DNA from: Gammaproteobacteria bacterium
GTDB lineage: Bacteria > Pseudomonadota > Gammaproteobacteria > Eutrophobiales > Eutrophobiaceae
NCBI GenBank assembly: GCA_028281365.1
Contig: JANQJZ010000023.1
Location: forward strand, 1 to 43,146
Direction of reading: 5' to 3'
DNA length: 43,146 bases
Below the pieces are notes generated by a model, which worked only from the letters and a program-made list of their open reading frames with translations, had not been told where the DNA came from and ran no database searches. Below, one piece after another: positions 1 to 43,146 of the stretch. Position 1 is the first letter of the stretch. Each line of letters begins with the position of its first letter. A program made the translations under genes and the position numbers.

Positions 1-1
1 G

Positions 2-658
2 GCTGAAGATTCACCACATGAGTTTAGTGCCAATGTCGCGCTTACAACCAATTACATGTATCGCGGTATTACTCACACCAGTTCACAACCTGCAATACAA
101 GGCGGATCTGATTATGGACATAGTACCGGGTTTTACGCCGGTGTCTGGGCATCAAGCCTGGAGTTTGGTGCAGGTGATGATGATACGACCATTGAGATTG
201 ATTACTACGGCGGTATTGCAGGCGAACTAAGTAATGGTATCTCATGGGATCTGGGCGGGTTGTATTATCAATATCCCGGAACTGAAGCCGATGCTGCGGG
301 GGATTTTGATTTCTTCGAAGTATATGGAAGTCTGGGTTATACCTTTAGCGGTGTTCCGCTTGAACCTTCGATAGGAACTTTCCTGGCTTATTCTCCTGAC
401 TTTTTTGGTGAAACCGGGGATGCATTTTATGTCACCGGTGAATTAGGTCTTAGTTTACCAATGGGATTTGGCTTGTCATTTCTCTATGGTAACCAGAGTA
501 TTGATAAAGGCACAGATTATGATCATATCGTTGTTGGATTAAATAAGGACCTTAGCATCTTTAATTTTGATGTTTCTTATTATGATGGTCTTGATGATGC
601 TGATTGTAATGAAGAACTGTGTGATGCCGTTGTCTTTACAGTATCAAGTAGTTTCTAG
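2..658 (+). CDS. TorF-family putative outer-membrane porin (5' truncated)
   Basis: The reading frame is open from the first bases of the window, so the start and signal peptide lie upstream. The visible 218 or so residues are rich in alternating polar/aromatic beta-strand sequence and end in SSSF, a terminal Phe typical of outer-membrane beta-barrels. The early stretch TNYMYRGIT resembles the N-terminal strand of the TorF/TIGR02001 family (conserved hypothetical outer-membrane proteins). This family often sits beside glnK-amt genes, as it does here (79 bp to glnK). The family role is not established; a nitrogen-compound porin would be an inference from context. A long hairpin separates it from glnK. 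Confidence 0.8.
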   Translation, partial: AEDSPHEFSANVALTTNYMYRGITHTSSQPAIQGGSDYGHSTGFYAGVWASSLEFGAGDDDTTIEIDYYGGIAGELSNGISWDLGGLYYQYPGTEADAAGDFDFFEVYGSLGYTFSGVPLEPSIGTFLAYSPDFFGETGDAFYVTGELGLSLPMGFGLSFLYGNQSIDKGTDYDHIVVGLNKDLSIFNFDVSYYDGLDDADCNEELCDAVVFTVSSSF

Positions 659-681
659 AAACATTTACTAATTTAATTTTA

Positions 682-1075
<394 letters not shown>

Positions 1076-1123
1076 GAGTAATTAATTTTTAATCTATCAA
1101 AGTATTAGTACTGGAGAATAACG

Positions 1124-2401
1124 ATGGAAAATCAAATTTTTGAATTACAGTACGCCATGGATACGTTTTATTTTCTTGTTTGTGGTGCACTGGTTATGTG
1201 GATGGCAGCAGGTTTTGCCATGTTGGAAGCAGGCCTGGTTCGTTCGAAGAATACAACAGAAATCCTGACCAAGAATGTTGCATTATTTGCAGTTGCTTGC
1301 ACGATGTACATGATTTGTGGATATAACTTTATGTATGGTGGAGGCCTGTTCTTATCGGGAGTTGAAACTGTAGGAAACCTGGATGTCGAGGCCGCACTCG
1401 CTGCTTCTGCTGAAAATGGTTTTGATGGTGATTCAGTTTATTCCGGTGCCTCTGATTTCTTCTTTCAGGTTGTATTCGTTGCAACTGCGATGTCAATTGT
1501 CTCAGGTGCAGTTGCTGAGCGAATGAAACTTTGGGCATTTATTCTTTTCGCTGTTGTTATGACAGGCTTAATCTATCCAATGGAAGGTGGTTGGACCTGG
1601 GGTGGAAACTCTGTCTTCGGTTTATATGAACTAAGTTATAGCGATTATGCAGGGTCAGGTATCGTGCATATGGCTGGTGCAGCGGCTGCATTAGCGGGAG
1701 TTATACTTCTGGGACCAAGAAAAGGTAAATATACGAAAGATGGAAAGATACGGGCAATTCCAGGTGCAAACTTACCATTGGCTACATTAGGTACATTTAT
1801 TCTATGGATGGGATGGTTTGGTTTTAATGGTGGTTCAACATTGAAGTTAGGAGGAATCGCTGTAGCTAACGAAGTCGCGTATGTTTTCCTGAATACCAAT
1901 GCAGCAGCAGCAGGTGGTTTGATTGCTGCCCTAATCGTAGCACGTTTAATGTTTGGAAAAGCTGATTTAACGATGGCGCTTAACGGTGCACTAGCAGGCC
2001 TGGTTGCGATTACTGCAGAGCCTGCAGATCCAACTGCATTACAAGCGACTTTAATTGGTGCAGCCGGTGGCGCATTGGTTGTATTTAGTATTATCACGAT
2101 GGATAAATTAAAAATCGATGATCCTGTTGGTGCGATTTCAGTTCATGGTGTTGTCGGTATTTGGGGTATCTTTGCCGTATTAATTACTGATGCCGATGCA
2201 ACCTTTGGCGGACAATTGGTTGGTATGTTAACTATCTTTGTCTGGGTCTTCGCTGTGAGTTTTATAACCTGGTTAATCATTAAAACCATTATGGGGATCA
2301 GGGTTAGTGAAGAAGAAGAGATGGAAGGTGTTGATATCAGTGAATGTGGTCAGGAGGCCTATCCGGAATTCACGGCTTCATCCGGCATGTCTACTACTTA
2401 A
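1124..2401 (+). CDS. amt: Ammonium transporter, Amt family (copy 1, no signal peptide)
   Basis: This 425-residue, 11-12-helix channel protein conducts ammonium/ammonia across the inner membrane. The twin pore histidines are visible in GIVHMAG (about His182) and ISVHGVVGIWG (about His341). The GWFGFNGGS segment and the cytoplasmic C-terminal tail, which couples to P-II, are also present. It begins directly with a first helix (MDTFYFLVCGALV) and has no cleavable signal, unlike the second Amt at 3304. The LEAGLVRSKNTTEIL segment also differs from the E. coli AmtB type. It is therefore a separate Amt subgroup rather than a recent duplicate. Start ATG has an SD (GGAG). It is probably cotranscribed with the P-II gene just upstream and ends at the terminator at 2430. 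Confidence 0.94.
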   Translation: MENQIFELQYAMDTFYFLVCGALVMWMAAGFAMLEAGLVRSKNTTEILTKNVALFAVACTMYMICGYNFMYGGGLFLSGVETVGNLDVEAALAASAENGFDGDSVYSGASDFFFQVVFVATAMSIVSGAVAERMKLWAFILFAVVMTGLIYPMEGGWTWGGNSVFGLYELSYSDYAGSGIVHMAGAAAALAGVILLGPRKGKYTKDGKIRAIPGANLPLATLGTFILWMGWFGFNGGSTLKLGGIAVANEVAYVFLNTNAAAAGGLIAALIVARLMFGKADLTMALNGALAGLVAITAEPADPTALQATLIGAAGGALVVFSIITMDKLKIDDPVGAISVHGVVGIWGIFAVLITDADATFGGQLVGMLTIFVWVFAVSFITWLIIKTIMGIRVSEEEEMEGVDISECGQEAYPEFTASSGMSTT

Positions 2402-2429
2402 AAACTGATAAGATAATTTGTTCATTACA

Positions 2430-2452
2430 CGGGCGCATCAGCGCCCGTTTTT
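2430..2452 (+). terminator. Intrinsic terminator after amt copy 1
   Basis: CGGGCGC-ATCA-GCGCCCG forms a 7-bp GC stem followed directly by TTTTT, 28 nt after the amt stop codon. Confidence 0.92.
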
Positions 2453-2454
2453 AT

Positions 2455-2620
2455 GTGCAAGGATGCACTGTATGCCGCGAGAGGACAGGAAGTCCGAAGC
2501 GGCGATGTACAGGACGTACTTATGCCGCGAGCGCATGGATGCGCAAGAGCTGCGATGTACAGGACGTACTTATGCAGTGGGTGCATGGATGCGCAGCCTG
2601 CCCTTGGGTGCACATTTTCG
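2455..2620 (+). repeat. Array of small hairpins with AGGA/TGGA loops, ~25-nt period (50-nt tandem unit)
   Basis: Three degenerate 50-nt units begin at 2471, 2521 and 2571; bases 2502-2525 and 2552-2575 are identical. Within them, short inverted repeats flank GGA-containing loops: GTGCA-AGGA-TGCAC (2455-2468), GGAC-AGGAA-GTCC (2483-2495), GTAC-AGGAC-GTAC (2507-2519 and 2557-2569), GCGCA-TGGA-TGCGC (2531-2544) and GTGCA-TGGA-TGCGC (2581-2594, one G-U pair). Loop starts fall at 2460, 2487, 2511, 2536, 2561 and 2586. Stem sequences vary but stay complementary, so structure rather than sequence appears conserved. The array is GC-richer than its surroundings. On the plus strand it would present GGA in hairpin loops, the form CsrA/RsmA proteins bind. 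It may be transcribed as a tail of the amt RNA or on its own; no dedicated promoter was recognised. Confidence 0.85.
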
Positions 2621-2677
2621 AGACAGATTCGAGGAAGCTGTTACGATTGCCCTGGAGCGGCGCAATCCGATTAAATA

Positions 2678-2747
2678 TGAAATATATTGGTGCATAGTTA
2701 TGTTTATTGCACTTATAAAGTGCAAATTTATGCCTGAAATTAATGCA
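2678..2747 (+). promoter_or_regulatory. NtrC (NR-I) enhancer cluster
   Basis: TGCAC-N7-GTGCA at 2708-2724 is a perfect 17-bp NtrC-type palindrome, extended to 19 bp as TTGCACTT-N3-AAGTGCAA. Two poorer 17-bp relatives flank it: 2678-2694 (good right half, GGTGCA) and 2731-2747 (TGC...ATGCA). They lie about 75-120 bp upstream of the sigma-54 promoter at 2799, the usual enhancer distance. The target is the glnK-amtB pair at 2905-4572. Confidence 0.8.
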
Positions 2748-2798
2748 TAGAGACCTCCAATAGTTCTTAAGCTCTTGTCAATCCTGATAAAAATTAGT

Positions 2799-2815
2799 TT
2801 GGCACAATAACTGCT
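2799..2815 (+). promoter_or_regulatory. Sigma-54 (RpoN) -24/-12 promoter for glnK-amtB copy 2
   Basis: TTGGCAC-N5-CTGCT matches the sigma-54 consensus, with GG at 2801-2802 and GC at 2813-2814 separated by exactly 10 bases. The start of transcription would be near 2826, leaving a leader of about 79 nt before the P-II ATG. The NtrC sites upstream support nitrogen-limitation control. Confidence 0.87.
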
Positions 2816-2838
2816 CTTATGAATGCACCAAATTGTAA

Positions 2839-3243
<405 letters not shown>

Positions 3244-3303
3244 AGAATATTAAAAATTTACTGATATTAATTTTATGCAGGCAATAAAAATGGGGGAGAT
3301 TCA

Positions 3304-4572
3304 ATGAGTCGTTTATTAATTCTATTAGTTACATTAATCCCGAGTATTAGTTATGCCGATGAATTAAACGGTGCAGATACAGCATGGATTTTAACTTCAA
3401 CGGCTCTGGTCTTGTTTATGACTTTACCCGGTCTTGCATTGTTTTATTCAGGATTAGTACGAGCCAAGAATGTCTTATCAGTATTAATGCAATGTTTTGC
3501 TATTGCATGTTTGATGTCCATTTTATGGATGGTTGGTGTCTATGGTCTGGCATTCGGAGATGGTGGTTCGATTAACAAGATTGTGGGTTTAGGAAATTTT
3601 CTGTTATCTGATATGGCGCTTGATAACCTGAGTGGCACGATTCCGGAGACCGTCTTTTTTATGTTCCAAATGACATTTGCAATTATTACTCCTGCACTGA
3701 TTGTTGGTGGATTTGCTGAAAGAATGAAGTTCTCTGCTGTTCTTTGGTTCAGCACACTTTGGTTGATACTTGTTTATGCACCTGTATGCCATTGGGTATG
3801 GGGTGGTGGTTGGTTAGGCGACCTTGGATTTATGGACTTTGCTGGTGGGACGGTAGTACATATTAATGCTGGTGTTGCAGCGATTGTTGCAGCGATAGTT
3901 TTGGGCAACAGAAAAGGATTTCCGGATACGCATATGCCGCCGCATAACATGACAATTACGGTAACAGGTGCTTCGATGTTGTGGGTAGGCTGGTTTGGTT
4001 TTAATGCAGGTAGTGCATTAGCCGCAGATGGAAATGCAGGTATGGCCATGGCGGTTACACATATTTCTGCAGCTGCCGGTTCATTGGCCTGGATGGTTTG
4101 TGAGTGGGTTAAATATGGTAAACCAAGTGTGCTGGGTATTGTTACCGGTATGGTCGCTGGTTTAGGTACTATTACACCTGCTTCAGGTTATGTTGGACCA
4201 ATGGGCGGATTAATCATCGGGTTTTCAGCCGGTATCGTATGTTATTTTGCAACTCAATATATTAAACGTTCATTAAAGATTGACGATTCTCTTGATGTTT
4301 TTCCTGTGCATGGCGTTGGTGGTGCTTTGGGTACGCTTCTTACTGCAGTATTTGCAGCAGAGTCTATGGGCGGATTAGGACTGGAAGCATCTATAGGTTC
4401 CCAGTTTGTTACGCAGGCCATCGGTGTTGTTGCAACAATAGTTTGGTGTGGTGTTATTTCATTTGTAATCTTGAAAGTTTTGGATAATGTATTGGGGTTA
4501 CGTGTAGACGAAGAACAGGAAACGGAAGGCTTGGATCTCGTTCTTCATAATGAGCGAGGATACTATATCTAA
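3304..4572 (+). CDS. amtB: Ammonium transporter AmtB (copy 2)
   Basis: This 422-residue protein belongs to the classical AmtB type. It has a cleavable signal peptide (MSRLLILLVTLIPSISYA, cleavage near residue 18) followed by about 11 membrane helices. Visible signatures are the Phe-gate region VGGFAERMKF, the HWVWGGGW segment, the structural Asp in MDFAGG (about Asp178), and the twin pore histidines in VVHINAG (about His186) and FPVHGVGG (about His336). The C-terminal tail GLRVDEEQETEGLDL is the P-II-interacting element. It is cotranscribed with the P-II gene upstream under a sigma-54 promoter and stops 25 bp before a strong terminator. An SD (GGGGGAG) precedes ATG. Confidence 0.96.
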   Translation: MSRLLILLVTLIPSISYADELNGADTAWILTSTALVLFMTLPGLALFYSGLVRAKNVLSVLMQCFAIACLMSILWMVGVYGLAFGDGGSINKIVGLGNFLLSDMALDNLSGTIPETVFFMFQMTFAIITPALIVGGFAERMKFSAVLWFSTLWLILVYAPVCHWVWGGGWLGDLGFMDFAGGTVVHINAGVAAIVAAIVLGNRKGFPDTHMPPHNMTITVTGASMLWVGWFGFNAGSALAADGNAGMAMAVTHISAAAGSLAWMVCEWVKYGKPSVLGIVTGMVAGLGTITPASGYVGPMGGLIIGFSAGIVCYFATQYIKRSLKIDDSLDVFPVHGVGGALGTLLTAVFAAESMGGLGLEASIGSQFVTQAIGVVATIVWCGVISFVILKVLDNVLGLRVDEEQETEGLDLVLHNERGYYI

Positions 4573-4597
4573 AATAGTTTCTTTATTACTTATGATT

Positions 4598-4630
4598 AAA
4601 AAAGGCCCGCCTAAGCAAGGGCCTTTTTTA
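4598..4630 (+). terminator. Intrinsic terminator after amtB
   Basis: AAAAAAGGCCC (4598-4608) pairs with GGGCCTTTTTT (4619-4629) around a 10-nt loop, giving a stem plus a U-run. It is nearly symmetrical, so it could act on both strands. Confidence 0.9.
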
Positions 4631-4714
4631 TTTCTGTTTAAAAAATCATCGTCTCCGCTTACAATTAGCAGTTCGGTTTAAATAATTTAAAAATTCTGTA
4701 AGGAAGAGCGCTAA

Positions 4715-5773
4715 ATGGCTGATCTTGTTGATAAAAATATACTAAAAGCATTTGTTCCGCCAAGTGCACTTAACGCTGAAAACTTTCAGGAATTGGCTGG
4801 AAAAACTTACGTAGAAGAGGTTGCTGCAGGTAAACCAATATTTAAAGAGGGCGATAATGATAGACAGTCGGTCTATCTTGTCGATGGACAGGCGGAACTC
4901 AAGTCAAGCGGCGGTGATGTCAAGGTCGTCATGTCCGGTTCAGACATAGCCAAACATCCATTGGCTAATCAGCAACCTCGAAAATACACTGCAATTGCAA
5001 AAGTTGATTCGCAGGTTATTCGTATTGATAGCGATTTACTGGATATCCTGTTGACCTGGGACCAGATGTCAGGCATCGAAGTTGGAGAAATCCAGGTTGA
5101 AGAAGAAGAGGAGGTTGCCGATGATGATGGAGACTGGATGACCCGAATCCTGCAATCGAAGGCATTCTTACAGGTTCCCCCTGCAAACATTCAACAATTG
5201 TTTATGCGCGTTCAGGAAGTACCGGCAAAGACCGGTGATGCCATAATCAAGCAAGGTGACGATGGTGATTACTATTACATTATTAAACATGGTAAATGTA
5301 AGGTAACACGTAATTCAAAAACCGGTTCGGAATTAACATTGGCTACATTGGGTGACGGAGATGCCTTTGGTGAAGAAGCATTACTTTCTGAAACAAAACG
5401 AAATGCAAACATTATAATGACGACTGATGGTTCGTTAATGCGTTTATCAAAGGAAGATTTTAATGAACTTTTGAAAGAGCCGATGTTGAGTTGGGTAACC
5501 AATGAAGAAGCTGATTCAATGGTTAAGGATGAAGGGGCAGTCTGGATTGATGTTCGTCTGGAAAGTGAACATAAGAATTCAGGGATAGAAGGTAGCGTTA
5601 ACATTCCTATATTTATGTTGCGGTTAAAAGCGCAAACACTTGATCCTGATAAAAAGTATATACTTTATTGTGATAGTGGTCGTCGAAGTTCAGCATGTGC
5701 CTTTCTATTGAGCGAAAGAGGTTTACAGGTATATTGCCTTAAGGGTGGACTGGTAGAACGATCTGACAGTTAA
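4715..5773 (+). CDS. Two cyclic-nucleotide-binding domains fused to a rhodanese domain
   Basis: This 352-residue, apparently cytosolic protein has no signal or membrane helix. The first CNB-like domain (about 20-115) is degenerate. An acidic linker (129-140, mostly Glu/Asp) follows. The second CNB domain (about 150-255) keeps a phosphate-binding cassette FGEEALLSETKRNA (218-231) with the usual Gly-Glu and Arg229, so cNMP binding is plausible. The C-terminal rhodanese-like domain (about 270-350) has WIDVR and the active loop CDSGRR with Cys319. Such fusions occur in sulfur-oxidising and related proteobacteria, but I know of no defined function. It could couple cyclic-nucleotide level to sulfur or persulfide transfer. 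ATG has an AGGAAG SD. Neighbours are amtB (terminated upstream) and aroE (38 bp downstream). Confidence 0.85.
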   Translation: MADLVDKNILKAFVPPSALNAENFQELAGKTYVEEVAAGKPIFKEGDNDRQSVYLVDGQAELKSSGGDVKVVMSGSDIAKHPLANQQPRKYTAIAKVDSQVIRIDSDLLDILLTWDQMSGIEVGEIQVEEEEEVADDDGDWMTRILQSKAFLQVPPANIQQLFMRVQEVPAKTGDAIIKQGDDGDYYYIIKHGKCKVTRNSKTGSELTLATLGDGDAFGEEALLSETKRNANIIMTTDGSLMRLSKEDFNELLKEPMLSWVTNEEADSMVKDEGAVWIDVRLESEHKNSGIEGSVNIPIFMLRLKAQTLDPDKKYILYCDSGRRSSACAFLLSERGLQVYCLKGGLVERSDS

Positions 5774-5811
5774 TTATTTTTCTAAAATCATTTTATCTTA
5801 ATAACTGAAGC

Positions 5812-6651
5812 GTGAGCGTAGATTTTGATCTTGATTCTTCAACTTTAAACTATGCCGTATTTGGTAACCCTGTAGAACATAGTAAATCACCTCAAATCCA
5901 TTCGTTATTTGCTGAACAGGCAGGCATAAATCTGGTTTATCAGGCTATTGAGGTTCCTGAAAATAATTTTCAGGATTATCTGGATTCTTTCTTTATACAA
6001 TCTGGTAAAGGGCTTAATGTTACCGTCCCCTTTAAAGAGGAAGCTTATTCAATTTGTGATGTTTTAACAGAACGTGCAGAGCAGGCTGCATCAGTTAATA
6101 CAATCTGGATGAATAATAATCAGATTTATGGTGATACAACGGATGGACAGGGTTTGATAAATGATTTAAAGAATAATCATCAATTAAACTTAAATGGTAA
6201 ACAAATTCTTGTTCTTGGTGCAGGAGGATCTGTTAAAGCGATATTGCCACCATTGGTCCAGCAAAATCCGGCACAAATTGTAATTGCAAATAGAACAATT
6301 GATCGTGCAGAAAGACTGGTTGAAAAATTTTCAGGAAATACAAGCATTGAAGCAGTTTCATATAATAATCTTTCTGAAAATAAATTTGATGTTTTAATAA
6401 ATGGCACTTCATTAAGCCTTGCAGGAAAATTGCCGCCAATCCCGAATAATATTCTTAAAGAACATGCCTGTTGTTATGACCTGATGTATTCCAGTGAACC
6501 AACTGTTTTTATGCGTTGGGCAAAAGAACAGGGTGCTGCCAAAATACTGGATGGCCTAGGAATGCTGGTAGAGCAGGCTGCAGAAGGCTTTTTTATCTGG
6601 CATGGGGTAAAACCGGAAACTGCCCCGGTACTTAATGCGCTCAGGACCTGA
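5812..6651 (+). CDS. aroE: Shikimate dehydrogenase (NADP+)
   Basis: AroE reduces 3-dehydroshikimate to shikimate in aromatic amino-acid synthesis. The 279 residues match the family length. Visible motifs are FGNPVEHSKSPQIH (shikimate-binding Ser residues), NVTVPFK with catalytic Lys75, NTIW, GDTTDGQG with Asp111, the Rossmann loop GAGGSVKA (136-143), and NRT (about 160), which selects NADP. Translation begins at GTG 5812. An in-frame TGA at 5806 excludes a longer protein, and no ATG occurs before the first conserved motif. The only SD-like sequence (GAAG) is very close, so initiation may be weak or coupled to the upstream gene. It converges with the TRAP genes, with 9 bp between stop codons. 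Confidence 0.96.
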   Translation: MSVDFDLDSSTLNYAVFGNPVEHSKSPQIHSLFAEQAGINLVYQAIEVPENNFQDYLDSFFIQSGKGLNVTVPFKEEAYSICDVLTERAEQAASVNTIWMNNNQIYGDTTDGQGLINDLKNNHQLNLNGKQILVLGAGGSVKAILPPLVQQNPAQIVIANRTIDRAERLVEKFSGNTSIEAVSYNNLSENKFDVLINGTSLSLAGKLPPIPNNILKEHACCYDLMYSSEPTVFMRWAKEQGAAKILDGLGMLVEQAAEGFFIWHGVKPETAPVLNALRT

Positions 6652-6660
6652 TTGATATTT

Positions 6661-7974
6661 TTATAATCCGTGTAACTTGTCCATTACATCCGGCAACCAG
6701 GTAACCAATTGAGGTATAGAAATTAAAACGATAATAGCAATTATTTGCAGTAAGACGAACGGGATAATTCCTGAATAGATGTCTTGTATTTTAACTCCAT
6801 CAGGTGCTACCGCTTTTAAATAAAATAATGAAAATCCAAATGGTGGTGTTAAAAATGATGTTTGCAGATTAATTGCAATTAGCACTGCAAACCAAAGCAA
6901 ATCGATATTAAATTGTATAGCGATTGGTGCCAATATCGGAATAACGATAAAACAGATTTGTAGAAAGTCGAGAAAGAAACCAAGTATAAAAATCAGCAAC
7001 ATACTAATAAGCAAAAATCCCCACATACCACCTGGTAAATTTGACATGGCATTTAGTACTAATTGATCCCCTCCCATACCGGTAAAAACCTGACCGAAGG
7101 CTGTAGCCCCTATCAATATCATAAATACCATGCTGGTTAGTTTTGTTGTCTGCCTTACTGAATCCTTTAGATTTTCCAGAGTCAGTTTTTTATGTAACGC
7201 AGCAAGTATTAATGCACCAATTGCACCCACTGCAGCAGACTCTGTCGGGGATGCTATACCAAGGAAAATAGAACCAAGCACTGCAAGAATCAAAGCCAGT
7301 GGAGGGACTAATGTTAAGAGTACATGTTTAATATTTGTTTCATTGCTGTTGTTGCTGATCGAGGGTGCAACATCAGGTCTTTGCCATGCAAAGATTAAAA
7401 TATAAAACATAAACAAAAGTACAAGTATCGTGCCGGGGATTATCGCACCCATGAATAAGCGTCCAATGGGAACACCCATTTGGTCGCCTAAAAGAATCAG
7501 GATAATACTGGGCGGGATTATTTGACCTAAAGTTCCTGATGCAGCAATAGTTCCGGTTGCCAACGGTATGGAATAATTATGTTTGAGCATTGTCGGTAAC
7601 GCGATTATTCCCATGGTAACGACAGTTGCTCCTACTACACCTGTAGTGGCAGCCAACATTGCGCCAACAATAACAATTGATAAGGCAAGACCACCATTGA
7701 GTTTTCCGCAAAGTTTACCCATGGTTTCCAGCAGGTCTTCAGCTAATCCGGAACGATCAAGTACAACACCCATAAAGACAAATAAAGGGACTGCAAGTAA
7801 GGTAAAATTGGTCATAATTCCCCAAATTTTCAGGGGAAGTAAAATAAAAAAATCAAAACCGAGAAACAGCCCACCGTAAATAAGCGCTACGGCACCTAAT
7901 GTAAAGGCGACGGGGTAGCCCAATAGTAAAAATACCATCAAGGTTAGAAACATAAGAATGACCCAAATTGTCAT
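6661..7974 (-). CDS. dctM: TRAP transporter large permease (DctM type)
   Basis: This 437-residue membrane protein has about 12 hydrophobic helices. It is the ion-coupled transport subunit of a tripartite ATP-independent periplasmic transporter. Typical DctM features are the N-terminal LMVFLLLGYPVAFTLG, the repeated GxxxG-rich helices (MLAATTGVVGATVVTMG), the IIPPSIILILLG signature and the late segment LDFLQICFIVIPI, followed by SFLTPPFGFSLFY. Its start overlaps the small permease gene by 4 bp (ATGA), so the two are translationally coupled. No substrate-binding protein gene is adjacent, so the substrate (often an organic acid) cannot be assigned. Confidence 0.93.
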   Translation of the reverse strand: MTIWVILMFLTLMVFLLLGYPVAFTLGAVALIYGGLFLGFDFFILLPLKIWGIMTNFTLLAVPLFVFMGVVLDRSGLAEDLLETMGKLCGKLNGGLALSIVIVGAMLAATTGVVGATVVTMGIIALPTMLKHNYSIPLATGTIAASGTLGQIIPPSIILILLGDQMGVPIGRLFMGAIIPGTILVLLFMFYILIFAWQRPDVAPSISNNSNETNIKHVLLTLVPPLALILAVLGSIFLGIASPTESAAVGAIGALILAALHKKLTLENLKDSVRQTTKLTSMVFMILIGATAFGQVFTGMGGDQLVLNAMSNLPGGMWGFLLISMLLIFILGFFLDFLQICFIVIPILAPIAIQFNIDLLWFAVLIAINLQTSFLTPPFGFSLFYLKAVAPDGVKIQDIYSGIIPFVLLQIIAIIVLISIPQLVTWLPDVMDKLHGL

Positions 7975-8492
7975 TGCTTATTACCAAGTGCGATCGATGT
8001 CTTTTTAATGGTTTCTGCAACGCCTTGCAGCATAAGTAAACAAAACCCGAGCGGGATCATGCTTTTTATTAACCATCTTGCGGGTAATCCACCCGGATCG
8101 GGTGAGGCTTCGTTATGAATAAAGGCCTGGGAAACAAATGGCCAGGAACTGATTATGATGAGTAAGCAAAATGGCAATAAAACCAATAATGATCCGAGCG
8201 CATCAATCCACGCCCGGTGTTTCTCGTTTAATAGATGACTTCGATACAGGATATCAAGCCTGACATGTTCATCATGTTTAAGGGTATAAGCTGCGCCGAG
8301 CAAAAATATAATCGAAAACAGGTGCCATTCAAGTTCTTGTATGGCGATAGAGCCGCTACTGAAGACATAGCGCATAAATACGTCATAACCTACCAGGATG
8401 ACGAGTACTAAAACTAACCAGGATATTAGTTTGCCAATGTGCTCGGTAATGTTATCGATGTTATTGCTAATACTCTCTAGCGATATTTTCAA
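7971..8492 (-). CDS. dctQ: TRAP transporter small permease (DctQ type)
   Basis: This 173-residue protein has four predicted helices (about 17-40, 52-70, 97-120 and 141-165). It has the DctQ hallmarks: DVFMRYVF after helix 1, an ELEWHLF segment in helix 2, and HVRLDILY in the cytoplasmic loop. The C-terminal GGLPARWLIKSMIPLGFCLLMLQG stretch is characteristic of this subunit. It forms a membrane heterodimer with DctM, which overlaps it by 4 bp. The first gene of the usual dctPQM set is missing: upstream lie 319 noncoding bases and then ksgA. Confidence 0.9.
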   Translation of the reverse strand: MKISLESISNNIDNITEHIGKLISWLVLVLVILVGYDVFMRYVFSSGSIAIQELEWHLFSIIFLLGAAYTLKHDEHVRLDILYRSHLLNEKHRAWIDALGSLLVLLPFCLLIIISSWPFVSQAFIHNEASPDPGGLPARWLIKSMIPLGFCLLMLQGVAETIKKTSIALGNKQ

Positions 8493-8811
8493 CGTGGTTC
8501 CAGGGTGTGTGGTTTTAAAAAGAGGCTAGAGTATAAATCATTGGCTATGAAAAACTGAATAGGTATGTAATCGCTTACTTTAGTGTTACTTACTGCTCAG
8601 GTAGTGTCTTTATACACAGCGTTTTGAATATATAAGAATTGCTGCCGTCGATAAATCAGTGGTCGTTCTGTATGTCAATAAGTGTGTTTTATCTTATTGA
8701 ATTTTAAGAAAAAATTACACCTGCATCGAAAACTTAAATTAGACTAATTCTATACAGTCAAACTATGCTAATAATCTGGCATAAAAATGATACACAGAGT
8801 TATCCACAGGC
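8493..8811. other. 319-bp noncoding gap between ksgA end and dctQ start
   Basis: I found no gene here. It must hold the promoter of the minus-strand dctQM pair, but I cannot place one convincingly. A perfect DnaA-box sequence, TTATCCACA, is at 8800-8808 next to the ksgA stop codon. A single box carries little weight. Confidence 0.5.
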
Positions 8812-9612
8812 TTATAACTGTCTGTTTTTTAATTGATGATAGAGATTTGCGAGTTTCACATAGTCAGAAATTGACAGGGTTTCAGGACGTTTTTCTGGCG
8901 CAATGCCGGCATCATTTATCCTCTCCTCATCAAGGTAATTTTTTAAGGCATTTCGTATGGTTTTACGCCTCTGGGAAAATGCCGCTTTAACGATAGCCGA
9001 AAAACACTCGACGTTTAAAATCGGATATCTAGGTGAAGTTAACGGCATTAGTCTTACGATAGCTGAATCAATTTTAGGTGCAGGTTTGAAAGCGCCTGGT
9101 TTAATAATAAACAGTTGTTCTACATCGAAGTGTAACTGCAGCATGATAGTTAATCGTCCATATTGTTTATTACCTGGTTTTGCACAGATTCTTTCTACAA
9201 CTTCTTTTTGCAGCATGAAAATCATATCTTCAATGTACGAGGAAAATTCCAACAGGTGGAATAAAAGTGGTGTACTGATGTTATAAGGCAAATTACCGAC
9301 AATTCGTAACTGCTTAAGATTAAATTTACTGAAATCCAGATTTAATGCGTCAGCCTGGTGAATAAATAGATGTTTTGGATGCCCAAGTGCTTCAGCAAGG
9401 TTATTGGCTAATTGCCGATCAATTTCAATAACATGAAGTTGCTTAACATTATTAAGCAAAGGTTTTGTTAATGCGCCTTTGCCAGGCCCGATTTCAATAA
9501 TGTTATCGGATGGTTTTGGGTTAATGACATCAATAATACGTTGAATGATTGATGGATCGTGCAGGAAATTCTGACCAAAACGTTTTTTGGGACGATCATC
9601 ATGTGTGTTCAT
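8812..9612 (-). CDS. rsmA: 16S rRNA dimethyladenosine transferase
   Basis: RsmA/KsgA uses S-adenosylmethionine to dimethylate two adjacent adenosines near the 3' end of 16S rRNA and acts as a late 30S assembly checkpoint. The 266 residues fit the family. Visible motifs are KKRFGQNFLHD at the N-terminus, the SAM loop EIGPGKGALT (40-49), the acidic ribose-binding residue in VIEID, and the catalytic NLPYNIS motif (107-113). The Lys/Arg-rich C-terminal segment AAFSQRRKTIRNALK also fits. The start codon shares one base with the pdxA stop (TAATG), as in the E. coli surA-pdxA-ksgA cluster. apaG and apaH, which usually follow, are absent here. Confidence 0.97.
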   Translation of the reverse strand: MNTHDDRPKKRFGQNFLHDPSIIQRIIDVINPKPSDNIIEIGPGKGALTKPLLNNVKQLHVIEIDRQLANNLAEALGHPKHLFIHQADALNLDFSKFNLKQLRIVGNLPYNISTPLLFHLLEFSSYIEDMIFMLQKEVVERICAKPGNKQYGRLTIMLQLHFDVEQLFIIKPGAFKPAPKIDSAIVRLMPLTSPRYPILNVECFSAIVKAAFSQRRKTIRNALKNYLDEERINDAGIAPEKRPETLSISDYVKLANLYHQLKNRQL

Positions 9613-10652
9613 TAAACTGTTACTGCATTATCAATATTTCTATTTGATAAATTTTGATTCCCTTTTTTTGCTAAATTAGCTGCCATATCAACTGCTGCCA
9701 TTAAGCTATCAATGTGTGCCTTTCCCGTGCCAGCGAGATCTAATGCTGTTCCATGATCGACAGAAGTTCGAATTATTGGCAGTCCAAGCGTAATATTTAC
9801 TGCTTCTCCGAAACCAAGGGCTTTGAGTACCGGCAAACCCTGATCGTGATACATACAGATAAATACATCATATTGATCTATTTGTTCAGGTCTGAATGCA
9901 GTATCAGCAGGTATTGGCCCAACGACATTGTGTCCGTCACTATTAAATTTATTTATAACCGGTTTAATAATCAGTTCTTCTTCTTTTCCAAGATGTCCAT
10001 TTTCTCCGGCATGAGGGTTTAACCCACATACAGCAATTCTGGGTTTGTTTATACCAAATCGATTTATAAAATCATTATGAACAATTCGTAATACTTTATT
10101 AAGTTTGTCTGCGGTAATGGCAGCTGGAACCTCTTTTACAGGTAAATGCGTGGTGACAAGTGCTACTTTAAGTCGAGGGCAGCTTAATAACATCACAGGG
10201 TATTTAGCACCACATTTTTCAGCCAGGTATTCTGTATGACCGGTAAAACTGATGCCGGCATCATTTATAACGGATTTTTGTATAGGAGTTGTAACTATTG
10301 CAGCATAATTCCCGGTAAGACATTGGTGACATGCAATATCCAGCATTTCCAGGATGTAATTTGCGTTATTGGTATCAGGTATTCCGGCGGTGACTTTTGT
10401 TTTCAACTTCAAGTCAATAATCTTTAGATCACTGTTAGAAGGTTTTTTGCCATTTTTAAACTCGTCAATATTAAACAAACTGGTAGGAATGGATAATTGA
10501 TTAGCACGTTGTGTTAACAAGTCAGCATCAGCAATAACAGTAATATCGTACTTATGATTAACTTGATTAAGTTGAATAACCAGATCCGGTCCAATGCCGG
10601 CAGGTTCTCCAGAAGTTACCAGAATTTTGGGTTTATCCGGATCAGATATCAT
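9612..10652 (-). CDS. pdxA: 4-hydroxythreonine-4-phosphate dehydrogenase
   Basis: PdxA oxidises 4-phosphohydroxy-L-threonine in pyridoxal phosphate synthesis (the DXP-dependent route of gammaproteobacteria). The protein has 346 residues, close to the usual 330. Visible motifs are VTSGEPAGIGPDL at the N-terminus, SFTGHTEYLA, GLNPHAGENG and MYHDQGLP; the histidines in the last three are the divalent-metal ligands. It overlaps surA by 11 bp upstream and shares a base with rsmA downstream, so it is an internal gene of the lptD operon. Confidence 0.97.
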   Translation of the reverse strand: MISDPDKPKILVTSGEPAGIGPDLVIQLNQVNHKYDITVIADADLLTQRANQLSIPTSLFNIDEFKNGKKPSNSDLKIIDLKLKTKVTAGIPDTNNANYILEMLDIACHQCLTGNYAAIVTTPIQKSVINDAGISFTGHTEYLAEKCGAKYPVMLLSCPRLKVALVTTHLPVKEVPAAITADKLNKVLRIVHNDFINRFGINKPRIAVCGLNPHAGENGHLGKEEELIIKPVINKFNSDGHNVVGPIPADTAFRPEQIDQYDVFICMYHDQGLPVLKALGFGEAVNITLGLPIIRTSVDHGTALDLAGTGKAHIDSLMAAVDMAANLAKKGNQNLSNRNIDNAVTV

Positions 10653-11952
10653 CTAGGCGATATTCGACATAAGCTTCGTCACGAAGACGTCGGGTCCAAT
10701 TTTGCATAGCTTCGTTCAATTTTCTGTTTCTTATTGCAGCCCTGGCCTTGGCACGTTTTACAGATTCAGTATTATCATATTGTCGGCGATCAAGCACTTG
10801 AACGATATGCCAGCCAAAATTTGTCTTAAAGGGTTCACTGATTTCACCTGGTCCCAGTTTTTCCATTGTACGTTCGAATTCAGGTACGAATTGTCCAGGC
10901 GTGCTCCAGCCTAATTCTCCACCATTTGCTGCGCTCACAGTATCATCCGAGTTTCCTTTAGCAAGTAATGCAAAGTCATCACCGTTATCCAGCCTTAATT
11001 TTAATTGAAGTATTTTTTCGTGCGCCTGTTCGAGTGTTGTTAATTGATCTGCTTTAATAAGGATATGTCTGGCAAGGGTTTGTTCAACTATATTTTGTTC
11101 ATCGCTCTTTACATCAGTAATTTTTATAATATGAAAACCACTTGGACTCTGTATCGGTTCACTGATATCACCTTTAGCCATTTCCGGTATATAGTCGGCA
11201 AACAAACTTGGAACATCATCAGTTTTGCGCCAACCCAGATCACCACCATTTTTTGCATTGCCTCCGTCTGATACGGTTTTTGCAGTCTCGGCAAAATCAC
11301 CACCTGCCAATAAATCTTCACGAACCTGGTTTGCGAGCAACTTAACCTGTTCAATTTCCTCATTTGTTGCTGCTTGTGGGAGAGACAATAGTATATGCGA
11401 CAATCGTATCTCAGCTTGAAATGTTCCCTGAAATTCCTGATTGGCCAAAAAGTTATCTATTTCTTTTTCAGTAACGATAATCCGGTTTTCTACCTGTCGC
11501 TTTCTTAATTGAGTTAAAGTAATTTCGTTGCGAATATCCTCCCGAAATTTTTCATAGCTATAACCATCGCTTTCGAGTATTTCCCGGAATTGTGATAAAG
11601 ACACCTGGTTTTCAGCAGCAATGTTACTAATTGTCCTGTTAAGAAGTTCATCATTAACCTTGATGCCTGATTGTGCAGCGAGTTGCAATTGAATTCTGTT
11701 TTGTATCAATCGATCCAGAACCTGACGTTCCAGAATCGATGGTGGTGGCAACTGGGCACCTTGTTGCTGTATCTGTCCGCGAACAGTACGAATCTGTGCT
11801 TCCAGTTCGCTAAGCATGATGACGTCTTCATTAACTACCGCAATAATGCGATCTAGCGGTACATAGCCAAATACAGGTGTTTGAATGACAAATAAACCGA
11901 GTAACCCCGATATAAAAAATCGGGGCCCTGTTTTAAAAATACTAAAATTCAC
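10642..11952 (-). CDS. surA: Periplasmic chaperone/peptidyl-prolyl isomerase SurA
   Basis: SurA escorts unfolded outer-membrane proteins, including LptD, across the periplasm. The 436-residue protein begins with a Sec signal peptide (hydrophobic FFISGLLGLFVIQTPVFG, cleavage near residue 29). The SurA N-terminal chaperone domain begins with LDRIIAVVNEDVIMLSELE. Two parvulin domains follow, recognised by RLSHILLSLP...GGDLGW (about 180-275) and ARHILIKAD...GGELGW (about 290-385), then a C-terminal helix. It overlaps lptD by 11 bp and pdxA by 11 bp, so translation coupling through the operon is likely. Confidence 0.96.
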   Translation of the reverse strand: MNFSIFKTGPRFFISGLLGLFVIQTPVFGYVPLDRIIAVVNEDVIMLSELEAQIRTVRGQIQQQGAQLPPPSILERQVLDRLIQNRIQLQLAAQSGIKVNDELLNRTISNIAAENQVSLSQFREILESDGYSYEKFREDIRNEITLTQLRKRQVENRIIVTEKEIDNFLANQEFQGTFQAEIRLSHILLSLPQAATNEEIEQVKLLANQVREDLLAGGDFAETAKTVSDGGNAKNGGDLGWRKTDDVPSLFADYIPEMAKGDISEPIQSPSGFHIIKITDVKSDEQNIVEQTLARHILIKADQLTTLEQAHEKILQLKLRLDNGDDFALLAKGNSDDTVSAANGGELGWSTPGQFVPEFERTMEKLGPGEISEPFKTNFGWHIVQVLDRRQYDNTESVKRAKARAAIRNRKLNEAMQNWTRRLRDEAYVEYRLDDI

Positions 11953-14188
11953 GTTGGTAACCGGGGATTTGCTGTTCCAGAAAGTCTACAGTTTTTTTGC
12001 CTATTCCTGCCAGTCCTTTTAATTCAATTTGCAGGAAAACGCCGGTTTCAAAATCGCCATCGATGTCTGTCAGGAAGCGCCTTGCAATTGCTCTTATACC
12101 CCAGCAACAACTCTCGTATTCAATACCGCCAAATATTTCCAGAGATCGTCCTTCAGGTACCGCATAGTTCCATCGACCGACGGCACTCCAGTTTTGGCTG
12201 AGAGGCCAATGAAATGAAATGTCGCTTTGTTCAATATCTGTCGAATCTCTTCTAACACGATATGCGAGATTTAGTACTTTCCCGGGAGCTGGATTATAAG
12301 TTGCCCGGGCAGTGAGTTTTTCTGTACTGTTACCAATATTAGGATCGATTATAGCGTCACCGCCCAGATTCCAATGTTTAAATACTTTTGTGTTAAAGGC
12401 CGCAATAAAGGCTGAACTGTCTTCATCACGTGGACCTTCATCAGGTAATGACACTTTTCGATCCTGAAAATAAAGAATCTGGCCGAGACTGATGCTTCCC
12501 AAATCATGCCCTGTATTTTGATTTATTAAATGAGATGTTACGGCAAAGGTGATCTGGTTTGCATCACCAAATCGATCACCTCCGCTGAATCGATTTTCCC
12601 TGAACAATGTGTCAAAAGAGTTGGTTAACAAACCGGTATCAAATACAGGTAAGTCGTCCTGGTTCTCATTTGGGACATAGAGATAAAAGATACGTGGTTC
12701 CAGTGTTTGAATAAAAGGTGTATTGAAAAGAGTCGTTTCCCTCTCAAGAAAAATACCACCATCCAGGCTAAAGACAGGTAATAAACGATCCGGGGTATTA
12801 TCACTAAACGTTGCAGAATCATTTAGCTGGTAATGTGCATAATCCAGACCAAGCTTGGGTTCCAGATAAGTTGCAGTAGTTCGCATTGGAAAGCTTACAT
12901 GAGGTTGTAGATTCAAACGAATTCCATTGACATTATCGGTAAAGGCAACATTATCCCCGCGAGAGAAATTAACGACCTCGGTACCCAGGCCATAATTAAT
13001 GCTTCCATAATTTCTGGGTGAAGTGTAATTAAACAAAAATTGAGGTAATCGCTTATAAGGGCGAGAAGTCACGGCGATACTTCTGTCCACAGTTTGATAA
13101 TCCTGGACTCGTGTGATCATATTCCAGTTTTGGCCGCTATAGGATAGATCTGCACGCCGGTCAAGGTAGCGGGTACTGGTGGTACTCAGTTGGCTACCAA
13201 AGTCTTCAAAATAAAACCGGTCGGATACCCGGTTGTAAGTAAGAAAGAGGTTACCAGTATCAAAGAACTTCTGGTGGTGTTTAAAACCAATAGAGTTCCT
13301 ATCATCATCATTTCGTTCATTATCACTTGGTAAATATTCAAGGTTTATTTCACCGGCAGCATTAGAAAACAGATAGCGAAATTCTCCCATTGCCATAACC
13401 CCGCTATCTGTTAATAGACGTGGTGTAAAGGTCGCATCCATGTTCGGGCTGATATTCCAGTAAAATGGTGTACGTAATTCAAACCCGTGACGGTTTGTAT
13501 TGCCATAACCCGGCGCCAGAAAACCTGTTTTGCGCTCGTTGCTAAGCGGGAAAGACATGTAAGGAGAGTAAAAGACGGGGATATTTTTAATTTTCAAGAC
13601 TACATTGCGTGCAGTTCCCCAATTATTTTCGTGATCCAGGGCTATTTTGCTGGCTGAAAATTTCCAAAAATTATCATCAGGATCGCAGGTAGTGTATTTA
13701 ACCCTGTCCATTTCCGTTCGGGTGCCAATATCCAACACCAGTTTTTCAGCACTGCCTCTGCCTCGACTATCAAACAATGTGTAATTCGCATTTTCGAATT
13801 CACCGATACCATTATCAAATTGTAGAAATGCCTCGGTACTGTTGAGGAAAACTGTCTCATCCCAGTAATTCACATTACCATCAAGATCAGCAGTATCATT
13901 AGGTTGATCAAATTGTATGTAATCGGCCGTGACTTGTTGGGTATTGCGGGTAATCTCGGCGTTTCCCGTCAATGTGGATATACCTTCTTCCACCAGATCG
14001 GCTTCATCAGCAGCCAGGTGTATATCGTCCGTGCCCAGGACAGCATCCACCACGGGTCTTTCAGGCACATCTAATGCATTTGGACACAGGAGGGACGTAT
14101 AGTCACCGCCGAGCTCAGCGGAAAACACTGTGACACAATATATCAGGCCGCCCCATAATATGGTTAGACACTTCAGAACAAGCTTCAT
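11942..14188 (-). CDS. lptD: LPS-assembly outer-membrane protein LptD
   Basis: LptD, with lipoprotein LptE, inserts lipopolysaccharide into the outer leaflet. The protein has 748 residues. A signal peptide (about 1-24) is followed by a mature N-terminus with a Cys in LLCPN, then an LptA-like OstA domain (DIHLAADEAD to about 200) and a large beta-barrel. The four disulfide-forming cysteines can be matched: LLCPN, TTCDPDD and the adjacent pair ESCCWG near the C-terminus. This implies the usual LptD disulfide rearrangement. It is the first gene of the minus-strand lptD-surA-pdxA-rsmA operon and is divergent from the efflux genes, with 154 bp between. Confidence 0.96.
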   Translation of the reverse strand: MKLVLKCLTILWGGLIYCVTVFSAELGGDYTSLLCPNALDVPERPVVDAVLGTDDIHLAADEADLVEEGISTLTGNAEITRNTQQVTADYIQFDQPNDTADLDGNVNYWDETVFLNSTEAFLQFDNGIGEFENANYTLFDSRGRGSAEKLVLDIGTRTEMDRVKYTTCDPDDNFWKFSASKIALDHENNWGTARNVVLKIKNIPVFYSPYMSFPLSNERKTGFLAPGYGNTNRHGFELRTPFYWNISPNMDATFTPRLLTDSGVMAMGEFRYLFSNAAGEINLEYLPSDNERNDDDRNSIGFKHHQKFFDTGNLFLTYNRVSDRFYFEDFGSQLSTTSTRYLDRRADLSYSGQNWNMITRVQDYQTVDRSIAVTSRPYKRLPQFLFNYTSPRNYGSINYGLGTEVVNFSRGDNVAFTDNVNGIRLNLQPHVSFPMRTTATYLEPKLGLDYAHYQLNDSATFSDNTPDRLLPVFSLDGGIFLERETTLFNTPFIQTLEPRIFYLYVPNENQDDLPVFDTGLLTNSFDTLFRENRFSGGDRFGDANQITFAVTSHLINQNTGHDLGSISLGQILYFQDRKVSLPDEGPRDEDSSAFIAAFNTKVFKHWNLGGDAIIDPNIGNSTEKLTARATYNPAPGKVLNLAYRVRRDSTDIEQSDISFHWPLSQNWSAVGRWNYAVPEGRSLEIFGGIEYESCCWGIRAIARRFLTDIDGDFETGVFLQIELKGLAGIGKKTVDFLEQQIPGYQREF

Positions 14189-14342
14189 CCCTAATCCGGT
14201 TATTTATAATTATTGGATATTTGAGGTGACTAAAATCGCATAGAATGCGTTTATCTTCAAATTTTTATGCAATATTATTGTCTAACGTTATGTATATTCA
14301 GCTTTTAGCTAATTTTGTCGGTAACCCAGGTGTATTGTCTCT
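14189..14342. promoter_or_regulatory. Divergent promoter region of lptD and the efflux adaptor gene
   Basis: The 154 bp are AT-rich and must serve both operons. I cannot assign -35/-10 boxes or a sigma-E promoter with confidence. No SD of normal strength precedes the adaptor ATG. Confidence 0.4.
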
Positions 14343-15479
14343 ATGAGAATTTTATTTATAACGGGCATTTCAGTCATAATCATCGCTCTGTTATTTTGGA
14401 CACGCCCTGACACCTACGCCGAACTTCGTGAACTACCCCCACCGACAGTCAATATCGACAAGGTGAATCTGATAGATATCCAGCCTGTGACACAAGTTAC
14501 TGGAAAATTGCAGCCGACACGTAAGGCGAGCCTGCATTTTCAGGTTTCCGGGCAAATCAATGAACGACTGGTTGAAGCGGGTCAATACGTTAAGGCAAAC
14601 AGTGTATTGTTACGTATAGAAGATGGAGACTTTATTGATGTTGTCGAAGAATCCAGGGCCTTATTGAAAACAGAACAAAATGCGATAGACCGGGATTCTA
14701 AATTACTTGAACTAATGGCCAAGGAACGTCAACTACAGGAACAGGAAGTCCAGCGCTTAAAACGATTGGGACAGGAGTCCTTGTCTTCCAAATCTAATTA
14801 TGATCAAGCCTTACAGGAGTTATACCGTCAACAGGCTGAAGAAGCACGATTAAAACATAGTGTTGATTCAGCACGATCACGATTAATGATTGAACAGGCA
14901 AAACTGAATAAAGCTGAACGAAACCTTAAACGTACAAGGTTACTTGCACCTTTTGATGGTACGGTAAATATAATTCATGTTGAACTGGGTGATTATGTTT
15001 CTCCTGGAGAATCAGCTCTGGAAATTGTCCAAATCGATAAGCTTGATTTAAATTTGGAAGTAACGGGTTCAACCGCATCTGAATTAAACCTGGGACAAAA
15101 AATACAAGTTGACACAAATAATGATCAACGCGAGGGTAAAATAATTGCGCTTGCAGTTGACCCTGATCCGCAAACGAATACGCATTCACTAAAAATCAGA
15201 ATACCATCTGAAAATCTTTTTGCAGGGCAATTAGCTGTTGCACATTTACCTGGACAATATTACAAAGGTGTAAATGTTGTGCCGATAAGCGCAATTCTGT
15301 ATGAAGATGGTCAGTCATTCGTTTTTGAACTGGTTGATGACCATGTAATAAGAAAGCAAATCACATTAATCGAACGCTACAATGATCTTCATATTATCGA
15401 AGGCGTTGAACCAGACAGTACAATTGTTAGCAGGGATGTATCCAGTTTGGCCGATGGCCAGACTGTCGTGACAAATTAA
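14343..15479 (+). CDS. RND efflux periplasmic adaptor (membrane fusion protein)
   Basis: This 378-residue adaptor of the HlyD/AcrA family links an inner-membrane RND pump to an outer-membrane channel. The N-terminal hydrophobic segment (about 1-20) anchors or exports it. The lipoyl halves are recognised by GKLQPTRKASLHFQVSGQI near residue 60 and LLAPFDGTVNIIHVELGDYV near 200. Between them is an alpha-helical hairpin rich in Glu, Gln and Leu (about 100-190). The beta-barrel and membrane-proximal domain follow (ending ...SRDVSSLADGQTVVTN). No Cys lipobox is visible. It is 36 bp upstream of the pump gene. No TolC-like gene is in the window. Confidence 0.92.
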   Translation: MRILFITGISVIIIALLFWTRPDTYAELRELPPPTVNIDKVNLIDIQPVTQVTGKLQPTRKASLHFQVSGQINERLVEAGQYVKANSVLLRIEDGDFIDVVEESRALLKTEQNAIDRDSKLLELMAKERQLQEQEVQRLKRLGQESLSSKSNYDQALQELYRQQAEEARLKHSVDSARSRLMIEQAKLNKAERNLKRTRLLAPFDGTVNIIHVELGDYVSPGESALEIVQIDKLDLNLEVTGSTASELNLGQKIQVDTNNDQREGKIIALAVDPDPQTNTHSLKIRIPSENLFAGQLAVAHLPGQYYKGVNVVPISAILYEDGQSFVFELVDDHVIRKQITLIERYNDLHIIEGVEPDSTIVSRDVSSLADGQTVVTN

Positions 15480-15515
15480 TAAAATAATTTAGTTTAATTT
15501 CAACTACAGTCTTCT

Positions 15516-18500
15516 ATGACGATAATAAATTTTTCATTAAAAAACCCATTACTCGTCAATCTTAGTCTTATCATTATTTTGGTAATGGGTATCCTCGCAT
15601 GGAAAGGATTACCACAGGAAATTTTTCCGGTTGTTGATCTGGATATGATCAGTATTAAAACTGAATTTGAAGGAGCTTCACCGGTAGAAGTTGAACAGCA
15701 GGTTACTATTCCAATTGAAGAGGAATTTGAAGACAGTCAGGACATTGATTATATTGCCTCGTCCAGTAAAGAAGGCCTTTCCAGTATCTATATAAAATTA
15801 AAACCTGGTGCAAAGGTTGATGACTTTATACGCGATACCAGAACACTACTTGATCGTGTCGATGATCTTCCGGATACAGCAGAAGAACCCGAGTTAAATC
15901 GAATTCGAACTCGCTTTCCTGTCATCACGCTAACGTTATATGGAAATCTTTCCAAGGCTGAATTGTATGAATACTCGGAAAAAGCCCGTCGACGTATGCA
16001 ACAAATTGAGGGTGTAGCAAGTGTTGGTATGGCAGGTGAACGTGATTGGGAAATCTGGGTAGAGATCAACCCGCATGAACTTGCGGCTCTTAATATTCCG
16101 TTACAATTAGTTAACTCTGCATTAAGGAATAATTTGGTTGATCAACCTGGCGGATCAATTAAATCAAATGAAGGGGATATCCGCTTAAGGGGAAAAGGCG
16201 TTAGGCCCGAGCCGGAAGACATAGAAGGTATTGTCCTGCGTACTAACGCAAATGGAGGGGAGTTACGTTTGGGTGATGTGGCCCGGGTCGTTCGACGTTT
16301 TGAAGAACCTGAAACATATGCAAGGTTCAATGGTAAACCTTCAATTAACCTAACAGTAACCAAAACAGCGGATGCTTCGACGATTAGAATTTCTAAACAA
16401 ATCAGGGAATTTGCAGATGAACTAAGTAAGGAACTGCCCGATAGTATTAGTGCGGGCTATCACACTGACATGTCCGTCTATGTCAAAACACGTTTAAACC
16501 TGGTGAAATCTTCCGGTTTAATAGGTTTGGTTTTGGTTTTATTTTCGTTATATCTGTTATTAAATTTTCGAGTTGCCGCTATAACGGCGTTTGGTATTCC
16601 GGTCTCTTTCCTGTTTGCGATTATTCTGCTTTATTACTTTGACTATACGATCAATATGATTTCCTTGTTTGCATTCCTGATTGTATTGGGAATGATTGTT
16701 GATGATGCCATTATCGTTACGGAGAACGTCTATCGTCATATAGAAGGTGGTATGCAAGCAATGAATGCAGCTGCATTAGGTGCACGGGAAGTCTTCTGGC
16801 CAGTAGTCGTCTCGACGCTAACTACAATAGCTGCATTCTTACCCATGTTTGCTATTGGCGGTATCCTGGGAGAATTCATCAAGGTCATCCCAGTGGTTGT
16901 TTGTTGTGCGCTGATGGGATCGCTGATTGAAGCGTTTGTTGTATTACCTTCACACGCGGGCCATATACTCAAACCGGAAAAGCAGAAACCACGTATCGAC
17001 TGGAAAAAAATACTCGATAAATACGGGCAACTCTTACATTGGTCAATATTAAACCGTTATTTTGTGGCAATTTTAAGTATCTGTGTTTTGGCCATTAGCT
17101 TAACGTATGCGAATACGCGATTACCATTTCAATTATTTGGTGATGTCGAGATTGGACAATTCTTTTTAAATATAGAAACGCCAAATACATACAGTCTGGA
17201 AGATAGTCTTGAACTGGCAGAAGAGCTGGAAACCAGATTAAATAAAATAATGTCAGAGGATGAGTTATTAACCTTATTAAGCAATGTAGGTATCAGTATT
17301 ATAGATTTTAACCGGAATAAAACAGGCAGTAATATTATCCAGTTTGTTGTTGATTTACAGAAACCTGTTCCGGGAAGCTTTATCGAAAAATGGATTACAC
17401 CGATAGTTAGTTTTAATTTTAATACTAGCGGTAACCGGGTACGTACAGCTGATGAAATAATCAATGATATAAGACAGGAATTCGCTAAAGTCCCGGGTGT
17501 TGATCGTTTAAGCATTCTTAAACCCAATGCCGGTCCGGCCGGTGATGATATTGAGTTAGGTATTGTCAGTTCCGATTTGGATTTATTACAAAATAAAGCA
17601 CAAGAGATCAGTGACTACATGAAACGTATGCCAGGGGTAAATGATGTTGTGCATGATCAGGAGCCGGGTAAACTCGAATATAAATATCAGTTAAATGAGC
17701 GTGGTAAACGATTAGGTCTTAGCCAAAATGAATTGGCAAGTGCAGTTCGTAGTGGTTACCTGGGAAATGAAGTGGTGCATGTTACCTGGAATGAAAAACG
17801 TTTACCGGTAAGAGTAATCTATCCGCGATCAATGCGGGAACAGTCAACCAGTCTGAAAGATTTACCGATCATTTTAGACACTGGACAGACAGTTTATTTA
17901 AGTGATGTAGCTGACATCAGTGTCGGCCGTGGATTAAATCAAATTCGTCGACGCGATACACAACGTATGGCTAAAATTACGGCCGATGTTGATTCAAGCA
18001 TTACTACGCCGAGTGAAGTAACCAAACAAATCAATGATGTCTTTGGCCAGCCTGATATCCAGGCGAATAAAAACAATAATTATTCTTTATTATTTTTAGG
18101 CGAAAAGAAAAAAGCGGAAGAATCATTTAAGGGAATGAACCAGGCTTTGGTTATCGCTTTGGCAGTGATTTTTTTTATGCTGACTGCATTGTTTAAATCA
18201 TTGCTTGATCCACTGGTAGTCATGTTTGCGATACCCTTTGGATTTATTGGCGTTGTTATAGGTCATGCTGTATTCGGTTATAATCTTCAGTTTCTATCTG
18301 CTGTTGGTATGTTGGCGTTGTCCGGTATTATTGTTAACGATTCATTAATCCTTGTTGACTTTATTAAACGCTTACGGAGAGAGGGACAAGACAGGGTTGC
18401 TGCGGTTATTCAGGCGGGCAAAGTACGTGCTCGTCCGATCCTGTTAACAACCATTACAACTTTTTTGGGTGTATCGCCATTGATCTTTTTTGCGACTGGT

Positions 18501-18668
18501 CAAACGGCATTTCTTTCGCCGATGGCAGTGAGCCTGGGTTTTGGTTTGGTGTTTGCAACGGTGTTAATCCTTTTAGCCTTACCCTGTTTTTATTTGATTG
18601 CCGATGATGTCCGATCACGTTTTATGAGTAAGCCGGTTGGTGAAATTGATGGGACATTAGCTTCGTGA
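15516..18668 (+). CDS. RND efflux pump permease (AcrB/MMPL-like superfamily)
   Basis: At 1050 residues it has the usual RND length with 12 helices: one near residues 10-30, a block at about 335-480, one near 530 and a block at about 870-1030. Two large periplasmic loops lie between. The proton-relay pair in helix 4 is present in GMIVDDAIIVTENVYRH (Asp396-Asp397). The N-terminal LPQEIFPVVDLDMISIKTEFEGASPVEVE is typical of the family. It pairs with the adaptor 36 bp upstream and overlaps the SDR gene by 4 bp. Substrate is unknown; the sequence groups with generic efflux RND permeases rather than with heavy-metal CusA types, which carry different motifs. Confidence 0.94.
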   Translation: MTIINFSLKNPLLVNLSLIIILVMGILAWKGLPQEIFPVVDLDMISIKTEFEGASPVEVEQQVTIPIEEEFEDSQDIDYIASSSKEGLSSIYIKLKPGAKVDDFIRDTRTLLDRVDDLPDTAEEPELNRIRTRFPVITLTLYGNLSKAELYEYSEKARRRMQQIEGVASVGMAGERDWEIWVEINPHELAALNIPLQLVNSALRNNLVDQPGGSIKSNEGDIRLRGKGVRPEPEDIEGIVLRTNANGGELRLGDVARVVRRFEEPETYARFNGKPSINLTVTKTADASTIRISKQIREFADELSKELPDSISAGYHTDMSVYVKTRLNLVKSSGLIGLVLVLFSLYLLLNFRVAAITAFGIPVSFLFAIILLYYFDYTINMISLFAFLIVLGMIVDDAIIVTENVYRHIEGGMQAMNAAALGAREVFWPVVVSTLTTIAAFLPMFAIGGILGEFIKVIPVVVCCALMGSLIEAFVVLPSHAGHILKPEKQKPRIDWKKILDKYGQLLHWSILNRYFVAILSICVLAISLTYANTRLPFQLFGDVEIGQFFLNIETPNTYSLEDSLELAEELETRLNKIMSEDELLTLLSNVGISIIDFNRNKTGSNIIQFVVDLQKPVPGSFIEKWITPIVSFNFNTSGNRVRTADEIINDIRQEFAKVPGVDRLSILKPNAGPAGDDIELGIVSSDLDLLQNKAQEISDYMKRMPGVNDVVHDQEPGKLEYKYQLNERGKRLGLSQNELASAVRSGYLGNEVVHVTWNEKRLPVRVIYPRSMREQSTSLKDLPIILDTGQTVYLSDVADISVGRGLNQIRRRDTQRMAKITADVDSSITTPSEVTKQINDVFGQPDIQANKNNNYSLLFLGEKKKAEESFKGMNQALVIALAVIFFMLTALFKSLLDPLVVMFAIPFGFIGVVIGHAVFGYNLQFLSAVGMLALSGIIVNDSLILVDFIKRLRREGQDRVAAVIQAGKVRARPILLTTITTFLGVSPLIFFATGQTAFLSPMAVSLGFGLVFATVLILLALPCFYLIADDVRSRFMSKPVGEIDGTLAS

Positions 18669-19486
18669 AGTCCGTACTGGTTACAGGATGTTCCAGCGGT
18701 ATTGGCAGATGTATTGCAGAAGGATTAAAGGAGCATGATTACAAGGTAATTACAACCGCAAGAAAAAAGGAAGATATTGAAAATTTAAGTGAAGCGGGTT
18801 TTGATGTAGTCGAATTGGATTTAAACGATTCAAATTCAATTCACAAGGCAGTAGAAACCGTATTATCGAAAACAGATGGAAAACTATACGGGCTTGTTAA
18901 TAATGCGGCCTATGGCTTATCCGGAGCAGTAGAGGATTTGAGCAGGGAAGAACTACGTAAACAATTCGAAACTAATGTGTTTGGCACACATGAATTAACA
19001 ACTTTATTTTTATCAGTAATACGCAAGCAAAATGAAGGCCGTATTATTCAGATAAGTTCCGTATTGGGGTTTGTAACAATGAAATTCCGTGGTGCCTATT
19101 GTGCTTCAAAATATGCATTGGAGTCATTAAGCGACGCATTACGTTATGAGTTAAAAGATACAAATATAAAAGTATCGTTAATCGAGCCCGGCCCGATCAC
19201 AAGTGAATTCAGGACCAATGCATTAAATAACTATAAGAATGTCATCAATAAAGAACAGAGTCATTACAAGGAGGAATACTCAAAAATCGAAAAGGAAATG
19301 AATGTAGAAAACTATACACCACCATTTACCCTGGGACCTGAAGCAGTGTTGGAAAAAGTGATTCATGCATTGGAAAGCAATAGACCTAAGGCACATTATT
19401 ACGTAACGTTTCCAACGTATTTATTTGCTTTATTTAAACGCGTACTACCAGGCGCGTTACTAGACAAAATACTTATCAGAATTTGA
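18665..19486 (+). CDS. Short-chain dehydrogenase/reductase (SDR)
   Basis: This 273-residue classical SDR has the dinucleotide loop TGCSSGIG (7-14), NNAAYG (79-84), the active-site serine region ISSVLG (130-135) and YCASK with Tyr145 and Lys149. The EPGPITS segment follows. Arg33 in TTARKK suggests NADP preference. The start is GTG at 18665, inside the pump stop (GTGA overlap), so the two are translationally coupled. That implies cofunction with the efflux system, an uncommon pairing. The overall form resembles E. coli YbbO-like enzymes. Substrate is not known; a lipid- or aldehyde-type substrate exported or detoxified with the pump is only a guess. Confidence 0.9.
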   Translation: MKSVLVTGCSSGIGRCIAEGLKEHDYKVITTARKKEDIENLSEAGFDVVELDLNDSNSIHKAVETVLSKTDGKLYGLVNNAAYGLSGAVEDLSREELRKQFETNVFGTHELTTLFLSVIRKQNEGRIIQISSVLGFVTMKFRGAYCASKYALESLSDALRYELKDTNIKVSLIEPGPITSEFRTNALNNYKNVINKEQSHYKEEYSKIEKEMNVENYTPPFTLGPEAVLEKVIHALESNRPKAHYYVTFPTYLFALFKRVLPGALLDKILIRI

Positions 19487-19678
19487 TGCTAAAATAATTG
19501 CAGAAAACGGCCCTAAATAGACAATTTGTTAAATAATGAAAATAGCAAAGTAGACACCTTTGATAATTGCAAACTATACTTAATCTAAGTTTGAATCATA
19601 GATACATGGAGTTTTTCCATTATATCCTACATTAGCCAATATATAAGTTTATTGGACAAACCGCCGCATAAACACTAG

Positions 19679-20781
19679 TTAGCATTATTAGGAGACTATC
19701 GTGAGCAAACAAGACCTTATAAATCAAGGAAAGGTTGTATATGAGAATATAAAAGCGATCGACAGTATTAGTATAAAAAATAATCCAGGAGGCCTCCAGC
19801 CTTGGAATAATATGGATTTCGATGATTTTGTAGACTTGTATGACTCGATGTTGAAGACATTAAATTCTATTTATAAAAACAATGTTCTGGACCATTCAAC
19901 ATATAGCGTAATTGCTAATATAAATAACATTCTTAATAACGTCCTAAAACATTGTAATGCGTTTTCGACTAATAGAGATCAAGGCCATTTTCAAAATGCA
20001 TTTAGTCAGGTTGATAGTTTGCTAACACACGTTCAACAGTGGGGGTTAAAGTATGAGGCAGTACTAGGGAATGAAATAGTAGAAAAATCTGAATTAATTG
20101 ATAAAGAGATCACTAATCTCCTATCTAGCAAAACTGAAATAGCCGCGCTTAAAGACAGTGTAAATAGCCTAATTGAGCCTGCAGTAGCTGGATCACTTTC
20201 AAAGTCATTTTCCGATAGAAAGGATTCATTAAATAAAAATCAAGATCGATGGTTTTGGTCTTCGGTTATCTTAGCGATAGCCTCAATTGTATCTACCGTC
20301 GCTATCGTTTGGTCTATTGTTGGAGTTTTTTCAAATACCGAAGTACTTGACGCTATTCAAAACACAAAAGATGGATTTGGTGAAATTCTTTGGCCGACTA
20401 TAATTCTTCGGGTTGGTATTTTATTACCAGTTTACTCAGTTTTTATTTTTTGTTTCCTTCAATATAAAAAAGAACGGGATCTTGAGGAGGAGTATGCGCA
20501 TAAAGCCGCTGTGGCAACTTCCTTGCCAAACTATGGGGGTTTAGCGGTTGAAAATGATGTTAAGGATCAAATTTTATCAGAAGCTTCCAAAGTTATATTC
20601 ACTTCACCGACATTACGAAAGGCGAAAGAATCGAAAAGTGAAACCACTGATATCAGCAACCTCAATAAACTATTTACAAATTTGCAAAAATTTATTCCTA
20701 AAGGCAACGAATAATGCTAACAAGCGCATGCAGACGGATTGCCCAACCGCTACACGCTTTGGCGACCACTGATGCGTGGCG
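19679..20781 (+). mobile_element. Single integron-type gene cassette (no integrase nearby)
   Basis: The cassette runs from G19678|TT to G20781. Its first bases, TTAGCATT (with the preceding G, GTTAGCATT), are the exact reverse complement of AATGCTAAC at 20713-20721, just after the open reading frame. This R'-R'' match is the hallmark of an attC site when the cassette is circular. The ORF starts 22 bp inside the cassette with its own SD and ends on the attC, the compact cassette layout. The flanking 5' side shows no preceding attC, and no IntI gene is seen, so this is a lone cassette or a decayed array. Confidence 0.82.
19701..20714 (+). CDS. Cassette-borne membrane protein of unknown function
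   Basis: I do not recognise this 337-residue protein. Residues 1-180 are hydrophilic and helix-rich, with no signal peptide. Two hydrophobic helices follow, about 184-210 (FWSSVILAIASIVSTVAIVW) and 230-254. A charged, probably cytosolic tail then contains KKERDLEEEYAHKAAVATSL. Start GTG 19701 is preceded by TTAGGAGA, a good SD 7 nt away. Lys- and Asn-rich composition with many ATA/AAA codons differs somewhat from neighbours and fits recent acquisition. The gene is alone inside the cassette; its stop codon overlaps the attC R'' site. A long N-terminal helical part with a two-helix membrane unit would fit a membrane-associated sensor or effector, but this is speculative. Confidence 0.85.
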   Translation: MSKQDLINQGKVVYENIKAIDSISIKNNPGGLQPWNNMDFDDFVDLYDSMLKTLNSIYKNNVLDHSTYSVIANINNILNNVLKHCNAFSTNRDQGHFQNAFSQVDSLLTHVQQWGLKYEAVLGNEIVEKSELIDKEITNLLSSKTEIAALKDSVNSLIEPAVAGSLSKSFSDRKDSLNKNQDRWFWSSVILAIASIVSTVAIVWSIVGVFSNTEVLDAIQNTKDGFGEILWPTIILRVGILLPVYSVFIFCFLQYKKERDLEEEYAHKAAVATSLPNYGGLAVENDVKDQILSEASKVIFTSPTLRKAKESKSETTDISNLNKLFTNLQKFIPKGNE

Positions 20782-20787
20782 TTAATG
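20713..20787 (+). repeat. attC recombination site
   Basis: R'' is AATGCTAAC (20713-20721). The 3' end is GCGTTAATG, with the cut expected at G20781|TTA. The inner arms GCGCATGCAG (20724-20733) and CTGATGCG pair except for one extra G, matching the extrahelical base of attC L''. AA and GGC form the unpaired spacer next to the core. The central part can extend the stem imperfectly (ACGGATTGCC against GGCGACC). Total length is about 70 bp, short for an attC but in range. Confidence 0.82.
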
Positions 20788-20855
20788 TTTTATTTTAAGA
20801 AATTAAATCGTTCTAGTCTTTATGTCTACTTCTGGCCGAAGACGGTCCATTGTAA
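20788..20855. other. Short gap with imperfect palindrome between cassette and yhbY
   Basis: The 68 bp contain TCTGGCCG-AAGA-CGGTCCA-like complementarity (20831-20849), possibly the terminator of the minus-strand metG-rnf-yhbY transcript. No U-run of note follows on the minus strand. Confidence 0.35.
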
Positions 20856-21149
20856 CTAGGGTAACTTAATGACAGGTTTTTGTTTATTCCTTTTATATAA
20901 GGTCAACATATTTCCAACACGCTGAATTAACTCTGCGCTCGTTTCATCACAGATCTTTTCAATCCCTTTATCGCGTTCTTCACGTTCACCTAAACGCAGT
21001 TTTATTTTTATAAGCTCATGTCGTTCAAGGGCCTGTTCAATTTCGTTAAGTAGGTTTTCAGTTACGCCGTTTTGTCCTGCCCAAACTACAGGTTTCAGGT
21101 GATGCGCTGCCTGACGTAAATATTTCTTTTGTGCGTTAGTTATCGGCAT
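20856..21149 (-). CDS. yhbY: YhbY-type CRM-domain RNA-binding protein
   Basis: The 97-residue protein starts at MPITNAQKKYLRQ. A longer frame reaching 21233 is open but overlaps rnfG heavily and lacks homology. The whole length is one CRM domain: the basic LKPVVWAGQNGVTENLLNEIEQALERHELIKIKL is the signature (with a GxNG loop), followed by LGEREERDKGIEKIC and the C-terminal LYKRNKQKPVIKLP. E. coli YhbY associates with pre-50S ribosomal particles. Its usual neighbours are rlmE/ftsH or greA; here it is the last gene after rnfG, overlapping it by 14 bp, so it is probably in the same transcript. Confidence 0.9.
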   Translation of the reverse strand: MPITNAQKKYLRQAAHHLKPVVWAGQNGVTENLLNEIEQALERHELIKIKLRLGEREERDKGIEKICDETSAELIQRVGNMLTLYKRNKQKPVIKLP

Positions 21150-21765
21150 AAAACGAATCTCGATTTTCTGAATAAAAAATAAGTGTTTTATATACACTGC
21201 CGATAATGCTTCTTGCTGTAATCGTTGCGCCACTTAATTGATCGAACTTCCCACCATCCCGCTCGATGGCCCAATCCTGTTCTTTAGTATCCGAGGATGA
21301 AAGACCATTAAAGCCAAGTATCCAGTCGGACTTGTCCTGGTGAGCCTGATCACCGAATCCTTCTGTTTCACTATGATCGAGTATTCTTACCCCGGTTAAT
21401 GCACCCTCGTAACTGATACCTATCACCAGACTAATACTCCCGTTATAACCCTTACTAATTACTGGCATAAGACTAACGGCAATCGGTTGTTCATTTTTTC
21501 GGGCTCTATGAACAATGATTTTTTCACTGGGGTTAATAGAGTTTGGTACTTCAATTTCAATTTTATCCTTAAATAAATCGTTATCGTACTCAAGCGTAAT
21601 AATTTCATTGAGTATTGCGAGTGCAGCTCTTTCTTCATTGTCCTTGATTTTTTCTTTTGTTAAATGATGAACAATTATGATCGCAATAACACAAACCAGA
21701 CCGATGATCAGTAATGGTAAGACCGAGAGTATTTTTTGTTTTTTTGTATCAGGTGCTGAATTCAT
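21136..21765 (-). CDS. rsxG: Rnf/Rsx complex flavoprotein subunit G
   Basis: RnfG carries covalently bound FMN on the periplasmic side of the Rnf membrane complex. The 209 residues have one N-terminal helix (about 13-33). The characteristic ILDHSETEGFGD motif (129-139) and the flavinylation motif SGAT (178-181), in which Thr181 would carry FMN, are intact. It overlaps rsxD by 4 bp upstream and yhbY by 14 bp downstream. In the standard operon rnfE follows rnfG; here it does not. Redox competence of this subunit seems preserved by its motifs. Confidence 0.93.
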   Translation of the reverse strand: MNSAPDTKKQKILSVLPLLIIGLVCVIAIIIVHHLTKEKIKDNEERAALAILNEIITLEYDNDLFKDKIEIEVPNSINPSEKIIVHRARKNEQPIAVSLMPVISKGYNGSISLVIGISYEGALTGVRILDHSETEGFGDQAHQDKSDWILGFNGLSSSDTKEQDWAIERDGGKFDQLSGATITARSIIGSVYKTLIFYSENRDSFYADN

Positions 21766-22787
21766 TTTTCACCCAACACCTTTGGTCTGGTGTAGTAATC
21801 AATCAAAGGTATAATTGCGTTCATGATAATCACCGAGAAAGCGATGCCATCAGGATATCCACCCCAGGTTCGAATGATATAGATTAAAAATCCGATACCA
21901 ACAGCGTAAATGATTTTTCCTTTCGGTGTTGTAGATGAACTTGCAGGATCAGTCGCAATGAAAAATGCACACAACATCGTACCACCGGTAAACAAATGAA
22001 AAAATGCGGATGGATAAATATCTGAATCGATAATGTTAAATAACAGGCTTAGTACAAAGATACTACCTAATACAGCAACAGGTATCTGCCATCGGATTAC
22101 TTTATTAATAATTAAAAAGATTCCTCCAGCCAGATAAGCAAACGCAATCCATTCCCAACCCTTTCCACCAAATGATCCGTATAGTGGATTAGATTTGATT
22201 TCCGATACCATGGTCATCAGACCGAGTTCAATCTTCATATCGGCTAACGGTGTTGCACCGGTAACGGCATCCAGTTCATCAGGTAAGCCGGAAAAGATAA
22301 CGCTGATATTTTGTCCGGTAGATAATTCCTGTTCGGCAAAGCCACTGATATCTGGCCAGTAGGCCATTTGAACCGGAAAACATAGCAACACGAAAACATA
22401 ACCTGCCATAGTGGGGTTAAATGGATTTAAACCAAGTCCGCCAAAAATATGCTTGGCAACAATAATAGCGAAGGCCACACCGGCAAAAGTTGTCCACCAG
22501 GGAGTAAAAGGTGAAATACATAAGGCAAAAAGAATCGCAGTTACTGCAGCGGTACAGTCTTTAAGAACAGGAACAATATCCCTTTTACGTAGTTTTAAAA
22601 CAATTGCTTCAGCAATTAATGCAAATACAACAGCAAGGATACAATTTACCAGAATACCGATACCAAAATAAAAAGCGCTGAATAAAATCCCCGGTATTAG
22701 AGCAATCAATACCTTGCGCATAACATCGCTGACTGAGTTATCAATATGCGTATGGGGTGATATCAGGATTTTATCCGGGGTCGCCAT
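21762..22787 (-). CDS. rsxD: Rnf/Rsx complex membrane subunit D
   Basis: RnfD is a polytopic flavoprotein related to NqrB. The 341 residues contain about nine helices, with the N-terminal SPHTHIDNSVSDVMRKVL typical of the family and GGLGLNPFNPTMAGY in the middle. The covalent FMN site is visible in AVTGATPL (174-181; Thr179). It starts 10 bp after the rsxB stop, which leaves no space for rsxC, normally located between B and D, and overlaps rsxG by 4 bp. Confidence 0.94.
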   Translation of the reverse strand: MATPDKILISPHTHIDNSVSDVMRKVLIALIPGILFSAFYFGIGILVNCILAVVFALIAEAIVLKLRKRDIVPVLKDCTAAVTAILFALCISPFTPWWTTFAGVAFAIIVAKHIFGGLGLNPFNPTMAGYVFVLLCFPVQMAYWPDISGFAEQELSTGQNISVIFSGLPDELDAVTGATPLADMKIELGLMTMVSEIKSNPLYGSFGGKGWEWIAFAYLAGGIFLIINKVIRWQIPVAVLGSIFVLSLLFNIIDSDIYPSAFFHLFTGGTMLCAFFIATDPASSSTTPKGKIIYAVGIGFLIYIIRTWGGYPDGIAFSVIIMNAIIPLIDYYTRPKVLGEK

Positions 22788-22797
22788 TTCGATTCAT

Positions 22798-23295
22798 TCA
22801 GTTTGTAACCATGCTGATACAATCAACCGGGCAGGGCGGAATACATAATTCACAACCCGTACAATACATATCGATAACACTATGCATTTGTTTTGGAGCG
22901 CCCATGATTGCATCAACCGGGCAGGCATTAATACATTTAACACAACCAATACATTGTTCTTCTTCAATTAAAGCAACAGCCGCTTTCATATATTTATTTG
23001 TTTTTTTGTATAAGGGTTTGATGTCGGCCCCTGTTAACTGTGCCAGTGCTTTTATTGTTTCATCTCCCCCTGGCAAGCAACGATTAATATCAGCATTTTT
23101 TGTTGCAATAGCCTCGGCATAAGGATGACAACCATTAAAACCACAATCACCACATTGAGTTTGTGCCAATAGTTTTTCAATACTGGCTATATTCTTCTCG
23201 ATATTTTGATCTGTTAAGAGTGTATCCTGCGTTAATAACAGGTAGATGCTGGCTGAAACAAATATAACGATTAATAATATTGCGAAGAAAGTCAT
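22798..23295 (-). CDS. rsxB: Rnf/Rsx complex iron-sulfur subunit B
   Basis: This 165-residue protein has an N-terminal membrane helix (about 3-22). The Fe-S domain CGDCGFNGC plus a fourth cysteine (Cys48, 51, 56, 73) binds one [4Fe-4S] cluster. A double ferredoxin domain ([12 protein letters not shown] at 115-126 and [12 protein letters not shown] at 145-156) binds two more. All cluster cysteines are intact. It is slightly shorter than E. coli RsxB (192). It overlaps rsxA by 4 bp. RnfB normally transfers electrons to or from RnfC and a ferredoxin; no rsxC is present in this cluster. Confidence 0.94.
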
Positions 23296-23867
23296 TGTAA
23301 TCCTGCCAGGCCCATAAGGCCCATCGAGAATATTCCCAATGCAATCAGCAAAACAGGAAAACCACGAAAAGGTTCAGGGATATTTTCATTATCAATGCGT
23401 TCACGCAAACAGGTTAAGACTAATAATAGAAACAGAAACCCTATCCCGGTAACCAGGCCATAAAACAACGAACCAAAAAATGATGTCGGTTTAATCTGGT
23501 TCAATAAAATTACGGCCAGCAATATCGAATTCATTAACAGTATCGGGACAATGGAATCTACTTGTTTGAAAATTAGTGGAAAGGATCGTTGTATTATTTT
23601 GTGTGATAACAAAACAACAAAAATTATCAGCATGACATAGAATAATAAGTCAAGGTATTGGAGTTGCAGCGGTATGATGACTAACTGATTTAACAAATAA
23701 ACACCGGGTAAGATCAGGCTTAAACAGTAAACAGTCGCAAGTCCAATTAATTTTGCTGCATTGATTCTTTGACTGGCAGCGACCTGCAAGTCGAGTCCAA
23801 CAAGATAAGACAACACCAGGTTATTAACCAGTGCCGTACTGAATAAATATATGAATAGATCACTCAT
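23292..23867 (-). CDS. rsxA: Divergent Rnf/Rsx subunit A lacking the cluster cysteines
   Basis: The 191 residues and six predicted helices match RnfA, with the N-terminal [14 protein letters not shown] and the C-terminal [26 protein letters not shown]. RnfA and RnfE together hold a membrane-embedded [2Fe-2S] cluster through Cys residues in GLCPF and TNCA motifs. Here the first reads GLDLQ (Asp26) and the second LMNSI (Ser114), so both are gone. The protein is clearly more diverged than its B, D and G partners. The start codon lies in a 17-bp palindrome (23862-23878) and has no recognisable SD. metG is 45 bp upstream on the same strand. Confidence 0.87.
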
Positions 23868-23878
23868 TTATAATGAGT
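23862..23878 (-). repeat. Palindrome covering the rsxA start codon
   Basis: ACTCATT-N3-AATGAGT is a perfect inverted repeat that includes the initiating ATG of rsxA. It could be an operator or a start-sequestering hairpin. No SD is visible upstream of the same start. Confidence 0.5.
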
Positions 23879-23912
23879 ATCTGATTTTTGGGACACGACA
23901 ACAAGCCCTGTT

Positions 23913-25946
23913 TTATTTCACCTTCATCCCTGGTGTAGCACCCTGGTCAGGGTTCAATATATATATGTCTTTTCCTCCTGGTCCTGCTGCCAAAACCATT
24001 CCTTCTGATAATCCAAAACGCATTTTACGAGGCGCAAGATTGGCGACCATAACGGTTAATCTTCCTTCCAGTTCTTTAGGCGAATAGGCCGACTTTATCC
24101 CGGCGAAGACATTTCTCGTTTCACCGCCCAGGTCAAGTGTTAGCTGTAATAATTTATCTGCACCATCCACATGTTCAGCCTTGATAATCCTGGCAATGCG
24201 TAAATCGACCTTCATGAAATCATCAATTGTAATTTCATCGGCTAATGGATTATCTGCAAGGGGCCCTGAATTTACAGTAGCTGTTCCATTTGCTTCCAGG
24301 TTTTCTTTACTGTCTTCAATCATGGCGTCTATCTTCTCCTTTTCAACACGTGTCAGCAATGGCTTGAATGAGTTAATCTTGTGGTCAGTCAATGTAGACT
24401 GTGCATCCCGCCATTGCAGCGGTTCAATATTTAGAAATGCTTCACTCTTTTCTACCATCACAGGTAAAACAGGCTTTAAATAGATCATTAATAAACGAAA
24501 ACAATTAAGTCCCATGCTACAAATGGCCTGTAGTTCTTCGTCTTTACCGTCTTCTTTCGCAATGATCCAGGGTTTGTGTTCATCAATATATTGATTTGCC
24601 TTATCAGCCAAAGACATGATCTCACGCATGGCTCTGGAATATTCACGACTATCATAAGCCTCGGCAATACTTTCATCGGCATCAATAAATATTTTTAGCA
24701 GGGCTTCATCATGAATCGTTTTTGAGAGTTGTCCGGCAAATCGTTTTTTAATAAATCCTGCACAACGGCTGGCGATGTTAACGACTTTACCAACCAGGTC
24801 CGAATTAACCCTTAATAAAAAGTCATCCAGGTTGAGGTCGATATCATCGACACCGGAGCCGAGTTTTGCTGCAAAATAGTAACGTAGATATTCCGGATCA
24901 AGATGATCCAGATAGGTCCGTGCAGTAATAAACGTACCGCGTGATTTGGACATTTTTTGTCCGTCAACCGTTAAAAAGCCGTGTGCATAGATTGATGAGG
25001 GTGTTTTAAAACCGCTGCCATGTAGCATCGCCGGCCAGAATAAGGCATGAAAATAAATAATGTCTTTACCGATGAAATGAACCATCTCTGCATCGCTATC
25101 AGCCTTACACCATTGATCGAAATCGAGCCCGTTCTTTTCACACAGGTTTTTAAAACTCGCCAGGTAACCCATGGGCGCATCCAGCCAGACATAAAAATAT
25201 TTACCCGGTGCATTGGGTATTTCGAAACCAAAATAAGGTTCATCACGGGAGATATCCCATTCTTGCAATCCTGCCTCAAACCATTCATCCAGTTTATTTG
25301 TGACTTCGGGCTGTAAATGCCCTGCACGAGTCCAATCAAGCAACATGGATTCAAAATCTTTTAATTTGAAAAAGTAATGCTCTGATTCTTTTTCAATCGG
25401 CGTTGCACCGGAGACAGCCGAAACCGGATTCTTTAAATCAACAGGACTATACGTCGCACCGCAGGATTCACAGCTATCGCCATATTGATCAGGCGCACCA
25501 CAATTAGGACATTCACCGCGGATAAAACGATCCGGTAAAAACATCTCTTTTTCCGGATCATAAGCCTGTTTTATCGTGCGCCTGGTAATATGCCCGTTGT
25601 TATTCAACGCCTCATAGATGGTATTTGCCAACCATTGGTTTTCATCGGAATGAGTGCTATGAAAATTATCAAACGTAACTGAGAACTCTTTAAAATCTGC
25701 TTGATGTTCTTTGCCAATACGTTCAATCAGGGCCTCAGGTGTAATATCCTCTTTTTGCGCACGTAACATGATGGGTGTGCCGTGGGCATCATCCGCACAA
25801 ACAAAATAACAGGTGTGCCCCTGCATCTTTTGAAAACGTACCCAGATATCGGTTTGGATATATTCCACTAAATGTCCAATATGGATAGGGCCATTTGCGT
25901 AAGGCAGGGCGCTGGTGACCAGGATTTGGCGTTGTTTTTTACTCAT
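23913..25946 (-). CDS. metG: Methionyl-tRNA synthetase
   Basis: This 677-residue class I synthetase charges initiator and elongator tRNA-Met. HIGH occurs in [11 protein letters not shown] near residue 22 and KMSKS in GQKMSKSRG near 334. The zinc knuckle CPNCG...CESCG lies between (about 146-164), marking the MetG1 type. The anticodon-binding helical domain follows. The C-terminal EMAPII-like tRNA-binding domain (about 577-677; DLRIARI...[10 protein letters not shown]) is present, so the protein is a full dimeric form. It is divergent from apbC, with 115 bp between, and upstream of the rsx genes on the same strand; metG-rnf adjacency is common in gammaproteobacteria. Confidence 0.97.
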
Positions 25947-26061
25947 TATTATAAGGCTACAGATTTTTCGGGCGCTAAAGTAGCATTATTCAATAGCAGC
26001 GTGAAGTGAAGACAACAAATAATGTAAAATACGCGTCCTATTCAAATTACCAGGTTGTACG
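25947..26061. promoter_or_regulatory. Divergent metG/apbC promoter region
   Basis: The 115 bp hold both promoters. TAAAAT near 26029 is a plausible -10 for apbC, but no clear -35 is visible. No operator was recognised. Confidence 0.4.
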
Positions 26062-27147
26062 ATGTCGACAGTGAGTCATGAACAAATAGAAGAAATACTC
26101 TCCGGAATTGATGATCCTTATTTGCAAAAGGACTTGGTCAGTAGCAAAAGCATTAAAAACATTACTATTGATGATGGTATCTCGATTCTTATCGAATTAG
26201 GTTATCCGGCAGAAGGATTCAGGCAGGAATTATCTGAGATAATATCAACTGCTTTAGCTGAACAAGATATTTCAGGTGCAGAGGTAGAAGTTGTTTCGAA
26301 AATCGTTTCGCATTCCGTACAAAAGGGCGTGCAACTCTTACCCAATGTGAAAAATACAATCGCCATTGCATCAGGCAAAGGTGGTGTAGGTAAATCCACG
26401 ACCTCGATTAATCTTGCATTAGCGCTTCAGGCAGAAGGGGCAACAGTTGGAATACTGGATGCAGATATTTATGGGCCGAGTCAGCCGAGGATGCTGGGAT
26501 TGACAGGTAAACCGGATACAACCGATGGCAAGACTGTTGAACCCAAGATTAGTTATCAAGTGCAATCGATGTCGATCGGTTATTTGATTGAAGAAGATAC
26601 ACCGATGATTTGGCGGGGGCCGATGGTAACGGGTGCCCTGGAACAGCTCTTGAATGATACAAATTGGAAAGACCTTGATTATTTAATTATTGATCTACCA
26701 CCGGGTACCGGTGATATTCAACTCACTTTATGCCAAAAAATTCCGGTTAGCGGTGCCGTGATAGTGACTACACCTCAGGATATTGCTTTATTAGATGCCA
26801 AGAAGGCATTGAAGATGTTTGAGAAAGTAGAAGTGCCGGTTTTAGGTGTCATTGAAAATATGAGTACACATATATGTAGTAATTGTGGTCACGAGGAACA
26901 TATCTTCGGTAGTGGCGGTGGGGAGCAAATGGCAAAACAATATGACGTTGATTTACTAGGATCGCTACCATTAGATATTAATATTCGTGAAGGCGTAGAT
27001 AATGGTAAACCGACGGTCGCAATGGAACCGGAATCATCAATCTCAAAGAGTTATAGAGAGATAGCACGTCGTGCTGCAGGTAAGTTGGCTATACAGGCAA
27101 GAGACTATACCTCCAAATTTCCAAAGATAGTTGTGCAGAATGATTAA
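26062..27147 (+). CDS. apbC: Iron-sulfur cluster carrier ATPase (Mrp/ApbC)
   Basis: ApbC/Mrp P-loop NTPases carry [4Fe-4S] clusters to target enzymes. The 361 residues have an N-terminal MIP18/DUF59-like domain (about 5-80) and a deviant Walker A, GKGGVGKST, near residue 110. Switch regions LDADIYGPSQP and DLPPGTGD follow. The cluster-binding CSNCGHE (about 273-279) near the C-terminus is intact. ATG has a weak SD (CCAGGTTG). The apbC-metG divergent pair is widespread in gammaproteobacteria. Confidence 0.96.
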   Translation: MSTVSHEQIEEILSGIDDPYLQKDLVSSKSIKNITIDDGISILIELGYPAEGFRQELSEIISTALAEQDISGAEVEVVSKIVSHSVQKGVQLLPNVKNTIAIASGKGGVGKSTTSINLALALQAEGATVGILDADIYGPSQPRMLGLTGKPDTTDGKTVEPKISYQVQSMSIGYLIEEDTPMIWRGPMVTGALEQLLNDTNWKDLDYLIIDLPPGTGDIQLTLCQKIPVSGAVIVTTPQDIALLDAKKALKMFEKVEVPVLGVIENMSTHICSNCGHEEHIFGSGGGEQMAKQYDVDLLGSLPLDINIREGVDNGKPTVAMEPESSISKSYREIARRAAGKLAIQARDYTSKFPKIVVQND

Positions 27148-27160
27148 TCATTAAAATGAA

Positions 27161-27217
27161 GTGAAGAGTGAAAGGTGAAACGTAATTTTAATTAACTTTT
27201 CACCCTTCACGTTTCAC
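27161..27217 (+). terminator. Long imperfect hairpin built of GTGAA(A) repeats after apbC
   Basis: The left arm (27161-27187) and right arm (27190-27217) pair over about 27 positions with four mismatches. Each arm is a run of GTGAA-type heptamers: left GTGAAGA, GTGAAAG, GTGAAAC; right the reverse complement. There is no U-run, so it may be a bidirectional or structural terminator, or a dispersed repeat element. Confidence 0.6.
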
Positions 27218-27257
27218 AATTTAAGCAATCAATATTTTTTTATACAGGCATGATGTT

Positions 27258-27824
27258 ATGAGTGTTAAATCAGATAAATGGATTAGAAGAATGGCGGAAG
27301 AACATGGAATGATTGAACCTTTTGAAGCAAACCAGATAAAAACGAATGGTTCGAATCGATTAATTTCATACGGCACATCAAGTTATGGTTATGATGTGCG
27401 TTGCTCTGATGAATTCAAGATCTTTACCAATGTTCATTCTGCGACTGTAGATCCCAAAAACTTCGACCCTGATAGTTTTGTAGATATTAAAGGTGAGAGT
27501 TGTATCATCCCGCCAAATGCTTTTGTCCTGGCCAGGACAGTTGAATATTTTCGTATTCCCAGAAATGTATTAACGATTTGCCTCGGTAAATCAACCTATG
27601 CACGTTGTGGCATAATCGTCAATGTAACTCCTTTAGAGCCGGAATGGGAAGGCCACGTAACACTGGAATTTTCCAATACGACTAACTTACCAGCGAAGAT
27701 CTATGCCAACGAAGGTGTCGCACAGGTTATATTTATAGAATCGGATGAGGTTTGTGAAACCTCGTACAAAGATCGTGAAGGAAAATACCAGGGACAAACT
27801 GGAGTTACACTACCAAAAACATAG
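27258..27824 (+). CDS. dcd: dCTP deaminase
   Basis: Dcd deaminates dCTP to dUTP, the main source of dTMP in enterobacteria-like metabolism. The 188 residues match the homotrimeric family (about 193). Visible motifs: [19 protein letters not shown], the substrate-binding [10 protein letters not shown] (Ser, Arg) and the catalytic [11 protein letters not shown], where the first Glu is the general base. The C-terminal lid [19 protein letters not shown] is complete. A monofunctional Dcd is expected; the sequence lacks features I would use to call a DcdB-type bifunctional enzyme. ATG 27258 lies about 18 bp after an ATGATG with no strong SD. Confidence 0.96.
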
Positions 27825-28067
27825 TTGAGATATCGATTCAACATGAACCCCGATGCCAATGAAGAGGCTGCAGCAAGAAGCCGGTCAGGGTTACAAGATC
27901 TACGGTATTCTCCTTATGTCCATTATGTTTATTGCTGTTACAATCTCTGGTTAACGCGCTGAAAATTCATGCCATTGCGATTTCGCAAATTGCTATCATT
28001 TATATCGGCTGAAAACCGGAAAACGTTATGTGAATCATCGTTGAAAACCATATTTATAATCAAATAG
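27825..28067. other. Gap between dcd and cysG
   Basis: Besides the small ORF it contains a perfect short hairpin TTGCGA-TT-TCGCAA (27975-27988). No U-run follows. It must include the cysG promoter, which I cannot place. Confidence 0.4.
27853..27954 (+). CDS. Possible 33-residue single-helix membrane peptide
   Basis: Between dcd and cysG an ORF starting ATGCCAATGAAG encodes a basic N-terminus (MPMKRLQQEAG) followed by a clean hydrophobic helix (ILLMSIMFIAVTISG). This is the form of a small membrane protein. There is no clear SD and I know no homologue, so it could be chance. Confidence 0.3.
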   Translation: MPMKRLQQEAGQGYKIYGILLMSIMFIAVTISG

Positions 28068-29453
28068 ATGCCTTATTTTCCGTTATTTTTAAAATTGCAG
28101 GATCGTCCCTGTCTTGTAGTTGGAGGTGGAGAGGTTGCTGCAAGAAAAACACAACAATTATTGAAGGCAGGGGCGCAGGTTACTGTACTGGCATTGGAGA
28201 TTGCTTCAAGCTTCGAAAAAACCTGTCAGGAGAATGACATAGTCTTAAAAAAACAGGGCTATGATCCGGCATTATTGGAAGGAATTGAATTAGTCATAGC
28301 AGCAACGGATAACAACAATATTAATAAGCAAGTTGCCAGGGATGCATTAGCAAAAAGTATTCTCGTTAATGTTGTCGATGATCCGGATTCAGGTTCATTC
28401 ATTATGCCATCCGTCGTTGATCGCAACCCGGTCATGATTGCAGTCTCAACAGGTGGCGCATCTCCCGTTTTGGCACGTTTGTTACGTGCCCGTCTGGAAA
28501 CACTAATCCCTGCAAGTTATGGCAAATTAGCAAGTTTAATCTCACGTTTCAGAGATAAGGTTAAAAAACAATTTCCAACCATCAGGGATAGACGACGATT
28601 TTGGGAAAAAATATTGCAGGGACCCATTGCCGAGATGTTATACGCAGGTCAGGAAAAAAAAGCATTGAGCTTGCTTGAACAACAGCTCGATCAGGATATG
28701 CAGGAGTTTAAGTCAGATGGAGAGGTCTACCTTGTGGGAGGTGGTCCGGGTGATCCGGATTTACTAACCTTTCGGGCGTTACGTCTGATGCAGCAGGCAG
28801 ATGTGGTCTTATATGACAGGTTAGTCGCGCCCGAGATAGTTGAGTTAGTCCGTAAAGATGCAGAACGCATTTATGTTGGCAAGGAACGAAGTAATCATTC
28901 TTTACCGCAGCAGGAAATAAACCAATTATTGGTTGATTTGGCGAAACAGGGTAAACGTGTGTTAAGACTAAAAGGCGGTGATCCGTTTATTTTTGGTCGA
29001 GGCGGTGAAGAGATCGACTTATTATCAAAACATGATATCCCTTTTCAAATTGTTCCAGGGATTACAGCAGCCAGTGGTTGTGCATCTTATGCAGGTATTC
29101 CATTAACCCATCGTGATTTTGCCCAATCCTGTTTATTTATAACAGGGCATCTGAAAGATGGTTCTATTAACCTGAATTGGTCGGCATTAGTTCAACCGCA
29201 ACAAACCCTTGCTGTATATATGGGCACACATGGCGTTGATGTTTTAAGTAGGGAATTAATGAAACATGGAATGCCGGACTTAACCCCGGCAGCAATAGTG
29301 CAGCAGGGAACAACTAGTGAACAACGGGTTTATACGACTAATGTAAAAGAATTACCTGAAATACCTGACAAATATGATATCAAGCCACCGAGTATGATCA
29401 TTATTGGTGATGTCGTATCATTGCACGATAAATTATCCTGGTTTAAGAATTAA
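28068..29453 (+). CDS. cysG: Siroheme synthase (trifunctional)
   Basis: CysG converts uroporphyrinogen III to siroheme, the cofactor of sulfite and nitrite reductases. The 461 residues comprise both halves. The N-terminal CysG-B (about 1-210) has VVGGGEVAARK and FIMPSVVDRNPVMIAVSTGGASPVLARLLR, the NAD-dependent dehydrogenase/ferrochelatase. The C-terminal CysG-A (about 216-461) has YLVGGGPGDPDLLT, LYDRLV, RLKGGDPFIFGRGGEE, VPGITAASGCASYAGIPLTHR and MGTHG, the SAM-dependent uroporphyrinogen methyltransferase. The stop codon is 1 bp from the stop of the opposing small gene at 29455. No cysteine-biosynthesis partners are adjacent. Confidence 0.97.
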   Translation: MPYFPLFLKLQDRPCLVVGGGEVAARKTQQLLKAGAQVTVLALEIASSFEKTCQENDIVLKKQGYDPALLEGIELVIAATDNNNINKQVARDALAKSILVNVVDDPDSGSFIMPSVVDRNPVMIAVSTGGASPVLARLLRARLETLIPASYGKLASLISRFRDKVKKQFPTIRDRRRFWEKILQGPIAEMLYAGQEKKALSLLEQQLDQDMQEFKSDGEVYLVGGGPGDPDLLTFRALRLMQQADVVLYDRLVAPEIVELVRKDAERIYVGKERSNHSLPQQEINQLLVDLAKQGKRVLRLKGGDPFIFGRGGEEIDLLSKHDIPFQIVPGITAASGCASYAGIPLTHRDFAQSCLFITGHLKDGSINLNWSALVQPQQTLAVYMGTHGVDVLSRELMKHGMPDLTPAAIVQQGTTSEQRVYTTNVKELPEIPDKYDIKPPSMIIIGDVVSLHDKLSWFKN

Positions 29454-29454
29454 A

Positions 29455-29700
29455 CTAAAATACATTAACATCTTTGGTGTGACCGCCTTCATCCATCATC
29501 TTGTCTGTTTGTACAGCGAGTTCCAAAGCCAGTTCTATTGATTTTTGTAAAACAGCTTTTTCATTACTTGCGTTAAGCTTATCAGCTGTAATCAAAGCAG
29601 CTAAAATTTGAGTTGCAGCTTCATAGATAGTTGGTTCAACCACCAAATCATTTCGATGAAACGAAATCCGAGTCATGTCTGACATGTCACGATGTGCCAT
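29455..29700 (-). CDS. Small conserved-looking protein, unknown
   Basis: I do not recognise this 81-residue protein. Predicted mostly helical and soluble: MAHRDMSDMTRISF at the N-terminus, then an amphipathic central part (ATQILAALITADKLN, KAVLQKSIELALELAVQTDKM) and a short polar tail. A strong SD, AGGAGAA, lies 5-11 nt before ATG, which supports a real gene. It sits 40 bp downstream of msrB on the same strand and could be cotranscribed. Its stop abuts the cysG stop. Confidence 0.7.
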   Translation of the reverse strand: MAHRDMSDMTRISFHRNDLVVEPTIYEAATQILAALITADKLNASNEKAVLQKSIELALELAVQTDKMMDEGGHTKDVNVF

Positions 29701-29740
29701 TTTATTCTCCTGTTAGATAATTATATTTATAGGTGCAGGT

Positions 29741-30127
29741 TTACTCTTTATCGAGTTTTAAAGCAACCGAATTTATACAATACCGTAAGCCGGTTGGTTG
29801 AGGGCCATCTTCAAAAACGTGTCCCAGGTGTGCATCACATTCCTTACACAAGACCTCAACACGTTGCATGCCCAGACTATTGTCAGCTTCAGTTTTAATC
29901 GAGTCACCCATAGGTTCCCAAAAACTTGGCCAACCCGAACCCGAATCATATTTTGAATCGGAACTGAACAGCTCACTGCCACAACAAACACAACGGTATG
30001 TCCCATCATCTTTACAATTATAATATTGGCCAGTAAACGCGCGTTCAGTACCTTTTTTTCTACACACTGCAAACTGTTCAGGGGTAAGTTGTTCTTGCCA
30101 CTCGGCTTCAGATTTATCTTTTGTCAT
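29741..30127 (-). CDS. msrB: Peptide methionine-(R)-S-oxide reductase
   Basis: MsrB reduces methionine-R-sulfoxide in proteins. The 128 residues are a complete single-domain, cytosolic form. Motifs: the zinc pairs CVCC (Cys46, Cys49) and CKEC (Cys94, Cys97), [18 protein letters not shown], and the catalytic Cys117 in RYCINS. It has no signal peptide. It is divergent from lexA, 152 bp to the lexA start. Confidence 0.96.
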
Positions 30128-30221
30128 CTAAAAATCACCGGAATTATTCTTTTATCGAGTTATTTTGTAGTCCTGCATCTTATAAATAGCCATATTGGAA
30201 TAATATTTCAGAAAAATAAAC

Positions 30222-30250
30222 TTGAAAGTTCTCTTTAAGTTCTCTATTCT
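30222..30250 (+). promoter_or_regulatory. lexA promoter (-35/-10)
   Basis: TTGAAA (30222-30227), 17 bp, then TATTCT (30245-30250). The first predicted LexA box lies exactly between them. The transcription start would be near 30257. Confidence 0.6.
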
Positions 30251-30273
30251 TAAAAAGAGAACATATGGAGAAC
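30228..30273 (+). promoter_or_regulatory. Twin inverted LexA boxes, GTTC-N7-GTTC and GAAC-N7-GAAC
   Basis: GTTC at 30228 and 30239 form GTTC-N7-GTTC. GAAC at 30259 and 30270 form the same box inverted. Half sites are all extended as GTTCTC/GAGAAC and spaced 11 bp, so the whole 46 bp is a dyad of direct repeats. GTTC-N7-GTTC is the known LexA box of Alphaproteobacteria, unlike CTGT-N8-ACAG of E. coli. The second box overlaps the SD (GGAG, 30267-30270). Confidence 0.7.
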
Positions 30274-30279
30274 TTTAAC

Positions 30280-30873
30280 ATGCTTACTGGCCTGGAAGAG
30301 AAGGTTTTACAATTTATTACACATTACATCACGCAAAACGGTCATGCACCTACACTGGTTGAGATTGGAAAAGGATTGGAGATCAAATCCAAAGGAACGG
30401 TACATCGTTATATTGAATCACTTATTGAAAAAGGCCATTTACATCGTGATGGCCGTAGTTGGCGTGGATTACGATTAACCGGAGAACAAAATCGGTTGTT
30501 AACCACGTTACCCCTGGCGGGTCGTATTGCGGCCGGACGGCCAATCGAAGCAATACCGGAACAACTGGAAATCAATTTCTCTGAAATGTTACTGGGTGCA
30601 GATCGTTATGTATTGGAAGTCAAAGGCGATTCAATGGTAGAAGCCGGCATCCTTGATGGTGATTTGGTTGTTGTTAGACAGGCTGAAACTGCAGATAACG
30701 ATGATATTGTGGTTGCGTTAATAGATAACGGTGAGGCGACATTAAAAAAATTACGAAAACATGGTGATCGGGTTGAATTAATACCTGCCAATCAATCAAT
30801 GGCACCTATGATCTATCCGGCAGATCGGGTCCATATTCAGGGAGTCGTTGTTGGTCAGGTAAGATCTTATTAA
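30280..30873 (+). CDS. lexA: LexA-type SOS repressor with self-cleavage domain
   Basis: With ATG 30280 the protein has 197 residues. This start is preferred because GGAG lies 9 nt upstream; an in-frame ATG at 30265 would place its first codon against that SD. The winged helix (1-65) carries GKGLEIKSKGTVHRYIESLIEKG as recognition region, which differs from E. coli LexA. The S24 peptidase domain has the cleavage site LA-GR (Ala80-Gly81), Ser118 in KGDSMVEAG and Lys156 in EATLKKL, as needed for RecA-stimulated autocleavage. The product should repress itself through the boxes at 30228-30273. It converges with a DUF4404-like gene. Confidence 0.92.
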   Translation: MLTGLEEKVLQFITHYITQNGHAPTLVEIGKGLEIKSKGTVHRYIESLIEKGHLHRDGRSWRGLRLTGEQNRLLTTLPLAGRIAAGRPIEAIPEQLEINFSEMLLGADRYVLEVKGDSMVEAGILDGDLVVVRQAETADNDDIVVALIDNGEATLKKLRKHGDRVELIPANQSMAPMIYPADRVHIQGVVVGQVRSY

Positions 30874-30884
30874 GTAACAGCAAT

Positions 30885-31139
30885 CTATATCCCGATATTA
30901 CTTAATGTCACCATAATATCATTGAGGATTGCTGTTGCTCTTGGATGTTCAGTTTCAAAGCGATCAATAGTTGTTTTGATTTTATCAATTATAAATTTAC
31001 TTTCTGATGAATCTGTATTCGCTTTTTCAAGTTCCAGAATTATAGATTTGATATTTTCTTTTGCCGTCGTATCTTCAATTGATATTTTTTCAAGCTCAGT
31101 TTTTAGTTCATTAATTTTTTTACCAAGATCTTCTTCCAT
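30885..31139 (-). CDS. DUF4404-like small coiled-coil protein
   Basis: This 84-residue acidic protein begins with heptad-like coiled coil (LGKKINELKTELEKIS, IKSIILELEKA) and ends FETEHPRATAILNDIMVTLSNIGI, which strongly resembles the C-terminus of the DUF4404 family. The function of that family is unknown. No SD of strength is visible. It converges on lexA with 11 bp between stops. Confidence 0.75.
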   Translation of the reverse strand: MEEDLGKKINELKTELEKISIEDTTAKENIKSIILELEKANTDSSESKFIIDKIKTTIDRFETEHPRATAILNDIMVTLSNIGI

Positions 31140-31216
31140 TTATCAATACCTGCATTTATATTTTTCTATGAGCCTGGCATGAGTATAATCCGATCCTTAA
31201 TGACTGCAAGATTAAG

Positions 31217-31609
31217 ATGAGTAAGGTCTTGAATAAATCAGTTCTATATTGCTATTTGATGGTTTCCTTGTTGTTAAGCAATTTTTCGTATGCGGAACAA
31301 TGTCCTTCGCCAGATATTATCAAGGATAGAAAAATTTCCAGGGAATATGAATGGACGATAGATGAAAGACGTACATTAGAAGATGTACTTGCAGTCGAGA
31401 AATTATTTTCAGTAAGAATAAAGAATCAAGGCGAATTTATTGCCTGCTATTATTCTGGTAATAGAGGAATATTACGACTGGATGGAAAACCATTGAAAGA
31501 TTCCTGTCGAATACAAACAGAATCGGGTAATTGGAAAAAAATTGAGGGTGAGACGGTCTGTTTGGATGAAGAATTGTCACTATGTATCTATAAAATAGAA
31601 TGTGCCTAG
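31217..31609 (+). CDS. Secreted small protein, unknown (DUF3757-like layout)
   Basis: The 130 residues start with a signal peptide (hydrophobic YCYLMVSLLLSNFSYA, cleavage before EQ, about 26). The mature part begins with a Cys in QCPSPDIIKD and has further Cys residues in ACYYSG, DSCRIQ, TVCLD, LCIYKIEC; an even number suggests disulfides in the periplasm. The CP...ACYY pattern and beta-rich shape recall DUF3757 proteins, but I am not certain. No partner gene is obvious. Confidence 0.75.
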   Translation: MSKVLNKSVLYCYLMVSLLLSNFSYAEQCPSPDIIKDRKISREYEWTIDERRTLEDVLAVEKLFSVRIKNQGEFIACYYSGNRGILRLDGKPLKDSCRIQTESGNWKKIEGETVCLDEELSLCIYKIECA

Positions 31610-31704
31610 AAAAGTTATCTTGAGCAGCTTATTCAGGTTTTTTCATTGATAGTTGAATATTTGGCGATAATTGATTATTCGGAAAATAATTAAAAACAAC
31701 ATGA

Positions 31705-31732
31705 TTGAAAATCAATAAAATAGTGCTAGTAT
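31705..31732 (+). promoter_or_regulatory. Predicted sigma-70 promoter for the 31764 gene
   Basis: TTGAAA (31705-31710), 16 bp, TAGTAT (31727-31732). It would start transcription near 31739, 25 nt before the next ATG. Confidence 0.5.
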
Positions 31733-31763
31733 CGCTAGATATAAGCTTATCGGAGGGAATTTC

Positions 31764-32003
31764 ATGATATTCGGTGGTAACAAAAACGAAGAAGAACTGA
31801 AACAAAAAATAGAGCAATTGGAAAAGCAAAACAGGATTATGCGCTCTGCTCTTGAGTTCTATGCCGATACCAAGAACTGGGAAGAAGGGCATAAGTATCG
31901 TGATGAGGATAACGCGACGATATTTACCGACGGTTCTGAATCAGGCGCGACTGTTGATAAAGGCAGTAAAGCCTACCGTGCTCTCAAAGCATGTGATTCC
32001 TGA
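31764..32003 (+). CDS. Small coiled-coil protein, unknown
   Basis: The 79 residues have a short N-terminal coiled coil (NEEELKQKIEQLEKQNRIMRSALEFY) followed by a polar, Gly/Asp-rich part ending in GSKAYRALKACDS. The ALEFYAD...GSKA.RAL pattern resembles small proteins often found in phages and elements, but no other phage gene is nearby. A strong SD (CGGAGGG) 6-12 nt before ATG supports it. The stop lies in a hairpin ATTCCT-GAC-AGGAAT (31996-32010). Confidence 0.75.
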   Translation: MIFGGNKNEEELKQKIEQLEKQNRIMRSALEFYADTKNWEEGHKYRDEDNATIFTDGSESGATVDKGSKAYRALKACDS

Positions 32004-32034
32004 CAGGAATATTTGTACTTGACTGATTTTCTGA

Positions 32035-32058
32035 GTCCGGGAATACCTTCTCCCGGAC
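32035..32058 (+). terminator. 8-bp GC-rich hairpin before the kinase gene
   Basis: GTCCGGGA-N8-TCCCGGAC is perfect. No U-run follows, so the terminator call is tentative; it would end the 31764 transcript. Confidence 0.5.
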
Positions 32059-32162
32059 GGAGAGTTTCCATTATTTGTTAATACATTCTTTAATTTTATT
32101 CACGTTTCGCATTTTCGAGTAAGTCGATTACTATGTGTACTATCTTAAAACAGAGATAGTTA

Positions 32163-33230
32163 ATGACAGACCTGCCTAAAATAGACCCGGCCTGTTTACC
32201 GGAAGGCTACGAATTACAATGCTATACCATTAAAAAAGTATTGGGCCAGGGTGGTTTCGGCGTAACCTATCTGGCACATGATAAAAATCTGGATCGGGAA
32301 ATTGCCATCAAGGAATTCATGCCCCGTGACATCGCCAAACGTGGCAAAGATTTCACAATTCAATCAATTAATGAGAGTTCCCATGAAAAATTGGAATGGG
32401 GTCTGGAACGTTTTATAAGGGAAGCCCGCACACTTTCAAAGTTTAACCATAATAATATTGTTCGTGTGCATACTGTTTTTGAGGAGAACAGCACAGCATA
32501 TATGGTTATGAGTTATGAGCACGGGATCAGTTTCCATGAAAGGTTGAAAAAAGGCCAGCCGGGTGAAGAGGAATTGATGGATATGCTCATGGGACTATTA
32601 GATGGGCTTGAAGTATTACATGAGGCCAGGTTTATCCATCGGGATATAAAACCCGGGAATATTTTTATCCGTGAAGATGGAACGGCAATTTTACTGGATT
32701 TTGGTTCAGCCCGGCAGGCAATCGGTGAGGAAACGATGACATTAACCAAAGTAGTAACGCCAGGTTATGCTCCATTTGAGCAATACTATGGCAGAAGTGA
32801 TATGCAAGGGCCATGGACAGATATTTACTCGTTAGGCGCGACATGTTTTCGAGCGATAACCGGTGAGCCACCCATTGATGCCACATTTCGTAATCGTTAT
32901 ACGGGCGAGGAGGCCATTAAAGTAGTTTGGGATGATTTGGAAAAACAGGGTAAAAAATATTCGACTTTTTTTCTAAGAGCAATCGAGCATTCCTTGAGAA
33001 GTAATTATAAGGAGAGACCCCGTTCGGCCAGTGAATGGCGGACTATGTTAACTGACCCCAGTCTTTCTACACAGACACAATGGCGTCTGGCCAGCAATAG
33101 TTTTGGTAACAAATCCAGAACAGCGTTGGTTAAGCCGGATAATAAAAAAGTAATAATTCTTTGGGGTATTATCGCTACTCTTTTAGGAGTGGTTTTGCTC
33201 CTGTTAATAAAGATGTTCTTCGCTCAATAA
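32163..33230 (+). CDS. Membrane-anchored Ser/Thr protein kinase (Hanks type)
   Basis: The 355-residue protein has a cytosolic kinase domain (about 20-290). All catalytic features are present: GQGGFG loop (28-33), Lys50 in AIKEF, Glu87, HRDIKPGN (159-166), DFG (179-181) and the activation segment VTPGYAPFEQY. A juxtamembrane stretch follows (about 290-325) and one C-terminal helix (VIILWGIIATLLGVVLLLLI, about 330-350), with almost nothing outside. So no extracellular sensor domain is fused; signals must come from partners. No phosphatase or FHA gene is adjacent. The stop codon overlaps the U-tract of the predicted minus-strand sRNA. Confidence 0.93.
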   Translation: MTDLPKIDPACLPEGYELQCYTIKKVLGQGGFGVTYLAHDKNLDREIAIKEFMPRDIAKRGKDFTIQSINESSHEKLEWGLERFIREARTLSKFNHNNIVRVHTVFEENSTAYMVMSYEHGISFHERLKKGQPGEEELMDMLMGLLDGLEVLHEARFIHRDIKPGNIFIREDGTAILLDFGSARQAIGEETMTLTKVVTPGYAPFEQYYGRSDMQGPWTDIYSLGATCFRAITGEPPIDATFRNRYTGEEAIKVVWDDLEKQGKKYSTFFLRAIEHSLRSNYKERPRSASEWRTMLTDPSLSTQTQWRLASNSFGNKSRTALVKPDNKKVIILWGIIATLLGVVLLLLIKMFFAQ

Positions 33231-33321
33231 AAAAAGCCTGGAATCGCTACACATGGGGGAGGAGGGTTCAGCGACTCCAGGCTTGCTCACAAGCATTCAG
33301 GGAGGAAATAAATAATGATTG
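33229..33321 (-). ncRNA. Predicted CRP-controlled sRNA with anti-Shine-Dalgarno motifs
   Basis: On the minus strand, two perfect CRP-type boxes, a -10 (TAGAAT, 33333-33328) and an intrinsic terminator bracket about 93 nt. The terminator stem is AAGCCTGGAGTCGCT (33284-33270) against AGCGATTCCAGGCTT (33248-33234), followed by seven U (33235-33229). Its 21-nt loop contains CCCTCCTCCCCC. The unpaired 5' part contains TTTCCTCCCTG. Both C-rich tracts are complementary to Shine-Dalgarno sequences. A short hairpin GCTTG-TGAG-CAAGC (33294-33281) sits between. The flanking genes converge here, so neither needs a promoter in this gap. Confidence 0.75.
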
Positions 33322-33327
33322 AGTATA

Positions 33328-33333
33328 ATTCTA
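33328..33333 (-). promoter_or_regulatory. -10 element of the predicted sRNA
   Basis: TAGAAT on the minus strand. With start near 33321 the proximal CRP box centres at -41.5 (class II geometry) and the distal at about -92.5. A second candidate, TATACT at 33327-33322, would shift the start about 6 nt. Confidence 0.6.
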
Positions 33334-33354
33334 GATAATCTTTTCTGATTACGA

Positions 33355-33370
33355 TGTGATAAAGCTCACA
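33355..33370 (-). promoter_or_regulatory. CRP-type box, proximal
   Basis: TGTGA-N6-TCACA, a perfect match to the CRP (or Vfr-type) consensus half sites. Confidence 0.82.
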
Positions 33371-33405
33371 AAACAGGCTGTCATAGTGTAGTTTTATCAG
33401 TTTTA

Positions 33406-33421
33406 TGTGATGTTAATCACA
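33406..33421 (-). promoter_or_regulatory. CRP-type box, distal
   Basis: A second perfect TGTGA-N6-TCACA, 51 bp centre-to-centre from the first, so both lie on the same helical face within about five turns. Confidence 0.82.
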
Positions 33422-33470
33422 AAATAATGAGGTTATAAATCAAAAAGATATATATTAATTGATGTTCTTA

Positions 33471-35264
33471 TTACTCAGGATCAATCATCCCTATTACTGT
33501 CCAGCCTGATTCTGGTGTCATTTTTCCATTTGTAACAAATATATGGAGCCGCTGTTTTGTATCAATCGCAAACATGGGGATGACACGTTCGCCATATTGC
33601 TCAAGGTAATTTTCAAACGAGAATTCATCACTGAGTTGGGTACTTTTTAATTCAGCACCATTTCGTAAGCGGTAGGCCAAATTACCATAAGCGATATCTT
33701 CACCAAAAAGTTCATATCCTCGATGTTTTGTTGAAACGATATGTTTGTCAGAAATATGCTTTTCGCGAGTCGTTTTTAATTCATAAACATTTTTTACACC
33801 GAATTCTGCCTTGAATCGTAAACAAGCCAGTGTATCCAGACTACCTCTCCCTGACATTGCCAGCACCTTACCCAAACCCAGCAGATTCAAATGTCGGTCG
33901 GCGTGTTCAGATATTGGATTTCCAAAATAGGTTTCGAGCCCATCCATTCTCGCAAGGCTGGTGTTTTCCCAGGTGCTATCAGTAAGAACAATTTTAAATC
34001 CATGCTGTTGAAGTATTTTTCCGATAGCTCTGGCGACATTACCTGCGCCAATGATCAAAAGTCCGGTCGGAGGTGGTTCACGGACATTAAGCATGGATGC
34101 TAAATGTCGGGCAGTTGCACTTTGTATAATTACAGTTCCAATAATTATCAGGAAAGTTAATGGAACAAGTAAGCTGGCTTCCGGAATACCTGCACTTTCC
34201 AAACGTAAGGCAAACAATGCTGACACTGCAGCTGCAACAATTCCCCGTGGTCCTATCCACGCAATTAATAATTTTTCATTAATTGTTAAATCAGATCCTA
34301 TAGAGGATATAAAAACTGCTAACGGGCGTGCTACATACATTGTGATGACAAGAATCACAAGGGAGGGCCAGCCTATAAGTATTAATTGAGAAAATTCTAT
34401 CCTTGCCGCAAGAATAATAAATAGTCCGGAGATTAATAGCAGACTCAAGCTTTCTTTAAAATCGAGTACATCGTCAATATGCATGTCCTTCATATTTGCC
34501 ATGGTCATACCCATGATGGTTACTGCGAGTAATCCGGATTCATGCTCAACCAGATCAGATAATGAAAATACGGTAAATACAGTTATTAATGTAATTACAT
34601 TACGCAGATATTGGGGGACTAATTGTTTTCTGAGTAATTCACCCAATAACCAACCACTGAAAAGACCTATCAGAGAACCAAATAAGATTATCTTGCCAAA
34701 AGTAAGAGTAATTATACTCAGGGCGTTATGCTGTTGACCGGAGATAATAAAATTAAAAACCAAAACTGCCAATAAAGCACCAAGGGGATCAATGACAATT
34801 CCTTCCCAACGTAAGACATTGGCAACTTTAGCGTTTGGACGAACAGTTCTTAGCATTGGTAAAATTACTGTAGGGCCAGTAACAATCACAACAGCGCCAA
34901 ATAAAAATGCCAGCTCAAAAGAAAATCCCATCAAATAATGGGTGCTATAGGCAATAATGACCCAGGTTACTAATGCGCCGGTGGTGACAAGGTTTCTAAC
35001 GGTATTACCGTGGCCACGAATATCTTCAAATTTTAATGTCAGACTTCCTTCAAACAGAATTACAGCAACGGATAATGAGACAATAGGGAATAATAGGTCC
35101 CCGAATAAAGTGTCGGGATCAAGTAGCTGGAAGACAGGGCCAACCATGATACCGACAATTAGCAGAAACAAAATTGCGGGGAGTCTTGCCCACCAGGCAA
35201 GCCATTGGCAACCAATACCTAATACACCGATGCCTGCCAGTGATATTAAAATATTATTTTCCAA
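33471..35264 (-). CDS. CPA-type cation:proton antiporter with C-terminal TrkA-N domain
   Basis: The 597-residue protein has 12 or so N-terminal helices (1-385). The CPA signatures include ARLPAILFLLIVGIMVGP, VILFEGSLTL, FLFGAVVIVTGPTVILPML and RWEGIVIDPLGA, with the ion-binding Asp, and the later WIGPRGIVAAAVSALFAL. A cytosolic RCK/TrkA-N Rossmann domain follows (LLIIGAGNVARAIGKILQQHGF from about 400) plus a C-terminal part. It likely exchanges Na+ or K+ for H+ for pH or salt balance. Nucleotide control through the TrkA-N domain is an inference. It is a single gene, 27 bp after the 35292 gene stop on the same strand reading. Confidence 0.92.
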   Translation of the reverse strand: MENNILISLAGIGVLGIGCQWLAWWARLPAILFLLIVGIMVGPVFQLLDPDTLFGDLLFPIVSLSVAVILFEGSLTLKFEDIRGHGNTVRNLVTTGALVTWVIIAYSTHYLMGFSFELAFLFGAVVIVTGPTVILPMLRTVRPNAKVANVLRWEGIVIDPLGALLAVLVFNFIISGQQHNALSIITLTFGKIILFGSLIGLFSGWLLGELLRKQLVPQYLRNVITLITVFTVFSLSDLVEHESGLLAVTIMGMTMANMKDMHIDDVLDFKESLSLLLISGLFIILAARIEFSQLILIGWPSLVILVITMYVARPLAVFISSIGSDLTINEKLLIAWIGPRGIVAAAVSALFALRLESAGIPEASLLVPLTFLIIIGTVIIQSATARHLASMLNVREPPPTGLLIIGAGNVARAIGKILQQHGFKIVLTDSTWENTSLARMDGLETYFGNPISEHADRHLNLLGLGKVLAMSGRGSLDTLACLRFKAEFGVKNVYELKTTREKHISDKHIVSTKHRGYELFGEDIAYGNLAYRLRNGAELKSTQLSDEFSFENYLEQYGERVIPMFAIDTKQRLHIFVTNGKMTPESGWTVIGMIDPE

Positions 35265-35291
35265 ATGATTTCCTTAGAGCTTTTATATTTT

Positions 35292-35888
35292 TTATACGCT
35301 TTTCTCGAAAATGTGTTGAGCGCTTTTAACAGATTTTAGCATTGCGTCTCTTAATAGAGATTTTTTGTCGTTACTAAAAAGTGAAAAAACCAATACAACT
35401 TCCCCTACGGATAAAGCTCCCTGGGTCAGGTATTTATATTCTCCCTGACCGGCTTGACTGTCGGTTAAGTCAAATAAATACCCTTTACCACCTGTCCCTT
35501 TAATTTCACTTAATATTAATTCAGATTCATCGGATTGTGACAGGATTACTTCACCGGTTTGTTTTACTAATGAATAAATAAAACCTGATGACGTTACATT
35601 TCGTTGATATCCATCATCCCATAGGACAGACATATTTAATTGAAAGATTTCCTCATCAAATTTGTCTTTAACATAAAAGGTGATTAGCGGTGGTTTATCC
35701 TCATCTGTTTTTGTGTATCTATAATTCCAGGCTCTTGGGACCTTTAGTGCCAGTTCCCCATGCCCGGGTATATCAAAAACCTCATGGTCTATCAGATATT
35801 CGCCAGAATGATTCATTGCAAAGCTTTGACTGCATGTAAAATAAAACAGAAACAGGCAACTCAATCTAACGGTTTTTAAGTAGGACAT
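35292..35888 (-). CDS. Secreted protein, unknown
   Basis: This 198-residue protein starts with a signal peptide (LSCLFLFYFTCSQSFA, cleavage near 24). The mature part is beta-rich, without Cys, and I recognise no domain; LALKVPRAWNYRY and GALSVGEVVLVFSLFS resemble periplasmic lipocalin- or YbaY-like small proteins only vaguely. Its start overlaps the HExxH gene by 13 bp, so the two are cotranslated. It lies just upstream of the antiporter on the same strand. Confidence 0.78.
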   Translation of the reverse strand: MSYLKTVRLSCLFLFYFTCSQSFAMNHSGEYLIDHEVFDIPGHGELALKVPRAWNYRYTKTDEDKPPLITFYVKDKFDEEIFQLNMSVLWDDGYQRNVTSSGFIYSLVKQTGEVILSQSDESELILSEIKGTGGKGYLFDLTDSQAGQGEYKYLTQGALSVGEVVLVFSLFSNDKKSLLRDAMLKSVKSAQHIFEKSV

Positions 35889-36280
35889 GGCGGAATATTT
35901 AAATAAATTGCCGTAAATCTTCCGGCTATTTTATTAAGATATTGGCGCTGTACAGAGTAAGCTTCCCGTTCACGTTTAGTATGGAGATTACAATCCATAT
36001 TTTCATAATTACCGCTTATGTCCTGTAAATAATGTACCATTTCGTGGACGACAACACTGCGTGTAAAGGCATCGGTATTATTTTTCATCCTGTCGTCGAG
36101 ATAGATAATGCCTTTATTGTCATACCATGCTACTGCTCTACATTTCTTATGCCCTTTGCATACTGTCTCAATAAAAAATTGATGTGGTTTATAAATAATT
36201 TCGGGTGCTTGTCCAGGGTGTGGATAGCTGGATAGATTGACAGTCCAGCTTAATAGTACTGCAATCAATTTAGCATCCAT
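35876..36280 (-). CDS. Small HExxH-motif protein, probably a secreted metallopeptidase-like protein
   Basis: The 134 residues begin with a hydrophobic segment (LIAVLLSWTVNLSS), a possible signal peptide. The motif VVHEMVHYLQ (His79, Glu80, His83) with REREAY (Glu106) looks like a gluzincin-type zinc site. Cys pairs CKGHKKC, CNLH and PPCP suggest export and disulfides. The layout matches DUF6647-like proteins. Substrate unknown. It overlaps the next secreted gene by 13 bp, and the two may act together. Confidence 0.75.
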   Translation of the reverse strand: MDAKLIAVLLSWTVNLSSYPHPGQAPEIIYKPHQFFIETVCKGHKKCRAVAWYDNKGIIYLDDRMKNNTDAFTRSVVVHEMVHYLQDISGNYENMDCNLHTKREREAYSVQRQYLNKIAGRFTAIYLNIPPCPT

Positions 36281-36383
36281 ATAGATAACCTTTTATAACT
36301 ATTGTGCTCGACTACTCTTCACTAAAAATGAATCTAAAATACTCATTTACTGAATGTAAATTCCGTTTTTTCCTTCATTTTAT

Positions 36384-36425
36384 CTCGATTAGCCTTCGCT
36401 CATAATGCTATAAAAGGCTATCGAG
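36384..36425 (-). terminator. Hairpin after fabB
   Basis: CTCGAT(T)AGCCTT and AAGGCTATCGAG pair over 12 bp with one bulge, 10 bp past the fabB stop. No U-run is found on the minus side, so it may be a processing hairpin or a Rho-linked end. Confidence 0.5.
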
Positions 36426-36434
36426 TATTAATTA

Positions 36435-37649
36435 TTAATCCGGTTTCTGGAATACCAAGCATGCATTAGTTCCGCCAAAGCCAAAACTGTTAGACATAAT
36501 GGTATTCAAATTAGCGTTATCAATTTTCTCGGAAGCAACAGGCATATCTAAAGCAACCTCTTCCGGATCAGTAATGTTGAGGGACTTCGCAATAAAATTA
36601 TGTTCTAACATTATCAAACTATAGATTGCTTCATTTGCACCTGCAGCGCCAAGACCATGCCCGGTTTGAGATTTAGTCGCACTTATAGTCGGGATTTTAT
36701 TTTTAAACACTTCCTTAATTGCATTTAACTCTGTGATATCACCTGCGGGGGTGCTGGTTGCATGGGCGTTTATATAATCAATATCATTTTCTACTGTTGC
36801 CAATGCCTGTTGCATACACCTTACTGCGCCTTCTCCAGATGGTTTAACCATGTCATAGCCATCCGATGTAGCCCCGTAACCAACAAGCTCAGCATAAATT
36901 TTAGCGTTTCGTTCAAGAGCGTGCTCAAGTTCTTCCAGAACAACAATACCCCCGCCACCGGATATTACAAATCCATCACGATTTTTATCATAAGGACGAG
37001 AGGCCTGTTCCGGACGATCATTATATTTAGATGAAAGCGCCCCCATACTGTCGAACAATAAAGTTGAGGTCCAGTGAAGTTCATCACTTCCACCAGCAAA
37101 AATTATGTCCTGTTTTCCTGATTGAATAATTTCGTAGGCATTGCCAATACAATGTGCACTGGTTGCGCATGCAGAACTAATTGAATAATTGATGCCCTTA
37201 ATTTTATAAGCAACGGAAAGACATGCACTGTTTGTACTTGCCATTACTCTTGGCACCATTGTTGGACCTACTTTACGTGCACCACGGGATCGTAAAGTAT
37301 CAATGGCTATTTGCATATTTTCGTTTGATCCGCCGCCTGAACCAACAATCAATCCGGAACGTGGATTTGAAATATCATTCTCGCCGAGACTGGCATCTTC
37401 TATTGCTTCTCGCATGGCGATATAACTGTATGCGGCACTGCCACCCATGAAGCGTCTCAGTTTCCGGTCAATGAGTGATTCCGAATCTATATTGATCGAA
37501 CCATGAATGTGAGAACGAAATTCGAGTTCAGCATATTCCGGGCAAAATTCAATTCCTGATTTCCCGTTGTTTAATGAATCCAGAACTTCAGCTTTATTAT
37601 TGCCAATACTCGATACGATCCCGATTCCGGTAACAACAACTCTCTTCAA
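36435..37649 (-). CDS. fabB: Beta-ketoacyl-ACP synthase I
   Basis: FabB elongates acyl-ACP and is required for unsaturated fatty acids together with FabA. The 404 residues (E. coli 406) have the catalytic triad: Cys161 in [10 protein letters not shown], His296 in [11 protein letters not shown] and His331 in [23 protein letters not shown] is the C-terminal signature. It follows fabA by 10 bp on the minus strand, the conserved fabAB operon, and indicates the anaerobic unsaturated fatty-acid route. Confidence 0.97.
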
Positions 37650-37659
37650 GTGGAACTCC

Positions 37660-38175
37660 TTAGAAATCGTCGGTTGATTTGAATAGACCCACCCTCAGGT
37701 CCTTTGCTTTATAAATTTCTTTACCATCGACTAACATCATACCGTCGGCAACACCCATAATTAGTTTACGCAACATTACACGGCGCATGTTTATCTCGTA
37801 GGTAATAAGTTTATTTTTTGGTGTAACCTGGCCGGTAAACTTGACATTACCTGCACCCAGGGCACGGCCTTTTCCAGGCGCCCCTGACCAACCAAGATAA
37901 AAGCCGACAAGTTGCCACATCGCATCCAGCCCCAGACAGCCGGGCATTACCGGATCGCCATCAAAGTGGCATTCAAAAAACCACAGGTCAGGAGTGATAT
38001 CAAGCTCAGCGATAATCTGTCCTTTATTGGCAGTACCCCCATCCTCTGTGATGCTAATTATTCGATCAAACATTAACATGGGGGGTAAAGGAAGTTGCGC
38101 ATTTCCTTCGCCAAACATTCTTCCATGTCCGCACTCGATTAACTCTTCCTTGGTAAAGCTATTTTTCTTATTCAT
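37660..38175 (-). CDS. fabA: 3-hydroxydecanoyl-ACP dehydratase/isomerase
   Basis: FabA dehydrates 3-hydroxydecanoyl-ACP and isomerises trans-2- to cis-3-decenoyl-ACP. The 171 residues (E. coli 172) hold the active-site His70 in [14 protein letters not shown] and Asp84 in GLDAMWQ. The hot-dog fold sequence [12 protein letters not shown] is at the N-terminus. It is the first gene of fabAB, divergent from ispG (136 bp between). No FadR or FabR site was recognised in the gap. Confidence 0.97.
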
Positions 38176-38247
38176 TCTTTCTAGTATCTCATGCCAATAT
38201 GATTTTTTCCTCAGAATTTCATTTTTAACAGATATTTAATAGTTAGC

Positions 38248-38275
38248 TTGACAGCGTGATCCTGCTGATTAGACT
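38248..38275 (+). promoter_or_regulatory. Predicted sigma-70 promoter of ispG
   Basis: TTGACA (38248-38253), 16 bp, TAGACT (38270-38275). It starts transcription about 30 nt before the ispG ATG. Confidence 0.5.
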
Positions 38276-38311
38276 GAACAATTTAGTATTCAAATTTTCA
38301 AGGTTTCAAAT

Positions 38312-39550
38312 ATGCCTCCTGAATCAGGTCCCCTCGGAAGACGCAGCAGTATTGCTGTGAAAATCGGTTCGGTCGTTGTCGGCGGTTGCCATCCCGTAGT
38401 TGTGCAATCAATGACCAATACAGATACCGCCGATGCAGATGCAACGGCAAAGCAAGTACAGCAACTAGCCGCTGCGGGTTCTGAACTGGTGAGGATAACT
38501 GTTAATACAGAAGAAGCTGCAGCACAAGTAGTAACTATTCGTGAGAAACTTGATGCAAACGGTTGCCGGGTACCTTTGGTTGGTGATTTTCATTATAACG
38601 GCCACAAATTACTAAGCGATTACCCGGAATGTGCACAAGCTTTAGCCAAGTATCGAATAAACCCTGGCAATGTTGGTTTTGGTAGAAAAAAAGATAATCA
38701 ATTTGCAACCATGATTGAAAAAGCAATTGAATATGACAAACCGGTACGAATTGGTGTCAATTGGGGCAGCCTCGATCAGGAATTATTAACAAGCATGATG
38801 GATGATAATGCAAAATTGAAGGACCCGCTTGATACCGATGATGTCATGCGTGAAGCGTTAATCGTTTCTGCATTAAATAGTGCAGAGCGTGCGGAAGAAA
38901 TCGGTTTATCTCGTGACCATATAATTTTGTCCTGTAAGGTTAGTGGTGTACAAAAGCTGATTGCCGTTTATCGCGATTTGGCAGAACGTTGTGACTATGC
39001 ACTTCACCTTGGTTTGACTGAAGCAGGTATGGGATCAAAGGGTATTGTTGCTTCAACTGCTGCGATGGGCGTGCTATTACAGGAAGGTATTGGCGATACG
39101 ATACGAGTTTCATTAACCCCTGAACCAGGTGGTGACAGAACCAATGAAGTAATAGTCGCCCAGGAAATTTTACAGACCATGGGTTTACGCTCTTTTACTC
39201 CTTTGGTAACAGCCTGTCCTGGTTGTGGTCGAACAACTTCCACTGTTTTTCAGGAACTGGCAGACAATATACAAGCCTATGTCCGCAGTCAGATGCCTAT
39301 CTGGCGAGATAAATATGAAGGTGTCGAAGAAATGAATCTTGCTGTGATGGGTTGTGTTGTTAATGGGCCGGGAGAAAGTAAACACGCGGATATTGGTATA
39401 AGTCTTCCTGGTACCGGTGAAGCACCATCAGCACCCGTGTTTATAGACGGCAAAAAGACAATGACTTTGCGTGGGGATAATATTGCCGAGGAATTCCAAA
39501 AAATTGTTGATGACTACGTCGAAAACAAATACGCAAAAATTTCAAGCTAA
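38312..39550 (+). CDS. ispG: 4-hydroxy-3-methylbut-2-enyl diphosphate synthase (GcpE)
   Basis: IspG makes HMBPP in the MEP isoprenoid pathway. The 412 residues are the bacterial form without the plant insert. [13 protein letters not shown] and [17 protein letters not shown] begin the TIM barrel. The C-terminal Fe-S domain has CPGCGR and [10 protein letters not shown], whose cysteines bind the [4Fe-4S] cluster. It is a single gene on plus between fabAB and the AcoR-like regulator. Confidence 0.96.
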
Positions 39551-39758
39551 TTCCTGTCTAATCTGTTTATACTGATACCGTTTTTTAACATGTGGATCGT
39601 TTTTTTATAGGACATTTGTTAATAATAAATTTTACGGATATAAAAAGTACATATAAAACAATTATTTACATAGTACCATATTATTTTATAAAAATTTGTT
39701 GCAACGCAACAACAAGCTGTTAAACTTTCATGCAGTTTTATTACTGGATTCGTATGAA
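39551..39758. other. AT-rich gap with palindrome upstream of the sigma-54 activator
   Basis: TTGTTGC-AAC-GCAACAA at 39696-39712 is a perfect inverted repeat with the same GCAACA/TGTTGC half sites as the palindrome at 41796-41815 downstream of the gene, but in opposite order. It may be an autoregulatory binding site of the encoded activator. T-runs near 39584 and 39601 may end ispG transcripts. No promoter was placed. Confidence 0.5.
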
Positions 39759-41777
39759 ATGAGTGTATTGCAAAATACAAACAGACTAGATCTAAGTAAT
39801 GATCTATATACCGGAAACTTGATCCCTGATGGCCAGGTTGAAAAAGCCTGGGAGTCTTTTGTTGGAACAGGTGATTTATCCAAGCCAAGTGTAAGAGAAG
39901 TCATCCTGAAGAGCTGGATTAAAAGCCGCAGGAAAGGACTTTCACCACAAACTGAACGTGCGCCCACTACCCTGTCTGTTGATGAATTAAAAGAAATGGC
40001 CAGGACGATGGACCTTTGCCAGGAAGGTGCTCCGGTCATGAACAAACTTTCTGACATTCTTAATGATACTCAACATGTTGTTGTCCTGGCGGATGCGCGC
40101 GGCAGAATTTTACATTCAGTTGGTAATGAACAGGTTCAGGATCGGTTGGAAAGAATAAATTTTAAACCTGGTGCTGCATGGTCTGAAGATGTCGCTGGCT
40201 CAAACGGGATTGGCACCCCGTTGTCGTTACGACGGCCGGAATTAGTCATGGGGCATGAACATTACTGTAGAGGATGGCATCCATGGGTGTGCTATGGGGC
40301 ACCGGTTTATGATATCACCGGTACTTCAATAAAAGGCCTGGTTGATGTAACTGGTCCGGTAAAAGATATCAGCAAAGAAACGATGGCAATGACCATATCT
40401 ATTGCACAATCTATTCAATATTGTCTGACTAATTTACATTTTCGTCGACGTGAAGAATTACATGAACTGGGAAAAGAAAAGTTACGTCAATGGCCTGGTG
40501 ATGGTGTTATGGTGCTCGATGAAAATGGGTATATTGTAGATTATAACGATAATGCAATACGTTACCTGAACCTGGATCCGGATAAATTTTTCAGCAGGCC
40601 GATAAACGTTCTTGTTCCAAATCTGGCAAAACCAATCCATCAAAGTTACCAATCGAAGAATCAACTTGAAATGACGACACATTCCAGTAAGCAATCCGGA
40701 TTATTGCTACCGGTACGTGTAATTCTTGAACCAATCGTTAAAGGTAATAGAAGTGTAGGTATGGTCGTTATAGTTAATGAGATAAACAAGTCGGTTAGAC
40801 CTAAAAGCAGACGAGTTCCAACACAATCCCTACCTCAATCCAGATATACATTTGAAAATATTAGAGGCAGCTCTGAAAAAATTAAAACAACAATTTGTAT
40901 GGCTAGAGCAGCCGCAAGAGATCCTTTACAGAGTAACGTATTGTTAATTGGTGAAACGGGTACCGGAAAAGAATTACTGGCACATTCTATTCATTCAGAT
41001 AGTGCTTTAAAGAATGGCCCGTTTATAGCGATTAATTGTGCTGCAATTCCGCATGACCTGATAGAAAGTGAACTGTTTGGTTATGTTGCCGGAGCATTTA
41101 CCGGGGCGAGTCGCGATGGATTAAAAGGAAAGTTTGAATCAGCACATAATGGAACATTGTTTCTGGATGAGATTAACTCCATGAGTCTGGATTTACAGGC
41201 AAAGTTTTTAAGAGTACTGGATTCAATGGAAGTAAGCCGCGTAGGAAGTTCTGAATCAATCTCGGTCAATGTCAGAATAATATCAGCTGCAAATGAATCA
41301 ATTCATAATCTTGTTGAAGATGGGAAGTTTCGACTGGATCTTTTTCATCGACTTAATGTTTTTGAGATACCTATTCCAAAATTGACTGATCGCGGAAATG
41401 ATATTATTGAGTTAGCAAACGAATTTTTACAAGTTGAATGCACGATCGTTGGCAGGGAAACTCTACAGCTTTCTCCTGATGTTGCCGAGCTTATGAAAAA
41501 TTATAATTGGCCTGGTAATATCCGTGAATTAAACAATATATGTTTACGTTGGGTTTTAACTGTTCCAGGTAAGACAATCAGTTATGTTGATGTGCCCGAA
41601 AGAATAAGCAAGTTTGAACTCATTAGTCGTTCTATTGATAGTGGTGATAATTTACGTTCAATAAGTGATGAATTAATCAAACGAACGCTTAAACAAACAG
41701 GGAATAACGTTTCTAAAGCAGCGAGAATATTAGGTATTGATCGTTCAACGATCTATCGTCGTCGACGTTGCTGGTAA
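39759..41777 (+). CDS. Sigma-54-dependent activator, AcoR/GAF-PAS-AAA-Fis type
   Basis: Starting at ATG 39759 it has 672 residues; a TTG at 39696 would add 21 residues lacking similarity, and neither has a good SD. The N-terminal GAF-like sensor (about 60-240) has [46 protein letters not shown], like AcoR. A PAS segment follows (about 260-320). The AAA+ domain has Walker A GETGTGKE, the sigma-54-contacting GAFTGA loop and Walker B LFLDEI. A Fis-type helix-turn-helix ends it ([19 protein letters not shown]). AcoR-type proteins sense small metabolites (acetoin, alcohols). The downstream sigma-54 promoter with upstream palindrome is the likely target. Confidence 0.9.
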
Positions 41778-41795
41778 TATTATCAAAATTGTAAC

Positions 41796-41815
41796 ATGCA
41801 ACATCAATGTTGCAT
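41796..41815 (+). promoter_or_regulatory. Perfect palindrome, candidate upstream activator site
   Basis: ATGCAACAT-CA-ATGTTGCAT: 9-bp arms, 2-bp centre. It centres about 143 bp upstream of the -24 element at 41948, typical enhancer distance, and 19 bp after the activator stop codon. It shares GCAACA/TGTTGC halves with the palindrome before the activator gene. Confidence 0.65.
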
Positions 41816-41945
41816 AAGACAACAGTTTTAATCTTTCTAATTCTTATTCTTCTTTACGGCACTGATGATTTGACAAATCATTAAGTGTTGTTTTATCTAA
41901 AATTATTTTATTAATACTCTAAATTAATTTTAAACAATTCCTCGA

Positions 41946-41962
41946 TTGGTACAGTTTCTGCT
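41946..41962 (+). promoter_or_regulatory. Sigma-54 -24/-12 promoter
   Basis: TTGGTAC-N5-CTGCT with GG (41948-41949) and GC (41960-41961) separated by exactly 10 bases. Transcription would start near 41973. Confidence 0.82.
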
Positions 41963-41972
41963 TTATAGCGTC

Positions 41973-42173
41973 AACGCAAAATATCCTTGAACCAAGGTGG
42001 AAGCCTTTGGGTATTCAAGTTAGCTAAATAATAAAAATAAGCTTTTCCTCTAGTGGAGTTTGGTTGTCATCTACCAACCTCCATTATTTATTTTGTCGCA
42101 TCTTTATTGATGACCTCCTCCAACCAAATGTTTGGGAATCAATAGGTTTTATAGGTGCGACAAAATTTTTTTT
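41973..42173 (+). ncRNA. Structured sigma-54 transcript: leader/attenuator or independent sRNA
   Basis: The predicted 200-nt RNA has a hairpin CCTTG-AAC-CAAGG (41985-41997) and a second at 42054-42083 (TGGAG...CTCCA with an inner GGTTG/CAAC). A large terminator-like arm then follows: ATTTTGTCGCA (42090-42100) against TGCGACAAAAT (42156-42166) plus eight T. Nested inside are ATTGAT/ATCAAT and CCAAA-TG-TTTGG stems. The loops contain CCTCCTCC (anti-SD type), and TTTGGTTG (42059-42066) can also pair with CAACCAAA (42121-42128), an alternative fold. Confidence 0.55.
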
Positions 42174-42211
42174 AAGAGGTCCGTATTTCAGTTAAATGCT
42201 ACAATAAAACA

Positions 42212-43141
42212 ATGCGCTTTTTATTAATATTTCATTTTTTACTTTTAGTTATTTTTTCAGCTAGTGCCGAGCCGGTTTTAGATTATCGACTTAACCCTGT
42301 TCAAGTAGCTGAAGATACTTATGTATTTATAGGCAAAAAAGAGGATTTCTCTTTTGAAAATGGAGGAAACATCGTTAACACAGGATTTATTGTTACAACT
42401 GAAGGTGTTGTGGTAATTGACACGGGTCCCTCATACCAGTACGGATTACAAATGCGTCGGGCAATTAACAAAGTAACGAGCCAACCGATAATAAAAGTAT
42501 TACTGACGCATCATCATCCTGATCATATATTAGGAAATCAGGCATTCAGTGATGTTCCGATCTATGCCTTGCCAGGAACTGTAAACTTGATTAAACGAGA
42601 TGCTTCAGCCTTCCTTGATAATGTATTCCGTATGGTCGGTGATTGGATGCAAGGCACGGAGCTTTTTGATGAAATTATCCCGTTGCTTGATGAGAGAGAA
42701 TTAATAGGCGGGCATGATTTAACCTATATTTCCATGGACGGACATACCGGAGGTGATTTAATTATATTGGATGAAACTACAGGTGTGCTGTTTGCTGGCG
42801 ATTTGGTTTTTCACAACAGGGCACTAACGACGCCACACGCAGAACCGGATAAATGGAAAGCTAGTTTGAGGCGCCTGAATGAAATGGAGTATAAAATTAT
42901 TGTACCCGGTCATGGAGAAATAGCGGAAGACAAACTACCCATAATGCAGACTTTGGAATATCTAATTTGGCTGGAAGATAAAATTTCAGAATCTGTCGAA
43001 ATGGGATTGGATATGAACGAAGTTCTGGAATCACAAATACCGGAGCGATTTCAGTCATTGAGCATTTTGCAACATGAATTTGCCCGTTCGGTGATACACC
43101 GATATCCGGTTTATGAAGAAAAATTATTTAATAAACAATAA
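42212..43141 (+). CDS. Quinoprotein relay system zinc metallohydrolase (MBL fold)
   Basis: The 309-residue protein has a signal peptide (LLIFHFLLLVIFSASA, cleavage near 19) and is probably periplasmic. The metallo-beta-lactamase zinc motif THHHPDH (99-105), with further ligands in DGHTGGD, FAGDLVFHN and VPGHGE, is intact. Several stretches (NGGNIVNTGFIV, VIDTGPS, DWMQGTE, GLDMNEVLE, EFARSVIHRYP) match the TIGR04558-type quinoprotein relay metallohydrolase, seen near PQQ-dependent dehydrogenases and their cytochromes. The exact role is not known. No SD is visible before ATG. The gene should be under the sigma-54 promoter at 41946. Five bases follow it in the window, so its partners lie beyond. 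Confidence 0.88.
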   Translation: MRFLLIFHFLLLVIFSASAEPVLDYRLNPVQVAEDTYVFIGKKEDFSFENGGNIVNTGFIVTTEGVVVIDTGPSYQYGLQMRRAINKVTSQPIIKVLLTHHHPDHILGNQAFSDVPIYALPGTVNLIKRDASAFLDNVFRMVGDWMQGTELFDEIIPLLDERELIGGHDLTYISMDGHTGGDLIILDETTGVLFAGDLVFHNRALTTPHAEPDKWKASLRRLNEMEYKIIVPGHGEIAEDKLPIMQTLEYLIWLEDKISESVEMGLDMNEVLESQIPERFQSLSILQHEFARSVIHRYPVYEEKLFNKQ

Positions 43142-43146
43142 GTTAA

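Follow-up and report, generated by a model that had tools for sequence, protein, structure and literature searches.

The intergenic region between the genes for a Ser/Thr protein kinase and a Na+/H+ antiporter is best explained as a stand-alone gene for a trans-acting small RNA (sRNA) that would be driven by CRP and would block Shine–Dalgarno (SD) sequences, a reading to which we give a probability of about 0.8. With a predicted CRP-type promoter of its own, putative single-stranded anti-SD tracts and an intrinsic terminator, the gene has the features that define CRP-activated SD-blocking trans-acting sRNAs, which form a kind of RNA and not a family. The kind is already known, and the family appears to be uncatalogued; the latter is well supported in an order of uncultured gammaproteobacteria, where the promoter is as sharply conserved as the RNA.

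Architecture of the locus

A reading of the window (the whole stretch of DNA analyzed, 43,146 nt) from its sequence alone had described (i) two perfect TGTGA-N6-TCACA boxes 51 bp apart, (ii) a minus-strand TAGAAT hexamer and a start at 33321 that places the proximal box centre at −41.5, (iii) two C-rich tracts and a run of seven T, and (iv) a stem with one mismatch. All of these were recovered at the coordinates given in Table 1, except that the mismatch is a G–U wobble. The two boxes are the sole matches with at most one mismatch in the window. The stop codon of the kinase gene overlaps the U-tract of the sRNA, and the antiporter gene, on the same strand as the sRNA, stops about 150 nt upstream of it. 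The 93-nt RNA folds with −29 kcal/mol (z = −5.3 relative to shuffled sequences).

In 2.1 Mb of this genome, the perfect TGTGA-N6-TCACA motif occurs 13 times (0–4 for other spacer lengths). All 13 boxes are intergenic, which is unlikely by chance since the intergenic fraction of the genome is about 21%. Pairs of perfect boxes within 60 bp were found in only two places in the 2.1 Mb, namely the sRNA locus and a GGDEF/EAL gene. The genome encodes both a CRP ortholog (above the cut-off of NCBIfam NF008732; 57% identity to Escherichia coli CRP) and Hfq (84% identity to its E. coli counterpart).

Table 1. Features of the sRNA locus and its flanks (window coordinates), and perfect CRP boxes elsewhere in the genome
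Feature	Position	Strand	Observations
Distal CRP box, TGTGATTAACATCACA	33406–33421	−	Centre about −92.5 relative to the predicted start; perfect consensus; distal box recurrent in most homologues
Proximal CRP box, TGTGAGCTTTATCACA	33355–33370	−	Centre at −41.5, class II position; perfect consensus; at most one mismatch in 36/36 loci
−10 hexamer, TAGAAT	33328–33333	−	TA-N3-T, same offset from box centre in 33/36 loci
Predicted sRNA, ~93 nt	33229–33321	−	Covariance models R1 and R2, fold z-score; both ends predicted
5' anti-SD tract, UUUCCUCCC (= TTTCCTCCC)	33300–33308	−	In unstructured leader, unpaired in the fold; CCUCC-type in 31/36 homologues
Conserved linker between tract and stem, UGCUUGUGAGC	33285–33295	−	UUGU invariant in six-sequence alignment; UUGUGA common in wider alignment
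Terminator stem, 5' arm	33269–33283	−	Covariation: both sides changed in 12/14 model pairs
Terminator loop, second anti-SD tract, CCCUCCUCCCCC (= CCCTCCTCCCCC)	33255–33266	−	C-rich UCC-repeat loop in 36/36 homologues
Terminator stem, 3' arm	33234–33249	−	Fold and covariation, as 5' arm
U-tract, seven U; intrinsic terminator tail, putative Hfq site	33229–33235	−	Sequence; Hfq encoded
Ser/Thr protein kinase, convergent flank, outside the sRNA gene	32163–33230	+	Pfam Pkinase
Na+/H+ antiporter with TrkA-N domain, upstream flank on same strand, outside the sRNA gene	33471–35264	−	Pfam
Perfect CRP boxes before GGDEF/EAL (a pair of boxes spaced by 42 bp), HD-domain, BLUF and two PilZ genes (in the order GGDEF/EAL, PilZ, PilZ, HD, BLUF)	L125:4568–4625, L142:12163, L193:13463, L184:12125, L150:17438		

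Distribution of the family

A DNA search of relatives retrieved the RNA from five other genomes. The covariance models R1 and R2 describe the RNA alone and leave the upstream promoter DNA outside. R1 detected the RNA in 28 of the 53 genomes of the same family, covering 14 of its 18 genera with about one locus per genome, and R2 in 30 of the 53 (two of them weakly), covering 15 genera. In a class-wide sample, R2 followed by inspection yielded six loci from four other gammaproteobacterial families (L076, L078, L079, L080, L082 and L083). Two further uncultured gammaproteobacteria contributed L064 and L065, retrieved by a pattern scan of named genomes in which the CRP box formed part of the search pattern. 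The set of 36 loci used below comprises the 28 family loci, the six from other families and these two. Of 369 genomes scanned with a combined box/−10/loop pattern, 5 contained a match; the reversed pattern, used as a control, matched in none.

Fifteen family genomes possess crp, yet the RNA was undetected in them by R1. Genus g15 (seven genomes) has neither crp nor the RNA, a joint absence that is suggestive only, since g15 is one lineage. RNA-positive genomes lacking crp are all incomplete (76% and 83%). Note that in the R1 and R2 scans no clear sRNA was seen in G015 (genus g16) or in genera g11 and g17, which have crp; either loss or divergence would account for these cases. The g11 match, L074, has no CRP box and was left uncounted, and a match in a myxococcotal genome (L062) was dismissed as fortuitous, the sequence being apparently coding. 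Two copies occur in places: L044 carries a tandem second sRNA (1501–1811) that has a CRP-like box and a TATAGT of its own, and G073 has two identical copies on separate contigs.

Conservation of the promoter

The 36 loci are related by descent, so that the following counts are not those of independent trials. In each of the 36 loci, the CRP box has no more than one mismatch, and in 33 of them TA-N3-T lies exactly 29 nt past the box centre, i.e. at the class II offset. Information is concentrated at −49 to −45, −38 to −34 and −12 to −7; it nearly reaches its maximum in the box and the −10 hexamer and is near zero in the spacer; no −35 hexamer is conserved across the 36 aligned loci. The contrast between the putative box and −10 hexamer, on the one hand, and the unconserved spacer, on the other hand, is clear despite the kinship of the loci. 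Most loci also possess a distal box, located for the most part 39–43 or 49–53 bp upstream of the proximal one, and these two spacing clusters lie about one helical turn apart. Tandem CRP boxes in helical phase constitute the arrangement of class III activation, with which the recurrent spacing of the distal box would agree. In genus g18, the box is found some 18 bp further upstream.

This geometry bears on the sign of the regulation. CRP could in principle repress this sRNA, as it does Spot 42 and VcdRP, the latter a C-rich RNA of Vibrio (PMC8672173). We consider this unlikely: a box centred at −41.5 together with a −10 hexamer and no conserved −35 is the classical geometry of an activator, the phased tandem boxes fit class III activation, and the box of CyaR likewise lies near −42. 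Activation by CRP is therefore the reading that we retain.

The genes surrounding the RNA help to decide whether it is a gene in its own right. The antiporter gene lies upstream in 19 of the 36 loci, of which L076 belongs to another family, and the RNA sits about 150 nt past the antiporter stop codon on the same strand; it might accordingly be merely the 3' end of the mRNA of this gene with its intrinsic terminator, or an sRNA derived from the 3'UTR, with CRP boxes that are idle or serve another gene. However, the other 17 loci adjoin different genes and still keep the box, the −10 hexamer, the tracts and the stem, and for a bare terminator both a fixed promoter spacing and an unchanging loop would be superfluous, which makes this explanation very unlikely. 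Among the 28 family loci, 8 have the kinase gene as a neighbour. Since the neighbouring genes vary among loci, the promoter and the RNA are conserved as a unit. The conservation of box, −10 hexamer and RNA among the 36 loci thus supports the earlier proposal that the sRNA has a gene of its own, under a class II CRP promoter. Conservation in relatives, which that proposal had called for, extends to the boxes, the −10 hexamer, the C-rich loop and the 5' CCUCC tract.

Conservation of the fold and of the anti-SD tracts

The terminator stem is supported by covariation: 90% of its pairs are standard ones, 12 of 14 pairs exhibit double changes, and its covariation score is 0.61, compared to 0.25 for shuffled alignments and at most 0.14 for slid controls, in an alignment that was fitted to the model and hence somewhat favours the structure. 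While the letters of the stem change, those of the loop are nearly fixed, and the loop is C-rich in 36/36 homologues. The leader tract is of the CCUCC type in 31/36.

The C-rich tracts match SDs of the generic kind, and none of the candidate targets is conspicuous, as would be expected if they acted as a general SD decoy or as a protein-binding sponge that pairs with no specific mRNA. This is rather unlikely in our opinion, as the combination of a 5' tract with a long tract in the loop, and the conservation of letters past the SD core (UGAUGCUUGUGA), suggest more, and the C-rich RNAs sX13 and VcdRP act on particular mRNAs (PMC3771888 and PMC8672173). We also considered that the transcript might encode a small peptide and be a dual-function RNA like VcdRP, given that the linker of some members contains ATG-CTT-GTG. 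Peptide coding was rejected and is highly improbable: no frame is conserved, the ATG is missing in several members (L036, L040 and L041), the downstream frame differs, and it is an anti-SD, not an SD, that precedes the ATG. The preferred reading remains that of a trans-acting RNA whose two tracts would pair with SD regions.

Comparison with known sRNAs

In Rfam 15, which was searched at gathering and at permissive thresholds, no family matched this RNA, and we found no description of the family in the literature searched (open-licence papers). CyaR (RyeE, RF00112) comes closest in design. It depends on CRP and Hfq and pairs with the SD of ompX in Yersinia, and its seed and terminator-loop motif are conserved (PMC11795201). 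In the E. coli sequence, the promoter of this 87-nt sRNA has a CRP half-site box whose centre lies near −42, and a −10 hexamer TATCAT; in the RNA, a ACCUCCUUA anti-SD tract precedes a terminator hairpin that has UCUCCC in its loop. The class II position of the box (here −41.5, with TAGAAT) and the succession of an anti-SD seed and a CUCCC-type terminator loop are shared by both RNAs, a likeness in layout that does not imply common descent. Unlike CyaR, the present RNA occupies another genomic place and has a longer loop tract and tandem perfect CRP boxes. The RF00112 model (gathering cut-off 47 bits) gave no match in G000 and none above cut-off in the 53 family genomes; its weak sub-threshold matches lie elsewhere than this RNA. 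Conversely, R2 scored E. coli CyaR at 7.2 bits (E = 1.6). CyaR is the closest functional analogue; the model scores show no homology.

The kinship to the alphaproteobacterial cuckoo RNAs that had been implied is not supported, and CyaR is the better comparison. Of the Rfam matches below threshold in the permissive scan, that of CcsR1 (RF02791) had the lowest E-value, and it spans almost exactly this RNA; the score is nevertheless 15.7 bits (E = 0.17) against a cut-off of 65.3. Like the cuckoo/CcsR RNAs, this RNA displays CCUCCUCCC in a hairpin loop, but CcsR1–4 are arrayed one after another, and an RpoHI/HII promoter transcribes them jointly with a DUF1127 gene (PMC10253847), whereas here a single hairpin under CRP is flanked by a kinase and an antiporter gene. 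The ar14/NfeR1 RNAs of Rhizobiales (RF02344) combine the ultraconserved anti-SD CCUCCUCCC in their loops with variable stems (PMC10746234), as does the present RNA, which has one C-rich hairpin instead of three CCUCCUCCC-loop hairpins. RF02344 scored 11.3 bits on this RNA and 20.5 bits on L080, compared to a cut-off of 58.8. Altogether, cuckoo/CcsR and ar14 share only the loop motif with this RNA.

Two other RNAs resemble it in part. VcdRP of Vibrio cholerae is CRP-controlled and pairs with the translation initiation sites of several mRNAs through a 3' C-rich seed (PMC8672173), so that CRP control and a C-rich seed would be common to both; unlike the RNA described here, VcdRP codes for a 29-aa protein and is under repression by CRP. 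The likeness to Xanthomonas sX13 resides in the C-rich loop: the C-rich loops of sX13 are reported to repress mRNAs with G-rich SD regions (PMC3771888), while sX13 has three hairpins with such loops, is Hfq-independent and is not known to be under CRP control.

Candidate targets and the CRP regulon

The sequence-only reading had further proposed that SD pairing represses several mRNAs. Analogy with CyaR speaks for this proposal, and no target was established. The target prediction was run in one genome, where the top SD matches were no better than those of shuffled queries. One of the top matches, g1196, was discarded, its start being internal to a pyruvate kinase gene; the better SD-region scores of this genome included those of ccoP, lpd, amtB, xoxF, transketolase and crp. 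The SD of xoxF (PQQ methanol dehydrogenase), compared over the 45 nt upstream of the gene (L248–L276), is a nearly invariant GAGGAGGAGGTC-ATG across the family, whether the sRNA is present or absent, and the GGGGAG SD of amtB is conserved equally in genomes without the RNA. Both SDs match the loop of the sRNA; being equally kept in RNA-free genomes, they do not demonstrate targeting.

The label "catabolite-type" given to the RNA is not supported. In this genome, the genes behind perfect CRP boxes include those for GGDEF/EAL, two PilZ, HD and BLUF proteins, an N-methylation pilin-like protein and EipA, and CRP may here steer c-di-GMP signalling. In the SD-region ranking, these genes are mostly weak matches to the sRNA, and hence nothing indicates that the genes activated by CRP are the same ones that the sRNA represses.

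The mechanism that we propose is as follows. cAMP–CRP bound at −41.5 would drive transcription of the sRNA in class II fashion, assisted by a second CRP dimer bound in a class III arrangement about four or five helical turns upstream. The RNA would expose an anti-SD tract in its open leader and a second, longer one in the loop of its terminator hairpin. Together with Hfq, on which we infer that it depends, it would most likely pair with the SD regions of several mRNAs and halt their translation at high cAMP, as CyaR does in enterobacteria. The promoter, the fold and both tracts are conserved, and crp and hfq are present. A broader proposal strikes us as doubtful, namely that a widespread and uncatalogued gammaproteobacterial sRNA family links cAMP–CRP (here tied to c-di-GMP genes) to repression of genes of one-carbon and central energy metabolism whose SDs are unusually G-rich (xoxF, ccoP, lpd, amtB and transketolase).

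The data suggest that a CyaR-like design, i.e. a class II CRP promoter, an anti-SD seed and a C-rich terminator loop, exists far outside the enterobacteria, by descent or by convergence, and the alignment makes this alternative testable. Finally, four weak R2 matches (L085, L088, L089 and L090) belong to another type of RNA. In the stretch that begins some 140 nt ahead of the match and runs to its end, they have no CRP box and display an upstream GGAACTTTT-N16/17-GTCT-like motif resembling an ECF or sigmaE promoter. Their consecutive hairpins carry CCUCCCU or CCCC loops, and they are possibly gammaproteobacterial cuckoo-like RNAs.
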